Source of the DNA: Eubacteriales bacterium
GTDB taxonomy: Bacteria > Bacillota > Clostridia > Lachnospirales > Lachnospiraceae
Length of the DNA: 52,485 bases
Direction: 5' to 3'
Assembly: GCA_030524585.1 (NCBI GenBank)
Contig: JAUNGJ010000013.1
Span: 1-52,485 of the forward strand
In this document: piece by piece, positions 1 to 52,485 of the stretch
How positions within the stretch are numbered: the first letter of the stretch is position 1
Layout of the letters: the number at the start of each line of letters is the position of its first letter
Translations under genes and position numbers: made by a program
The notes under the pieces: model-generated
The model's database searches: none
What the model saw: the letters and a program-made list of their open reading frames with translations, nothing else
Told to the model about the DNA's origin: nothing

Positions 1-2
1 GT

Positions 3-1916
3 GAGGGCCTGGAACTGAGGGTTACAAGCGACATTCTTGGCCTTGCCGACACAGGCAACAAATCTACACTGAAGGAGACGCTTGTTAATACCGGAGGTCC
101 TGGGGATACGGCCCTTTATTATTACAATGAAGAAGGCAAACGCGTAAAATATGAGGATCAGGATGAAACTCATGAGATGGAACCGGTTAAATATCAGGGT
201 TTTGCAGTTCTGGATCTTGGCGATGATGTAGATGACAGTAAGATTGACAGCAGCAATGCCACAGTGAAGCTGGTTGACGGCAATGGCTATTATGCAGAAG
301 AATTGATTTTCAATGGCGCCGGTACACTAAGCGGAGAATGGAAAAACGGCAAGATTACTTACTCATTACCTGAGACAGGTGCTTTGGAATGGAACAATTG
401 GGACTATTATGACACTGACTATGAAAGAGATACCAACAGTGGCCGCGAGTGGAGTATGATGGGCGGCGACGGTAACGGCGTGTATTTCTTTACGCTGGAA
501 GTCAGTGGAATTACCTATGACGGCCAGGAGGTACCAGCCGCTAAGATTCCGGTTACTGTTTATATCTATGGACGCAGCAGCGCCGATCTGGGACTTTCTA
601 CCGAATTTGTAGAGAATACTTATGACGAAAGCTATACTTCCGGTGTGGGACAGACCGGTGAGATTCAGTGGAGCTGGTATACTGAGAATGAGGAATCCAT
701 GCAGGACAAGCCGTATATGAATGACCTGTATTCAGATTACTTCTCAGTGATCTGGCCGGCAGGAACAGATGCTTCCGGCATTACCGCTGATGATGTGACG
801 GTTACTCTCCGCAGTCAGTATGGGGATGAATACGTTCTGTCAACCGAGACTGCTTATGGCGAGCATGAATATGCGGTGATTGCAAATGGCAGCGAGACAG
901 AGGTTATTGTCACCTATCAGCAGTGGGCGTACGTACCGGTTTACAGCAGCATGGAGATTGCAATTGACAATGGTACGCTTCAGGCTTCTCAGACTTATGA
1001 CATCAGTTCTGTCGGTACCTATCTGGTACAGACCGGCGGCGGTGGCGTGACTGTTGACCATACGGTCACCGTCTACAATCATTACGGAATTGGCGGCATG
1101 ACATTGGAGAATGCAGTGAATACGGAATACACGCTGTCTGTTAAGATGGACGATGGAAGCACCAAGTACTATGCCGAGGATGAAAATGGAAACGGCTATC
1201 TGGCCGATGCGGTGGAAGTACCGAACCCCTGGGGATTTGGTACAACAGCAGGAGCGCCGGAGGAAGCATGGAAGGGAGATGCCACAGAGAAGTATCACCT
1301 TGCAGTTCATAATAATGTTGTCTATGTAGAGACCCGTACAGATAACACGGAAGTAAAAACTGTAGACGGAGAAGAGATCACATTTACTCAGAATGTGAAC
1401 GCAACCATATCGGATGCAGAAATTATTGCTAATGGCGCTTATCTGGAGCCGGGATATAATCTGGTTACCAACGGCGCGGACAAGTGGGCATGGACGTTCC
1501 GTTATCAATCCGGCTGGACAACCGACAGTGCAAAACCGGATTCGCTGCCTTATGTAGATGGCGCTTATCCTTATGGATATACAGCGGATACTCCTGAAGA
1601 GGCAAGACCTTATTACGGAATGGAAGTTTCTCCCGGCCCAGGAGGTCCAGGAGGTCCCGGCGGTCCAGGAGGAGGAGATACCGATAATCCGAACCCGGAA
1701 AAACCAGGAGGCGGAAATTCTGACAATCCGTCCGTTGACAGTGGAAATGATAAGCCGGCTAATACGGCTCAAAAGACCGATACAAATCAGACCGTGAAAT
1801 CTGATGCACCAAGAACGGGTGATAACAGTAATGCAGTGATCTGGATAATATTTATTGCTGCAGCAATTGGAGTTATCTGCGGATGTGTGATTGTTTCGCG
1901 CAGAAAGAGATCATAG
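3..1916 (+). CDS. Cell-surface protein with sortase-like C-terminus, 5' end outside window
   Basis: The frame is open from the first bases of the window, so the true start lies upstream; the first ATG in frame, at 177, has no convincing ribosome binding site and is probably internal. The visible 637 residues are acidic and rich in Tyr, Gly and Thr, as in secreted beta-sandwich proteins. Near the end come a Gly-Pro linker (PGGPGGPGG) and an Asp/Asn/Pro-rich wall-spanning stretch, then APRTGD, a hydrophobic helix of about 22 residues and the tail SRRKRS. That order is the sortase sorting signal, with Ala in place of the Leu of LPXTG. The inferred location is the outside of the cell, covalently attached to the wall. 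No enzymatic domain was recognised. It could be an adhesin or a carbohydrate-associated surface protein. Confidence 0.85.
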   Translation, partial: EGLELRVTSDILGLADTGNKSTLKETLVNTGGPGDTALYYYNEEGKRVKYEDQDETHEMEPVKYQGFAVLDLGDDVDDSKIDSSNATVKLVDGNGYYAEELIFNGAGTLSGEWKNGKITYSLPETGALEWNNWDYYDTDYERDTNSGREWSMMGGDGNGVYFFTLEVSGITYDGQEVPAAKIPVTVYIYGRSSADLGLSTEFVENTYDESYTSGVGQTGEIQWSWYTENEESMQDKPYMNDLYSDYFSVIWPAGTDASGITADDVTVTLRSQYGDEYVLSTETAYGEHEYAVIANGSETEVIVTYQQWAYVPVYSSMEIAIDNGTLQASQTYDISSVGTYLVQTGGGGVTVDHTVTVYNHYGIGGMTLENAVNTEYTLSVKMDDGSTKYYAEDENGNGYLADAVEVPNPWGFGTTAGAPEEAWKGDATEKYHLAVHNNVVYVETRTDNTEVKTVDGEEITFTQNVNATISDAEIIANGAYLEPGYNLVTNGADKWAWTFRYQSGWTTDSAKPDSLPYVDGAYPYGYTADTPEEARPYYGMEVSPGPGGPGGPGGPGGGDTDNPNPEKPGGGNSDNPSVDSGNDKPANTAQKTDTNQTVKSDAPRTGDNSNAVIWIIFIAAAIGVICGCVIVSRRKRS

Positions 1917-1944
1917 GCTGGTAATTATATAGAATGGAACATAA

Positions 1945-1988
1945 AAAGGAGGTTGTCGCTGAAGTACGTTTTCAGGGCAATCTCCTTT
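1945..1988. terminator. Intrinsic terminator between convergent genes
   Basis: AAAGGAG pairs with CTCCTTT at the base of a long hairpin that also pairs CTGAA with TTCAG. It is followed by TGATTTT. It lies between the surface protein gene and the convergent RpiR gene and probably serves both strands. Confidence 0.7.
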
Positions 1989-2001
1989 GATTTTAACAAT
2001 C

Positions 2002-2874
2002 TTATATTAGGTACTGATCGTCAAAGAACATAATCCGGTCTTCTAACAGGAGCTGGTAATTGCGGTCATAGTCTAGCAGAAATACACCGGCATAAAGATA
2101 GTTCATGATCGTCATAATGGAAATATCGGAGGTAAAGGCTCCAATTTTGACATTTGCATAGGTCTTGCTCTCGAGGGTGGCTATGTACAGGTGCTCGTCC
2201 GTAATATCCGTAAGGCTGTTTGAACCGCAGCTTGTAATGGAAATGGTAGGAATATGATTCTTTTTCAAGAGTCTGGCATACCGCAGAGTCGATGTACTCT
2301 CGCCGGAATATGAGACAACAATGGCACAGTGGTTATCATATTCGGTAATGGCACAGAGCATTTGCTGCTGGTGATCCGGACTAATGCGGACCTGGCGGTG
2401 GATGCTTCCCATTTTATAGGCAAAATCGTGCAGAAGCTTTACATTATTTCCAGAGCCGTACACATAAATACTGGAGGCATGTTTCTGATTTTTAACGACT
2501 CTGCCGTAGGTCTGCGGATCCATCAGGGAGTGGGTCTGGCGAAGGGAAATTCTTTCCAGCTCCGTTAGCTGTTCCATCACCTCTTCCGGAGTGTCTGTTT
2601 TTTTAAACGGCAGACTGGCATCCACGTAAATATGTGCGCTCTCCCGTTTTTGGTATTGGGAGATGAAGGTGGTCTTAAAATCTGCAAAGCTGCGGCAGCC
2701 CAATTTCTTACATAGGCGCACAACGGTAGAAGCCGATGTGTAGGCGGCAGCGCCAAGCTGTGCAGATGTTGTGTTGGATAAAAGCATTTCCGGCTTATTC
2801 AGAATCAGATTGATAATGTCCTGTTCAGAGGATGTAAAGTTATCCTGATTACGCATTTGTTCGATAATATCCAT
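2002..2874 (-). CDS. MurR/RpiR family transcriptional regulator
   Basis: This 290-residue protein has the family layout. An N-terminal helix-turn-helix of about 75 residues contains TSASTVVRLCKKLGC, the recognition segment typical of RpiR proteins. A SIS domain fills the C-terminal half, with the phosphosugar-binding signatures IYVYGSGNN and IVVSYSGEST. Such proteins sense a sugar phosphate and usually control neighbouring PTS genes. It is transcribed away from the PTS EIIBC gene, with 281 bases between them, so it is the probable regulator of the operon at 3156-9207. The start is supported by AAAGGAG about 8 bases upstream. Whether it represses or activates cannot be read from sequence. Confidence 0.9.
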   Translation of the reverse strand: MDIIEQMRNQDNFTSSEQDIINLILNKPEMLLSNTTSAQLGAAAYTSASTVVRLCKKLGCRSFADFKTTFISQYQKRESAHIYVDASLPFKKTDTPEEVMEQLTELERISLRQTHSLMDPQTYGRVVKNQKHASSIYVYGSGNNVKLLHDFAYKMGSIHRQVRISPDHQQQMLCAITEYDNHCAIVVSYSGESTSTLRYARLLKKNHIPTISITSCGSNSLTDITDEHLYIATLESKTYANVKIGAFTSDISIMTIMNYLYAGVFLLDYDRNYQLLLEDRIMFFDDQYLI

Positions 2875-2994
2875 AATAATTCTCCTTTTGTTCTCTTTAT
2901 TATACTATAGAAGTAAATTCTTGTGGAATAGAATTTTGTTAAAAAAGACGAAAAATCAGGAAAATTATACTTCTAATATAGATAATGTGAAACA

Positions 2995-3088
2995 AAATTG
3001 CAAAAACCAGGGCGAAAAAAGTAAAAATTGCAACCGCAAACCTAAAAGCTTGCAAACTATTTACATTAGGAAAATATTCTCATAAAAT
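2995..3088 (+). promoter_or_regulatory. Promoter and repeated TTGCAA motifs ahead of the PTS operon
   Basis: A sigma-A-like promoter, TTTACA (3060-3065), 17 bases, TAAAAT (3083-3088), points toward the PTS gene. Upstream are three TTGCAA motifs within about 60 bases, the last just ahead of the -35 box. They are candidate binding sites for the divergent RpiR regulator. A near-palindrome, GGATGGCCATCC, lies in the leader at about 3105-3116. The rest of the 281-base gap is AT-rich with nothing further recognised. Confidence 0.5.
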
Positions 3089-3155
3089 AAGCTCATCAAG
3101 AAAGGGATGGCCATCCTTACTGTAGTAGTAATAGTAATGTAAAGGAGAGAAAAAG

Positions 3156-4550
3156 ATGAGTTCTAATAGACAGATTGCTGAAAATGTGTTAAAGGCAGTT
3201 GGCGGAAAAGAAAACGTTTCTATGGTTACCCATTGTATGACACGTCTTCGTTTTAATCTCAAAAAAACAGAGGGTGTAAGCGCTGACGAAGTGAAAAAGA
3301 TCGACGGAGTCCTGAGTGTTGTAGAAGCAGGCGGACAGTTCCAGGTAGTAATCGGAACCAACGTTTCCAAGGTATATAATGAGTTATGTGAGATTGGCGG
3401 ATTTGCTAAGCAGAAAGCGGTTGAGGAGAACCTGGATAAGCCGAAGGAGAAATTAACGGTGAAGGGATTTTTCAACGGCATCCTGAATGGTGTTGCGGGA
3501 TGTATGACCCCGTTGATTCCACTGCTTTTGGTTGCAGGTCTTCTGAAGATGATTCCAACCTTATTTGGACCGGCCTGTGTGGGCATTCTGGATCCGGAGA
3601 GTGATCTGTATACATTGTTTACTTTCCTGGGTGATACCGGTTTCTATTTCCTGCCGGTTGCACTTGGTTACACTGGCGCAAAGAAGTTCGGCGCTACTCC
3701 GATTCTGGGTATCCTGCTGGGTGCTATGCTGATCCATCCTACGTTTGCCGCTATGGCAGCTACAGAGGGGGCGACATTTACTGTGTTTGGTATCCCGTGC
3801 GTACTGCATGATTACAACAGCACTGTTGTTCCAATGATTCTGGCTACCTGGTTCATGGGCTATGTGGAGAGGTTCTTTAAGAAATATATTCCGGAATCTC
3901 TGACCACTGTATTTACACCTTTCCTGACGATCGTGGTTATGATTCCTCTGACCTTCTGCTTCTTCGGACCGGTTGGTTACTGGATCGGCGATCTGATCGG
4001 CAATCTGTTAAATGGTCTTCATGATGTAGCCGGCCCGATTGGATTTGCATTGGTAGCTGCTCTGTGGAGCTTCCTGCTGGCTTGCGGTATGCATCTGGTG
4101 CTGATCACTCTGGCATTTGTAAATATTGGTACGGTTGGATATGATAATTTCGTATTGGCAGCTTCTGCTCTGGCTGGATTTGCTACATACGGTGTTCTGC
4201 TGGGTGGTTTCATCCGCGCAAAGAGAAAAGATACCAAGTCCCAGATTCTGGCTTACTTTATTGCCAACTTCCTGGGTGGTGTCGGAGAGCCTGCTCTGTA
4301 CGGATTTATCCTGAAATATAAGAAGCCTATGCTTGGCCAGGTAGCCGGAGGCTTTGCCGGCGGTCTGGTAGGTGGTCTTGCCGGTATTACGGTTTATCAG
4401 TTATCTCCTGCTATGAACTTCCTGAACTTCTTAGGCTACGTGGGAGGAAGTGTAAGCAACGTTGTGTGGGCTGCAATCTCTGCTGCAGTGGCAGTAGTGG
4501 TAGGCTGTATTGTGACAATCGTCTTTGGATTTGATGAAGAGGAAGCTTAG
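3156..4550 (+). CDS. PTS transporter subunit EIIBC, glucose/beta-glucoside superfamily
   Basis: This 464-residue membrane protein joins an N-terminal EIIB domain (about 1-80) to an EIIC channel domain. The EIIB phosphorylation site is Cys27 in THCMTRLRF, the signature of the beta-glucoside/sucrose/N-acetylmuramate branch. EIIC follows with about ten hydrophobic segments and the family motif GVGEPALYG. No EIIA domain is fused at the C-terminus; a separate EIIA is encoded at 8707, at the end of the same gene set. The start has AAAGGAGAG 8 bases upstream. The family imports and phosphorylates a sugar. The substrate is not given by sequence, but the neighbouring decarboxylase and deacetylase suggest a conjugated or acylated sugar. 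Confidence 0.93.
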   Translation: MSSNRQIAENVLKAVGGKENVSMVTHCMTRLRFNLKKTEGVSADEVKKIDGVLSVVEAGGQFQVVIGTNVSKVYNELCEIGGFAKQKAVEENLDKPKEKLTVKGFFNGILNGVAGCMTPLIPLLLVAGLLKMIPTLFGPACVGILDPESDLYTLFTFLGDTGFYFLPVALGYTGAKKFGATPILGILLGAMLIHPTFAAMAATEGATFTVFGIPCVLHDYNSTVVPMILATWFMGYVERFFKKYIPESLTTVFTPFLTIVVMIPLTFCFFGPVGYWIGDLIGNLLNGLHDVAGPIGFALVAALWSFLLACGMHLVLITLAFVNIGTVGYDNFVLAASALAGFATYGVLLGGFIRAKRKDTKSQILAYFIANFLGGVGEPALYGFILKYKKPMLGQVAGGFAGGLVGGLAGITVYQLSPAMNFLNFLGYVGGSVSNVVWAAISAAVAVVVGCIVTIVFGFDEEEA

Positions 4551-4554
4551 TCGT

Positions 4555-5394
4555 ATGGTTACTTTTAGCAGTGAGCAAATTACAGAACATATATATCGAA
4601 TTCGATCCACACCGGATGTCTGCATGTATCTGGTGGTGGGAAGCGAACGGGCCGCATTGCTGGATACGGGCAATGGAGTGGGTGATCTGAAGGGATATGT
4701 TGAGGACCTGCTTCAGGGTAAGCCTTACGACGTCATCCTGACACATGGCCATGTAGATCATGCCTCCGGGGCAGAACAGTTCGGAGACAATGTGTATATG
4801 AATCCTCTGGATTATGAGCTGTCCCTGACCCACTGCAGTATTGAACACCGCAAGAACTCCTTTGCACACTGGAGAGAGATGTTTCCGGGCACTATGCCGG
4901 AATTTGCGGATGAGGATTTTATTTCTGTCCGTACCCGTCCTTATCTGCCCCTGGAAAATGGGCAGAGATTTGATCTGGGGGATATGACCCTGGAGGCAAT
5001 CCATGTACCCGGTCATACCCAGGGTATGACGATGATACTGGCCGTCGAAGAGAGAGTGATTCTGTTCGGAGACGGATGTGGGGTCGGAGTATTGCTGCTG
5101 GCTGATGAAACCAGTACGGTGTCGGGCTATCTGGATAGTCTGAAGAGGCTAAAAACACAGGAATCACGTTACGATGTTGTCCTGAGACAGCATGGAAGCT
5201 GTGTGTCTCCATGCACAGTGCTTGATGATAATATCGAGGTGTGTGAGAAAATTCTGAACGGGACGGCGGATGCAGTACCGGATACCTTTGAAGGAAAGCC
5301 CTGCCTGTTAGCGATGGCAGTCGATCCAAAGACAAGAAAGCGTCTGGATGGAAAAGAGGGCAATATTCGGTATATGCCGGGTAAGGTCAGGTAG
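4555..5394 (+). CDS. MBL-fold metallohydrolase
   Basis: A 279-residue member of the metallo-beta-lactamase fold. The metal-binding signature THGHVDHASG (HxHxDH) lies near residue 75, followed by the downstream ligands HVPGHTQG and FGDGCG. The start at 4555 is preferred over an in-frame ATG at 4525 because GAGGAAG lies about 9 bases upstream and it follows the EIIBC stop by 4 bases without overlap. The tight spacing indicates co-transcription with the PTS gene. The fold covers thioesterases, lactonases, phosphodiesterases and many others. Within this operon an ester- or lactone-hydrolysing step on the imported sugar is a reasonable guess, not shown by sequence. Confidence 0.88.
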   Translation: MVTFSSEQITEHIYRIRSTPDVCMYLVVGSERAALLDTGNGVGDLKGYVEDLLQGKPYDVILTHGHVDHASGAEQFGDNVYMNPLDYELSLTHCSIEHRKNSFAHWREMFPGTMPEFADEDFISVRTRPYLPLENGQRFDLGDMTLEAIHVPGHTQGMTMILAVEERVILFGDGCGVGVLLLADETSTVSGYLDSLKRLKTQESRYDVVLRQHGSCVSPCTVLDDNIEVCEKILNGTADAVPDTFEGKPCLLAMAVDPKTRKRLDGKEGNIRYMPGKVR

Positions 5395-5413
5395 ACGCTG
5401 TATCGATTCAGAT

Positions 5414-5448
5414 GCAGGGATGCAGGAAACAGATGCATCCCTGCTTTT
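5414..5448 (+). terminator. Hairpin with T-run inside the PTS operon
   Basis: GCAGGGATGCA and TGCATCCCTGC form a perfect 11-bp stem with a 9-base loop, followed by TTTTAT. It stands between the MBL and ChbG genes and could act as a partial terminator, setting a lower level for the downstream decarboxylase genes, or protect the upstream mRNA end. Confidence 0.65.
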
Positions 5449-5464
5449 ATAAGGAGAGAGTCAC

Positions 5465-6235
5465 ATGAAGAAGATGATTTTAAGGGCAGATGATCTGGGA
5501 TTTTCAAGGGCGGTTAATTATGGAATTTATGATTCCGTACGGGCAGGGCTGATCCGGTCCGTGGGAGTGATGGTCAATATGGACGCCGCGGTACATGGAG
5601 TAGAACTTCTGAAGGAATGTCAGGGGTGCTGTTTTGGCCTGCATACGAATTTCTGTGCAGGAAGACCCGTCAGTGCGCCAGAGACGGTTCCATCGCTGGT
5701 AGATGAAAATGGAGTTTTCCACAGTTCCTCCCGGTATCGCAGTGCGGAGAAGGATTTTATTACCTATGAAGACGCCATGACAGAGATTGACGCTCAGTAT
5801 CGGCGGTTCGTGGAGCTATTTGGCAGGAAGCCGGCTTATTTTGAGGCTCATGCGGTGAAGAGCAGCGTAATGATAACTGCGTTGGAGGATTATGCGGGAA
5901 AGCATGACCTTCTGTATCACGCGCCCTTTGCGGCGCTTCATGTGGAAGGGCTTACGATTCCTATGTATCTGGGAGACATCGGAAGCCCGGAGTATGATCC
6001 CATGAGAGAGCTTCGGAATTGTGTCGCTTCGCTGGAAGAGGATATTCCGAAAATGTATGTATTTCATCCCGGATACCTGGATCAGCCCATTATGCGGATG
6101 TCTTCATTGACGACAAATCGGGTAAAGGAAACCGCGATGCTGACGGATCCGGAAACAAAGGCGTATCTGGAAACGGAAGGAATTTGCCTGTATTCCTATG
6201 AAACGATTGCCGGGGAACGAAAAGAAATCAGATAA
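5465..6235 (+). CDS. ChbG/HpnK (YdjC-like) carbohydrate deacetylase
   Basis: The 256-residue product opens with ILRADDLGFS, the metal-binding Asp-Asp motif of the YdjC/ChbG family, and carries the GLHTNF histidine motif near residue 59, a further EAHAVKS metal/catalytic region and FHPGY near residue 198. Known members deacetylate N-acetylated sugars such as chitobiose phosphate. RBS AAGGAGAG precedes the ATG. The gene follows the hairpin at 5414 and precedes ubiD by 31 bases. In this setting it may remove an acyl group from the phosphorylated sugar brought in by the PTS; that step is inferred. Confidence 0.88.
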   Translation: MKKMILRADDLGFSRAVNYGIYDSVRAGLIRSVGVMVNMDAAVHGVELLKECQGCCFGLHTNFCAGRPVSAPETVPSLVDENGVFHSSSRYRSAEKDFITYEDAMTEIDAQYRRFVELFGRKPAYFEAHAVKSSVMITALEDYAGKHDLLYHAPFAALHVEGLTIPMYLGDIGSPEYDPMRELRNCVASLEEDIPKMYVFHPGYLDQPIMRMSSLTTNRVKETAMLTDPETKAYLETEGICLYSYETIAGERKEIR

Positions 6236-6266
6236 CGGTGGAGATTTTGATAAGTGAGGAAGAATT

Positions 6267-7751
6267 ATGAATAATAGAACTGATATACTGTCATTGCGGG
6301 ACGCTCTGGCGGTTTTGAAAGAACAGCCGGGCCAGCTGGTGGAGACGGATGTGGAGGTAGACCCGGCAGCCGAGCTGTCGGGAGTCTATCGATATATTGG
6401 AGCGGGCGGTACCGTGAAACGCCCTACCAGGGTGGATGGTCCGGCGATGATTTTTAACAATGTAAAAGGCCACCCGGATGCAAGAGTAGCGATCGGAGTG
6501 CTTGCCAGCCGCGCGAGAGTGGCAAAGCTCTTTGGCTGTAAGAAAGAAGAGCTGGGACATCTGGTTCAGGAATGTGCGGCAAATCCGATTATGCCGGCGG
6601 TTACCGCGGGGCCTGCTCCCTGCCAGGAGGTTGTACATCTGGCGTCTGACCCGGATTTCGACCTGTTTAAGCTAGTTCCGGCTCCAACCAATACGCCGGT
6701 GGACGCAGGTCCCTATATTACGCTGGGGATGTGCTATGCGACACATCCGGATACCGGGCTTTCCGATGTGACGATTCACCGTATGTGTATTCAATCAAGG
6801 GATGAACTGTCCATCTTCCTGCAGCCGGGCTCCCGTCATATCGGCGCCATGGCTGAGCGGGCAACGGAACTAAATCAGCCGCTGCCGATCTCGGTGTCCA
6901 TAGGCGTGGATCCGGCAATCGAGATTCTTTCCTGCTTTGAACCGCCCACAACGCCGCTTGGATTCAATGAGCTGAGCATTGCAGGCGCTCTCAGACAGCG
7001 CCCGGTAGAGCTGGTTCCCTGTAAGACCATTCAGGAAAATGCGATTGCCAACGCCGAGTATGTGATCGAAGGTGAAATCATTCCCGGAGTGAAGGTTGTT
7101 GAGGATCAGAACAGCCATACCGGATGGGCCATGCCTGAGTTTCCTGGGTACAATGGCCATGCCAGTCATGAGTGCTGGCTTCTGAAGGTCAAGGCGGTAA
7201 CCCACCGGAAACATCCGATCATGCAGACCTGTATCGGGCCGTCAGAAGAGCATGTGAATATGGCCGGTATTCCGACGGAGGCTTCGATTCTCGGTATGAT
7301 CGATAAGGCGCTTCCGGGGAAGGTGCTGAATTGTTATGCCCATCGTTCCGGCGGCGGAAAGTATACCGCGATCCTCCAGTGCCGTAAGGTCGTACACACG
7401 GATGAGGGAAAGCAGCGGCAGGCAGCATTGTTAGCGTTCTCTGCGTTCCCGGAGCTGAAGAATGTAATTCTGGTGGATGAGGATGTGGATATTTTCGATA
7501 CGGATGATGTGCTGTGGGCGATGAATACCAGATTTCAGGGGGACCGGGATATTATTACCATTCCCGGCGTGCGGTGTCATCCGCTGGATCCGTCCAGCAA
7601 TCCGGACTATACGGATTCCATACGGGATATTGGTATTTCTACCAAGATCATATTCGACTGTACCGTTCCTTTTGAGCTGAAAGAGCGGTTTGGCCGGGCG
7701 CCGTTTTTGGAGGTTGACCCGAGAAAATGGGTGCCGGATTATGAAGGATAA
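6267..7751 (+). CDS. UbiD family decarboxylase (gallate decarboxylase LpdC-like)
   Basis: At 494 residues this is the normal length for UbiD enzymes, which use prenylated FMN to decarboxylate aromatic or unsaturated acids in the cytoplasm. Family features include PAMIFNNVKGH near residue 53, ELSIAGALRQRPVELVPC in the centre, and NAEYVIEGEI with the conserved Glu residues of the active site near 265-275. It overlaps ubiX by 11 bases and is followed by an LpdD-like gene, the gene set of lactobacillal gallate/protocatechuate decarboxylase, where the catalytic subunit is LpdC. Placement between PTS genes is unusual for the family. The exact aromatic substrate cannot be read from sequence. Confidence 0.92.
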   Translation: MNNRTDILSLRDALAVLKEQPGQLVETDVEVDPAAELSGVYRYIGAGGTVKRPTRVDGPAMIFNNVKGHPDARVAIGVLASRARVAKLFGCKKEELGHLVQECAANPIMPAVTAGPAPCQEVVHLASDPDFDLFKLVPAPTNTPVDAGPYITLGMCYATHPDTGLSDVTIHRMCIQSRDELSIFLQPGSRHIGAMAERATELNQPLPISVSIGVDPAIEILSCFEPPTTPLGFNELSIAGALRQRPVELVPCKTIQENAIANAEYVIEGEIIPGVKVVEDQNSHTGWAMPEFPGYNGHASHECWLLKVKAVTHRKHPIMQTCIGPSEEHVNMAGIPTEASILGMIDKALPGKVLNCYAHRSGGGKYTAILQCRKVVHTDEGKQRQAALLAFSAFPELKNVILVDEDVDIFDTDDVLWAMNTRFQGDRDIITIPGVRCHPLDPSSNPDYTDSIRDIGISTKIIFDCTVPFELKERFGRAPFLEVDPRKWVPDYEG

Positions 7752-8310
7752 TAACAAAAGATTGATTCTGGGAATCAGCGGCGCTTCCGGCGTAGTGCTG
7801 GGGTACCGCATGGCTAAGGCGGTGAAGGAGCAGGGAATAGAGCTGCATATGGTTATTTCGGATGCGGCGAAATTGACGTGGGATGCGGAGATGGATCTTC
7901 CCTTTTCTGAGCTGACAGAGCTGGCGGACGTTCTGTATGATTATCACAATGTGGGAGCAAAGATTGCAAGCGGTTCTTTCCGGACCATGGGAATGGCGGT
8001 TGTTCCCTGCAGTATGAAAACACTGGCAGGTATCGTTACCGGATACACAGACAATCTATTGCTGCGGGCGGCGGATGTATGTATGAAGGAAGGGCGGAAG
8101 GTTGTGCTCTGCCCCCGGGAAATGCCGCTTGGGAAGCTGCATTTGAGAAACCTGAATACTGCCGCCGAACTGGGCTGTACCATTGTGCCGCCTATGATGA
8201 GCTTTTACAGCGGTCAGATTACTGTGGAGGACCAGATCGATCATATTATAGGAAAAATGATGATGCAGTTTGAGCTGGAATATGACCGTTTCCGGCCATG
8301 GGAAGGATAA
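7741..8310 (+). CDS. UbiX family flavin prenyltransferase (LpdB-like)
   Basis: The 189-residue protein has the UbiX signature LGISGASGVVLGYRMAK at its start, the VVPCSMKTLAGI segment, and LCPREMPL in the dimethylallyl-phosphate binding region. UbiX makes the prenylated FMN cofactor that UbiD needs. The ATG at 7741 overlaps the end of ubiD by 11 bases, showing translational coupling; an upstream in-frame extension has no ribosome binding site and no family similarity. Confidence 0.93.
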   Translation: MKDNNKRLILGISGASGVVLGYRMAKAVKEQGIELHMVISDAAKLTWDAEMDLPFSELTELADVLYDYHNVGAKIASGSFRTMGMAVVPCSMKTLAGIVTGYTDNLLLRAADVCMKEGRKVVLCPREMPLGKLHLRNLNTAAELGCTIVPPMMSFYSGQITVEDQIDHIIGKMMMQFELEYDRFRPWEG

Positions 8311-8690
8311 TAGACAGCAAGATGAAGAGTGTTTCTGTAAGTTTTGGGGAAGGAAGTTATAAGATTACCGGTATGGCAGTGCTGTGCGGCGGGGATGTGA
8401 ATTTTTCTTTTACAGGCGGAACCAAACCGCATATTGGGGCTGTATCCATTGCCATATATGAGCCGGCGCGGGATTCCGCTACGGTAAGTACGGTGACGGT
8501 GTATGAGCACCGGGACGATCAGCTTTCCTCCAGATGTGCCAAAAATGCAGCAGCGTTCCTGAAATGCGTAGTTACAGTAAGCGTTGGGATTCATATTGAT
8601 CATGCTGCCTCAGAGGATTTGAAAATTCTCGTTTGTAACTTTAACGAATGTTATCAAAGGCTGATTGCGAAGGTCAGCCAGATCAGATAA
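8298..8690 (+). CDS. LpdD-like prenylated-flavin chaperone / decarboxylase subunit D
   Basis: A 130-residue protein resembling LpdD, the small third component of gallate and hydroxybenzoate decarboxylase systems. The recognisable core is KITGMAVLCGGDVNFSFTGG followed by HIGAVSIA and TVYEHRDDQLS. LpdD is thought to help deliver prenylated FMN to the UbiD subunit. The gene overlaps the ubiX stop by 13 bases. An internal ATG at 8322 is an alternative start; neither has a strong ribosome binding site, as expected for coupled translation. Confidence 0.78.
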   Translation: MGRIIDSKMKSVSVSFGEGSYKITGMAVLCGGDVNFSFTGGTKPHIGAVSIAIYEPARDSATVSTVTVYEHRDDQLSSRCAKNAAAFLKCVVTVSVGIHIDHAASEDLKILVCNFNECYQRLIAKVSQIR

Positions 8691-8706
8691 AGAAAGGCGA
8701 TATGTT

Positions 8707-9207
8707 ATGGGATTATTCGACAGGTTTAAAGCAAATAAAATTGAAACAACCCCGGGTGTGGTATATGCTCCGATGAGCGGAAAGGTCATTCCGATGGAGG
8801 AGATACCGGATCCGGTATTCTCACAGGGTGTTGTGGGACTTGGGTGCGGTCTGGAACCGGAAGACGGGGAAGTGGCAGCTCCGTTTAATGGTAAAGTGGT
8901 ATCCGTAACAGATACAAAGCATGCTATAGGCATCCAATCAGATGATGGGATTGAGATTTTAATTCATGTGGGCATGGATACTGTGCAGATGAATGGCGAC
9001 GGGTTCGTGCTGAAGGTAAAAGAAGGCGACAGGGTAAGCTGCGGTCAGATTCTTATAAAATGCGATCTCGGAAAGATCAAAAAGGCCGGATATCCGACCA
9101 CAACTGCCGTAATTGTGACCAATGCAATGGATTACGAGAATGTTGAATTTACACCTGCGGAGCATGTAGACAAAACCAATCCTATCGGAAACTGTAAGCG
9201 CAGATAG
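8707..9207 (+). CDS. PTS EIIA, glucose type (Crr-like)
   Basis: A stand-alone 166-residue EIIA of the glucose family. The two active-site histidines are His72 in KHAIGI and His87 in LIHVGMDTV; the latter accepts phosphate from HPr. The start at 8707 has GAAAGGCGA just upstream and gives the usual length; an in-frame extension to 8665 overlaps the LpdD gene and is rejected. It supplies the phosphate donor that the EIIBC protein at 3156 lacks, which ties both ends of this gene set into one transport system with the decarboxylase genes inside it. Confidence 0.93.
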   Translation: MGLFDRFKANKIETTPGVVYAPMSGKVIPMEEIPDPVFSQGVVGLGCGLEPEDGEVAAPFNGKVVSVTDTKHAIGIQSDDGIEILIHVGMDTVQMNGDGFVLKVKEGDRVSCGQILIKCDLGKIKKAGYPTTTAVIVTNAMDYENVEFTPAEHVDKTNPIGNCKRR

Positions 9208-9214
9208 GCAGGTT

Positions 9215-9568
9215 TTATAAACTGTTTTCCGATCCCCATTTAATGATTTCATAGCAGACCGGCAGCAGGCTTTTCCCTTTTTCTGTAGGGGAATATTCTA
9301 CGCGGGGTGGGATCTCATTATACTGGGTACGGGAAATTAATCCCCAGGATTCCAGGTTGCGCAGGGCAGACGTCAATACGCTGTTTGTAATATGAGGAAG
9401 TCGTTTTTTATACTCTCCGAATCTTAAAACGTCTGCTCTGCACACCTCAAGCATAATCTGCAGTTCCCATTTTCCGTGCAGAAGGGGAACGATTTGATCT
9501 ACGCGGGATTTCATTTCAGGATTATCTAAAATTTCAATGATTTCATTTAACATATTTTCTGACCTCAT
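9215..9568 (-). CDS. HxlR family transcriptional regulator
   Basis: The 117-residue winged-helix protein shows the HxlR core: LLHGKWELQIMLEV, FGEYKKRLPHITNSVLTSAL and VEYSPTEKG. The family often senses aldehydes, quinones or other electrophiles through a cysteine; here Cys sits in LEVCRAD. It is divergent from the MATE/ABC exporter genes, which it probably controls, and convergent with EIIA, with only 7 bases between the stops. An ATG five codons downstream is a possible alternative start. Confidence 0.88.
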   Translation of the reverse strand: MRSENMLNEIIEILDNPEMKSRVDQIVPLLHGKWELQIMLEVCRADVLRFGEYKKRLPHITNSVLTSALRNLESWGLISRTQYNEIPPRVEYSPTEKGKSLLPVCYEIIKWGSENSL

Positions 9569-9706
9569 CTGTTACCTCCGTATGTTTTGTGACATAGACA
9601 GTAGCTTAGAACATACTTAGTTAGTTTGAAAAGCGTACTTGATAGTTTTTTACTACTATAATATGATTATAAATACGAATTTATATACTGTCAAGGAGGT
9701 AGTCAT
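9569..9706 (+). promoter_or_regulatory. Divergent regulatory region between HxlR and exporter genes
   Basis: This 138-base gap holds a TATAAT box (9657-9662) for the MATE gene. Two similar copies of a TACTT-centred sequence lie at about 9612-9627 (CATACTTAGTTAGTTT) and 9633-9649 (CGTACTTGATAGTTTT). They overlap the -35 area and are candidate HxlR operators. The RBS AAGGAGGT (9692-9699) serves the TTG start at 9707. Confidence 0.45.
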
Positions 9707-11086
9707 TTGAATAAAATCAAAGAACATGGGCTTTCTTCACAGGAAGAGGCTTTTACAAAGTATTCTGTACCAAAGGTACTCCTCAAATTTATTGTTCCCG
9801 CTGCGCTCAGCCAGTTGACGTTTCTTATTTTGAACCTGGCCGACGCTTTTTTTGTGGGACGAACCGGAGACACATTTCAGATTTCGGCTATGACGATCAC
9901 TTTTCCGGTTGTAATGCTGGCTTCATGCATTGGCACGATATTTGGAGCAGGCGGCAATGCAAATATGGCGGCAGAATTGGGCAAAGGAAAGCGGGAGCGC
10001 GCCAAAACCTTTTCTGCGTTTTCGATTTATACGGCCGCTGTGGTGACTGTTATTTTCTCCTTCCTTCTTTTAGCTGTGAAGGAACCGCTGTTATACACGA
10101 TTGGTGCAAATGAGAATTCCGTAGGCTTCTGTAAAGATTATCTGTTTTGGACCTTTCATATTGCCTGCGTTCCCCTGGTGCTGTCCCAGGTCTTCTCGCA
10201 GTTATTCTTGGCTGAAGGAGAATCCCAAATATCGGCAGCCGGAATCGCAGGAGCAGGACTTCTGAATGTGATTCTTGATCCGGTATTTATTTTCGGATTT
10301 CATATGGGTGTTGCGGGGGCGGGGCTTGCAACCTGTGTGGCAAACTATATATCCTTTGCATTCTATCTGATTATGTATTATACGCACCGGAAGACAACGG
10401 TTGTCTGCTTTCACCTGCGGTACTACCGCGTGGGAGGCAAAGTATGTATGCGTGTACTTTCCGTAGGGATTCCAGCCGGTTTAGTGCTTTTGTTTATGGA
10501 TGTATGCGACTTTACACGAAATTACTATTTCAATGTTTTTGGAGGACAGGTGGAGCTGGCAGCCTGGGGTGTTGTTCAGAAAATCGGAAATGCATTTATG
10601 CAGATCTGCGTCGGAATTGCACAGGGGCTCCGGCCGGTGGTTGCCTATAATTATTCATCCAATCTTCTAAAACGGGTAAGATCCATTATAAATGGAGGAA
10701 TCGCCATCATGGCGGGGTGGATTGCTGCCTGCCTGGTGCTTGTGGCTTTAGCGCCGACGTTTTTGGTGAATTTGCTGATTCCTTCCGGGGAATCGGTGCC
10801 GGTAGCAGTTTCCTATCTGCGTATTTGGATTTTCTGTATCATTGGCTTCGGATTTGTTGAGCTGTTCAACGCTGTTTTTCAGTCTATGGGAAGATGGAAG
10901 ATTTCTGTGGCAAATACGGTTATCAATAAAGGATTTATGCTGACGCCTGTTATGGTTTTGCTGGCCAACTGGAAGGGGATTGGCGGTATTATTATCAGCC
11001 AGCCGATCACGGAAGATCTGACGGCAGTTGTATTATTCATCATTTATCTGGCTGTTATGAAGAAAGAAGCTTCTTCTTTAGAGTAG
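9707..11086 (+). CDS. MATE family efflux transporter
   Basis: A 459-residue protein with about 12 hydrophobic helices and the MATE pattern: LIFNL-like LTFLILNLADAFFVG in helix 1, then VVAYNYSS after the midpoint. These pumps export cationic drugs, dyes or metabolites using Na+ or H+ gradients. The start is TTG, chosen because a perfect AAGGAGGT lies 7 bases upstream and no ATG is suitably placed. Two ABC exporter genes follow at 20 and 22 bases, forming one export operon under the divergent HxlR gene. Confidence 0.92.
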   Translation: MNKIKEHGLSSQEEAFTKYSVPKVLLKFIVPAALSQLTFLILNLADAFFVGRTGDTFQISAMTITFPVVMLASCIGTIFGAGGNANMAAELGKGKRERAKTFSAFSIYTAAVVTVIFSFLLLAVKEPLLYTIGANENSVGFCKDYLFWTFHIACVPLVLSQVFSQLFLAEGESQISAAGIAGAGLLNVILDPVFIFGFHMGVAGAGLATCVANYISFAFYLIMYYTHRKTTVVCFHLRYYRVGGKVCMRVLSVGIPAGLVLLFMDVCDFTRNYYFNVFGGQVELAAWGVVQKIGNAFMQICVGIAQGLRPVVAYNYSSNLLKRVRSIINGGIAIMAGWIAACLVLVALAPTFLVNLLIPSGESVPVAVSYLRIWIFCIIGFGFVELFNAVFQSMGRWKISVANTVINKGFMLTPVMVLLANWKGIGGIIISQPITEDLTAVVLFIIYLAVMKKEASSLE

Positions 11087-11106
11087 AAAGGAGAGGAGAA
11101 TAAAAT

Positions 11107-12861
11107 ATGGTCAAAACATTATTAAAGCAACTTGGCGAATATAAAAGAGAGTCGCTGCTGACACCGGTTTTTGTAGGATTGGATGTACTGACGGAGCTTA
11201 TGATTCCCTTTACAACAGCATCGATCATTGACAAAGGGATTGAGGCCGGCGATATAGGAAACGTATATTACTATGGCGCGGTTATGATGGTACTGGCGTG
11301 CCTAAGCATGATATTTGGTATGCTTGCCGGTAAATGTATTGCGGCGGCATCGACAGGCTTTGCATGTAATCTGCGGGAAGCGATGTACGAGAATATCCAG
11401 AGCTTTTCATTTTCGAATATTGATAAGTACAGTACGGCAGGGCTGGTTACACGGATGACGACAGATGTCACAAACGTACAGAATGCCTACCAAATGGCTC
11501 TTCGTATCGTTGTGAGGTCGCCCCTGGTGCTTATCTGCAGTATCTCGATGTGCTTTGTCATCAGCAAAAAGCTCAGCGCTATCTTTCTTGTTGCGATTAT
11601 TGTTCTGTCACTGATCCTGTTTTTGATTATTCGCAGCACGATAAAAACATTTGAACAGGTATTCCGTAAATACGATGACCTGAATGCAAGTGTGCAGGAA
11701 AATGTTTCTGCTATTCGCGTGGTGAAGGCGTTTGTCCGTGAGGACTATGAGAATATAAAATTTACAAAGGCTGCGGAAAATCTGTATCGCCTGTTTGTTA
11801 AAGCTGAGAGGCTTATTGCACTTAATAATCCGGTTATGATGTTGGTGGTATATGGATGCATCATTGCGCTGTCCTGGTTTGGCGCAAGGTTTATCGTAAT
11901 TGGAGAACTGACGACAGGAAATCTGACATCTCTGTTCAGCTATATAATGAGTACCTTAATGTCGCTGATGATGCTTTCCATGATTTTTGTCATTTTGGCC
12001 ATGAGTGCGGCCAGCGGCCGGCGGATTGCAGAGGTTCTGAATGAAAAGGCAAGCCTGACAAATCCAGAAAATCCGGTTTTTGAGATTGCGGATGGCAGGA
12101 TTGATTTTGATCATGTCAGTTTTTCTTATCAACAGGGTGATGGAGAAGAGACCTTTTCGGATATTAGTCTGCATATTGCATCGGGGGAGACGATAGGTAT
12201 TATTGGCGGCACTGGAAGCGGCAAATCCAGTCTGGTTGGTCTGATCAGCCGCTTATACGACGTGAATGCCGGTTCTGTGTCCGTAGGGGGAATGGACGTC
12301 AGGAATTATGACATGGAGGCTCTTCGCAATCAGGTGGCAGTGGTCCTGCAGAAAAATGTCCTGTTCTCGGGTACTGTTCTGGAGAATCTGAGATGGGGAA
12401 AAGAAGATGCAACGCTGGAGGAATGCAGGGAGGCATGCATGCAGGCCTGTGCGGAGGAGTTCATTGAGCGGTTCCCGGAAAAATATGATACCTGGGTTGA
12501 ACAGGGAGGAGCCAACCTGTCCGGAGGTCAGAGGCAGCGTCTCTGCATTGCAAGAGCACTGCTCAAGAAGCCCAAGGTGCTGATTCTGGATGATTCCACC
12601 AGTGCTGTGGACACCGCTACCGACAGCAGAATCCGCAGAGCGTTTGCGGCAAAAATTCCGGGGACAACCAAAATTATCATTGCCCAGAGGATTTCCAGCG
12701 TGCAGGACGCCGACCGTATTATGGTGCTGGAGAATGGAAAAATCAGTGGTTTTGACAGCCATGACAATCTGATAAAAACGAATAGTATCTATCAGGAGAT
12801 CTGTGAAACACAGCTGAAGGGCGGCGGAGACTTTGACCAGCCCCCCGCAGAAAATAACTGA
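11107..12861 (+). CDS. ABC exporter half-transporter, degenerate-site subunit
   Basis: This 584-residue protein has six transmembrane segments (1-320) and a nucleotide-binding domain. Walker A is GGTGSGKSS, the signature is NLSGGQRQR, and Walker B is LILDDSTSAVD. The residue after the Walker B Asp is Asp rather than the catalytic Glu, so one ATP site of the complex should be weak or inactive. That is the pattern of the TM287-like half of heterodimeric exporters. Its partner is the next gene. It acts in the cytoplasmic membrane; the substrate is unknown but is probably a drug or lipid-like compound. Confidence 0.92.
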   Translation: MVKTLLKQLGEYKRESLLTPVFVGLDVLTELMIPFTTASIIDKGIEAGDIGNVYYYGAVMMVLACLSMIFGMLAGKCIAAASTGFACNLREAMYENIQSFSFSNIDKYSTAGLVTRMTTDVTNVQNAYQMALRIVVRSPLVLICSISMCFVISKKLSAIFLVAIIVLSLILFLIIRSTIKTFEQVFRKYDDLNASVQENVSAIRVVKAFVREDYENIKFTKAAENLYRLFVKAERLIALNNPVMMLVVYGCIIALSWFGARFIVIGELTTGNLTSLFSYIMSTLMSLMMLSMIFVILAMSAASGRRIAEVLNEKASLTNPENPVFEIADGRIDFDHVSFSYQQGDGEETFSDISLHIASGETIGIIGGTGSGKSSLVGLISRLYDVNAGSVSVGGMDVRNYDMEALRNQVAVVLQKNVLFSGTVLENLRWGKEDATLEECREACMQACAEEFIERFPEKYDTWVEQGGANLSGGQRQRLCIARALLKKPKVLILDDSTSAVDTATDSRIRRAFAAKIPGTTKIIIAQRISSVQDADRIMVLENGKISGFDSHDNLIKTNSIYQEICETQLKGGGDFDQPPAENN

Positions 12862-12883
12862 AAGGAAAGGACGGTGATAGAGA

Positions 12884-14764
12884 ATGACGGAACAGAAACG
12901 GAAAGAAGAGTCTCTTCAGAATCCATTTCTATTATTCAAACGATTGTTGGGATACATGCTGCGAGAATATAAAGTTTCCTTTTTTGTGGTAATCGTATGC
13001 ATCATAGGATCTTCTTTGGCGACGCTTAGAGGAACCCTGTTTATGAAAAACCTGATAGATGATTACATTATCCCGCTGACCAAAAGCGGTGTGCCGGATT
13101 TTGCGCCATTGATTCGGGCGCTGACGCGGCTGATGATCATCTATGCGGCCGGTATTATCTGTGCATATGCGTACAATCGTATTATGGTCAATATTACGCA
13201 GGGCGTAATGAAGAGGCTCCGCAATGATCTGTTTACACATATGGAATATTTGCCCATTAAATTTTTTGATTCCAATGCCCACGGGGACATCATGTCTGTG
13301 TACACCAATGATGTAGATACGCTGCGGCAGCTTATGAGCCAGAGTATGCCGCAGCTCGTTAATTCTGCGGTGACCATTGTTACCACATTTGTCAGTATGC
13401 TGGTTCTGGATATTCCACTGACGGTTATCTCGGTTCTGCTTGTGGCGGTTATGATAGTTTCCCTATCCAAATTGAGCCAAAAATCTGCCAAATACTTCGT
13501 GAAGCAGCAAAAAGATCTTGGAGCTGTCAATGGCTATATTGAAGAAATGATGGCGGGACAGAAGGTTGTGAAAGTGTTCTGTCATGAGAAAAAGAGTCTG
13601 GAGGAATTTAAAAAATGTAATCGGGAGCTGAGAGATAGCGCCTACAAAGCAAATTTGATTGCTAACATGATGATGCCGGTTAACGTAAGCCTGGGCAATG
13701 TTAGTTATGTGCTGTGCGCTATCGCAGGCGCAGTGCTGGCCCTAAATGGAATGTGGGGACTTACCCTTGGAACGCTGGTTTCGTTTTTAACGCTGAACAA
13801 GAATTTTACCCAGCCGGTGACACAGATCAGCCAGCAGATGAATAATGTTATCATGGCGATGGCAGGCGCAGGACGCGTTTTTGACATGTTGGATGAGAAG
13901 CAGGAAGAAGACGGCGGCTATGTGGAGCTTGTCAATGCAAAGGAACTTCCTGACGGAACGCTGACAGAGGCGGCAGAACGAACGGGATTGTGGGCCTGGA
14001 GACATCCCCATAAGGCGGATGGTACCGTTACCTATACAAAGCTGCAGGGAAATGTGGTATTCGACGGTGTGAATTTTGGCTATACGGATGAGAAAATGAT
14101 TCTGCATGATATTAGGCTATATGCGACACATGGACAGAAAATTGCTTTTGTAGGAAGTACAGGTGCAGGAAAGACTACCATTACGAATCTGATTAACCGC
14201 TTTTACGATATTCAGGACGGAAAGATCCGCTATGACGGCATTAACATCAATAAAATCAAAAAGTCCGATTTGCGCCGGTCTCTTGGCATAGTACTGCAGG
14301 ATACGCACCTGTTTACCGGTACGGTCATGGATAATATTCGCTATGGAAGGCTGGACGCCGCCGACGGGGAATGCATAAAAGCGGCGAAACTGGCTAATGC
14401 CGATGGGTTCATCCGGCGTCTGCCGAACGGTTATCAGACTATGCTGACAGGGGATGGCGGCAATCTTTCACAGGGGCAGAGGCAGCTGATAGCGATCGCC
14501 CGGGCAGCAGTGGCCGATCCTCCGGTTCTGATCCTGGATGAAGCAACTTCTTCTATTGATACCCGGACGGAAACTTTAGTACAGAACGGCATGGACGCGT
14601 TGATGAAAGGCAGAACAACATTTGTAATTGCACATCGGCTGTCTACTGTGCGCAACGCAGACTGCATTATGGTACTGGAACATGGCCGTATCATTGAAAG
14701 AGGAAGCCATGAGGAACTGCTGGAAGAACAGGGGAGGTACTATCAGCTCTACACAGGAAAATAA
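12884..14764 (+). CDS. ABC exporter half-transporter, catalytic subunit
   Basis: The 626-residue partner of the preceding ABC protein. Walker A is GSTGAGKTT, Walker B LILDEATSSID keeps the catalytic Glu, and the signature is NLSQGQRQL with Gln in place of the first Gly of LSGGQ. Together with the Asp variant in the first subunit this reproduces the asymmetric TM287/TM288 arrangement. An insertion of about 50 residues between membrane and ATPase domains (around 345-385, ending near YTKLQGNVVFD) is typical of this half. RBS AAAGGAAAGG precedes the start. Confidence 0.93.
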   Translation: MTEQKRKEESLQNPFLLFKRLLGYMLREYKVSFFVVIVCIIGSSLATLRGTLFMKNLIDDYIIPLTKSGVPDFAPLIRALTRLMIIYAAGIICAYAYNRIMVNITQGVMKRLRNDLFTHMEYLPIKFFDSNAHGDIMSVYTNDVDTLRQLMSQSMPQLVNSAVTIVTTFVSMLVLDIPLTVISVLLVAVMIVSLSKLSQKSAKYFVKQQKDLGAVNGYIEEMMAGQKVVKVFCHEKKSLEEFKKCNRELRDSAYKANLIANMMMPVNVSLGNVSYVLCAIAGAVLALNGMWGLTLGTLVSFLTLNKNFTQPVTQISQQMNNVIMAMAGAGRVFDMLDEKQEEDGGYVELVNAKELPDGTLTEAAERTGLWAWRHPHKADGTVTYTKLQGNVVFDGVNFGYTDEKMILHDIRLYATHGQKIAFVGSTGAGKTTITNLINRFYDIQDGKIRYDGININKIKKSDLRRSLGIVLQDTHLFTGTVMDNIRYGRLDAADGECIKAAKLANADGFIRRLPNGYQTMLTGDGGNLSQGQRQLIAIARAAVADPPVLILDEATSSIDTRTETLVQNGMDALMKGRTTFVIAHRLSTVRNADCIMVLEHGRIIERGSHEELLEEQGRYYQLYTGK

Positions 14765-14767
14765 TAT

Positions 14768-15260
<493 letters not shown>

Positions 15261-15265
15261 AAATC

Positions 15266-15304
15266 AAAGAAAGTCAGTTGGTATTTGGCCAGCTGACTTT
15301 CTTT
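15266..15304. terminator. Intrinsic terminator, probably bidirectional
   Basis: AAAGAAAGTCAGTTGG pairs with CCAGCTGACTTTCTTT (16 bp with one G-T pair, 7-base loop), giving A and T flanks for both directions. It follows the GH1 remnant and faces the convergent SorC gene. Confidence 0.85.
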
Positions 15305-15328
15305 ATGTCATAGTATATTTTCTTTGGG

Positions 15329-16279
15329 TTATTGATCCTGGTAATTTAATAAGGAAAGCGCGGTATCTTTATTTGTCATCAATGTTTTGCAATATCCCAG
15401 CTTGCATGCATAATAGATAGCGCTCACTTTTCGTTCGCCGATGGATACCAAGATGGAATTTTTTACTTTTCTCAGATCCGTAGGGTTAAAAGAGATGACG
15501 TCAGGGTCTGAAATCGGCATGATCTTACCGTCGGCGCTGTAGGATTGAAGCTGAAAGTTTCCGATGGCGTCATGGGAGCTGACGGCACTGCCCATGTCTT
15601 TGGCAGAGCCTACAGAGAATATAACCGTGTCCATTTTTTTCCAATAATTCGTCAATCGATTATAGCACTTATAATCCATAGGATTCATGTCTTCTGAAAC
15701 GGCGGACATATGCGTCAGGTTCAGATAAAAAGCTTTACAGCTTAATTTGTAACTGAATAAGGATATAATCGGTGAAACCTGGAATGAGTATTCATAAATA
15801 CCGGAATCACATCCGCCCAAGGGTATGAATAATAAATCGGAATGAGTACTATTCTCATTATTTGCAGATAAAAAATTTGCTATCTTGAAAGTTGTCTTAC
15901 CCCAGCCAACACCTACAATGGATGCATTCTGCAGATATTCATAAATGTACGGCGCTGCGTTGGAACAAAAGTCATCCAGTTCTTTTAAGTAATCGTTGTC
16001 GGCAGCACCTTTTTTTAGCTCTGTCGGCACAATAACAACATTATCTATACCAAGACATTCCTTTAAAGAATCTGTTAAATCGGCAGTATTAGAAAAGTCG
16101 GGAGGAATTACATTGATTTCGACGATGTTCTGTTTTTTAGCGGCTGTAAGAATTCGTGAGATCTGAGCACGTGATATGTGTTCCATCTCAGAGATTTCCT
16201 GCTGTGATAAGCCAACTTCGTAATAAAGCTTTGCAATATGATAGATAAATCCTGGATCAAAATTAGCCATAATATTCAT
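15329..16279 (-). CDS. SorC family sugar-binding transcriptional regulator
   Basis: The 316-residue protein carries the SorC N-terminal helix-turn-helix (IAKLYYEVGLSQQEISEME, then ISRAQISRILTAAKK) and a long effector domain with the typical VGVGWGKTT phosphosugar-binding segment near residue 122 and FSVGSAKD further on. The family binds a sugar phosphate and controls adjacent carbohydrate genes. The first ATG is favoured because AAGGAG lies 5 bases upstream; a second ATG three codons later is too far from it. It is divergent from the aldolase/NagA/PTS operon, its likely target. Confidence 0.9.
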   Translation of the reverse strand: MNIMANFDPGFIYHIAKLYYEVGLSQQEISEMEHISRAQISRILTAAKKQNIVEINVIPPDFSNTADLTDSLKECLGIDNVVIVPTELKKGAADNDYLKELDDFCSNAAPYIYEYLQNASIVGVGWGKTTFKIANFLSANNENSTHSDLLFIPLGGCDSGIYEYSFQVSPIISLFSYKLSCKAFYLNLTHMSAVSEDMNPMDYKCYNRLTNYWKKMDTVIFSVGSAKDMGSAVSSHDAIGNFQLQSYSADGKIMPISDPDVISFNPTDLRKVKNSILVSIGERKVSAIYYACKLGYCKTLMTNKDTALSLLNYQDQ

Positions 16280-16340
16280 GGTTACTCCTTAATATAGTAT
16301 TTCTTTACGGTTATTATAGTACAAATTTACTAAAGTTGCA

Positions 16341-16430
16341 ATTATTTTGAACAAATTTTCGGAACAAAGTTGACAAATTAGAAATAAGTGATATACTGAA
16401 AATAGAAAGATTGTTCGGAACAATTGTTCA
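16341..16430 (+). promoter_or_regulatory. Promoter and SorC operator candidates of the aldolase-PTS operon
   Basis: The promoter is TTGACA (16370-16375), 16 bases, TATACT (16392-16397). The motif TTCGGAACAA occurs at 16358-16367, overlapping the upstream edge of the -35 box, and again at 16414-16423, just past the transcription start. The second copy overlaps a perfect 12-bp palindrome, GAACAATTGTTC (16418-16429). Two sites 56 bases apart that bracket the promoter suggest repression by looping or steric block by the SorC protein. Confidence 0.65.
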
Positions 16431-16499
16431 AAGTTTCCCGAAAGAAATTAAGGCATATTAATCTGAACATTGATAATAGTAAGGAGGGAAAAGGAGAAA

Positions 16500-17408
16500 A
16501 TGTTAGTAACATCCAAAGAAATTATGACGAAAGCCAGAGAAAATGCTTATTCAGTAATTTCTCCAAGTATTGACAGCGAGATGTGTCTTGCTGCTGCAAC
16601 AGAGGTTGCTGAGGAAGAAAGAGCGCCTCTGATCTACAATATTCGTGTCGCAGAGAAATTTCAGTATGGATCTTTTGTCAGTGATTTTAGGGAATGTGTT
16701 CAGCAGGCGCGCAGATGGGCGGAGCGGGCGTCCGTACCGATAGCGGTGCATCTGGATCACGCACACACCCTGGAGGACGTGGCAACCGGTATTAATTATG
16801 GCTATACGAGTATTACATTGGAGCCGAAGATTCAGGGCTTTGATGAGTACAAGGAGCAGGTAAGGCAGTGGACAGAGCTTGTCCATGCAGCAGGAATTTC
16901 CGTAGAAGGCGTTCTTCCGAGACTGACCTGGGAGCAGCTTGGAAAGCGCGGCGAAGATCTGGAGATCAAAGCCCGTGCCAACACAGAGAGCGATCTGGCT
17001 TTTGAGTTTACAGATCCGGAACTGCTTAAGGAATTTGTTGATTACACTGGCGTTGATACAATTGCAGTCTGGGTTGGCAACCGGTTTGACAGAACAAAGA
17101 AAATGGGTGCACAGCCGGCGCTGATCAATTTGGAGCTCCTGAAAGAGTTATCTGATGCAGTAGATATTCCATTGATGCTTCATGGCGGAAGCAGTATTAA
17201 GAGCGATAACTTTGGAGATGCACAGAAGCTGGGAATTGCCCGCGTGAATGTTGGCACTGCTTTACGCCGCGGCGCAGCAGCAGCAGTTCGTCGGGCAACA
17301 GAAGATGACGCAAATCAGAATTCATTCTATCTCATCCGGGATGGGTATAAGGCCGCACTTCCTGAATATGTGAGATTATCCGGAAGCGCCGGAAAAGCGG
17401 ATGAGTAA
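16500..17408 (+). CDS. Class II (fructose-bisphosphate) aldolase-family protein, atypical active site
   Basis: This 302-residue protein has the class II aldolase frame: VHLDHAHTLED with Asp86 and His87 near the front and MLHGGSSI with His228 toward the end. Other conserved positions are changed. The usual GTxHGxY zinc ligand region reads WVGNRFDR, so the third zinc histidine appears absent. The usual SVMxDxS reads SITLEPK, and the EAELG metal-loop motif reads EGVLPRL. It may therefore bind metal differently, or catalyse another reaction on a related sugar phosphate. The start at 16500 has AAGGAG four bases upstream; an upstream in-frame start at 16470 is not supported. It heads a gene set with a NagA-like deacetylase and a PTS. 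Confidence 0.85.
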   Translation: MLVTSKEIMTKARENAYSVISPSIDSEMCLAAATEVAEEERAPLIYNIRVAEKFQYGSFVSDFRECVQQARRWAERASVPIAVHLDHAHTLEDVATGINYGYTSITLEPKIQGFDEYKEQVRQWTELVHAAGISVEGVLPRLTWEQLGKRGEDLEIKARANTESDLAFEFTDPELLKEFVDYTGVDTIAVWVGNRFDRTKKMGAQPALINLELLKELSDAVDIPLMLHGGSSIKSDNFGDAQKLGIARVNVGTALRRGAAAAVRRATEDDANQNSFYLIRDGYKAALPEYVRLSGSAGKADE

Positions 17409-17445
17409 TTATTGTGATATTTAAGGATTCTAATAGGTGAATTAT

Positions 17446-18600
17446 ATGATAGTAAAAGGTGGAAAAACAATTACTCCTTATGGATTTTTTAAGAATCAGG
17501 ATATTAAGGTAGAGAGTCAGAAGATTACGGAGCTTGGCAATCTTGATAACGCCGGGGATCAGACACAGGAGATCTTTGACGTCAGCGGATTATATGTCTC
17601 TCCGGGATTCATCGATATTCACTCCCATGGCGGAATTGGCTACAACCTGATGTGTGATAATGAACAGGATATCTTAAATGCTGTGAGGGAATGCGGAAAA
17701 TTCGGCGTTACTTCGGTGATGCCGACGATTGACGGGAATGAAAATCTGACGGAAGAAGTGATCCGGCAATATCAGGCTTATAACGATGCCATGAAACATA
17801 ATGAAACAGGAACGCAGATTCTTGGCGTGCATGTAGAGGGACCATACTTCCCGGCTTCACAGAATCCACGTAGGATTGATATTATCCCTGATCTGGAGAA
17901 TGTGGCGAAGCTGATTGAACTGGCGCCGTGTATCAAACGCGTAACGACAGCGCCTGAGGTAGAGCATGGTCTGGAGCTGATCGATCTTCTTGTGAAAAAT
18001 GGAATCGCAGTTTCCGTAGGACACTGTGAAGCTTCGTTCGATAAGGTTGCGGAGGCGTATTCCCGCGGGGCAAGACAGGTTACACATTTCTTTACCGGAA
18101 TGAAGGGAGTATACCGGGAAGAGACCGGAGACCGGAAGCCGGGCCTGATTGAGACGGCGCAGATTCTCGACTTTGTGATTGAAGTGATCGCAAACGGACG
18201 TCACGTAAGTCCGGAATTACTAAACATGGTTTACAGGGTTAAGGGAGCCGACAAAGTCTGTATTGTTACAGATTCACATTATCTTCCGGAGGAGGAATCT
18301 CCCGGAGATAATGCACATTGGTCAAAATATGTTTGCAAGGCCGATTTTGGCGATGGAAAATTGCATCTGAACAGCTTCATGCCAATGCCGATCATGGTTA
18401 AGGTAATGGTTAAAGAGGCTGGAGTATCATTAATCGATGCGGTACGTATGGCAACATTGACGCCGGCTGAAACAATGAAGGTTGACGATGTGAAAGGAAA
18501 GCTCTTGCCAGGTTATGATGCAGATATAGTTGCCTTTGATGATGACTTTAATATTAAGCTTGTAATAGCACGGGGAACAGTAGTGAAAAATGCATTATAA
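17446..18600 (+). CDS. nagA: N-acetylglucosamine-6-phosphate deacetylase-like amidohydrolase
   Basis: A 384-residue amidohydrolase with the NagA metal and catalytic residues: IHSHGG (His59, His61), VEGPYF (Glu131), VGHCEA (His193), THFFTGM (His214) and VTDS (Asp276). Authentic NagA usually has THLFNAM at the fifth position, so the substrate pocket differs. The start at 17446 is preferred because TAGGTGA lies 5 bases before it; a GTG at 17437 is an alternative. It should remove acetate from an N-acetylated sugar phosphate entering through the adjacent PTS. No glucosamine-6-phosphate deaminase gene follows, which argues against simple GlcNAc use. Confidence 0.85.
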   Translation: MIVKGGKTITPYGFFKNQDIKVESQKITELGNLDNAGDQTQEIFDVSGLYVSPGFIDIHSHGGIGYNLMCDNEQDILNAVRECGKFGVTSVMPTIDGNENLTEEVIRQYQAYNDAMKHNETGTQILGVHVEGPYFPASQNPRRIDIIPDLENVAKLIELAPCIKRVTTAPEVEHGLELIDLLVKNGIAVSVGHCEASFDKVAEAYSRGARQVTHFFTGMKGVYREETGDRKPGLIETAQILDFVIEVIANGRHVSPELLNMVYRVKGADKVCIVTDSHYLPEEESPGDNAHWSKYVCKADFGDGKLHLNSFMPMPIMVKVMVKEAGVSLIDAVRMATLTPAETMKVDDVKGKLLPGYDADIVAFDDDFNIKLVIARGTVVKNAL

Positions 18601-18676
18601 CCCATATGTTTCAAATGTGAATACACGAAAAAAGAGACAACAGTAAACATACGAATGTTTGGTTAAGGAGAGGATT

Positions 18677-19123
18677 ATGGTTAAGGATTTATTGAATGAA
18701 GCTTTAGTGGACGTAAATGTTGAAGCTAAAGACTGGGAGGAAGCAATACGTGCCGGAGGAAAATTATTACTGGATGCAGGCTTTATTAAAGCACCGTTTA
18801 TTGATGAGATGGTGGAGACAGTCCATGAATTCGGACCTTATATTGTAATAGAAAAAGGAATTGCACTGGCACATGCCGAACCAAGCGAAAATGTATTGAA
18901 GATCGGCATTGCAATGCATACATTAAAAGATCCGATTTCATTTGGCAACGAAGATAACGATCCTGTCAAGTTAGTGATCAGCCTGTGTGCTACGGACGCT
19001 GATTCTCATGTGGAAGCTATTGGAGATTTAGCCAATATCATGATGTCAGATGATGCGATGAATAAGATATTCGAAGCGAAGACAAAAGAAGACATCCTGA
19101 ATGCCATATCTTCCGTGAATTAG
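18677..19123 (+). CDS. PTS EIIA, fructose/ascorbate type
   Basis: The 148-residue stand-alone EIIA belongs to the fructose-mannitol/ascorbate superfamily. The phosphorylated His66 lies in GIALAHAEPS, matching the usual GIALPHARP, and EFGPYIVI before it is the ascorbate-branch form. The ATG at 18677 has AAGGAGAG 8 bases upstream; a TTG at 18659 is rejected. It passes phosphate to the EIIB at 20529, with the EIIC gene in between. Confidence 0.92.
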   Translation: MVKDLLNEALVDVNVEAKDWEEAIRAGGKLLLDAGFIKAPFIDEMVETVHEFGPYIVIEKGIALAHAEPSENVLKIGIAMHTLKDPISFGNEDNDPVKLVISLCATDADSHVEAIGDLANIMMSDDAMNKIFEAKTKEDILNAISSVN

Positions 19124-19174
19124 TTTATGACTTGTTTCTTATGACGGTAATCTTAGAAAGGAGTTTATAGAAGT

Positions 19175-20485
19175 ATGACAGAAGTATTGAATTGGCTGGT
19201 GAATAATATTATTGACCAGACCGCAATTTTTATGGCAATCGTTGCGGCTGCCGGCCTGATCGTTCAGAAAAAACAAGCTGACGAGGTTATTGAGGGGACG
19301 CTCTTGACCGCTGTTGGATATGTGATCTTCACATCGGCAAACCCGCTGATTATTTCCGCACTGTCCAGCATTAACGGGATTTTGCTGCCGACTATTTCCA
19401 CGGCGGCAGGTATTAATCCGAATCCCGATTATCAGATCGCATTTGCAGCATCCGTTCCGTGGCTGGCTGCCAATGTAATGATCGCGTTTGTTGTGGCATG
19501 GCTGATCCATATTGCGGTAGTTAAGATTTTCAACAAGTGGTTTAAGGCTGTTTACTTGACCGTTCATGTACAGATTGGATGGACAGCGTTGCTCATGGCT
19601 ATTGCTTATTGTAACTTCAAATGGTCAGCAGCGGCATGTTATATCTGGACAATTGTTCTTGATGTTATTATCTGGACCGTTGGCCCAATGCTGACATACA
19701 AAGAAGCAACTGAGTTATCCGGCGGAGCATTCGCAATGGGACATTATGGATGTTTTTCAGGCGGTATCTGCAAAGTGATCGCTCCATTTTTCGGCGATCC
19801 GGAGAAGGACGATGCAGAGAACCTGAATCTGCCTGGCTGGCTGACAATGTTTGGAAACAACGTATTAGCAAATGCGATTGTAATGCCGATCCTGTTTATT
19901 ATCATCTGCATTCTCGTAATGATTATAGGAAATACTGCATCATTAGAGGCATTTGAAGAAGCAACAGGTGATACGAACTGGATTGTATGGTGTATTTTGA
20001 CGGCGTTCCAGTTTGCAGCAGGCTGTGCGATCCTGATGCAGGGCTTAAGAATGTTCCTGGGGTCTATCATTCCTGCATTCCAGGGATTTACAGAGAAGTT
20101 ATTGCCAGGCGTTATTCCGGCGATTGACTATGTAGCATTCTTCGGATATGCTCCAATGTCTGTTTTGTTCGGATTCGTTGGTTTCCTGGCAGCCGCTTTT
20201 ATCTCAGCCATTATCAACGCAGCAACAGGAGTGTTCCCGGCGTTCGTATATCCGGAGGTTGCATTATCGTTCTTTAATGGCGGCGCTTTGGGTATCTTCA
20301 GTAATCAGAAGGGCGGATGGAAGGCAGCATTGATTCTTCCATTTATATTTGGATTGATCATGCATCTTGGTTCCGGTTTACTTGCCGCTTATATGCCTGA
20401 CATGACAGCCATGAACTTCGGTATTGGAAGTACGGACCCAGTTATCATAGCAGGAATTATTCTCCTGATATTTGGTAAAAAGTAA
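19175..20485 (+). CDS. PTS EIIC, ascorbate (SgaT/UlaA) type
   Basis: The 436-residue, highly hydrophobic protein has about 11 membrane segments and the UlaA-family traits: an amphipathic N-terminus, QKKQADEVIEGTLLTAVGY near residue 32 and the long central GCFSGGICKVIAPFFGDPEK loop. Members translocate L-ascorbate or related acidic or amino sugars with concurrent phosphorylation. RBS AAAGGAG is present. Flanking IIA and IIB genes complete the permease. Substrate is unknown; the deacetylase upstream suggests an N-acetylated sugar rather than ascorbate. Confidence 0.92.
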   Translation: MTEVLNWLVNNIIDQTAIFMAIVAAAGLIVQKKQADEVIEGTLLTAVGYVIFTSANPLIISALSSINGILLPTISTAAGINPNPDYQIAFAASVPWLAANVMIAFVVAWLIHIAVVKIFNKWFKAVYLTVHVQIGWTALLMAIAYCNFKWSAAACYIWTIVLDVIIWTVGPMLTYKEATELSGGAFAMGHYGCFSGGICKVIAPFFGDPEKDDAENLNLPGWLTMFGNNVLANAIVMPILFIIICILVMIIGNTASLEAFEEATGDTNWIVWCILTAFQFAAGCAILMQGLRMFLGSIIPAFQGFTEKLLPGVIPAIDYVAFFGYAPMSVLFGFVGFLAAAFISAIINAATGVFPAFVYPEVALSFFNGGALGIFSNQKGGWKAALILPFIFGLIMHLGSGLLAAYMPDMTAMNFGIGSTDPVIIAGIILLIFGKK

Positions 20486-20528
20486 GAAGTAAAAGGTTAA
20501 AAAAGGATTGTATAAAGGAGAGGAAATC

Positions 20529-20852
20529 ATGTATAAAATCACAACAGTATGCAGAGCTGGCGTGGGCTCCAGCGCTTTTGCTAAAAAACTTGTACAAACA
20601 GCAGTTAGCGAGCTCGGTTATAACTTGAGAGAATTTCAGATTAATTGTGAAGAGATCAATATGGCAAAGGGTATCACGTCAGGATTGATCGTAACCCAGA
20701 AAGTATTACTTCCTAAGATGCCGGAGCCCCATGGAAATCTGGACGGCGTAATCGGCGTTGAGAGTATCGTTAAGGATGTGGAAGCTTTGAAAGAAAAGAT
20801 CGGTCCTTATCTGGAAGAAGCAGAGAAGCAGGGAAAGATTCACAAAAAATAA
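20529..20852 (+). CDS. PTS EIIB, ascorbate (SgaB/UlaB) type
   Basis: This 107-residue protein has the phosphocysteine loop TVCRAGVGSS (Cys8) at the start of a small alpha/beta fold, as in ascorbate-type EIIB. The ATG at 20529 follows AAAGGAGAGG; a TTG seven codons upstream is rejected. It works with the preceding EIIA and EIIC. The tail KQGKIHKK is longer than in some family members. Confidence 0.92.
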   Translation: MYKITTVCRAGVGSSAFAKKLVQTAVSELGYNLREFQINCEEINMAKGITSGLIVTQKVLLPKMPEPHGNLDGVIGVESIVKDVEALKEKIGPYLEEAEKQGKIHKK

Positions 20853-20907
20853 AGGACGGCGTTTTGTAAGCTGTGTTAATAGCGCTGAGAAATAAGAGGG
20901 TGATGAT

Positions 20908-21246
20908 ATGGTAAGAAAAAAAGTATATAAGCAGACATCGTGGACCAAGATTAGAAAGCGGTTATTATCCCATTTTCCATATGGCGTAGAAGATGAGTGC
21001 ATTGTGCTTGGAAAGGCGAAGTATTCCTACAGGAAGTTAAGTGTCTTGGCTTATGTGGTCAGATTCCTGGCATTTATGCTGCTGGCTGTCAGCCTGTGCG
21101 CCTATATAGTGAATGGAAGCCTGTTTAATCTGATCAGTATTATCTTTGCGGTGCTGTTCTTCTTATACGGCTGTATATATAAAATGATTGTTTCTCAGGC
21201 AAAGCTGGACACTTATCTGGATGGCTGTATCCGGAAAAACTCTTAG
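20908..21246 (+). CDS. Small membrane protein of unknown function
   Basis: A 112-residue protein with a basic N-terminal part, two adjacent hydrophobic helices (about 47-67 and 72-92) and a short polar tail. No family was recognised. RBS AGAGGGTG precedes the ATG. Its place between the PTS EIIB and the dehydrogenase, on the same strand and with short gaps, suggests a role in or with this transport operon. Confidence 0.65.
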   Translation: MVRKKVYKQTSWTKIRKRLLSHFPYGVEDECIVLGKAKYSYRKLSVLAYVVRFLAFMLLAVSLCAYIVNGSLFNLISIIFAVLFFLYGCIYKMIVSQAKLDTYLDGCIRKNS

Positions 21247-21303
21247 GTGTGGTTAATAATTTAATAATTATTATAAAAATGAAAGAAAAGGAGAATGAAG
21301 ATT

Positions 21304-22398
21304 ATGAAGTTTTTATGGTCAGGAGAATATGATCCGGTTATTTATGAAGCATTTGAAAAATATGGTGAAGTAGTATCAACCTTCCCGGAGCTGCCGGATA
21401 ATGGCAATGTAAAACCGCCGAGAATCGGTGATGAAGATGAAATGGTAGAAGCATTGAAGGGCGTTGATGTTTGGATTGCTGGTTATGATGATTTTACCGA
21501 GGGCGTTCTTAAGAGATGTCCGGATCTGAAGCTGATCCTCAGTGTACGTGACGGAGCAGACGCTAATGTTGACTGTGCAGCTTGTGAGAAGGCAGGAGTT
21601 CCGGTATACGGCGCCAACGGACGCTGTGCAGTTTCTGTAGCTGAGATGACGATGGCTCTTTGCGCAAACCTTGCAAGACCTATCGTTCCTGTAACGAATA
21701 TGATGCGCGGGGATATTAAGTGGACAGGCGAGACAAACTCTATGTTCCGCAGCGCTATCTTCAGTGCAACAGAGTTGTACGAAAAGGTAATGGGTATTGT
21801 AGGACTTGGCAGAAACGGCAGACAGCTTGCTAAAATCGCACAGGGCTATGGCATGAGAGTAATCGCTTACGATCCATTCGTAGATGCTGAGACCATGAAG
21901 ACACTTGACATCGAGAAGTTTGAGCTGCTTGATCTGATGAAGACCGCAGATTACATATGCCCACAGGTTCGCCTGACAAAAGAAAATGAAAAACTGATCA
22001 GTGCTGAGTGCATCGCAGCTATGAAGCCAACTGCATGCATCGTTAATACTGCACGCGGAAAACTGATTGATGAAGTAGCACTTATTAAGGCTCTGAAAGA
22101 GGACAAGATCGGAGGAGCTGCACTGGATGTATTTGATCCGGAACCAAATCCGAATAAGAAAGATCCTGATGATGGACTGAATCCGGAGATTTATGATATT
22201 CCAGTTGAGAAACTGATCATCACTCCTCATATGGCTGGATTTTCGCAGGAGAGAGCACATCACCAGAGCGAGAATGTTTATAAAGCGTTCCTTGAGTTCT
22301 TAAAAGGTAATAAACCTGCAGGATTGCAGACAAGAGGCGTATTCGAGAGCCCGAACTTTGCAGAACGCGGCGGAAAGTTATTTGGTGTTGAAAAATAA
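21304..22398 (+). CDS. D-isomer-specific 2-hydroxyacid dehydrogenase
   Basis: At 364 residues this protein has the NAD-binding Rossmann motif GIVGLGRNGRQ near 162-172 and the catalytic triad regions NTARGK (Arg), the acid-containing DVFDPEPN, and TPHMAGFS (His). The family reduces 2-keto acids or oxidises D-2-hydroxy acids. The start at 21304 lies 10 bases after AAGGAG; the ATG three codons earlier is only one base from that site and is rejected. In this operon it may handle a keto acid or sugar acid produced by the aldolase-like enzyme. Confidence 0.9.
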   Translation: MKFLWSGEYDPVIYEAFEKYGEVVSTFPELPDNGNVKPPRIGDEDEMVEALKGVDVWIAGYDDFTEGVLKRCPDLKLILSVRDGADANVDCAACEKAGVPVYGANGRCAVSVAEMTMALCANLARPIVPVTNMMRGDIKWTGETNSMFRSAIFSATELYEKVMGIVGLGRNGRQLAKIAQGYGMRVIAYDPFVDAETMKTLDIEKFELLDLMKTADYICPQVRLTKENEKLISAECIAAMKPTACIVNTARGKLIDEVALIKALKEDKIGGAALDVFDPEPNPNKKDPDDGLNPEIYDIPVEKLIITPHMAGFSQERAHHQSENVYKAFLEFLKGNKPAGLQTRGVFESPNFAERGGKLFGVEK

Positions 22399-22407
22399 TA
22401 TGCGATC

Positions 22408-22438
22408 AAAAGAGCCATTTTTAATGGCTCTTTTTTAT
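22408..22438 (+). terminator. Intrinsic terminator after the dehydrogenase gene
   Basis: AAAAGAGCCAT and ATGGCTCTTTT form an 11-bp stem with a 5-base loop and run into TTTTTTA. The next gene starts 14 bases later, with its RBS directly after the T-run, so its expression depends on read-through. Confidence 0.85.
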
Positions 22439-22451
22439 AGAGGAGAAATAA

Positions 22452-23393
22452 ATGGAAATCTTTACATTATCATTAAATGCCGTTGTGCCTTTGTTTGTCG
22501 TTATTTTATTAGGATATGTTGCTGGAAAAATAGGATTAATTGATGATCAGTCATGCAATAAATTAAGTATTGTTGCTTTCCGGTATGTACTGCCGTTTAA
22601 TTTATTTTATAATATTTATTCGGGATTTGACGGAATTACATTTGACAGCGGTCTGATGCTTTTGGTTCTGTTTATTCAGGTTGGCTCATTTATTATTGCA
22701 TTTTTCCTTTGCAGACTTGTAGGAAAGGACAGGAATCAGAGAGGCAGCGCTTTACTGGCGATATTCAGATCTAATATGTTAGTATTCGGACTGCCGATTG
22801 CGAAGGTATTATTGCCGAGTGATGAACTGGCCACATTTACGATTGCTTTACTTATTATTTTACCGCTTCAGAATATAGGATCTATTCTGGGAAAAGAGAT
22901 CTACGCGAATGCCAAAGGAAAGCTGAACTGGCCGGAGATTATAAAAAATGCATTGACGGATCCTAATATGATTGGTATGTATTTAGGTCTTATCGCTTCT
23001 ATCTTATCCATTCATCTTCCGGCATGTCTGGAAAGCGGTATTGAGAGCATTTCGAATATGTCAAGTCCATTTTTGCTGATGCTCATTGGCGTAGGATTTG
23101 ACGCATCTTATATCGTGAAAAATAAGAGACCGGTAATTATCAGCGTAGTATCCAGGTTGATTATAGTTCCGCTTATCTTTTTAATTATTATTTCTTTCGT
23201 AGATCTGACAACGACGGAAAGACTAATTACCCTGCTGACCTGTGCAGCTCCGACAGCGTCAACGATTTATGCCTTTGTTGAGGATGGAGGATTGGATAAG
23301 CAGTTGGCAAAGGGAACTATTGTGGTGAGTATTTTGTGTTCTATGATCTCGCTGACTCTGTGGGTATATGTTATTAATAGTCTCGCAGGATAG
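22452..23393 (+). CDS. AEC family transporter
   Basis: This 313-residue protein has about ten hydrophobic segments and the auxin-efflux-carrier family style, with polar breaks in helices 4 and 9 (LVFGLPIAKVLLP and TCAAPTASTIYAF). Bacterial members move malate, lactate or other organic acids. It follows the 2-hydroxyacid dehydrogenase across a terminator hairpin, and export or exchange of the hydroxy acid formed is a plausible role. RBS AGAGGAG precedes the ATG. Confidence 0.85.
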   Translation: MEIFTLSLNAVVPLFVVILLGYVAGKIGLIDDQSCNKLSIVAFRYVLPFNLFYNIYSGFDGITFDSGLMLLVLFIQVGSFIIAFFLCRLVGKDRNQRGSALLAIFRSNMLVFGLPIAKVLLPSDELATFTIALLIILPLQNIGSILGKEIYANAKGKLNWPEIIKNALTDPNMIGMYLGLIASILSIHLPACLESGIESISNMSSPFLLMLIGVGFDASYIVKNKRPVIISVVSRLIIVPLIFLIIISFVDLTTTERLITLLTCAAPTASTIYAFVEDGGLDKQLAKGTIVVSILCSMISLTLWVYVINSLAG

Positions 23394-23422
23394 TAAGCAG
23401 GCTAAATGTACAGGAGGACAGC

Positions 23423-24535
23423 TTATACAGCAGGTCCGGACATGGATAAACCGCTCTGTCTTTTGAACAGCAAAGAGAAATAGGAAGGATCGTTTATTCC
23501 TATCTGCTCTGCAACTTCATAAGTTAAGATGGCGTTATTTGCAAGAAGCTCTTTGGCCTTTTCTATTCTTAAAGTGGCTATGTATTCCGTGATGGAGTAG
23601 CCGCATTCCTTTCTAAAGGTACGGCTTAAGTAGGAACTGTTCATGTGGACATGCTGTGCTATATCCTCCAGCATTAAGCCTTCTGAGAGATGCTCTTTAA
23701 TATAACAGATCGCATCCTGAATATACGGGCTGTATTTTCGTTCAGAGGCGGTTAAGGTCTTCTGAGCATACAGCAAAAGCCGTTCTACAATTTCCTCCAA
23801 TTGAAAAATATCCGAGGAATGTCTGATGTTTATCAGAAATTCTTCAGGAGGCAAAATTATCTGATCCCTAGCGAGAACCCGGAAAACCAGGTAGTAAATG
23901 TGGGAGCAGACACTCTTGGTGTCGGCAGTGCTTACAAAATTGCTTTTCAGCTTCATAAACAATGCATTTACGATGGAAGACGCAGATGCGGAATTCCGCT
24001 GCAGGATGGAGATTTCCAGATCAAAAAGCGATAAGGTATCCTACACAGACAGAATATATTCGGCTTGTATGTTCTGGCTGTCAAAAATTGCAATGGATGA
24101 AGTTGAGTAGAAATTTAGCGACAGAGTATGGATGGCCTCAAAAGCGGCGGTGGGGAATTCTTCCGCACCGTGATGCAGTTGGCTAATGGCTGCCGATATT
24201 TTCATGGAATACAAATATCCCGGAATGTGAATGATTTCATTGCAGTTTTCTATTACAGGCTCCAGGTCGCTGTAGTAGTAAATGGACAGAATCAGGTTGT
24301 TGTAGCGAAAACAGTAGCTGTTAGTCTTCTGGCAGATAATCATATCTTTTAACTGATTGATCCGGGAGGATCCGTCCATTAACTGAAATGCGGCAATATA
24401 ATAATCATCCAGTGATATCTGATATTCTTCAAGTCTGGCAAGGATATCGGCGTCAACGCCGGAGCAGGTTAGATCCTGAAGCAGTTGGTCTTTTAAGAAA
24501 GCAAGCTTTGCCTTGTCTATGCGGCGCCGATCATT
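23423..24535 (-). pseudogene. Truncated AraC/YesN-type regulator with in-frame amber stop
   Basis: Both halves are in one frame, separated by a single TAG at 24041-24043 (complement CTA). The upstream half contains DKAKLAFLKDQLLQDL and the middle domain seen after the receiver in YesN-like response regulators. The downstream half continues as SLFDLEISILQRN and ends with two AraC helix-turn-helices (LEDIAQHVHMNSSYLSRTF and YEVAEQIGINDPSYFSLLF). CAG to TAG is the likely change. The receiver domain is missing: at about 24535 the reading frame runs into antisense of a sugar permease remnant. The C-terminus also ends in an atypical SMSGPAV. The gene is very probably inactive, though a separate 179-residue DNA-binding piece could in principle be made from 23962. 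Confidence 0.85.
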
Positions 24536-25068
24536 ATGGTTATATACACTTCTCTTTGTAATTATTCTGTTTCTACTAGTCCTGAACTGATCGGCCTGGA
24601 TAATTTTCATACTATTTTCCAGGATCCGGATTTTCAGATTTCCATTGTAAATAGATTGAAGTGGGTGCTGATTCAGAGTACCTTTCATGTAATACTGGGT
24701 CTGATCATGGCCCTAGTACTCAGGCGGAAACTTAAGGGCTGGAAAGTTGTCAGGACAGCCTATATGATTCCGAATATTATTCCAACTGCGGCAACGGGCG
24801 TTATGTTCTCGTTTCTTCTGAATCCGTCATTTGGGATTCTGAAGCCAGTTTATGAATTCTTCGGAATGGATGCAAGATATATTGTAAATTTGTTTGGAAC
24901 TTCAAAATATGCATTCTGGACGGTTACTGCAGCCTGGGTACTTTCACCAATAATTATTCGGCGTTATTTGCGGCTGTGGTAGTGACCGTGCTGCCGACGA
25001 TTCTTGTCTTCATTATTTTTCAGAAACAGGTAATGGAACGTCTGGCAGCCGGCGCAGTAAAGGGGTGA
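24536..25068 (+). pseudogene. Fused remnants of two sugar ABC transporter permeases
   Basis: The first part (24536-24982) reads like the middle of a MalF/UgpA-type permease: SPELIGLDNFHTIFQDPDF and then RTAYMIPNIIPTAATGVMFS. After a frame change near 24950 the sequence reads YSALFAAVVVTVLPT and IFQKQVMERLAAGAVKG, which is the C-terminal end of the partner MalG/UgpE-type permease. A deletion has thus joined two genes and removed the EAA loop of both. The start of the first gene is also missing. No intact binding protein or ATPase lies nearby. Confidence 0.8.
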
Positions 25069-25070
25069 TG

Positions 25071-25543
25071 CATATGAGAAGCGACAGAATGCCAATCTCT
25101 TCTGAATCTGCCGAATCTGAAAGAAACGAAATTATATATGGATGGGGAAGAATTTCGGATGGATGAAGGCAGCAGGTTATATAGAGCTGGAACGCAGGCA
25201 GAAGAATTATATGAACCATTTTTGGAGCGCTGCCGGGATAGAGATTGAAGGAGAGGGCAGCGAGGCCGTTCGGCAGGGAATACATTTTAATCTGTTTCAT
25301 AAAAATATGTATTTCCCATATGATGAAGAGTGTCAGATCCATTCGATGGACGATAGATTTATGATGCGTAAACCATGGGATGAAAGCAAAATCCCTGAGG
25401 AGAAGCGCGCATGGCTGTATGAGAACTATCATCCGCTGTTCATTATGCGGCACCGGATGTCCAAGCAGGCAGATGCGATTCTTGGAATGTATCTGCACAG
25501 TAATTTGTTTACGGAAGACAAAAAGAAACCTAAAAGAACTTGA
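25071..25543 (+). pseudogene. Remnant of GH65 disaccharide phosphorylase
   Basis: Two frames show pieces of family 65 glycoside hydrolases/phosphorylases. NLPNLKETKLYMDGEEF starts at 25105; in another frame AGYIELERRQKNYMNHFW and QGIHFNLFHKN follow, then a jump to the late region EEKRAWLYENYHPLFIMRH with KQADAILGMYLHSNLF. Most of the catalytic barrel, including the general acid region, is deleted. Together with the permease remnants and the broken regulator this is a decayed alpha-glucoside-type utilisation locus. Identity is by pattern memory; a profile search would settle it. Confidence 0.75.
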
Positions 25544-25586
25544 AAGAAACGCCGGGCTTTCATGATGCCGGAATGACAGACGGAAG

Positions 25587-25624
25587 AAACCCTCACAGTG
25601 GCTGGCTGTGAGGGTTTCTTGTTG
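25587..25624 (+). terminator. Intrinsic terminator overlapping the element's left attachment repeat
   Basis: AAACCCTCACAG and CTGTGAGGGTTT form a perfect 12-bp stem around the loop TGGCTGG and run into CTTGTTGTT. The 26-bp attachment repeat begins at the last base of the stem. Confidence 0.85.
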
Positions 25625-25642
25625 TTATAGTTATCTAAAAGG
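25617..25642. repeat. Left attachment site repeat
   Basis: Perfect 26-bp direct repeat of 34345-34370, ending in TTATAGTTATCTAAAAGG. Flanking bases differ on both sides, which sets the limits. It starts at the foot of a terminator stem. Confidence 0.9.
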
Positions 25643-25744
25643 TATCTTTTAACCAATTTCATGCATATTTTCACCTATTTGAGTGCCAGAAAACGGCGTG
25701 TTTTCGTTTCTGCTTTTGCTCATTTTTCTGTTTGCGCAATTTTT

Positions 25745-25763
25745 TAATATCATTTTAATATCA
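25745..25763. repeat. Subterminal 19-bp repeat, left copy
   Basis: TAATATCATTTTAATATCA, identical to 34281-34299 near the right end. It overlaps the integrase stop codon. Candidate arm-type integrase or excisionase binding site. Confidence 0.6.
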
Positions 25764-26807
25764 AACCACCTTAGAAATTTTTCGCACAATATCCGTCTGT
25801 GAGGACGGAAATAAATGCGAATAGGTCTTAAGTGTAATGTCCGGTGACTCGTGGCCGAGTCTTTCAGCAACCAGAACCGGGTTGGCGCCCAGATTGATCA
25901 GCGTAGAAGCATGGGAGTGCCTGAGATCGTGGACACGTATTTTCTTAACACCTGCGCGCCTGATCCGGATATTGAAAGCGCTCCGGATATAATCTAACTG
26001 CTTGGGGAATAGCCTATCCTCCGGTAGCGGCTTGTACAGCCTGCTTACATAGTCCCGTACCTCTTCCGTGAGGAATACCGGTATATCAATAGTACGCTCT
26101 CCCTTTGCTGTTTTTGGTGGCTGTACGGTGTCTTTTCCGGTCAGGTGATAGAAAGTCTTGTTGATGGTTATCTGGTTATTCTTGAAATCAATGTCATTTA
26201 GGGTAAGGGCAAGCAGCTCTCCGGCCCTCATTCCGGTATAGTACAATAGTTCAAAGATGGTATAGTATTCGATATTGTCTTTGCATTCCTGAATGAATAA
26301 GGCATATTCTTCCGGTGTCCAGAAATCTACATTCTGCGTTTTGGTGCTTCCTATTGGCTTTTTGCAAGGGTTTTTCGGCAGCCCCAAGTATTCCACCGCG
26401 TAAGCGAAAACTGCCTTTAAATAGGTATTTGCGCTTCTTAAGTAGGTATCGCTGAGTCCCTTGTTCATCATTTCTATCTGCCAAGCTGAAATATCAGCCG
26501 GGGCAATGTCCGAGATCACCCGGTCTTTGAAGAATGGCAGGATATGACGGTCCATCATGTGGAAGCGGGTGTGAGCTGTGCTCTCCCTGATCCGGGGCGT
26601 GATGTACGCCTTATACTTCTCATAGAGAGCTTCAAAAGTAATGTCTGGATTCTTGGCAAACTGCTCCAGAAATTTCCGCTCCCAATCCTTGGCATCACGC
26701 TGCAGCTTAAATCCGCGCTTACACTTCTGCTTCTTCTGGCCGGTCCAATCGGTGTAGTAAAACCTACAATACCAAGTGCCGCGGGATTGGTCTTTATATG
26801 TCGGCAT
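25761..26807 (-). CDS. int: Tyrosine-type site-specific integrase
   Basis: A 348-residue integrase with an N-terminal AP2-like arm-binding domain (GTWYCRFYYTDWTGQKKQK), a SAM-like core-binding domain (about 57-160) and the catalytic domain. Active-site residues are Arg in YYTGMRAGE (about 191), HDLRHSHAS (about 293-300), LGHES and the nucleophile Tyr in TYSHLF (about 330). The size and order match phage/ICE integrases of Firmicutes. It sits about 120 bases inside the left attachment repeat and reads toward it, as usual. RBS AAAGGAGAT lies just upstream. Confidence 0.95.
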   Translation of the reverse strand: MPTYKDQSRGTWYCRFYYTDWTGQKKQKCKRGFKLQRDAKDWERKFLEQFAKNPDITFEALYEKYKAYITPRIRESTAHTRFHMMDRHILPFFKDRVISDIAPADISAWQIEMMNKGLSDTYLRSANTYLKAVFAYAVEYLGLPKNPCKKPIGSTKTQNVDFWTPEEYALFIQECKDNIEYYTIFELLYYTGMRAGELLALTLNDIDFKNNQITINKTFYHLTGKDTVQPPKTAKGERTIDIPVFLTEEVRDYVSRLYKPLPEDRLFPKQLDYIRSAFNIRIRRAGVKKIRVHDLRHSHASTLINLGANPVLVAERLGHESPDITLKTYSHLFPSSQTDIVRKISKVV

Positions 26808-26829
26808 AGCTATATCTCCTTTCGTCCGT

Positions 26830-26843
26830 GCCGGGCGGGCAGG
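26830..26843. repeat. Dispersed GCCGGGCGGGCAGG repeat, copy 1
   Basis: Exact 14-base copy in the integrase upstream region. The other exact copies are at 28081 and 30048, all in the same orientation, in an otherwise AT-rich element. Shorter matches occur at 31143 (GCCGGGCGG). Confidence 0.6.
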
Positions 26844-26856
26844 AAGTCAGGAGTAT

Positions 26857-27000
26857 TTGACATTTTCAGTATATTTGCTATAATATACTTAACAAGGGAG
26901 CCGGAAGGGAAAGACACTTCCCCGACCCGGCGAAATTTAATAGTTGCTATAAGAATAGCCGTTCCTAAACTTTGACGAGAGCAGGACGGCTATTTCTTAT
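26857..27000 (+). ncRNA. Candidate antisense RNA antitoxin of a type I toxin-antitoxin pair
   Basis: A near-consensus promoter, TTGACA (26857-26862), 16 bases, TATAAT (26879-26884), drives transcription from about 26891. No open frame with an RBS follows. About 60-110 bases later a hairpin pairs GAATAGCCGT with ACGGCTATTTC and runs into TTCTTAT. The RNA would be about 105 nt and would overlap the 3' end of the toxin frame on the other strand, the txpA/ratA and bsrG/SR4 arrangement. Confidence 0.6.
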
Positions 27001-27073
27001 GTGTATAATTCAGAATTGCTATAATCAGCAAGGCAACGCTCACTATCAGGCTTAACTCTTCGTATGTACTCAT
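26990..27073 (-). CDS. Holin-like small toxin (TxpA/BsrG-like)
   Basis: A 27-residue peptide beginning MSTYEELSLIVSVALL, with one hydrophobic helix and the basic tail THKK. The MSTYE start plus single helix is the hallmark of the putative holin-like toxin family, the toxic half of type I systems in Firmicutes prophages. GGAGGGTGGTGA is an exceptionally strong RBS. Its stop codon lies inside the terminator shared with the opposing antisense RNA. Too short for routine gene finders. Confidence 0.75.
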   Translation of the reverse strand: MSTYEELSLIVSVALLIIAILNYTHKK

Positions 27074-27342
27074 AATCATCACCACCCTCCGCAAGGTCTC
27101 GGATTGGGTGAAGCACGTCCCCCAGCTCCCTTATTAAACATATTATGTATTCAATATACGAATCCAAATTTGGATTGGTTTATTTGCTGGGTTTGACAGC
27201 GCAAAATTGCGTTCGTTGAAAGTTGTCGTGTTTAATTGCGCCCGTTTTTCGGATGATGTTAGTTTTTCCCAAAAGTGGGAGAAATTCGGAACATGAGGGA
27301 GTTTTCCCATTTTGCTGGGAATGGGGGATTATTCCCGTCCCC
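27074..27342. other. Intergenic stretch between toxin and repressor genes
   Basis: 269 bases with no convincing gene. It should contain the toxin promoter, read leftward. It holds a perfect 16-bp palindrome, AATCCAAATTTGGATT (27161-27176), a possible regulator site. GGGAGTTTTCCC and GGGAATGGGGGATTATTCCC-like inverted repeats at about 27298-27341 may terminate the repressor mRNA. Confidence 0.5.
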
Positions 27343-27744
27343 CTATTCGTCTTCTTTCTGGTAGTCTGGTATCTTGGTAAGATCTTTAGTATATGCGATA
27401 GCTTTTTCCTGGCCCGCATAGTTAAGATCGTGGAAGTATTTAACGATTCTATTATCGTTAGCCGCTTGCCTTGGGTTAATAGCTGAGTAATCTATTTCGT
27501 TATCTTCCATATCTTCAAATATTTCCCCAGGTGAAAATTCACTCCAATCAGTAACCAGCTCTCCTATTGTAACATCTAAGGCATTTGATATTTTTCGTAC
27601 TGTAGCAAGCTTTGGTTGTTCTATAGCTTTTTCATATTGAGCAACCGTTTGTTGTCTTATGCCCATTTTTTCACCAAGTTGTTTTTGTGACAACCCTTTT
27701 CTGATGCGCAATTCCTTAACTTTTTCTCCGAAGGTCAAAAACAT
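27343..27744 (-). CDS. XRE family (CI-like) repressor
   Basis: The product is about 133 residues, with an N-terminal helix-turn-helix (LRIRKGLSQKQLGEKMGIRQ, then TVAQYEKAIEQPK) and a C-terminal tail of about 65 residues without a known peptidase motif. It is leftward and divergent from a second small XRE gene, the classic immunity-switch layout. The start at 27744 has GGGGGGTG very close; a TTG two codons later, with better spacing, is a possible alternative. The longer frame to 27822 runs across the operator region and is rejected. Confidence 0.88.
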   Translation of the reverse strand: MFLTFGEKVKELRIRKGLSQKQLGEKMGIRQQTVAQYEKAIEQPKLATVRKISNALDVTIGELVTDWSEFSPGEIFEDMEDNEIDYSAINPRQAANDNRIVKYFHDLNYAGQEKAIAYTKDLTKIPDYQKEDE

Positions 27745-27790
27745 CACCCCCCTTTTGTAAGTATACTTTACCACATTTTTTTGCAAAAGT

Positions 27791-27866
27791 ACAGTAAAAT
27801 TACTGTTCTTTTGTATTGACACAATAAAAACACTGTGCTAATATTAAAATACAGTAAAAATACTGT
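27791..27866. promoter_or_regulatory. Three-site operator and divergent promoters of the immunity switch
   Basis: Three 16-base sites are centred on ACAGTA-N4-TACTGT: 27791-27806 (perfect halves), 27821-27836 (ACAATA and CACTGT, degenerate) and 27851-27866 (perfect halves). Their starts are exactly 30 bases apart, about three helical turns, placing them on one face. The rightward promoter TTGACA (27816-27821), 17 bases, TAATAT (27839-27844) contains the middle site, and its start overlaps the third. The leftward repressor promoter (TATACT on the minus strand, about 27760) lies next to the first. Confidence 0.8.
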
Positions 27867-27883
27867 ATCTAGGAGGTGAGAAC

Positions 27884-28081
27884 ATGAGAATTGACAGAAT
27901 TAAGCTTGTCACTGAGCTGATGCACAGAGACATGACACAAACGCAGCTTGCGGAAAAGTCAGGAGTCAGCAGGGTAACCATCAACTGTATTAAGGGTGGC
28001 AAATCCTGCAGCGATGAAGTAGGACGCAAGATTGCCGGAGCTTTAGGAGTTCCGATTGAACAGTTACTAGAAAACAATTAG
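27884..28081 (+). CDS. Small XRE family (Cro-like) DNA-binding protein
   Basis: This 65-residue protein is one helix-turn-helix domain (MTQTQLAEKSGVSRVTINCI) plus a dimerisation tail ending VPIEQLLEN. RBS AGGAGGTGA precedes the ATG. It is the first rightward gene after the triple operator and probably plays the Cro part against the repressor at 27343. Confidence 0.9.
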   Translation: MRIDRIKLVTELMHRDMTQTQLAEKSGVSRVTINCIKGGKSCSDEVGRKIAGALGVPIEQLLENN

Positions 28082-28094
28082 CCGGGCGGGCAGG
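28081..28094. repeat. Dispersed GCCGGGCGGGCAGG repeat, copy 2
   Basis: Exact copy directly after the Cro-like stop codon and 12 bases before the next gene. Confidence 0.6.
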
Positions 28095-28105
28095 GAGAAA
28101 AAGGA

Positions 28106-28438
28106 ATGTGCGACGGTCGCACAAGGAAAATGAGTTTGTGCATTGAGGAACAAGAGACACATATAAATTTTATGCGTGGAGATGCTAGAGCGGTAATTTA
28201 CACATCAGACACCACAATGATGACAAAATTCAACAAGCTAGTTGAATTACAAGACACAGAATGGAAATTAGAGCGAACATCTACGTTGGCAAATGGGGAA
28301 GTGATTGGAAAAACATATTCATGTCCAATACAGCTTTTATCATTTCGCTCTAAACGGGTTAAACGAAATTATTCAGAGGAAGAGCGGAAAGCGATAGCGG
28401 ACAGATTCCACGGATCACATTTGAAGGGCATTGTTTGA
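28106..28438 (+). CDS. Hypothetical element protein, 110 aa
   Basis: No family was recognised with certainty. The sequence has an acidic N-terminal half (EEQETHINF, then AVIYTSDTTMMTKFNKL) and a basic C-terminal region (RSKRVKRNYSEEERKAIADR), suggesting a nucleic-acid-contacting tail. Start is ATG at 28106 with GGGAG 8 bases upstream; an ATG at 28130 is possible. It sits in the early rightward operon of the element. Confidence 0.65.
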   Translation: MCDGRTRKMSLCIEEQETHINFMRGDARAVIYTSDTTMMTKFNKLVELQDTEWKLERTSTLANGEVIGKTYSCPIQLLSFRSKRVKRNYSEEERKAIADRFHGSHLKGIV

Positions 28439-28457
28439 CAAGGAAAGGAGAGATCAA

Positions 28458-28640
28458 ATGAAACAATATGTAACAGCGCAGGAGATCAGCGAGACCTTAG
28501 GCGTATCGCTTACTAAGAGCTATGCGATCATCCGGGAGCTCAACGAAGAGTTGCAGAGTAAGGGGTATCTGACCGTCAGAGGGAAGACAAGCCGGGCGTT
28601 CTTCAATGAGAAGTGGTATGGCGGGCAGCAGGCAGGATAG
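28458..28640 (+). CDS. Small helix-turn-helix protein (excisionase/regulator-like)
   Basis: This 60-residue protein has a winged-helix-type N-terminus, TAQEISETLGVSLTKSYAII, followed by LTVRGKTSRAFFNEKWYG. Proteins of this size and motif in integrative elements act as excisionases or small regulators. The ATG at 28458 follows AAAGGAGAGA. No xis candidate lies closer to the integrase. Confidence 0.7.
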   Translation: MKQYVTAQEISETLGVSLTKSYAIIRELNEELQSKGYLTVRGKTSRAFFNEKWYGGQQAG

Positions 28641-28658
28641 AAAGGAGATTATAAAATT

Positions 28659-28829
28659 ATGAAAAATTACATGATAGCGATATCAATATCACAATACGTA
28701 AATGATGCTGCGGATCCAAGAGTATACTTTGATACATATAAAGAAGCTTCTGAAGCTGCACGCCCTTGGGTGGAGCAAGGGTATAAAGTAATTATTACTA
28801 CAATGGAGTATGAAGAAGATGGAGAATAA
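28659..28829 (+). CDS. Small acidic protein, 56 aa
   Basis: A short open frame with a strong RBS (AAAGGAGA, 28641-28648). It begins MKNYMIAISISQYVNDAA and ends EYEEDGE. No family recognised. It overlaps the next gene by 11 bases, as for a coupled operon gene. Confidence 0.6.
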   Translation: MKNYMIAISISQYVNDAADPRVYFDTYKEASEAARPWVEQGYKVIITTMEYEEDGE

Positions 28830-29772
28830 AGAAATAAGGAAACCGAGCTTTCTCGTTTACTATGACAATGAAGTGGTTGTATTAAGACTTTCAGACGATG
28901 AAGCAGGAAAGCTATTTAAATCACTGTTTCCATACGGAAAAAAGGAAATTCGACCGGATTTTGATAACAGCCCGGCGCTTGCTATGGCTTTTGATATTTT
29001 AAGCATGGCAATAGACAGAGATAAGCAAAAATATGTGAAGAAGTGTGAAAAAAATAGAGAAAATGGAAAGAAAGGGGGGCGTCCAAAGAAAAACCAAACG
29101 GATATTGAAGAAACCGAACGGTTTAATTCAAAGCCCAAAAAAGCCGATAGGGATAAGGATAAGGGTATGGAGAAGGAAAAGGATACGGGTAATATTCCTT
29201 TTACTTCTCTTACCCTTAAGGAGGGGGAAACGCTACCGCCTCCTGCTGACGCCGGCGGAGCGTCCCCCTTTACCTTTATGGATTGTCAGGAGTGTGCAGA
29301 GCAAGGAAAGGTCAATATTTCTGCTGATGGAATCGCTGCTTTCTTTGAACGCATGGAAAAAGACGGGTGGAAAATAAAAGGTACTCCAGTAACCAATCTG
29401 TTGCTGGCTATGCGTGGGTTTGCAAAGAACCATAAGCAATACCAGGCGCAAGCAGTACAAGAGAAGCCAGACCACGAAGACGATGTGACTTCGAAAAAGA
29501 AAAATTTTAAACATTTTAAGCTATGGCTCAAATATCATGGCTATGACCGTAACTATGAAGGTCATGGGGATTTTGAAGAAGAGATTACACTAAGCGAAAA
29601 CGTTATAGAGGAGGTTTTTAAAGTAGATAACTCTGCGGAATCAATGTATAACATAAACGAAAGGTTGCTTGAAAGTGGATTCAACAAAGAAGATATAAGA
29701 CCACTTATGAAGTTATTTAATATGTGGAGACGGGGGGAAGATTATGACGTTAAAGGACACAGAACGGTTTGA
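28819..29772 (+). CDS. DUF6291-type phage protein (possible replication organiser)
   Basis: The 317-residue protein has an N-terminal DUF6291 domain (about 1-90; FLVYYDNEVVVLRLSDDEAG, then RDKQKYVKKCEKNRENGKKG). A low-complexity linker rich in Lys, Glu and Pro follows, then a C-terminal globular part. The GGRPKK patch is probably DNA-binding. Genes of this type occupy the replication position of many Firmicutes prophages; that role is inferred from position. No helicase, primase or loader is encoded beside it, so host or helper enzymes would be needed. Confidence 0.75.
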   Translation: MENKEIRKPSFLVYYDNEVVVLRLSDDEAGKLFKSLFPYGKKEIRPDFDNSPALAMAFDILSMAIDRDKQKYVKKCEKNRENGKKGGRPKKNQTDIEETERFNSKPKKADRDKDKGMEKEKDTGNIPFTSLTLKEGETLPPPADAGGASPFTFMDCQECAEQGKVNISADGIAAFFERMEKDGWKIKGTPVTNLLLAMRGFAKNHKQYQAQAVQEKPDHEDDVTSKKKNFKHFKLWLKYHGYDRNYEGHGDFEEEITLSENVIEEVFKVDNSAESMYNINERLLESGFNKEDIRPLMKLFNMWRRGEDYDVKGHRTV

Positions 29773-29998
29773 CAAGATTTTTAATAGTGGCAAATATTTT
29801 CATGATGTTTCAGATTCCGATTTTTTGAGATCTGCCTGTGAGTGTGAAAAGTTATATGATTATATGCAGAGCGAGGGTGTACCGATTTATGAAGAGCTTG
29901 ATATAAAAAAGTATATGCATTTTGCTTATTGGCTTGGAGCGATTAACGAAAAAGAGTGTGCACTGGCAGCAATGAAGAAAGGAGATATATATGAATAA
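29744..29998 (+). CDS. Hypothetical element protein, 84 aa
   Basis: The start overlaps the end of the preceding gene by 29 bases and has GGGGGGAAG just upstream. The product is acidic, with EKLYDYMQSEGVPIYEEL and a Trp-Leu-Gly helix. No family recognised. Probably co-translated with the DUF6291 protein. Confidence 0.6.
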   Translation: MTLKDTERFDKIFNSGKYFHDVSDSDFLRSACECEKLYDYMQSEGVPIYEELDIKKYMHFAYWLGAINEKECALAAMKKGDIYE

Positions 29999-30047
29999 AT
30001 CAGGATATTGAGGTAAAGGAAACACCAATAAAATAGCCCCATATCAA

Positions 30048-30061
30048 GCCGGGCGGGCAGG
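30048..30061. repeat. Dispersed GCCGGGCGGGCAGG repeat, copy 3
   Basis: Exact copy about 85 bases before the gene at 30146, in the same orientation as the copies at 26830 and 28081. Confidence 0.6.
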
Positions 30062-30145
30062 ATATGAGGCGGCACAGCCGGAGCCATGCGGAAAAAATCC
30101 AAATACATAATAGCATGGATTTCCGGGGAAAGGAAAGAGAAAATT

Positions 30146-30394
30146 ATGAAAAATATATGTGGGCAGGAAATGCCTTTGAATCCATATCATAAGAATCCGA
30201 CTATGGAATTGCTGGGACATCAATGCGCGATAGAACCGTTTTGGTACAATGATGAAGTGAAAAAGGAAATAGAAGAGATTTCAGAAGGAAGACCGTTCTC
30301 ATTTACACTAGAAGTGGCCAGAGATATATTCATGCTTGGTTATATACATGGTAAACGGGCGGAAAGAGCTAGGAGAAAGAAAAGAACAACTTAA
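30146..30394 (+). CDS. Hypothetical element protein, 82 aa
   Basis: The ATG at 30146 follows GGAAAGAGA; longer in-frame starts have no RBS. The sequence ends in a basic helix (HGKRAERARRKKR) and contains FTLEVARDIFMLGYIHG. No family recognised. Downstream, 30395-30504 has no gene, only a GC-rich inverted repeat near 30438-30460. Confidence 0.6.
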   Translation: MKNICGQEMPLNPYHKNPTMELLGHQCAIEPFWYNDEVKKEIEEISEGRPFSFTLEVARDIFMLGYIHGKRAERARRKKRTT

Positions 30395-30504
30395 GACGGT
30401 TTGCAGATACTACAAAGATATAATCTACCTGAGACCGCGCGCCCCGGCGTTACAGGGGCAATTGCTACGATCAACTTACAAAACAAATGAATGGAAGGTG
30501 CAAA

Positions 30505-30642
30505 ATGAGAGAGATATACAGGGAGCGTATTAATAGAATACTGGACACGCTGGATGACGAGAAAGTGCGCGGTATTTATATTTTTATATCCGCTTATACA
30601 GAAAATAGCGGAGAGGTTGAACAAAATGAGCGTGAAGATTAA
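30505..30642 (+). CDS. Small hypothetical protein, 45 aa
   Basis: Short frame with GGAAGGTG upstream, starting MREIYRERINRILDTLDD. It overlaps the next gene by 17 bases, suggesting coupling. No family recognised. Confidence 0.5.
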   Translation: MREIYRERINRILDTLDDEKVRGIYIFISAYTENSGEVEQNERED

Positions 30643-30814
30643 ATTATCCTACAATACAGATGAAGAGCTGGCCGGAGTGATCCGGCTGCTCTCTCCGGCG
30701 CTTAAATCCTACAAGATGCAGCCCCCAAAAGGACGGTATAATAGGGCATATATGGACTTAAAGCCTGGTTTTTTTGTGCGTTCTGGCAATGAAAAAGGGA
30801 AGAAAAGCCCGTAA
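30626..30814 (+). CDS. Small hypothetical protein, 62 aa
   Basis: Starts at 30626 behind GAGAGG within the preceding frame. The sequence SVKIKLSYNTDEELAGVIRL followed by KGRYNRAYMDLK is the type of small conserved protein seen in Lachnospiraceae integrative elements. Function unknown. Confidence 0.6.
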   Translation: MSVKIKLSYNTDEELAGVIRLLSPALKSYKMQPPKGRYNRAYMDLKPGFFVRSGNEKGKKSP

Positions 30815-30829
30815 AATATGGATTTTCGC

Positions 30830-30980
30830 TTGCATATCCCTATATATTTTGTTACAATTATTATAGAGCAAATAGAATATAAGTACCGCACTGGTAGACT
30901 CCAGATCAGTGTAAGCCTTAAGGCGTGGGAATGTTTACTGTCGCGAAATGCGACTTTTGAGCGTTCCCGTGCCTTTTTTA
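30830..30980 (+). ncRNA. Candidate structured RNA before the capsid genes
   Basis: A promoter, TTGCAT (30830-30835), 17 bases, TACAAT (30853-30858), gives a start near 30865. The following 110 bases have no good open frame but fold locally: CTGG-CCAG within CACTG-CAGTG, then AAGGC-GGGAA pairing with TTCCC-GCCTT around an inner TCGC/GCGA hairpin, ending in TTTTTTA. The last hairpin is an intrinsic terminator. It could be an independent small RNA, or a leader/attenuator controlling entry into the scaffold-capsid operon. Confidence 0.5.
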
Positions 30981-31083
30981 TTTGTTCTATGTGTACTTTA
31001 ATTTTCTGGGTAACCCTGGGCACGGTGTAAAACTGCCCAATCAAATAAGCCGACCGGGCGTTAAACGGGGAAAGGAAAAAGAT

Positions 31084-31563
31084 ATGGAAAATATGAGCAA
31101 TTTCATGGGAACTGCATCCATCGGACATAATGCAGGGAATCAGCCGGGCGGTGATCCAGCCGGGCGAACCTTCACACAGGAAGAGGTCAACGAGATTGTA
31201 CAGAAAAGACTTGCAAAGGAAAGGGAAAAGCTTTCAAAGGTCTTTCAAGAAGAGAAGCAACTAAGCGAACTCGAAGAGAGGGAACAGAAACTTGAACAGA
31301 GGGAGCTGCGAGCTGGGGCAGCGGATGAACTGAAACGCCTTGGTTATCCGGAAGGTTTGACAGAGCTGCTTGATTACAGCAATCAGGAAAACTTCCAGAA
31401 GAGCCTTGCCACGGTGACGTCTGTTTTCGGCTCTGCACTGTGGGAAAGACGGAGAATTGACGCGCGACAATCCACGCCTTTAGAATCCTACTACAGAGCG
31501 CCGGAGCAGCCTAAGCCCGGATCAGAGAATGACCCAATCGCTAGATCCTTCGGACTTTATTAG
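31084..31563 (+). CDS. Phage scaffolding protein, DUF4355 family
   Basis: The 159-residue protein starts at 31084 behind GGAAAGGAAAAAG. The core FTQEEVNEIVQKRLAKEREK, followed by a charged coiled coil of about 50 residues, is the DUF4355 scaffold signature. The C-terminal SENDPIARSFGLY resembles the capsid-contacting tail. Scaffolds guide assembly of HK97-fold shells and then leave. It lies 16 bases before the capsid gene, the standard order. At 159 residues it is somewhat short. Confidence 0.85.
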   Translation: MENMSNFMGTASIGHNAGNQPGGDPAGRTFTQEEVNEIVQKRLAKEREKLSKVFQEEKQLSELEEREQKLEQRELRAGAADELKRLGYPEGLTELLDYSNQENFQKSLATVTSVFGSALWERRRIDARQSTPLESYYRAPEQPKPGSENDPIARSFGLY

Positions 31564-31579
31564 GAAAAGAGGTTAGGAA

Positions 31580-32419
31580 ATGGCTATTGATTTAGTAACA
31601 AAATTTTTACCGTACACAGAGGCATTATTCGCGAGGGAGAGTGTGAAATCGCTTCTTACTTGCAATGACTTCAACTGGACGGGCGCACACACTATTAAAA
31701 TATACAAAGTGAAGACAGCACAGATGAATGACTATGACAGACCGGGCACCGGCGCACACAGATCGCGTTATGGTGAGATTCAATCTCTGGACGCGACAAC
31801 GGAAGAATTCACGCTCAGGAAAGACCGTTCTTTTACGTTTGCCATTGATGCGCTTGACGAGGATGAGACACAGCAGCAGCTTGCAGCAGCTTCCGCACTT
31901 GCAAGACAGCAGCGGTATGTAGTCATCCCGGAAGTTGATACTTATACTTACGGCGTAATGTGTGAGGATGCAGGCTTTAAGCCAGCAGCTATTACGCTTA
32001 CAAAAGAAAATATCTGTACGGAGATTATGAAAGCAAATAATAAGCTGGATAATGCAGAGGTTCCGGAGTCAAACAGACAGCTTGTCGTTACCCCGGACAC
32101 TTATTTACTGCTGAAGCAGTGCAAAGATATTGTGATGGAAACAGATATTGGTAATGACCTGAGGTTAAAGGGCGTTGTTGCTACAGTAGACGGGGCGAAC
32201 GTCATCAAGGTCCCAGCTCCACGCCTGCCTGCAGACTTTGGGTTTATGCTGTGCCACCCAACTGCAACGGTAGCGCCGACGAAGTTGGAAAGCTATAAAA
32301 TCCACCACAACCCGCCGTTCATCAACGGCGATCTGGTGGAGGGGCGTATTGCCTATGATGCGTTTGTACCATCAACCAGAAATCAGGCGATCTATTACCA
32401 AGCATTAACAAATGCCTAA
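31580..32419 (+). CDS. HK97-fold major capsid protein
   Basis: The 279-residue protein has the P22-coat/HK97-fold pattern: an N-terminal helix and E-loop region (TLRKDRSFTFAIDALDEDET), a spine-helix segment (QLAAASALARQQRYVVIPEV), RQLVVTPDTYLLLKQC, and the C-terminal YKIHHNPPFINGDLVEGRI, then AYDAFV. No N-terminal delta domain of the HK97 gp5 type and no protease gene are seen, consistent with scaffold-driven assembly without maturation cleavage. It is full length and intact. No portal or terminase gene accompanies it, which is unusual. Confidence 0.88.
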   Translation: MAIDLVTKFLPYTEALFARESVKSLLTCNDFNWTGAHTIKIYKVKTAQMNDYDRPGTGAHRSRYGEIQSLDATTEEFTLRKDRSFTFAIDALDEDETQQQLAAASALARQQRYVVIPEVDTYTYGVMCEDAGFKPAAITLTKENICTEIMKANNKLDNAEVPESNRQLVVTPDTYLLLKQCKDIVMETDIGNDLRLKGVVATVDGANVIKVPAPRLPADFGFMLCHPTATVAPTKLESYKIHHNPPFINGDLVEGRIAYDAFVPSTRNQAIYYQALTNA

Positions 32420-32424
32420 TCCAA

Positions 32425-32475
32425 TAATTTGATACAGTGCCCCGAGCTTTTCCTTCCTTGAAGCCCGGGGTATTG
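32425..32475 (+). other. Hairpin after the capsid gene
   Basis: TGCCCCG and CGGGGTA, with inner AGCTT/GAAGC pairing, form a stable hairpin 10-60 bases after the capsid stop. There is no T-run, so it more likely stabilises the capsid mRNA end or reduces read-through than terminates fully. Confidence 0.45.
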
Positions 32476-32496
32476 TGGTAAAAAGGGGGTTATATC

Positions 32497-32733
32497 ATGA
32501 GCATTCGCTTGAGACTCAGCAGCCCCACGGAAGTAAGACGGGCGCTTGCACGTGTGGCAAATATGGCTGTAAACGGCGAGATCGACACAAAGACCGCTAA
32601 CACTATCATACTTGCTTGTAATGCCATTCTGGGCGCTATACGGACGGACGAGCAGAGCAAGCGCATTGAAGAGCTTGAGCGTCTTCTGATAGAAGCGGAA
32701 GAGAGCCGGAAGGAGGGCGAGCAATGGATGTGA
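32497..32733 (+). CDS. Small phage-type protein, 78 aa
   Basis: A helical, charged protein: LSSPTEVRRALARVANM, then TANTIILACNAILGAIRTDEQ and a Glu-rich coiled tail. Similar small proteins occur beside terminase genes in Firmicutes phages, but no function is assigned here. RBS AAAGGGGGTT precedes the ATG. It overlaps the next gene by 10 bases. Confidence 0.65.
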   Translation: MSIRLRLSSPTEVRRALARVANMAVNGEIDTKTANTIILACNAILGAIRTDEQSKRIEELERLLIEAEESRKEGEQWM

Positions 32734-33161
32734 AGACACTGGAGAAGAGGATTAAGAAGCTGAATATCTCCATGAGGGACGAAGTAAGCTATACAATCGG
32801 AGACAGCTCCGTGACAACAACGATGAGTGTGTACCTGGATTGTCTAAGGCACGGATTGCCCGTTAGTATGTACCACCTGAAGCACGGGCGCCCGGAGCGG
32901 TGCGCTGCTGCCTACATAAAAACGCTTACTGAGGCGGTAGATGAAGAGCTGGTAGCCGAGAGTATGCCGGAAGAAGCGGCGCCGGATATACCTGACACTC
33001 CAGAGATTCCGAAGGAAGTCCCAGAAGCACCAGCAGAGAAAAGCACACCGGAAATCCCGGAGATGCCACCCATCGCACAGAATGAGCCTTATATTTATAT
33101 GGAGTTCGACGAAAGAGAGTCTTTGTGTGACTATGCACGTATTATAAGAGGGCTGTTTTAA
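32724..33161 (+). CDS. Hypothetical element protein with Pro/Glu-rich tail
   Basis: This 145-residue protein has a globular N-terminal part (1-75, TIGDSSVTTTMSVYLDCLRHG) and a repetitive Pro-Glu-Ile linker of about 45 residues. It ends in YIYMEFDERESLCDYARII. No family recognised. The start is coupled to the preceding gene. Confidence 0.6.
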   Translation: MDVKTLEKRIKKLNISMRDEVSYTIGDSSVTTTMSVYLDCLRHGLPVSMYHLKHGRPERCAAAYIKTLTEAVDEELVAESMPEEAAPDIPDTPEIPKEVPEAPAEKSTPEIPEMPPIAQNEPYIYMEFDERESLCDYARIIRGLF

Positions 33162-33182
33162 TAATTCCAGAGGTGAAATCAC

Positions 33183-34136
33183 ATGACGAATGAGCAGTTA
33201 ATTGCCCGGATCAGAGCCGGAGAGGACGAAGCTGAGAATATGCTTGCCCTCTGGCAGCGGAACAAAGGATTTATAGCGAAGATGGCAAAACGGTATCAGG
33301 GATATGCTGAGATGGACGATCTGATGCAGGAGGGGTATCTGGGACTCTGTGAAGCAGTGCGTCATTATGAAGCAGATCAGGGGGCTTCTTTCATCCACTA
33401 TGCCGCCTTTTGGATTCAGCAGGTAATGAGACGGTACATAGATAACTGTAGCGGTGTTGTTCGGCTCCCGGTGCACGCAAGGGAGTGGATTAGCAAATAT
33501 AACAAAGCTGTGAGGGAATACCGCCAATATTACGGAGAGAGCCCTACAGAAGCGGCTCTGTGCTCGCTTTTGGGCGTTGGACGGGAAAAGCTTCATGTAA
33601 TACAAGAAAGCGTTCAAATGGGGCAGATACGAAGCCTGAGCGAGCCGACAGTGGGAGAAGATGACCTGACTTTGTCTGACACGGTAGCTTCCGGCGAAGA
33701 CTTAGAAGCGGACGTTATGCAGGCGCTTGACCGGGAGAACATGAAGCGTGAGCTGTGGATTGCGGTGAATGAACTGCCGGGGGACCTTTCTACAGTAATC
33801 CGCGTCAGGTACCAGGAAGGGAAGACGCATAAAGCTGTTGGCCAGATTCTTGGTGTGAGCCGGAATAGAGCAGCGCAACTTGAGAAAGACGCACTTAGAA
33901 AGCTCCGGCTTCTGGGGAAGAGTAAAAAGTTCCGCTGCTATTACGAGGAATATCTGTCTGCTGCCCCAATTCGTCATGTAGGTGTAGAAAGATTTTTGAA
34001 TACCTGGACAAGTGAAGTTGAACGGGAGGCGCTGCGACAATTGGAAGGTACAAGGAGAGGGGACCGCTGGATAAAGCACATAGTGAGAAGAGCAGCAAGG
34101 GAAGGCGCGGAAGTGCCGGAAGAACTGGAGATATGA
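33183..34136 (+). CDS. Element-encoded sigma-70 family sigma factor
   Basis: A 317-residue sigma factor with region 2 (MDDLMQEGYLGLCEAVRHYE and FIHYAAFWIQQVMRRYI), region 3 (about 95-140, SPTEAALCSLLGVGREKL) and region 4 (KAVGQILGVSRNRAAQLEK, about 210-240). A C-terminal basic extension of about 80 residues follows. Regions 2.3-2.4 are intact, so it should direct RNA polymerase to specific promoters. RBS AGAGGTGA precedes the ATG. Sigma factors at the right end of phage genomes control late genes; here the targets could be the capsid operon or a helper phage. Confidence 0.88.
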   Translation: MTNEQLIARIRAGEDEAENMLALWQRNKGFIAKMAKRYQGYAEMDDLMQEGYLGLCEAVRHYEADQGASFIHYAAFWIQQVMRRYIDNCSGVVRLPVHAREWISKYNKAVREYRQYYGESPTEAALCSLLGVGREKLHVIQESVQMGQIRSLSEPTVGEDDLTLSDTVASGEDLEADVMQALDRENMKRELWIAVNELPGDLSTVIRVRYQEGKTHKAVGQILGVSRNRAAQLEKDALRKLRLLGKSKKFRCYYEEYLSAAPIRHVGVERFLNTWTSEVEREALRQLEGTRRGDRWIKHIVRRAAREGAEVPEELEI

Positions 34137-34294
34137 CAATGAAGAACCAGGAAGGCTATTACGATCCAACTGCAGAAAGGGCGATCCGGCGAGCCAGCCG
34201 AAAGAGAAGAAATACAGCAAAATACCGCACTCTTACCTATAAGCTCGGTGAGATGCCGGAATTTCGGCGGCTTCAAAAAATAATATCATTTTAA
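34133..34294 (+). CDS. Small basic protein, 53 aa
   Basis: The ATG overlaps the sigma factor stop by 4 bases (ATGA), a sign of coupling, and CTGGAG lies just upstream. The product is basic, with RAIRRASRKRRNTAKYR. No family recognised; it could be an accessory to the sigma factor or a DNA-binding peptide. Last gene of the element. Confidence 0.6.
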   Translation: MTMKNQEGYYDPTAERAIRRASRKRRNTAKYRTLTYKLGEMPEFRRLQKIISF

Positions 34295-34299
34295 TATCA
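34281..34299. repeat. Subterminal 19-bp repeat, right copy
   Basis: Identical 19-bp copy of 25745-25763 in the same orientation, 45 bases before the right attachment repeat and overlapping the end of the last small gene. Confidence 0.6.
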
Positions 34300-34344
34300 T
34301 ACAGGACAGAAGAAAGCCCCATAGTGGCTGGCTACAGGGCTTTC

Positions 34345-34370
34345 TCTTGTTGTTATAGTTATCTAAAAGG
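34345..34370. repeat. Right attachment site repeat
   Basis: Second perfect copy of the 26-bp repeat. It is preceded by its own hairpin (34311-34345, AGAAAGCCC with GGGCTTTCT around the same TGGCTGG loop), so the similarity between the element ends extends, in diverged form, about 30 bases further upstream. Confidence 0.9.
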
Positions 34371-34609
34371 AATGAGAGTAAAGTGTGGCACCGTAAAAGG
34401 TCTTATTTACAGTGCGTCAACTTAATGAGGGGGGATAGTTGTTTGTCTATCAACTATCTGATACATAGTATAAGGGATAAATATGACAGAATTATGTTCT
34501 TTCTCTAAAAGAAAAAGAAAATTTCTTAAGAAGTTCTTTAGAAAACATGAAATAAATTTATAAATTGTCCGGAAAGATGGTATAATGAACACATAGCGAG
34601 GTGATACAG
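34371..34609 (+). promoter_or_regulatory. Chromosomal gap with Rrf2 gene promoter
   Basis: The 239 bases after the right attachment site hold no gene. An inverted repeat, GATAGTTG and CAACTATC (34434-34458), forms an 8-bp stem. An extended -10 promoter, TGGTATAAT (34578-34586), lies about 24 bases before the Rrf2 start and gives a very short leader. The rest is AT-rich without recognisable structure. Confidence 0.55.
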
Positions 34610-35032
34610 ATGAGAGTTTCTACAAAGGGACGGTATGCGCTGCGGATCATGGCGGATCTGGCAGAGCATAATACGGGTGAATATATCCGCTTAAAAGAGA
34701 TATCGGAGCGGCAGAAAATCACATTAAAATATATGGAGCAGATTATGCCCATGCTTACCAGGGCGGGGTATGTGAAGAGTTATCGCGGCAATAATGGCGG
34801 CTATATGCTGGCAAAAAGACCGGAGGATTATACGGCAGGTGATATTTTGAGAGTGACCGAGGGAAGTATGGCTCCGATACCCTGTATTGAGGACAACCCG
34901 AACCTGTGTGAGCGTTGGGAAGAGTGTACGACGCTGTCTTTCTGGGAAGGGATGTGGAAGGTGATTAACGAATATGCAGACAGTGTAACGCTGGCAGACC
35001 TGATCCGGACAGAAGTGGAATATTATATTTAA
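34610..35032 (+). CDS. Rrf2 family transcriptional regulator (IscR-like)
   Basis: This 140-residue winged-helix protein has STKGRYALRIMADLA, the Rrf2 opening, and YRGNNGGYMLAK in the wing. Three cysteines in PCIEDNPNLCERWEEC match the spacing of Fe-S cluster ligands in IscR, so it probably senses iron-sulfur status or redox state. The ATG at 34610 is placed behind GCGAGGTG; an in-frame GTG at 34601 is part of that RBS. Confidence 0.9.
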   Translation: MRVSTKGRYALRIMADLAEHNTGEYIRLKEISERQKITLKYMEQIMPMLTRAGYVKSYRGNNGGYMLAKRPEDYTAGDILRVTEGSMAPIPCIEDNPNLCERWEECTTLSFWEGMWKVINEYADSVTLADLIRTEVEYYI

Positions 35033-35082
35033 CAGAGAAGAGAATCAGCAGAGAAAAAGTTTCGTGACAAGAGGATGAGTTT

Positions 35083-35769
35083 ATGGAGCAGCCATTTTCC
35101 AGAACAGAATTATTGATAGGCAGAGATGGAGTCCGGAGGCTTCAGGATGCGTCGGTCGCAGTGTTTGGCGTGGGCGGTGTAGGCGGCTATGTGGTAGAGG
35201 CGCTGGCAAGAAGCGGTGTGGGAACCCTGCACCTGATTGACAGTGACCGGGTATGCGTAAGCAATCTGAACCGTCAGATCATTGCCACCACCAGTACGAT
35301 CGGAAGATATAAGGTTGACGTTGCAAAGGAGAGGATTCTGGATATCAACCCGGAGGCGAGAGTGTATACCCACCGGACATTTTATATGCCGGATACGGCG
35401 GGAGACTTTGATTTTACCCAGTATGACTATGTAGTGGATGCTATCGATACGGTAACCGGGAAGCTGGAGCTTGTGATGCAGGCGGACCGGGCAGGGGTGC
35501 CGATCATCAGCTCTATGGGAGCAGGTAATAAGATGGAGGCGTCAGCTTTTGAAGTGGCGGATATTTATAAAACTTCTGTGTGTCCGCTGGCGAAGGTTAT
35601 GCGAAGAGAACTCAAGAAGCGGGGAATCAGGAAACTGAAGGTAGTGTATTCGAAAGAACAGCCGGTTAGTTCGAATCGTCCGCCAGGAAGCACTGCGTTT
35701 GTACCGGCCACGGCAGGGCTTATTATTGCAGGCGAAATAGTGAAGGACCTGAGCGGATTTAACAAATAG
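35083..35769 (+). CDS. tcdA: tRNA threonylcarbamoyladenosine dehydratase (TcdA/CsdL)
   Basis: At 228 residues it has the E1-like ATP-binding motif VFGVGGVGGYVVEALARSG, LIDSDRVCVSNLNRQI, and the adenylation region VVDAIDTVTGK. Cys in TSVCPLAKVMRREL corresponds to the CsdL/TcdA branch rather than to ThiF or MoeB, which have C-terminal zinc cysteines. The enzyme cyclises t6A37 in ANN-decoding tRNAs. It lies 50 bases after the Rrf2 gene. Confidence 0.9.
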   Translation: MEQPFSRTELLIGRDGVRRLQDASVAVFGVGGVGGYVVEALARSGVGTLHLIDSDRVCVSNLNRQIIATTSTIGRYKVDVAKERILDINPEARVYTHRTFYMPDTAGDFDFTQYDYVVDAIDTVTGKLELVMQADRAGVPIISSMGAGNKMEASAFEVADIYKTSVCPLAKVMRRELKKRGIRKLKVVYSKEQPVSSNRPPGSTAFVPATAGLIIAGEIVKDLSGFNK

Positions 35770-35809
35770 GATTGGCATTTGGTATGACCAGATGCCAATC
35801 CTATTTTTT
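35767..35809 (+). terminator. Intrinsic terminator after tcdA
   Basis: TAGGATTGGCATTTGGT pairs with ACCAGATGCCAATCCTA (17 positions, one G-T) around a 3-base loop and is followed by TTTTTT. It begins within the tcdA stop codon. Confidence 0.9.
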
Positions 35810-35974
35810 CTGTAACAAAAGCAACGAAAACATACTGCAAAAATCGTGTAAAATGCCTAAAATTCAACACATAAATTGACAGTAAAAATGAACGATAGTA
35901 TAATGTTATAAATATAACAAATATCTGGTACAGCCAGAGAAGTGCAAGGAATAATATTTGAAAGGAGAGTAAAT

Positions 35975-38713
35975 ATGGGAAAGAAAAAGGCGAATCGGGA
36001 TATGTCTAATGTACCTCGTCCGCTGATTCTGGAGCTGGGGCAGATGATTACTGACCGTCTGGGACGGAAGATTACGGTGGATGATCCGGAGTACTGGGGG
36101 CTGGAGTGCATCGTAACCGATGAGATGGCAGAGGTTGCCCTGAAGATGGGGGTTCGTAAACCGAAAACATTAGGTGAACTGGCGGCTCTTACGGGAAAAG
36201 ATGAGGAGTCGCTGGAGAAGTTATTGTATGAGATGGCGCTGGTTGGTCTGATTGAGTACAACTGGGAGAATCCCAGAAGGGAGAAGCAGTATATCCTTCC
36301 GATGTTCGTTCCGGGAAGCGCAGAGTTTACCAATATGAACCAGAAGCAGCTGGACGAACATCCGCAGCTTGGAAGATTCTTTGACCGTATGACGTTTGAG
36401 CCGCTGGAAAAGGTAACTCCGATGGTGCCTCCGGGAGGCGCGGGAATCGGTATGCACGTCATTCCGGTGGAGAAAGCGATTGCAAATGAGAGTGTGACCG
36501 CTGATGTAGAACACATTTCCCACTGGCTTCATAAGTACGAAGGCAAATACGCTAAGAGTCCATGCTCCTGCCGTATGTCCAGAAAGACTTACGATGAAGG
36601 ATGCGCAGATAACGTAGAAGACTGGTGTATCGGTGTTGGCGATATGGCCGATTATCTGGTTGAGACACACCGGGGTGAATACATAGACTATGACGAGGTT
36701 CTGGAAATACTGAAACGGGCTGAGGATAACGGATTTGTACATCAGATTACCAATATCGACGGAGAAGATAAGATATTTGCGATCTGTAACTGTAATGTAA
36801 ATGTCTGTTATGCCCTTCGTACTTCACAGCTTTTTAACACGCCGAATATGTCACGTTCTGCTTACGTGGCAAGGGTTACCCCAGAGGATTGTGTTGCATG
36901 CGGACGGTGTGTGGAATACTGCCCGGCAGGTGCGGTAAGATTGGGACAGAAGCTTTGCACCAAGGAGGGACCGGTTCAGTATCCGAAGCAGGAGCTTCCG
37001 GACCGGGTAAAATGGGGACCGGAGAAATGGAATCCGGATTACCGGGATACCAACCGCAGGAACTGCTATGACACCGGAACATCGCCTTGTAAGACAGCCT
37101 GTCCGGCGCACATTGCAGTGCAGGGGTATCTGAAGAAAGCAGCCCAGGGACAGTATCAGGAAGCTCTGGCGCTGATCAAGAAGAACAATCCGCTTCCGGC
37201 AATCTGCGGACATATCTGCAACAGACGGTGCGAGGACGCCTGTACACGTGGAACCATCGATCAGGCGGTAGCGATTGATGAAGTGAAGAAATTTATTGCA
37301 CACCAGGATCTGAATGCAGAGACCAGATATATCCCGCCGGTAGTACAGCCGTCTATGCGGGGGCCGTTTACGGAGAAGGTTGCGATCATCGGCGCCGGAC
37401 CGGCGGGACTTAGCTGTGCATTCTATCTGGCAGAAAAGGGCTATAAGCCGACGATCTTTGAGAAAAATGAGAAGCCGGGCGGTATGCTGGTATATGGAAT
37501 CCCATCCTTTAAGCTTGAGAAGGATGTGGTGGCAGCAGAGATTGATATTATCCGCGAGATGGGCGTAGAGATTAAGTGCGGTGTGGAAGTCGGAAAAGAT
37601 ATTACACTGGATGAGCTTCGTGCAGAAGGTTATAAAGCATTTTACATTGCCATCGGCTGTCAGGGCGGAAGAATGGCAAATATTCCGGGCGAGACGGCAG
37701 AAGGCGTTATGACGGCGGTTGATTTCCTGCGTCAGGTTGGAGCGGATGAGTCTTATCCGGTAGAGGGAAGAGCCGTTGTAGTGGGCGGCGGAAATGTAGC
37801 CATCGACGTGGCAAGAAGCAGCCACAGATGCGGAGCTTCCGAGGTGCAGATGTTCTGTCTGGAGGACCGGGCACATATGCCTGCATCCAATGAAGAGATT
37901 GCCGAGGCCGAGGAAGAAGGCGTTCAGGTGAACTGTGGATGGGGACCGAAGGAAATCCTCGTCACAGACGGTAAGGTATCCGGAATCGTATTTAAGAAAT
38001 GTGTATCCGTTTTTGATGAAAACGGCAGATTTGCACCGACCTATGATGAAGCAGATACACTGACGGTAGAGTGTGAGCGTGTATTCTTAAGTATTGGTCA
38101 GAGCATTCAGTGGGGAGGTCTTCTGGATGGCTCGAAGGTAGAACTGGGACGAGGAAATGGCGCGAAGGCTGATAGTCTTACCTATCAGACTGCAGAGCCG
38201 GACATTTTCGTGGGTGGCGATGTATATACAGGACCGAAATTTGCCATTGACGCCATTGCGGCAGGTAAAGAGGGAGCAATCTCTATTCACCGTTTCGTAC
38301 AGCCCCACAGTAGTCTGACCATTGGCCGAAACCGCAATGATTTTAAGGAACTTGACAAGAAGAATGTGACGATTGCCATTGACAGCTATGACAATTCTGC
38401 CCGCCAGATTCCGGGTATGAATGAGAACATTGATCATAAGAAATCCTTCCGGGATGCGAAACTCACCTTTACTGAAGAACAGGTGAAGGCAGAGACAGCA
38501 AGATGTCTCGGATGCGGAGCGTCTGTGGTAGATGAAAATAAGTGTATCGGCTGCGGCGTATGTACCACCAAGTGCGAATTCGATGCAATTAAACTGTACC
38601 GCGAGCATCCGGAATGTTCTAAGATGGTGAAGACAGAAGATAAGATGAAGGCAATCTTCCCATATATGCTGAAGCGTGAAGTAAAGATTAAATTTGGCAA
38701 GAAGGGTAAATAA
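35975..38713 (+). CDS. GltD-like FAD/NAD(P)H oxidoreductase with ferredoxin domains
   Basis: This 912-residue protein combines several parts. Residues 1-120 form a winged-helix-like segment. A Cys-rich region has SPCSCRMSR near 197 and ICNCNVNVCY near 275. A 4Fe-4S site (CVACGRCVEYCP) lies near 305. A GltD-type bridging domain with CKTACPAHIAVQGY (about 372) and GHICNRRCEDAC is followed by the FAD motif IIGAGPAGLSCAFYL (about 470) and a pyridine-nucleotide motif VVVGGGNVAIDVA (about 602). The C-terminus has a second ferredoxin-like set (CLGCGAS and CIGCGVCTTKC, about 842-866). The family transfers electrons between NAD(P)H and an acceptor. It is too different from GltD to call a glutamate synthase subunit. 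HypA and DUF5692 genes follow directly. Confidence 0.85.
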   Translation: MGKKKANRDMSNVPRPLILELGQMITDRLGRKITVDDPEYWGLECIVTDEMAEVALKMGVRKPKTLGELAALTGKDEESLEKLLYEMALVGLIEYNWENPRREKQYILPMFVPGSAEFTNMNQKQLDEHPQLGRFFDRMTFEPLEKVTPMVPPGGAGIGMHVIPVEKAIANESVTADVEHISHWLHKYEGKYAKSPCSCRMSRKTYDEGCADNVEDWCIGVGDMADYLVETHRGEYIDYDEVLEILKRAEDNGFVHQITNIDGEDKIFAICNCNVNVCYALRTSQLFNTPNMSRSAYVARVTPEDCVACGRCVEYCPAGAVRLGQKLCTKEGPVQYPKQELPDRVKWGPEKWNPDYRDTNRRNCYDTGTSPCKTACPAHIAVQGYLKKAAQGQYQEALALIKKNNPLPAICGHICNRRCEDACTRGTIDQAVAIDEVKKFIAHQDLNAETRYIPPVVQPSMRGPFTEKVAIIGAGPAGLSCAFYLAEKGYKPTIFEKNEKPGGMLVYGIPSFKLEKDVVAAEIDIIREMGVEIKCGVEVGKDITLDELRAEGYKAFYIAIGCQGGRMANIPGETAEGVMTAVDFLRQVGADESYPVEGRAVVVGGGNVAIDVARSSHRCGASEVQMFCLEDRAHMPASNEEIAEAEEEGVQVNCGWGPKEILVTDGKVSGIVFKKCVSVFDENGRFAPTYDEADTLTVECERVFLSIGQSIQWGGLLDGSKVELGRGNGAKADSLTYQTAEPDIFVGGDVYTGPKFAIDAIAAGKEGAISIHRFVQPHSSLTIGRNRNDFKELDKKNVTIAIDSYDNSARQIPGMNENIDHKKSFRDAKLTFTEEQVKAETARCLGCGASVVDENKCIGCGVCTTKCEFDAIKLYREHPECSKMVKTEDKMKAIFPYMLKREVKIKFGKKGK

Positions 38714-38715
38714 TC

Positions 38716-39060
38716 ATGCATGAACTTGGATTGGTAACTCACGTTGTACGTGCAGTGGAAGAAATTGCAGAAGAAAATCAGCTCTCCAAGGTGGCCTCGG
38801 TCACCCTGGAGATCGGTGAGGTCAGCGGGATTGTTCCGAATTATCTGACGGATGCCTGGGTGTATTTCCGCAAGAGGACGGATATTATGCAGCAGGCAGA
38901 TTTAATTATAGAAATGCTGCCGGCAGTAACTTTCTGCGAATCCTGTGAGCAGACCTATCCGACAGTGGAGCACGGTAAGATCTGTCCCCACTGCGGAAGT
39001 AATACAACCTATCTGCTGACGGGCAATGAGTTTATCATCAAAGAGATAGAGGCGTGTTAA
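38716..39060 (+). CDS. hypA: HypA-like nickel/zinc metallochaperone
   Basis: The 114-residue product starts MHELGLV; His2 is the nickel ligand of HypA. It ends with the zinc module FCESCEQTYPTVEHG, then CPHCGS. HypA delivers nickel during [NiFe]-hydrogenase maturation. Here it lies 2 bases after the flavin oxidoreductase, and no [NiFe] hydrogenase or other hyp gene is visible, so it may serve the neighbouring redox protein or a remote hydrogenase. Confidence 0.9.
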   Translation: MHELGLVTHVVRAVEEIAEENQLSKVASVTLEIGEVSGIVPNYLTDAWVYFRKRTDIMQQADLIIEMLPAVTFCESCEQTYPTVEHGKICPHCGSNTTYLLTGNEFIIKEIEAC

Positions 39061-39139
39061 ATGAGGGATTTGCGTTACAAAAGTGACGTGAATATATGCG
39101 CGGAGCGCATAATATATGAAAAGAAAGAAGGAATGAGTT

Positions 39140-40183
39140 ATGTTGTTTCAGATTTACGGCGATGGCGCCGGCTGGCAGCTGCTTGGCTGGGTAATGGTAT
39201 TTGTCGGTCTTATTGTGTTGAATGAGATTGCAAGGCGCACAAAGATTGGAGGAATTATCTGTTTCCTTGCGGTTCCGGCAGCGTTGACGGTGTATTTCAT
39301 TGCCATCTATGTATGTGCCGCACAAGGAGCAGAGTGGGCGCTGAATAATGATACTTATGTACATATGAACAGCTGGTTCCATTATGCGAAGCTGTATGCG
39401 GCAACGGCAGGATGTATCGGTTTCATGATGTTAAAGTACCATTGGGGAGTTGGAAAAACCCACTGGTTTAAAGCGTTCCCATTTGTAATCGTTGCAATTA
39501 ATATTATGATCGCTGTAGTCAGTGACTTTGAGTCCGGAGTCCGCGGACTTATGGCATTGCAGGAGACTGGATCCAGATGGTGGCTGTCCTCTGAGAATGT
39601 ATGGCTTTATGGCGGATGGTGGAACTGGGTAAATGGTATTGCGGGCATCCTGAATATCCTGTGTATGACCGGATGGTGGGGAATTTATTCTTCCAAGGAT
39701 AAGAAGGATATGCTCTGGCCGGATATGACCTGGTGCTTCATTATCGCATATGATCTCTGGAACTTTGAGTATACCTACAACAATCTGCCGACACATACCT
39801 GGTACTGTGGTCTGGCACTGCTGCTTGCTCCTACATTTGCAAATGCACTGTGGAATAAGGGCGGATGGATTCAGAACCGCGCTAATACACTGGCTCTGTG
39901 GTGTATGTTCGCCCAGGTATTCCCGCTGTTCCAGGATGCAAGCCGGTTCTCTGTAATTCCTACGATTTATGCGGACGGATTTATGGATCCGAGTATCCAT
40001 CCGACGGCAGCAGATCCGACGATGCAGGGCGTGGTAGCGATTATCGCGCTGGCAGCAAATGTGATTGTTCTGGCAGTGATCATCAAGCGCGCAAAAGAAC
40101 AGCACAAGAATCCATATAAGGAAGAAATCTTTACGGATCAGAGAGATTTTAAACTGGCAATGGCGAGAGCTGAAGAACAGTAG
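39140..40183 (+). CDS. DUF5692 family membrane protein
   Basis: A 347-residue protein with about nine hydrophobic helices, unusually rich in Trp, especially WWLSSENVWLYGGWWNWVNG in the middle. I recall this family as DUF5692, of unknown function. RBS AAAGAAGGAAT precedes the ATG. It follows hypA by 79 bases, which hold a hairpin (ATATATGCGC/GCGCATAATATAT). Co-location with a flavin/Fe-S oxidoreductase suggests a membrane-bound electron or ion-transfer partner; that is inference. Confidence 0.75.
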   Translation: MLFQIYGDGAGWQLLGWVMVFVGLIVLNEIARRTKIGGIICFLAVPAALTVYFIAIYVCAAQGAEWALNNDTYVHMNSWFHYAKLYAATAGCIGFMMLKYHWGVGKTHWFKAFPFVIVAINIMIAVVSDFESGVRGLMALQETGSRWWLSSENVWLYGGWWNWVNGIAGILNILCMTGWWGIYSSKDKKDMLWPDMTWCFIIAYDLWNFEYTYNNLPTHTWYCGLALLLAPTFANALWNKGGWIQNRANTLALWCMFAQVFPLFQDASRFSVIPTIYADGFMDPSIHPTAADPTMQGVVAIIALAANVIVLAVIIKRAKEQHKNPYKEEIFTDQRDFKLAMARAEEQ

Positions 40184-40224
40184 GAAGTATATGATGGGAT
40201 GCCGTAAGGCAGGATGTATGTAAT

Positions 40225-40258
40225 AGAGGCGGCTGCGCGATTTTGTGCAGCCGTCTCT
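40225..40258. terminator. Hairpin terminator between convergent genes
   Basis: AGAGGCGGCTGCGC and GTGCAGCCGTCTCT form a 14-bp stem with G-T pairs and a GATTTT loop. It lies between the DUF5692 gene and the convergent GntR gene. Confidence 0.7.
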
Positions 40259-40294
40259 TACTTATACAGTTCTTATTACTGTTATACAGCTTTC

Positions 40295-41002
40295 TTATTT
40301 GTAATAAATCTGGCGGTCCCCCTGAATGCTTCGTCCCAGAAATGTGTGAATCCATTCGCAGGCGCCCTCCGAATCCCGGTCCCGCAGGAAAGTCCACAGA
40401 TGATAGATGTTCTCGTACAGGGCAGGAATCCCGTGAAGTACGCAGAAATGCTCCCACAGGGTCAGCACGGATACGCGAAAGGATTGATAAATGAGAGGAA
40501 TCAGTACGTTGCCGGACAGCATGGCAAATTCATGCTCAAAAGCGAATGCAGCTTCGGCTGCATCGTGAAAGGATTCGGAAATGCGAATCTGCTGTGCAAG
40601 CTGATGGAGGGATTCAATCTCTTCATCGGTAATTCGTATGACGCAGAGTCTGGCGGCCAGAGTGTCCAGCGCTTCCCGTACTTCCAGAATCGACTTGATC
40701 TCTTCGTTGCGAAGATGGCCGCCGTTATAGTTCATAATAGAAATCAAAGTATCAATGGTGCCCTTGCGGCGGTAATCTGCTACATAGGTACCGCTCCGTG
40801 GCTTTACTTCCAAAAAACCACGTTTCTCAAGCTCGGAAATACCGCCGTTTACCACAGCGCGGCTTACCTGCATAGATTCTGCCAGCTGGCGTTCCGGCGG
40901 AAGCTTTTCTCCGATTTTTAATTTGCCTGACAGAATCAGGTGCTCTAACTGTTCAATAAATAGATCCTTCAGAGAAGGGGAACTGATCTTTTGAAATTCC
41001 AT
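40295..41002 (-). CDS. GntR/FadR family transcriptional regulator (FCD domain)
   Basis: This 235-residue protein has the GntR helix-turn-helix KLPPERQLAESMQVSRAVVN, then LEVKPRSGTYVADYRR, and a C-terminal all-helical FCD ligand domain (about 80-225). FadR-type members respond to organic acids. RBS GGAGG lies upstream of the ATG. It is divergent from the Uma2 gene, and the gap contains a perfect palindrome suitable as its operator. Confidence 0.9.
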   Translation of the reverse strand: MEFQKISSPSLKDLFIEQLEHLILSGKLKIGEKLPPERQLAESMQVSRAVVNGGISELEKRGFLEVKPRSGTYVADYRRKGTIDTLISIMNYNGGHLRNEEIKSILEVREALDTLAARLCVIRITDEEIESLHQLAQQIRISESFHDAAEAAFAFEHEFAMLSGNVLIPLIYQSFRVSVLTLWEHFCVLHGIPALYENIYHLWTFLRDRDSEGACEWIHTFLGRSIQGDRQIYYK

Positions 41003-41082
41003 AAACGATCCTCCGCGTGCTGTATGCTTCGTAGTTATTTTTCTATAAATAGTATACTATGGCAGCGTCTTTGGCGCAAGAA

Positions 41083-41156
41083 AAAACATATTATGTTTTC
41101 TGGATATGACAAAATAAAACATATCAGTTGACAAATGAATAGAATTATTGTAAACT
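41083..41156 (+). promoter_or_regulatory. GntR operator candidate and Uma2 promoter
   Basis: AAAACATATTATGTTTT (41083-41099) is a perfect 17-base palindrome around a central T. A further half-site, AAAACATA, lies at 41116-41123, directly before the rightward promoter TTGACA (41128-41133), 17 bases, TAAACT (41151-41156). The spacing lets a GntR dimer control the divergent gene pair. Confidence 0.65.
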
Positions 41157-41182
41157 GAATACAGCAAAAAGGAGGAATGTGG

Positions 41183-41830
41183 ATGACGATTGACGAGGCG
41201 AAACGGACAAAGGAAACGTCAAAGAATGATCTGTTTAAAGAGCCGGCAGTATCATACAGGGTGAAGAGGGACGGCGAATATACGGTGGAGGATTACCGCG
41301 CCCTGCCGGAAGAGTGCCGCGCAGAACTGATTGATGGCTCATTTTTTATAATGGAGGCGCCAACGACCATTCATCAAATATTATCAGCATCTATTTGGAG
41401 GGCTCTGGATGCTTATATCCGAAAGAATCAGGGGAAGTGCATTGCTATGACGGCCGCGGTCGATGTGCAGCTTGATAAGGATGATAAGACGATGATACAG
41501 CCGGATGTGTTTGTGCTCTGTGACCGGAAGCGCATACACAGATGGGGGATCTGGGGAGCGCCGGATCTGGTAATAGAGATAACCTCTCCTTCCGGCAGAC
41601 GGCATGATTCAGTGAGAAAATATAACAAATATAAGAATGCCGGAGTGCGGGAATACTGGATTGTGGACCAGGAAAAGGGGAAAGTAATCGTACATGATTT
41701 TGCACAGGGGGAGGCGCCGGAGATATATGGATTTGATGAGAAGGTACCGGTTCGCATTTTTGATGGGAGATGCCAGGTGGATTTCGCAGAGATTTACGAG
41801 GAAGTAAGATTTCTGTGTGAGGGAGAATGA
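41183..41830 (+). CDS. Uma2 family (PD-(D/E)XK-like) nuclease
   Basis: This 215-residue protein has the Uma2 pattern: YTVEDYRALPEECRAELIDG, MIQPDVFVLCD, PDLVIEITSPSGRRHDSVRK and YKNAGVREYWIVD. The conserved Asp, Glu and following Lys form the restriction-endonuclease-like catalytic core. The biological role of Uma2 proteins, which are often multicopy, is unknown. The ATG at 41183 is 7 bases from GGAGG; the ATG at 41177 is too close. Confidence 0.88.
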   Translation: MTIDEAKRTKETSKNDLFKEPAVSYRVKRDGEYTVEDYRALPEECRAELIDGSFFIMEAPTTIHQILSASIWRALDAYIRKNQGKCIAMTAAVDVQLDKDDKTMIQPDVFVLCDRKRIHRWGIWGAPDLVIEITSPSGRRHDSVRKYNKYKNAGVREYWIVDQEKGKVIVHDFAQGEAPEIYGFDEKVPVRIFDGRCQVDFAEIYEEVRFLCEGE

Positions 41831-41878
41831 AACTTGTTTTGCTTGACCGGGAAATAGGTAACAGAGTAAAATGACAGT

Positions 41879-42925
41879 ATGAGTATAGCAGAGAAATTTA
41901 TAAAAAATAACAATTTAACAAAAGAAGAGTTTATAGAGCTGATCAGATTCGCAGAGCAGGATGACGCCATCCGGCAGATGCTGGCGGATGAGGCTGTGAG
42001 ACTGCGGAAGGAGCACTATGGCCTTGATGTGTACACCCGGGGATTGATTGAGTTTACCAATTATTGTAAGAATGACTGCTATTATTGCGGTATTCGCAGG
42101 GGTAATCGAAATGCCGAGCGCTATCGTCTGACAAAAGAGGAGATTCTAAGCTGCTGTGAGGAGGGGCATAAACTGGGATTTCGTACCTTTGTGCTTCAGG
42201 GCGGTGAAGATCCGTATTTTACGGATGAACGGATGGCAGATATCGTCCGGGCGATTCGGGCGGGCTATCCGGATTGCGCTATTACACTGTCTGTTGGCGA
42301 GCATTCCTATGAAAGCTATAAGCTTTGGAAGGAGGCCGGAGCGGACCGGTATCTTCTGCGGCATGAGACAGCCAGTGAGGAATTGTATAGCACACTTCAT
42401 CCGAAAGAAATGAGTCTCGCCGAGCGCAAGCAGTGCTTATATAATCTGAGGGAGCTGGGATATCAGGTGGGGGCCGGATTCATGGTGGGTTCTCCGGGTC
42501 AGAGACTGGAGGATATTGCCGAGGATCTGGTATTCTTAAAAGAGCTGAATCCGCATATGGTGGGAATCGGCCCTTTTATCCCGCATCATGAGACCCGGTA
42601 TGCAGGTGAGCCGGCAGGAAGTGTGAAGCAAACGATCCTTCTGCTGTCGATGATCCGCATTTTGCTTCCGAAGGTGCTGCTTCCGGCTACGACGGCGCTT
42701 GGAACGATGGACCCGCTGGGAAGAGAGAAGGGGCTGGCGGCAGGCGCCAATGTAGTGATGCCGAATCTGTCACCGGTGAAGAACCGTAAGCAGTACGAGC
42801 TGTATGACAATAAGATCTGTACCGGAGAGGAAGCGGCAGAGTGCAGAGGCTGCCTGGCAAGAAGAGTGGCGAGTGTCGGTTACCGTCTGGTGAGCGCCAG
42901 GGGAGATTCGATGGTGCAGCAGTAA
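41879..42925 (+). CDS. hydE: [FeFe]-hydrogenase maturation radical SAM protein HydE
   Basis: At 348 residues it shows the radical SAM cluster motif CKNDCYYCG (CX3CX2C) near residue 63, the LQGGEDPYF segment, RHETAS (near 162), GAGFMVGSPGQ and IGPFIPH, all typical of HydE. HydE helps build the dithiolate bridge of the H-cluster. No hydrogenase or hydF/hydG gene is in the window. A weakly conserved C-terminal pair, CRGC, is present. It follows the Uma2 gene by 48 bases. Confidence 0.92.
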   Translation: MSIAEKFIKNNNLTKEEFIELIRFAEQDDAIRQMLADEAVRLRKEHYGLDVYTRGLIEFTNYCKNDCYYCGIRRGNRNAERYRLTKEEILSCCEEGHKLGFRTFVLQGGEDPYFTDERMADIVRAIRAGYPDCAITLSVGEHSYESYKLWKEAGADRYLLRHETASEELYSTLHPKEMSLAERKQCLYNLRELGYQVGAGFMVGSPGQRLEDIAEDLVFLKELNPHMVGIGPFIPHHETRYAGEPAGSVKQTILLLSMIRILLPKVLLPATTALGTMDPLGREKGLAAGANVVMPNLSPVKNRKQYELYDNKICTGEEAAECRGCLARRVASVGYRLVSARGDSMVQQ

Positions 42926-43030
42926 GCCATAGCTTAGCGTCTTCGCGACTGTCGATCAGGGAGTCGGCGTTGGAACTATTCTGGTAACCGACAGCCTGAG
43001 ACAGTTATTACAATTAAGATAGAAAGTCGC

Positions 43031-43075
43031 GATATGCCTCCTGGAAATCTATTTGGAATCTCCGGGAGGTATATC
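43031..43075. terminator. Hairpin between convergent hydE and DUF885 genes
   Basis: GATATGCCTCCTGG pairs with CCGGGAGGTATATC (one or two mismatches) around a loop of about 17 bases. The remaining sequence between 42926 and 43120 holds nothing else recognisable. Confidence 0.6.
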
Positions 43076-43120
43076 ATATATTCTGTATGCTGGGAGCCGG
43101 GGCCGGCTTTGACACACATT

Positions 43121-44869
43121 TTATTTTTCTAATACAGTTTCTCTCAGCAGGTAAAAAGGCATTGTGCCGGCTTCCAGCACTGCCTTATGAAACCGTTTCT
43201 GGGTGAAATCTTCACCCCATTGATTTATGGCCTCTTTTTTCAGTTCCAGAAATTCCAGATATCCGACGTAGTATTTCAGATAATTGGCCGGATCGGCAAT
43301 GATCAGATCATAAATGTCCTCAATCACATCCGTATCGGAGATTCCATATTCATGGAAGAAGGATACGGTGTCAAGCAGCGTCCAGCCTTCATAATGGATG
43401 CCCATATCGGCTAAAGCGTAGAGTCCGAGCAAAACGGAGGCATTATGCTGCAGAAGAGAAGCCTGTTCACTGGGAAGACTGGTAAAATAATAGCTCATCA
43501 TTTCCGTGTAGGTGGCCCACCCTTCCGTGTAGCCGCCGCAGCCCAGAAGACTTCGGATTGGAGCCGGATTCGTAGAAGCATAATATACATTCTGATAGAG
43601 GTGTCCGGGATACCCTTCATGAGCCAGTGTAGTATACAGATCCAGATCATCCGGTATATGGCCGGAATTGATATAAATCGTCTGGCTGTCGGTGCTGTCA
43701 ATGGCAGGAACCATATAGAAGGCTGGACTTAGGTATTCCTCCATTTCCGGCTGGACATATTTCACTTCGGTGTCTACATTCGGAATAGCGGGGAAATTAT
43801 CCCCAAGCTTTCCTTTCAGGTCAATCAGTATTGCGGCTGGATTGGAGTCCTGCAGAGCAAAATCCGGTAACGGTGTGCCGGAGGTCTCTGCCAGTGTTTC
43901 GTACTCCGGAGAAGTAAGCACATTCTGCATAATGAGTAAATCCTCCCGCATTTGATTTTTCGTAAGAGTTTCCAGTTCCTCAATTGTCCGTTCTGAACCG
44001 GTTTCTCTTTTTACCAGATACTCATAATAGGATGCGCCGTCCGGCAGATGACAGAGACCATTTGGGTTCTTTCCGGTTTCCCGAAGTCGGGTAAGGGCGG
44101 AAATTAATTTCTGGTAGGAAGGAAATACAAATTCCTTCAGCGCCTTTTCATTCTGGGAAATATAAGAGTCTTTTGCGGCGTCATCGCAGTCTTCCAGTTT
44201 CTCAATACGGTCTTCAAAAGATGAGTATAGATAATTGCTGCTTCCCATATTCAAAAATGTATTGCACTCTTTGATGATCGCATCGGCTGTGTAGGAGGCC
44301 ATGAACAGACCGGCGTCGGATTTTGCCTGTTCGAAATCGATCAGAGAGTCAAAATGTTCCGGCAGAGCCTGCAGAAGTTCCAGATAGGTGTCCACATCAG
44401 CTGCTCTGTAGAATTGATATTCGGAAAGCAGAACGGGAAGCTGCGCCTGGGTTCCGGTCAGCGGACTCAAGGGCTCGTCATACAGTATGTAGGGGGCACT
44501 GTCTAACGTCTGCTGCAGGGAGTCCTCAAGAACACGGTAGGTCGTCTGATTGTCAGCGTTCAATTCCTGATAGGGAATGGCCTGCAGAAGGGCCAGACAG
44601 TTCTCGGTGGCAGCGTTTATTTCCATAGAAGAGACAGGATAACCGCCAAGAGAAATCTCCGGGTTATCAATCCCGTAATTGGAGGGATTTTGAAGAGTAT
44701 AATGCAGTGTGATGGTGTTGCCGGAGACTTCCTGACAGAAGAGATCGTTGCTGAAGGCTTCGAATTTTCTGTCGGTATTTAGAAACAGGCGAGTGCTCTC
44801 TACACAGCAGAGAATCAGCAGCAGAGCTGAAACCAGCAGGAGAGCAATGATAGAGCGTTTTTTAGGCAT
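43121..44869 (-). CDS. DUF885 family metalloprotease-like protein, membrane-anchored
   Basis: A 582-residue protein with an N-terminal hydrophobic anchor (SIIALLLVSALLLILCC) and an extracytoplasmic body. The gluzincin-like motif LAHEGYPGHLYQ (HExxPGH form) lies near residue 415, followed by GYTEGWATYTE with the third metal ligand. DUF885 proteins are predicted zinc peptidases. The anchor suggests action on the outer face of the membrane. Convergent with hydE. Substrate is unknown. Confidence 0.87.
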   Translation of the reverse strand: MPKKRSIIALLLVSALLLILCCVESTRLFLNTDRKFEAFSNDLFCQEVSGNTITLHYTLQNPSNYGIDNPEISLGGYPVSSMEINAATENCLALLQAIPYQELNADNQTTYRVLEDSLQQTLDSAPYILYDEPLSPLTGTQAQLPVLLSEYQFYRAADVDTYLELLQALPEHFDSLIDFEQAKSDAGLFMASYTADAIIKECNTFLNMGSSNYLYSSFEDRIEKLEDCDDAAKDSYISQNEKALKEFVFPSYQKLISALTRLRETGKNPNGLCHLPDGASYYEYLVKRETGSERTIEELETLTKNQMREDLLIMQNVLTSPEYETLAETSGTPLPDFALQDSNPAAILIDLKGKLGDNFPAIPNVDTEVKYVQPEMEEYLSPAFYMVPAIDSTDSQTIYINSGHIPDDLDLYTTLAHEGYPGHLYQNVYYASTNPAPIRSLLGCGGYTEGWATYTEMMSYYFTSLPSEQASLLQHNASVLLGLYALADMGIHYEGWTLLDTVSFFHEYGISDTDVIEDIYDLIIADPANYLKYYVGYLEFLELKKEAINQWGEDFTQKRFHKAVLEAGTMPFYLLRETVLEK

Positions 44870-44918
44870 AGTGATTTCCTGAGATGTTTTGTCTATATTT
44901 ATGCAAAACCACCAGCAT

Positions 44919-45809
44919 TTATTGCAATGTGCGGATAAAATGTTTTAATACTTTATTTGGACTATCCTTCATCCACACACAGATGATATTTTCATATTCT
45001 TCCTCACCGATGAGAGGTACAAATACAATATTTTCCGGATTGTACAATTTGTCTGTTGTGTAAGAAGGGAGTATGGAAATGCCTTCCTCGGCGGCCACCA
45101 TCATAAGGATACTTTCGGCATCGTTGGAGCGGAAGGAAATATTCGGTGTATAGCCCGCTTTGTGGTAAAGCTCCAGAAAATGGTTATCTCCATAGGAAAA
45201 GCCGGAGGAAGAGGGAGACATGTATAAAATGGTCTCGTGCTTCAAATCCTTTCTGGTAAGGCTGCTTCTGTGGACAAACGGATGGGTGGCGGGCAGGGCT
45301 GCTACGAGGGGAACCTTTTCATAAAGGAAGGAGCAGGCGGATTCTTCTGCGGCAAGATTTGTGCTGTCCCAGGTAAAAATGACATCATAATTTCCACTCA
45401 AAAGACCCGCGCTCAGAGAATCGGTATCCTGGCGGTAACAGGACAGCAGAATATTCGGATTTTTCAGATGAAAGTCCCGCAGTATGTTGGACAGGTCGCT
45501 GCGCTCATAGCCTTTGGTATAGCCCACCCGCAGGGAACCGATCAGACCGGTGGAGGCTTCCTTTGCTTTGATGACTGCAGAATCCATCCGTTCGCAGATT
45601 GCTTTTGCTTCGCTTAAGAATACGGAGCCGGCAGGAGTCAGAGTGATCGGCCGGTTGGAGCGGTCAAAAAGCCGGACGTTAAGCTGTTCTTCCAGAGCCT
45701 GAATCTGCTGGGTGATGGCGGTCTGGGAAATGAAATGCCGGCTGGCGGCCTTTGTAAAATTACGGCATTCTGCCACGGTAATAAAATATTTTAGCTGATT
45801 GATGTTCAT
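44919..45809 (-). CDS. LysR family transcriptional regulator
   Basis: The 296-residue product has the LysR N-terminal helix-turn-helix (MNINQLKYFITVAECRNFT and ISQTAITQQIQALEEQL) and a periplasmic-binding-like effector domain. The ATG at 45809 follows AAGGAGA; the longer frame to 45875 covers the operator region and is rejected. It is divergent from a D-2-hydroxyacid dehydrogenase, which it likely controls. Confidence 0.92.
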   Translation of the reverse strand: MNINQLKYFITVAECRNFTKAASRHFISQTAITQQIQALEEQLNVRLFDRSNRPITLTPAGSVFLSEAKAICERMDSAVIKAKEASTGLIGSLRVGYTKGYERSDLSNILRDFHLKNPNILLSCYRQDTDSLSAGLLSGNYDVIFTWDSTNLAAEESACSFLYEKVPLVAALPATHPFVHRSSLTRKDLKHETILYMSPSSSGFSYGDNHFLELYHKAGYTPNISFRSNDAESILMMVAAEEGISILPSYTTDKLYNPENIVFVPLIGEEEYENIICVWMKDSPNKVLKHFIRTLQ

Positions 45810-45832
45810 AATAATCTCCTTAGAATACAAAG

Positions 45833-45898
45833 AATAAGATAAACTTATTTTAATATCAAAATATAAGATTAGCAATCCCTGAAATACCGATATATAAT
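45833..45898 (+). promoter_or_regulatory. LysR-type operator and dehydrogenase promoter
   Basis: AATAAG-N5-CTTATT (45833-45849) is a perfect inverted repeat of the T-N11-A type. A half-site, ATAAGATT, follows at about 45863. TATAAT at 45893-45898 with a poor -35 (TTAGCA, 18-base spacing) is the form expected of an activator-dependent promoter. Confidence 0.65.
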
Positions 45899-45930
45899 TG
45901 CAATTAGTAATAAAGAAAGGATATTTGATT

Positions 45931-46884
45931 ATGAAAATCTGTGCATATGAAGTGAGAAATGACGAGCGAAAGGATTTCCGGGAGCTGGAACAGAGGCTGG
46001 GTGTGAAGATTGAGCTGCATAGTCAGGTTCCGGAAACTGGCAATGCGGAATTTGTAAAAGGATGTGAAGGAGTCACCATTCTCGGACAGGGGGATATTAA
46101 TGCAAAATTGTTGGATTGCTGGAAGGAAAAGGGCGTCAGATACCTGTCCACCCGGACGGTGGGGATGAATCACATTGATGTGGAACATGCAAAGAGTATT
46201 GGAATTCAAGTGTGTAATGCGTCTTATCCTCCGTCTGGCGTTGCAGAGTTTACGCTGATGTTAATGTTAATGTGTCTTAGGAATTATAAGCAGGCGTTAT
46301 GGCGCGGTCAGGTCAATGATTTTTCTCTGGACGGGCTGATGGGCATGGAGCTTGGGGAACTGACTGTAGGCGTGGTTGGAACTGGCAGGATTGGATTCGC
46401 GGTTATTCGGCTTCTGTCTTCTTTCGGATGCCGGATACTGGCGTATAACAGAACCGAGAAGGAGAGTATCAGGAAATATGCAGAGTATGTAGATCTGGAC
46501 ACACTGTATGCAAAGTCCGATATTATTACGCTGCACGTACCCCTTACGGAAAATACTTATCATATGATTAACGGAGAATCTTTAAAGAAAATGAAAGATG
46601 GAGTCGTAATTATCAACTGTGCCAGAGGAGAGTTGGCCGAGAATGATGCGCTGATTGAAGGAATCGAGAGTGGCAAAATCGGCGCACTGGGGCTTGATGT
46701 GGTAGAGGATGAAACCGGAATTACCCATGTGGATCATCGGATTGATATTCTGTCTAACCAGAAAATGGCATATTTAAGACAGTTTCGAAATGTAGTTATG
46801 ACACCTCATATGGCTTTTTATACGGAAACGGCGGTGAGAAATATGGTCAGATGCGGCGTGCAGGGGATCCTGTATATGGCTTGA
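45931..46884 (+). CDS. D-2-hydroxyacid dehydrogenase (D-lactate dehydrogenase/VanH-like)
   Basis: This 317-residue protein begins MKICAYEVRNDE, as in D-lactate dehydrogenases. It has the NAD motif VGVVGTGRIGFAVI near 145 and the catalytic regions INCARGE (Arg), DVVEDETG (Glu) and MTPHMAFYTE (His). The C-terminus stops soon after the last helix and lacks the usual GKENP-type tail, so it is slightly short. The ATG at 45931 follows AAAGGA; an upstream in-frame start is rejected. Likely role: reduction of pyruvate or another keto acid under LysR control. Confidence 0.9.
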   Translation: MKICAYEVRNDERKDFRELEQRLGVKIELHSQVPETGNAEFVKGCEGVTILGQGDINAKLLDCWKEKGVRYLSTRTVGMNHIDVEHAKSIGIQVCNASYPPSGVAEFTLMLMLMCLRNYKQALWRGQVNDFSLDGLMGMELGELTVGVVGTGRIGFAVIRLLSSFGCRILAYNRTEKESIRKYAEYVDLDTLYAKSDIITLHVPLTENTYHMINGESLKKMKDGVVIINCARGELAENDALIEGIESGKIGALGLDVVEDETGITHVDHRIDILSNQKMAYLRQFRNVVMTPHMAFYTETAVRNMVRCGVQGILYMA

Positions 46885-46909
46885 CTTTTGGAACCGTCTA
46901 TGTTACGAT
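46881..46909 (+). promoter_or_regulatory. Promoter of the T-box/metG transcript
   Basis: TTGACT (46881-46886), 17 bases, TACGAT (46904-46909). It overlaps the stop codon of the preceding dehydrogenase and gives a transcription start near 46916. Confidence 0.65.
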
Positions 46910-47041
46910 TTCTAGCAGATTAGACAAACGCAATGACGAAGAGAGTACGCAGAAGGAAGTCTTACAGAGAAGTCCCGGAGGCTGAGAGGGATGGATGGAA
47001 AGCTGCGGAAGATGGCTTCTGAGTGGTGCACCGAACTGAGG

Positions 47042-47073
47042 ACACTAAGCTCGTAAAATACCTCGCTAAGTGT
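47042..47073. repeat. Hairpin repeat in T-box leader, copy 1
   Basis: 32 bases with ACACTAAGC at one end and GCTAAGTGT at the other (8 of 9 pairs). Differs from copy 3 at two positions only. Confidence 0.8.
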
Positions 47074-47094
47074 TGGAACGGGGAAACACCGCGG

Positions 47095-47125
47095 TCACTA
47101 GGCTTGAAAGGACCTCGCCAAGTGT
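47095..47125. repeat. Hairpin repeat in T-box leader, diverged copy 2
   Basis: TCACTAGGC and GCCAAGTGT ends with the shared ACCTCGC core. Less similar to copies 1 and 3 than they are to each other. Confidence 0.65.
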
Positions 47126-47139
47126 CCGGGTGTGCGTTC

Positions 47140-47171
47140 ACACTAAGCTCGTGGAATACCTCGCTAAGTGT
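47140..47171. repeat. Hairpin repeat in T-box leader, copy 3
   Basis: 32 bases, 30 identical to copy 1, with the same ACACTAAGC/GCTAAGTGT ends; the loop has GG in place of AA. Confidence 0.8.
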
Positions 47172-47351
47172 TCACAGCAAGGCTGCAAAGGGACCGCCCT
47201 TTATAGCGGAGGGGTGTAAGCAGCACCTGATGAGGCTTTCCGCTGTGAGGCGGAAGGTGAAGAGAAGTGGTAACACGATAAAGCATCGTCTTCTTTGATT
47301 CCGGAGGGAATTGAAGAAGACTTTTTAATTCATTTAAAAGGAGAAGGGATT

Positions 47352-49274
47352 ATGTGTGAGAAGTGCAGCAAACCAAAATATTACATGACAACGGCGATTG
47401 CCTATACTTCCGGCAAGCCGCATATCGGCAATACCTATGAGATCGTTCTGGCAGATGCGATTGCAAGATATAAGAGGAGCCAGGGCTACGATGTATTCTT
47501 CCAGACAGGAACCGATGAGCATGGTCAGAAGATTGAGCTTAAGGCAGAGGAAGCAGGCGTTACACCAAAGGAGTTTGTGGATGGCGTTGCCGGACAGATT
47601 AAGGAAATCTGGGATATGATGAATACATCTTATGACAAATTTATCCGTACCACGGATACAGATCATGAGAAACAGGTGCAGAAAATATTCAAAAAACTGT
47701 ATGATCAGGGAGACATTTATAAGGGAGCCTACGAGGGGCTTTACTGTACTCCCTGCGAGTCTTTCTGGACCGAGTCTCAGCTTGTGGACGGAAAATGTCC
47801 GGATTGCGGCCGTGAAGTAAAGCCTGCCAAGGAAGAGGCATATTTCTTTAAGATGAGTAAATATGCGGATCGCCTGATTGAGCATATCAATACCCACCCG
47901 GAATTTATCCAGCCGGTATCCAGAAAGAATGAGATGATGAATAACTTCCTGCTTCCGGGTCTGCAGGATCTGTGTGTATCCAGAACCTCTTTCAAATGGG
48001 GCATTCCGGTAGACTTTGATGATAAACATGTAGTCTATGTGTGGCTGGATGCACTGACCAACTATATTACCGGAATCGGATATGATGCAGATGGAGACAG
48101 TACCGAGCAGTATAAGAAGAACTGGCCGGCGGATCTGCATTTGATCGGTAAAGATATTATCCGTTTCCATACGATTTACTGGCCGATTTTCCTGATGGCG
48201 CTTGGAGAGCCATTGCCGAAGCAGGTATTTGGACACCCGTGGCTGCTGCAGGGAGACGGCAAGATGAGTAAATCAAAGGGAAATGTGCTCTATGCAGATG
48301 AGCTGGTGGATTTCTTTGGCGTGGATGCGGTCCGTTACTTTGTACTTCACGAGATGCCATTTGACAATGACGGAGTCATTTCCTGGGAGCTGATGGTAGA
48401 GCGTCTGAATTCGGATCTTGCTAATACACTGGGAAATTTGGTAAATCGTACGATTTCCATGACTAATAAATATTTTGGCGGAGCAGTGACCGATAAAGGC
48501 GTTGCGGAAGAGGTAGATGCAGATTTGAAAGCGGTTGTGGAGAACACTCCGAAGACTGTTGAAAAGAAGATGGATGATCTGCGTGTGGCAGACGCGATTA
48601 CGGAGATTTTTGCGCTGTTCAAACGCTGCAACAAGTATATTGACGAGACCATGCCATGGGCGCTGGCAAAGGATGAGGCGAAAAAAGACCGCCTGGAGAC
48701 CGTGCTTTATAATCTGATTGAAAGTATTAAATCCGGTGCAAAGCAGCTTGCGCCATTTATGCCTGAGACCTCAGAGAAGATTCTCGCTCAGCTTGGAGAC
48801 GGCAGAGTAACCGACAAACCGGAGATTCTGTTTGCAAGACTAGATATCAAAGAGGTTATGAAGAAAGTGGAAGAGCTTCATCCGCCGGTAGAAGAAGCGC
48901 CAGAAGAGGAAAAAGAGGATGAAAATGTTATCGATATAGAAGCAAAGCCGGAGATTACCTTCGATGATTTCGGGAAAATGCAGTTCCAGGTAGGAGAGAT
49001 CATTGCCTGTGAGGAAGTGCCGAAGTCCAAGAAGCTTCTTTGCTCCAAGGTAAAGGTTGGAAGCCAGGTAAAACAGATCGTTTCCGGTATTAAGAAATAC
49101 TACAGCGCGGAAGAGATGGTCGGTAAGAAGGTTATGGTTCTGGTGAACCTGAAACCTGCGAAGCTGGCTGGCGTGCTGTCAGAGGGTATGCTTCTGTGTG
49201 CAGAGGATGCAGAAGGAAATCTGGCGCTGATGACGCCGGAGAAGGATATGCCTGCCGGAGCAGAGGTGTGCTAA
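47352..49274 (+). CDS. metG: Methionyl-tRNA synthetase
   Basis: A 640-residue class I synthetase. The HIGH motif reads PHIGN (about 22-26), the zinc knuckle CTPCESFWT/CPDCG lies near 130-150, and KMSKSKGN near 305. A C-terminal EMAP/tRNA-binding domain (from about 545, FGKMQFQVGEIIACEEVP, then KSKKLLCSKVKVG) completes the bacterial dimeric form. The ATG at 47352 follows GGAGAAGG; the frame upstream runs into the T-box terminator and is rejected. Expression is set by the T-box leader. Confidence 0.97.
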   Translation: MCEKCSKPKYYMTTAIAYTSGKPHIGNTYEIVLADAIARYKRSQGYDVFFQTGTDEHGQKIELKAEEAGVTPKEFVDGVAGQIKEIWDMMNTSYDKFIRTTDTDHEKQVQKIFKKLYDQGDIYKGAYEGLYCTPCESFWTESQLVDGKCPDCGREVKPAKEEAYFFKMSKYADRLIEHINTHPEFIQPVSRKNEMMNNFLLPGLQDLCVSRTSFKWGIPVDFDDKHVVYVWLDALTNYITGIGYDADGDSTEQYKKNWPADLHLIGKDIIRFHTIYWPIFLMALGEPLPKQVFGHPWLLQGDGKMSKSKGNVLYADELVDFFGVDAVRYFVLHEMPFDNDGVISWELMVERLNSDLANTLGNLVNRTISMTNKYFGGAVTDKGVAEEVDADLKAVVENTPKTVEKKMDDLRVADAITEIFALFKRCNKYIDETMPWALAKDEAKKDRLETVLYNLIESIKSGAKQLAPFMPETSEKILAQLGDGRVTDKPEILFARLDIKEVMKKVEELHPPVEEAPEEEKEDENVIDIEAKPEITFDDFGKMQFQVGEIIACEEVPKSKKLLCSKVKVGSQVKQIVSGIKKYYSAEEMVGKKVMVLVNLKPAKLAGVLSEGMLLCAEDAEGNLALMTPEKDMPAGAEVC

Positions 49275-49276
49275 AT

Positions 49277-50041
49277 ATGATATTTGACACACATGCACAT
49301 TATGACAGCAGCCAGTTTGATGAGGACAGAGATGAGCTTCTGAATTCCATGTCAGAGCAGGGGGTTGGCACGATTGTAAATGTGGGAGCCTCCTATCAAT
49401 CCTGCTTTACAGTTCCGGAGATGGTGCAGAAGTATCCGTTTATGTATGCGGCAGTGGGCGTTCATCCCGATGAAGTCGGAGATCTGAATGAAGAGACATT
49501 TGCCCGGATGAAAGAACAGTTTCAGAAGGAGAAGGTTATTGCGGTCGGAGAAATTGGCCTGGATTACTACTGGGATAACGAGTCTCATGATCTTCAGAAG
49601 AAGTGGTTTATCCGCCAGCTTGAGCTTGCGAGGGAGCTTAAGCTGCCGGTTCTGATCCACAGCCGGGAGGCGGCGGCCGACACGATGGAGATTATGAAGG
49701 AGTACGGACAGGGACTTGGCGGTGTGATCCACTGTTATTCTTATTCCAAAGAGATGGCAAAAGAATATGTAAAAATGGGCTATTATATTGGAATTGGAGG
49801 AGTGGTGACTTTTAAAAACGGCAGGAAGCTTAAGGAGGTCGCGGCTGAGATACCGCTTGCGTCCATCCTGCTGGAAACAGACTGCCCCTATCTTGCGCCG
49901 GTGCCTTTTCGTGGAAAGCGCAATAATTCCGCGTATATCAAGTATGTGGCGGAGGAGATTGCAAGAATCAAAGGGATTGATCCGGAAACGGTTATCGGGC
50001 AGACAGAGGAAAATGCAAGGAAAATGTACGGATTGGCGTAA
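49277..50041 (+). CDS. tatD: TatD family metal-dependent hydrolase
   Basis: The 254-residue protein has the TatD residues FDTHAHYD, AVGEIGLDYYW, LIHSREA, GVIHCYSYS and LETDCPYLAP, with PFRGKRN near the end. Members are 3'-5' exonucleases or DNases with two metal ions. It starts 2 bases after the metG stop, so it is co-transcribed; GAGGTG within the metG end serves as RBS. metG-tatD pairing is common in Firmicutes. Confidence 0.95.
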   Translation: MIFDTHAHYDSSQFDEDRDELLNSMSEQGVGTIVNVGASYQSCFTVPEMVQKYPFMYAAVGVHPDEVGDLNEETFARMKEQFQKEKVIAVGEIGLDYYWDNESHDLQKKWFIRQLELARELKLPVLIHSREAAADTMEIMKEYGQGLGGVIHCYSYSKEMAKEYVKMGYYIGIGGVVTFKNGRKLKEVAAEIPLASILLETDCPYLAPVPFRGKRNNSAYIKYVAEEIARIKGIDPETVIGQTEENARKMYGLA

Positions 50042-50174
50042 GCTGGTCCGTAACAGTGTGTTGAGATACGACACGCACTGAGAATAATTAGTTCTGTTAG
50101 TTTTATAAAAGTTATGTTATAATAAACTATTGGAAAGTCAATATTAGATTATTAAAAGGTGAGAAAATATACAG

Positions 50175-52055
50175 ATGAAAAAGAAAGAATTTAATTATCA
50201 ACTACTGATTCGGCGATTCTTTTTGGTTTTGTTAGATATTCTATGTATAATTTTTGCTTCGTTTTTTGCTTTGGCTACTAGGTTTGAATTTATTATATAT
50301 CAGATACCGGAAGAACATCTGACAGAACTGATGAAATACGAACCGATATTTGTAATATCAACATTAATTATATTCGTATTATTTCGGATTTATAACAGCT
50401 TATGGGAATATGCGGGTCCCCAGGAGATTTTCAGTATCATATGGGCCTGTGTGGTGTCCGGAGTGCTTGAGCTGGGAATTGTCATAGTGAGCGGAGGTTT
50501 TCTGCCGAGGAGCTATTATCTGCTTCGAACCATATATATAGTTATATTTGTAATCGGAACCCGATTTTCTTATCGGATGATCAGGCTTAAGCGTCAAAAC
50601 CGACATCTTCCCTGGAAGAGTCAGCGGAGGGTTATGGTCATCGGCGCGGGAGAAGCCGGCAGGGCATTGATTGTGGAGATTCAGAACAGTAAGTATCTGA
50701 ACCAGAGAGTGTGCTGTGCAATCGATGATGATCCGAATAAGGTCGGAAAATATATACACGGGGTCAAGGTTGTGGGAGATCGGAATGCGATCAAGAAGAA
50801 TGTATATAAATATAATATACAGCAGATTATTATTACCATACCGTCGGCTTCCGCGGTACAGCTGCGTCCGATTTTGGATATCTGCAAAGAGACAACCTGC
50901 GAATTGAAGATCCTTCCAGGCGTATACCAGCTGGTGAACGGAGAAGTCAATGTCAGCAGATTGCGTCCGGTAAGCATTGATGATCTTCTGGGAAGAGATG
51001 AGATACAGGTAAATCTTGATGAGATTATGGGATATGTATCGAATAAAGTGATTATGGTTACTGGCGGCGGAGGATCCATTGGAAGTGAGTTGTGCAGACA
51101 GATTGCCGCCCATAATCCGAAACAGTTGATTATATTCGATATCTACGAGAATAATGCGTATAATATTCAGCAGGAATTAAAGAAAGACTATCCGGAACTG
51201 AAGCAGATCGTATTGATTGGTTCTATCAGAGATGAGGGAAGGCTGGATACGATTCTTGAAAGATACCGGCCGCAGATTATTTACCATGCAGCGGCTCACA
51301 AGCATGTGCCGCTGATGGAAGACAGCCCGAATGAGTCCATCAAGAACAATGTGATGGGAACCTTTAAGCTGGCTAAGTCGGCAGATAAATGGAAGGTGGA
51401 ACGTTTTATACAGATTTCAACGGATAAAGCGGTGAATCCTACCAATATTATGGGCGCATCCAAGCGAATCTGTGAGATGATTATTCAGATGTTCTCAAGA
51501 CATTCTAAGACGGAATTTGTAGCAGTGCGTTTTGGAAATGTTCTGGGAAGTAACGGCAGTGTTATACCGCTTTTTAAGAAGCAGATAGCAGATGGCGGCC
51601 CGGTAACGGTTACACATCCGGATATTATCCGGTACTTTATGACGATACCGGAAGCGGTATCCCTGGTGCTTCAGGCAGGAGCTTATGCAAAAGGTGGAGA
51701 AATTTTCGTGCTTGATATGGGAGAACCGGTTAAGATTCTTGATCTTGCAAAGAATCTGATCCGTCTGTCCGGACTCACGCTGGGTAAAGATATTGAGATC
51801 ATATATACCGGTCTTCGTCCGGGAGAAAAGCTGTATGAGGAGCTCCTTATGGATGAAGAAGGAATGAAAGAAACCCAAAATAAGTTGATTCATATTGGAA
51901 AGCCGATTGAATTTGATGAAGAGCTGCTAAATAACACTCTTTTAGAGATGAAGGAAGAGACAGATGAGGATGAGATGAGGAAACTCGTGAAAAAAATCGT
52001 GCCTACATATGTACTTCCGGAAGAATGGAAAGAAGACCTTAAGACCTTAGCGTAA
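50175..52055 (+). CDS. FlaA1/CapD-like nucleoside-diphosphate sugar 4,6-dehydratase
   Basis: This 626-residue membrane protein has four N-terminal helices (about 10-130), a CoA-binding-like Rossmann domain (VMVIGAGEAGRAL, about 155) and an extended SDR domain. The latter shows VTGGGGSIGSELCRQI (about 298), HAAAHKHVPLME, STDKAVNPTNIMGASKR (catalytic MxxxK form) and RFGNVLGSNGSV. Such enzymes convert UDP-GlcNAc to a 4-keto-6-deoxy sugar at the start of capsule or O-glycan synthesis. An extended -10 promoter, TGTTATAAT, ends at 50123. A sugar transferase follows, so this is the opening of a surface polysaccharide cluster. Confidence 0.93.
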   Translation: MKKKEFNYQLLIRRFFLVLLDILCIIFASFFALATRFEFIIYQIPEEHLTELMKYEPIFVISTLIIFVLFRIYNSLWEYAGPQEIFSIIWACVVSGVLELGIVIVSGGFLPRSYYLLRTIYIVIFVIGTRFSYRMIRLKRQNRHLPWKSQRRVMVIGAGEAGRALIVEIQNSKYLNQRVCCAIDDDPNKVGKYIHGVKVVGDRNAIKKNVYKYNIQQIIITIPSASAVQLRPILDICKETTCELKILPGVYQLVNGEVNVSRLRPVSIDDLLGRDEIQVNLDEIMGYVSNKVIMVTGGGGSIGSELCRQIAAHNPKQLIIFDIYENNAYNIQQELKKDYPELKQIVLIGSIRDEGRLDTILERYRPQIIYHAAAHKHVPLMEDSPNESIKNNVMGTFKLAKSADKWKVERFIQISTDKAVNPTNIMGASKRICEMIIQMFSRHSKTEFVAVRFGNVLGSNGSVIPLFKKQIADGGPVTVTHPDIIRYFMTIPEAVSLVLQAGAYAKGGEIFVLDMGEPVKILDLAKNLIRLSGLTLGKDIEIIYTGLRPGEKLYEELLMDEEGMKETQNKLIHIGKPIEFDEELLNNTLLEMKEETDEDEMRKLVKKIVPTYVLPEEWKEDLKTLA

Positions 52056-52072
52056 AGCGAGAGGTCTTTTTG
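52042..52072 (+). terminator. Weak terminator-like hairpin after the dehydratase gene
   Basis: AAGACCT pairs with AGGTCTT, with inner CGTAAAGCG pairing, followed by TTT. It begins inside the coding end of the dehydratase gene and may act as an attenuator before the next gene. Confidence 0.5.
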
Positions 52073-52138
52073 GCTTTCTTCCTAATATGGTAATGAAAAG
52101 GAAATGAGACTAAGAGTCTTGAATGAGGAGAGGAAAAT

Positions 52139-52485
52139 ATGTATAGTAAATATATTAAGAGGCTTTTCTCGATAGTTATGTCGTTTTGTGGATTGATCTG
52201 CCTGTCATGGCTGTTTTTAATTATAATTATAGCGATTAAGTTAGATTCACCCGGGCCTATACTTTTCAGACAGAAAAGAGTAGGAATACATAAGAAATAT
52301 TTTGAAATCTATAAGTTCCGGACGATGCGAATTGATACACCGCATGATATGCCGACACATTTGCTTCAAAATCCGGATCAGTATATTACAAAAGTCGGTC
52401 ACTTTCTCAGGAAAACTTCTTTGGATGAATTGCCGCAGCTTTTTAACATTCTTGCAGGGGATATGGCGGTAATCGGTCCTCGCCC
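52139..52485 (+). CDS. Initiating sugar transferase (bacterial sugar transferase family), 3' end outside window
   Basis: 115 complete codons are visible. After a short basic start comes one membrane helix (IVMSFCGLICLSWLFLIIII), then the family core DSPGPILFRQKRVG, FEIYKFRTMR, LRKTSLDELPQLFNIL and DMAVIGPRP. These are the conserved motifs of WecP/PglC-type phosphoglycosyl transferases that load the first sugar phosphate onto undecaprenyl phosphate. RBS GAGGAGAGG precedes the ATG. The gene continues past the window edge. Confidence 0.93.
   Translation, partial: MYSKYIKRLFSIVMSFCGLICLSWLFLIIIIAIKLDSPGPILFRQKRVGIHKKYFEIYKFRTMRIDTPHDMPTHLLQNPDQYITKVGHFLRKTSLDELPQLFNILAGDMAVIGPR

What the first reader, a model, noticed from the sequence alone, without database searches (positions are those of the whole stretch)
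25617..34370. Satellite-like element that carries only a scaffold and a major capsid protein
Seen: an 8.7-kb unit with 26-bp att repeats, integrase, repressor/Cro switch, sigma factor, and an intact DUF4355 scaffold plus HK97-fold capsid gene. No portal, terminase, protease, connector or tail gene exists inside the att sites. Known capsid-forming satellites (cf-PICIs) carry a fuller packaging set, while others only remodel a helper capsid with small proteins (P4 Sid, SaPI CpmB, PLE TcaP). A shell-only satellite would be a distinct strategy: supplying its own coat for a smaller or incompatible head while borrowing portal and packaging, or making a DNA-free compartment or decoy that blocks a helper phage.
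Basis: partly seen in the sequence, partly recalled or inferred. Interest (0 to 1): 0.88.

Follow-up and report, generated by a model that had tools for sequence, protein, structure and literature searches.

The report
Shell-only phage satellite with leader RNA
In a gut bacterium sits a small hitchhiking DNA element that carries the two genes for a virus shell but none recognised for filling or tailing it; close relatives recur across many gut bacteria, which suggests a parasite that builds its own coat and borrows the rest from a helper virus.

Summary
An 8.73-kb insertion with exact 26-bp att repeats carries integrase, cI/cro switch, DUF6291, scaffold, full-length HK97-type capsid protein and sigma factor; no portal, terminase, connector or tail family was matched. 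A congener has the site uninterrupted. The int-cI-cro-rep-scaffold-capsid unit recurs in Lachnospiraceae, Oscillospiraceae and Erysipelotrichaceae; its capsid proteins form one group of 110 tree rows, 2 beside portal/TerL. Eleven of 42 viral contigs checked look like closed 7.6-10.4 kb circles. The capsid gene is under purifying selection. New here: before the scaffold lies a covarying structured RNA without Rfam match, with terminator and competing strand as in an attenuator. It also marks satellites of the same chassis carrying a tape measure or unknown genes instead, so it seems to head a swappable virion-part slot. One shell-carrying relative sits inside the capsid gene of a resident phage. 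Most likely a PICI-like satellite that builds its own small shell on helper portal, terminase and tail (inferred; no particle seen). Precedents: SaPIbov5 Ccm, cf-PICIs, helper-embedded PICIs with a capsid copy, PLE chimeric tails. A new variant of a known kind.

The parts
25617..25642 (+). attL core, 26 bp exact (29 nt with one mismatch)
   Evidence: empty site in congener
34345..34370 (+). attR core
   Evidence: empty site in congener
25745..25766 (+). inner 22-nt direct repeat near attL (possible integrase arm site)
   Evidence: family D3; function inferred
34281..34302 (+). inner 22-nt direct repeat near attR, 95% identical
   Evidence: family D3
25761..26807 (-). tyrosine integrase, 348 aa
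   Evidence: PF00589 1.6e-24; phrog_1 1.5e-79
27343..27822 (-). cI-type repressor (true start probably internal)
27884..28081 (+). cro-like regulator, divergent from cI
28106..28438 (+). orf110, phrog_1709, unknown
28431..28640 (+). orf69, small chassis gene, phrog_989, weak winged-helix matches
   Evidence: cluster 11, 22 loci
28659..28829 (+). orf56, unknown
28810..29772 (+). DUF6291 protein, at the place of the replication gene (primase/helicase in many relatives)
29744..29998 (+). orf84, unknown
30086..30394 (+). orf102, unknown
30554..30814 (+). o86, small conserved chassis gene directly before the RNA (true start probably near 30627)
   Evidence: no match in the phage collection at E 0.01
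30850..30858 (+). extended -10-like promoter (TGTTACAAT; often TGGTATAAT in relatives)
   Evidence: read from aligned copies; the consensus scan does not list this hexamer
30881..30981 (+). structured leader RNA core: hairpin, terminator hairpin, U-tract; competing strands 30915-30917 / 30922-30924 / 30971-30973
   Evidence: no Rfam match
31084..31563 (+). scaffold protein (DUF4355 family), 159 aa
31580..32419 (+). major capsid protein, HK97 type, 279 aa
32497..32733 (+). o78, small chassis gene, kept with different cargos
   Evidence: no match in the phage collection at E 0.01
32724..33161 (+). orf145, unknown
33183..34136 (+). sigma-70-type factor, last large gene of the unit
34133..34294 (+). 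orf53, phrog_6568, unknown

Best explanation
This is a PICI-like phage satellite. Shown by sequence: it entered as an 8.73-kb insertion with its own integrase, has a lysogeny-type switch and a probable replication gene, and carries one intact virion-part module, scaffold plus full-length capsid protein. Shown in relatives: circular forms and purifying selection. Inferred: on induction, with a helper phage in the cell, it excises and replicates; the leader RNA holds the shell genes off by termination until a helper- or satellite-made signal (perhaps with the satellite's sigma factor) lets transcription through; scaffold and capsid protein assemble a small shell on the helper's portal; helper terminase fills it with about 9 kb of satellite DNA; helper connectors and tail complete it. 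The shell pair is one filling of a slot that other satellites of the same chassis fill with a tape-measure module.
For: Insertion with att repeats and uninterrupted site in congener G402. Relatives: clear direct repeats 9,185 bp (L037) and 9,059 bp (L040) apart, weaker ones in L035 and L038, none found in L041 and L042 (6 loci examined). 65 loci with an integrase, or an unlabelled gene of about 490 aa that I took for a recombinase, 3.4-6.7 kb before the capsid gene. 11 of 42 viral contigs with terminal repeats; in 6 of the 11 sigma and integrase meet across the joined ends. One side of the capsid tree has 110 rows, support 99, 2 of them with portal/TerL. 69 upstream ORFs: the 25 commonest PHROGs of 102 are primase, helicase or unnamed; Prim-Pol, D5, VapE and AAA_25 domains. 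MCP dN/dS 0.033-0.14 in 13 pairs. The capsid protein covers phage capsids over 97% of its length, keeps N-terminal helix, two-stranded loop and long helix in the model, and has its own scaffold, unlike Ccm. RNA: 19 pairs, 92.3% paired, 180 double-change cells against 57.5 shuffled, 0 of 500; competing strand complementary in 53 of 57 rows. SPP1-type portal in 5 of 11 satellite genomes against 67 of 386 others, one-sided p 0.032. L128 lies in the capsid gene of a resident phage, and L245 (integrase 88% identical to L128's) next to the same capsid end in a record with an SPP1-type portal.
Against: No particle, transduction or induction data. The host assembly (91.8% complete) shows no SPP1-type portal and one weak phrog_2 hit, so no resident helper is visible; but that search tool also missed the window's own scaffold, so its nulls are weak. 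Circles show excision or concatemers, not packaging. Portal/TerL absence in relatives rests on profiles seeded from two phages, which also left L128 unlabelled although phage genes surround it, and on the top 25 of 102 PHROG families. The relatives were picked by likeness to this capsid (best 80 kept per scan), so the tree is weighted to satellites; it is rooted at the midpoint. [quoted passage not shown] Building on a foreign portal is a demanding fit. The helper association is weak.
Confidence: 0.55

Rival explanations
1. Ccm-like remodelling: the satellite capsid protein co-assembles with the helper's capsid protein (for example as pentamers) and forces a smaller mixed head, with the satellite scaffold steering the mix.
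For: SaPIbov5 Ccm does this with a capsid-protein homologue and no packaging genes (PMC8569155, passages). The capsid family is shared with whole phages.
Against: phi12 and SaPIbov5 have no separate scaffold, Ccm lacks a long extended N-arm and cannot form shells alone. Here the capsid protein is full length and comes with its own scaffold in most relatives shown. Purifying selection would fit either model.
Confidence: 0.2
2. Captured backup copy: the satellite lineage picked up helper capsid and scaffold genes because it tends to sit in helper late genes; the copy stands in for an interrupted helper gene and is not used to make a special shell.
For: PMC10111431 proposes this for helper-embedded PICIs and shows a capsid homologue in 11capE, itself in a capsid gene. 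L128 carries scaffold and capsid and lies in a capsid gene.
Against: In L128 the interrupted capsid is only about 25% identical to the carried family, a poor backup. Among 159 loci the script found a capsid piece beside the integrase only in L128 (L245 was not in that set). The carried capsids form an old group of their own, and the window site is intergenic.
Confidence: 0.12
3. Interference only: the shell proteins tie up helper portal or scaffold, or form empty shells, to block the helper; the satellite DNA leaves in ordinary helper heads.
For: Satellites often block helpers; nothing in the sequence shows packaging of this element.
Against: Some relatives add connectors (12 loci), MuF (L062, L081) or a tape measure (L068, L135) beside the same shell, which points to working virions. 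The capsid protein is conserved over its length.
Confidence: 0.07
4. The leader RNA is a trans-acting small RNA against helper transcripts (as SviR of PLE), not an attenuator. (A rival for the RNA part only.)
For: Promoter-like -10 and terminator of its own; PLEs carry a conserved small RNA that binds helper tail transcripts (PMC12987554). The competing helix is short: three pairs hold, the fourth fails in 28 of 57 rows, and the count of pairs with double changes does not exceed shuffles (53 of 500 reach it).
Against: 100 of 102 hits lie 423-894 nt before the capsid gene; the other two are a second copy in L149 and L160, where the gene runs over the contig end. Three strands change together, which predicts a cis switch.
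Confidence: 0.25
5. Remnant of a prophage that lost everything but scaffold and capsid genes.
For: The nearest capsid relatives outside the group are whole phages.
Against: att ends bound the unit and the congener site is empty. Same content in many hosts, circles, dN/dS 0.03-0.14, one old group.
Confidence: 0.03

Closest known systems
SaPIbov5 with Ccm (Staphylococcus PICI; PMC8569155, passages)
   Same: PICI-type satellite with a capsid-protein homologue that makes small heads with helper parts; portal comes from the helper.
   Different: Ccm takes only the pentamers of a helper-built head and cannot make shells alone; no separate scaffold. Here a full-length capsid protein plus scaffold is carried.
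Helper-embedded PICI 11capE (E. coli; PMC10111431, passages)
   Same: Satellite with an internal capsid-gene homologue, integrated in a capsid gene of its helper; L128 here is laid out alike.
   Different: Enterobacterial, lambda-type genes; the window element sits in an intergenic site and carries a scaffold-capsid pair of its own group.
Capsid-forming PICIs (cf-PICIs; as described in PMC10690885 and PMC12409344, passages)
   Same: PICI with own capsid genes and borrowed tail; cf-PICI capsids also form clades of their own (PMC11389934, passages).
   Different: cf-PICIs carry portal, protease, connectors, both terminase subunits and HNH; here only scaffold and capsid. L151 and L153 show that portal and TerL can occur beside this capsid group.
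PLE satellites with own TMP, TAC and BhuB (PMC12987554, passages)
   Same: Satellite replaces chosen virion parts with its own and makes chimeric virions; has a conserved regulatory RNA. Kin of this element (L231, L232, L274) carry a tape measure, with a tail chaperone in L231.
   Different: PLE replaces tail parts and uses helper capsid protein; the window element carries the head shell. Different hosts and genes.
MulchRoom and MiniFlayer (Streptomyces satellites; PMC10690885, passages)
   Same: Satellite-encoded head; MulchRoom with a tail like its helper's.
   Different: Full packaging set with portal and both terminase subunits; key replication genes absent.
Geobacillus phage phiOH2 and Streptococcus prophages
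   Same: Related scaffold-capsid pair (capsid 38-43% identical).
   Different: Whole phages with terminase, portal, MuF and tail; no leader RNA in the stretches L031 and L032.

Membership tests
PICI (phage-inducible chromosomal island) | int at one end with own att site | tested here: met
PICI (phage-inducible chromosomal island) | divergent repressor/activator switch | tested here: met
   cI(-)/cro(+)
PICI (phage-inducible chromosomal island) | replication module (primase/rep) | tested here: inconclusive
   window has DUF6291 at that place, with weak primosomal PHROG matches; relatives have primase/helicase
PICI (phage-inducible chromosomal island) | induced and mobilised by a helper phage | not testable with these tools
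   no experiment; no resident helper portal seen
PICI (phage-inducible chromosomal island) | redirects helper packaging (TerS, Rpp or cos/pac) | tested here: inconclusive
   no TerS family matched; o78, o86 and orf145 are of unknown function
cf-PICI | own capsid protein and head-assembly genes | tested here: met
cf-PICI | own portal, connectors, TerS and TerL | tested here: not met
Ccm-type SaPI | capsid homologue without long N-arm, no separate scaffold | tested here: not met
   full-length capsid protein and a scaffold
Ccm-type SaPI | capsid homologue unable to form a shell alone | not testable with these tools
   needs expression
Helper-embedded PICI | integrated in a helper late gene | tested here: not met
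   window site is intergenic; met by the relative L128
Complete or decayed prophage | portal/terminase/tail genes or their debris within the att sites | tested here: not met
Known Rfam RNA family (leader RNA) | match at or above a curated score | tested here: not met
   window; 15 loci
Transcription attenuator | terminator hairpin with a competing upstream strand | tested here: met
   competing helix of three pairs; regulation itself not tested; the simple terminator scan (loops of 3-8 only) does not list this hairpin

The most novel reading that the evidence does not exclude
A modular satellite chassis (int, cI/cro, orf69, rep, o86, leader RNA, slot, o78, sigma) spread through gut Clostridia, in which an undescribed attenuator RNA heads a slot holding one size-setting virion part: scaffold plus capsid (head size), or tape measure with or without chaperone (tail length), or others not yet recognised. 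The satellite swaps in that part and borrows the rest, making chimeric virions of its own dimensions; some members sit in the helper's own capsid gene.
Probability: 0.5. Interest if true: 0.9.

Novelty: new variant of a known kind. Interest (0 to 1): 0.79.

Why it matters
It fills the gap between satellites that tweak a helper's head with small proteins and those that carry a whole head. If right, a capsid shell can be a swappable part placed on a foreign portal, and a satellite lineage can change which part it replaces while keeping its chassis. The structured RNA gives a searchable marker for such satellites even when the cargo is unrecognisable, and a testable switch that could couple helper presence to virion-part expression. 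Hosts include many gut Clostridia, where I found little in print on satellites.

Tried and rejected
Prophage remnant: rejected (empty site, recurrence, purifying selection). Decoy or empty compartment: kept as a minor rival only. Rfam match for the leader RNA: none in the window or in 15 related loci at gathering scores (which found skipping-rope in L127 and DUF3800-VII in L148). Particle evidence through faecal phage records: the sigma factor matched 31 records whose name begins with 'Bacteriophage'. Five were fetched; none had an RNA match; four have the sigma gene next to a 520-600 aa gene, which I read as bacterial rpoD operons, and the fifth showed a sigma and a weak cI match only. So this gives no support. 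That such records come from virus-like particles was not shown; PMC8361208 was seen only as a listing with the start of its abstract.

An outer helix round the RNA core is clear in the window (16 bp) but only in some rows: mean score 16.2 against 13.2 shuffled; not built on. The two ends of the L128 element share 18 of 24 bases, no better than shuffles (mean of best 16.0, highest 18 of 30 runs); the case for insertion there rests on the two capsid pieces. L236 (RNA score 38) has no satellite chassis and is probably a chance hit. L239 has portal and capsid genes beside a pattern match; not used. o78 and o86 have no match in the phage collection. The o78 fold and the fold search of the capsid model were not run. 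A3 and A4 are alignments of unrelated proteins, made only to batch a scan. Row left out before a count: G107 (partial capsid match, residues 125-275; no SPP1 portal listed) was not among the 11 satellite genomes; with it 5 of 12. In one search the first 14 of 49 capsid pairs were printed, one saturated.

Full report
What is there. The element runs from 25617 to 34370, bounded by an exact 26-bp repeat (29 nt with one mismatch) 8,728 bp apart. Leftward: integrase and cI-type repressor. Rightward: cro, small genes, DUF6291, a small conserved gene (o86), a structured RNA, scaffold, capsid protein, o78, an unknown gene, a sigma factor and a last small gene. No scanned ORF other than scaffold and capsid matched a virion or packaging family above noise. 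ARAGORN finds no tRNA in the window, so the site is not a tRNA gene.

Insertion site. In another species of the genus (G402) the two flanks joined at the att core match one uninterrupted stretch: 149 alignment columns at 92%, query positions 28-173 of 173. On the right the likeness continues into the next genes; on the left it covers only the last 59 bases or so before the core. The site is a terminator followed by an intergenic repeat with further copies in the genus, so a paralogous copy cannot be wholly excluded on the left side.

It recurs. Of 397 genomes sampled in the family, 40 hold a capsid relative at E <= 0.001; 11 of them, the window's own included, have a near full-length match at 59-100% identity. 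Around the close ones the order integrase, cI, cro, replication gene, o86, scaffold, capsid, with or without o78, sigma and orf53, returns in whole or part. Repeats bound the unit clearly in L037 (26 nt, 9,185 bp) and L040 (58 nt, 9,059 bp), weakly in L035 and L038, and were not found in L041 and L042. A scan of one genome per species gave 174 confirmed relatives, of which the best 80 were fetched; a scan of viral contigs gave 272, of which the best 79 were fetched. Hosts by record title and tree tags include Lachnospiraceae, Oscillospiraceae, Clostridium and Erysipelotrichaceae.

Gene content of relatives. Of 152 loci with a capsid ORF of 230 aa or more, 26 have a portal or TerL within 9 kb. 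The capsid tree (144 rows, midpoint root) has a satellite side of 110 rows (SH-aLRT 99) and a phage side of 34. On the satellite side 2 rows have portal/TerL (L151, L153); 15 have connectors, MuF or tape measure; 43 have an integrase close upstream and no virion-gene hit; 50 have no hit but also no recognised integrase within reach. Limits: loci were chosen by likeness to this capsid; the profiles were seeded from two phages and left L128 unlabelled although phage genes surround it; of 102 families matched by 69 upstream ORFs only the 25 commonest are shown, and these are primases, helicases and unnamed ones, though one of the 69 (L081) resembles MuF by BLAST. Of 38 downstream ORFs one matched a terminase large subunit and one a tail-completion family among the 25 families shown of 46.

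Circles. Of 42 viral contigs tested, 11 carry direct terminal repeats of 28-127 nt, five of them 77 nt, as assemblers leave on closed circles (general knowledge). Unique lengths are 7.6-10.4 kb. In six (L133, L134, L137, L152, L160, L179) the sigma gene is followed by the integrase gene with nothing over 60 aa between, so the two ends of the integrated form are joined. In L149 two copies of the RNA with equal scores lie 8,513 bp apart, as in a head-to-tail dimer. This shows excision or concatemers, not packaging.

Selection. Pairwise dN/dS (Nei-Gojobori, my script) is 0.033-0.14 for the capsid gene in 13 unsaturated pairs of 14 printed, out of 49 found; 0.06-0.68 for the scaffold in 14 printed of 15; 0.11-0.21 for sigma in 5; 0.03-0.14 for o78 in 9 unsaturated of 12.

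Capsid protein. It aligns over 97% of its length with capsid proteins of Streptococcus prophages (up to 43%) and phiOH2 (38%), and the family profile matches a solved major capsid protein (8e16, E 2.7e-9). The AlphaFold2 model (mean pLDDT 78.7, pTM 0.76) shows an N-terminal helix, a two-stranded loop, a long helix at 99-129 and a mixed domain, in the order of the HK97 fold (naming these parts is mine, and the fold search could not be run). It is not a shortened form.

The leader RNA. A segment before the scaffold folds strongly. Iterated profile searches from the window copy, one strand searched, gave 102 hits in 101 of 159 loci; 100 lie 423-894 nt before the capsid gene, the others being a second copy in L149 and L160, where the gene runs over the contig end. 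In 57 aligned copies the consensus has 19 pairs in 3 helices; 92.3% of cells pair against 77.8% shuffled, 180 cells have changes on both sides against 57.5, and 0 of 500 shuffles reach either; sliding the partner by 1-3 columns drops pairing to 41-52%. A short upstream strand (GCC) can pair with the strand (GGC) that also forms the base of the terminator hairpin. The upstream strand is fully complementary in 53 of 57 rows and the terminator base in 57 of 57, and triplets change together (GCG/CGC/GCG, GTC/GAC/GTC, GCT/AGC/GCT, GGC/GCC/GGT); random re-pairing gives 44.6 on average and never 53 in 2,000 tries, relatedness not controlled. For that helix alone 10 cells have double changes against 2.4 (0 of 500 as high), but the number of pairs with a double change does not stand out (53 of 500), and a fourth pair fails in 28 of 57 rows. 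This is the layout of a transcription attenuator. Rfam 15 has no match.

The RNA marks a wider chassis. Covariance model R1 hits 7 of 48 loci that were mainly phage-side: the window, L151, L162, L163, L159, L146, L155. Of the 26 portal/TerL loci one (L151) has the RNA by profile search. In genomes R1 matched 15 of 397 in the family and 21 of 392 in the order, 30 distinct places. By my reading: 16 of 30 are followed by scaffold and/or capsid genes (several of these are copies of sequences the model was built from); 3 by a tape-measure protein, not always as the first gene (L231 with tail chaperone, L232, L274); 1 by a LysM protein that PHROGs calls endolysin (L280); 6 by genes of unknown kind or by sigma alone within a similar chassis; 4 are at contig ends or lack most of the chassis. 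Of the 11 capsid genomes, G369, G047 and G259 were not hit by R1 at that threshold.

Inside a phage capsid gene. In L128 (capsid 71% identical to the window's) a 99-aa piece of another capsid protein ends just before the integrase, and a 209-aa piece follows the sigma gene; both match the phage capsid references, the second at 25-26%. Further phage-size genes flank them, among them a 1,267-aa one with a weak tape-measure match. In L245, which has the chassis and RNA but an unknown cargo, an equivalent 100-aa piece (56% identical to L128's) lies beside an integrase 88% identical to L128's, and its 53-kb record holds an SPP1-type portal match over the cut-off; L128's record gave no SPP1-type portal and neither record a phrog_2 match. 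So some members sit in the capsid gene of a resident phage, like helper-embedded PICIs. The window element does not.

How it most likely works. Shown: mobile, integrated, circular in relatives, selected, shell genes behind a conserved RNA. Inferred: helper dependence, an own shell on a helper portal, packaging of about 9 kb, and release of the RNA switch. A weak sign for a helper of the matching type: SPP1-type portal genes occur in 5 of 11 satellite genomes (G369, G047, G264, G183, G214) against 67 of 386 others, one-sided p 0.032, not corrected for genome size or kinship. The window's own genome shows none, in an assembly 91.8% complete and with a tool that missed the window's own scaffold.

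Compared with what is known. Papers were seen as passages found by search, none in full: PMC8569155, PMC10690885, PMC12409344, PMC12987554, PMC11389934, PMC10111431, PMC12946183 (no help). [quoted passage not shown] PMC12987554 reports PLEs with own tape measure, chaperone and baseplate hub, says no other satellites had been reported to encode a tape measure, and shows putative ones in some cf-PICIs. PMC10111431 describes a PICI in a helper capsid gene that itself holds a capsid homologue. Nine paper searches listed, as far as titles and abstract starts show, no satellite with scaffold and capsid protein only, nor this RNA; preprints and most subscription journals are not in the library, so absence from print is not shown.

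Noticed in passing
L128 2832-3131 and 12582-13211; L245 (reverse strand) 100-aa ORF beside int: Satellites of this chassis inserted in the capsid gene of a resident phage; L128 itself carries scaffold and capsid genes.
   Followed up: partly
L231 5118-9026; L232 5461-9010; L274 3662-7760: Satellites of the same chassis and leader RNA that carry a tape-measure protein (1042, 575 and 875 aa) instead of scaffold and capsid; L231 also has a tail assembly chaperone.
   Followed up: partly
L233 6601-7906, L277 8098-8748, L245 200-844, L234 8140-8739, L235 8119-8835: Unknown proteins of about 200-240 aa in the slot after the leader RNA; those of L277 and L245 are related to one in L233.
   Followed up: partly
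L062/L033 and L081; L068/L034 and L135; L132, L074, L079, L080: Relatives that add MuF, a tape measure, or head-tail connectors next to the scaffold-capsid pair.
   Followed up: partly
L151, L153: Rare members of the capsid group beside TerL and portal, so a fuller packaging set can sit with the same shell.
   Followed up: partly
L149 1920-2034 and 10433-10547: Two copies of the leader RNA 8,513 bp apart with equal scores, as in a head-to-tail dimer of the element.
   Followed up: no
L127 7002-7076; L148 1285-1365: Rfam skipping-rope RNA after the capsid gene, and DUF3800-VII RNA, in satellite contigs.
   Followed up: no
window 23423-25543: Left of attL: short ORFs that by eye look like pieces of AraC-type and permease genes, and a GH65 piece (25142-25543, Pfam 8.7e-10; the permease-like ORF has no Pfam match), perhaps decayed genes.
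   Followed up: no
window 34380-34560: The right flank of the att site belongs to an intergenic repeat with further copies in this and congener genomes.
   Followed up: partly
L234 7242-8126: The sigma gene of this satellite is split by an in-frame stop.
   Followed up: no
L286-L289 (MT836790, MT836986, MT839319, MT839976): Public 'Bacteriophage sp.' faecal records that look like bacterial rpoD operons.
   Followed up: partly
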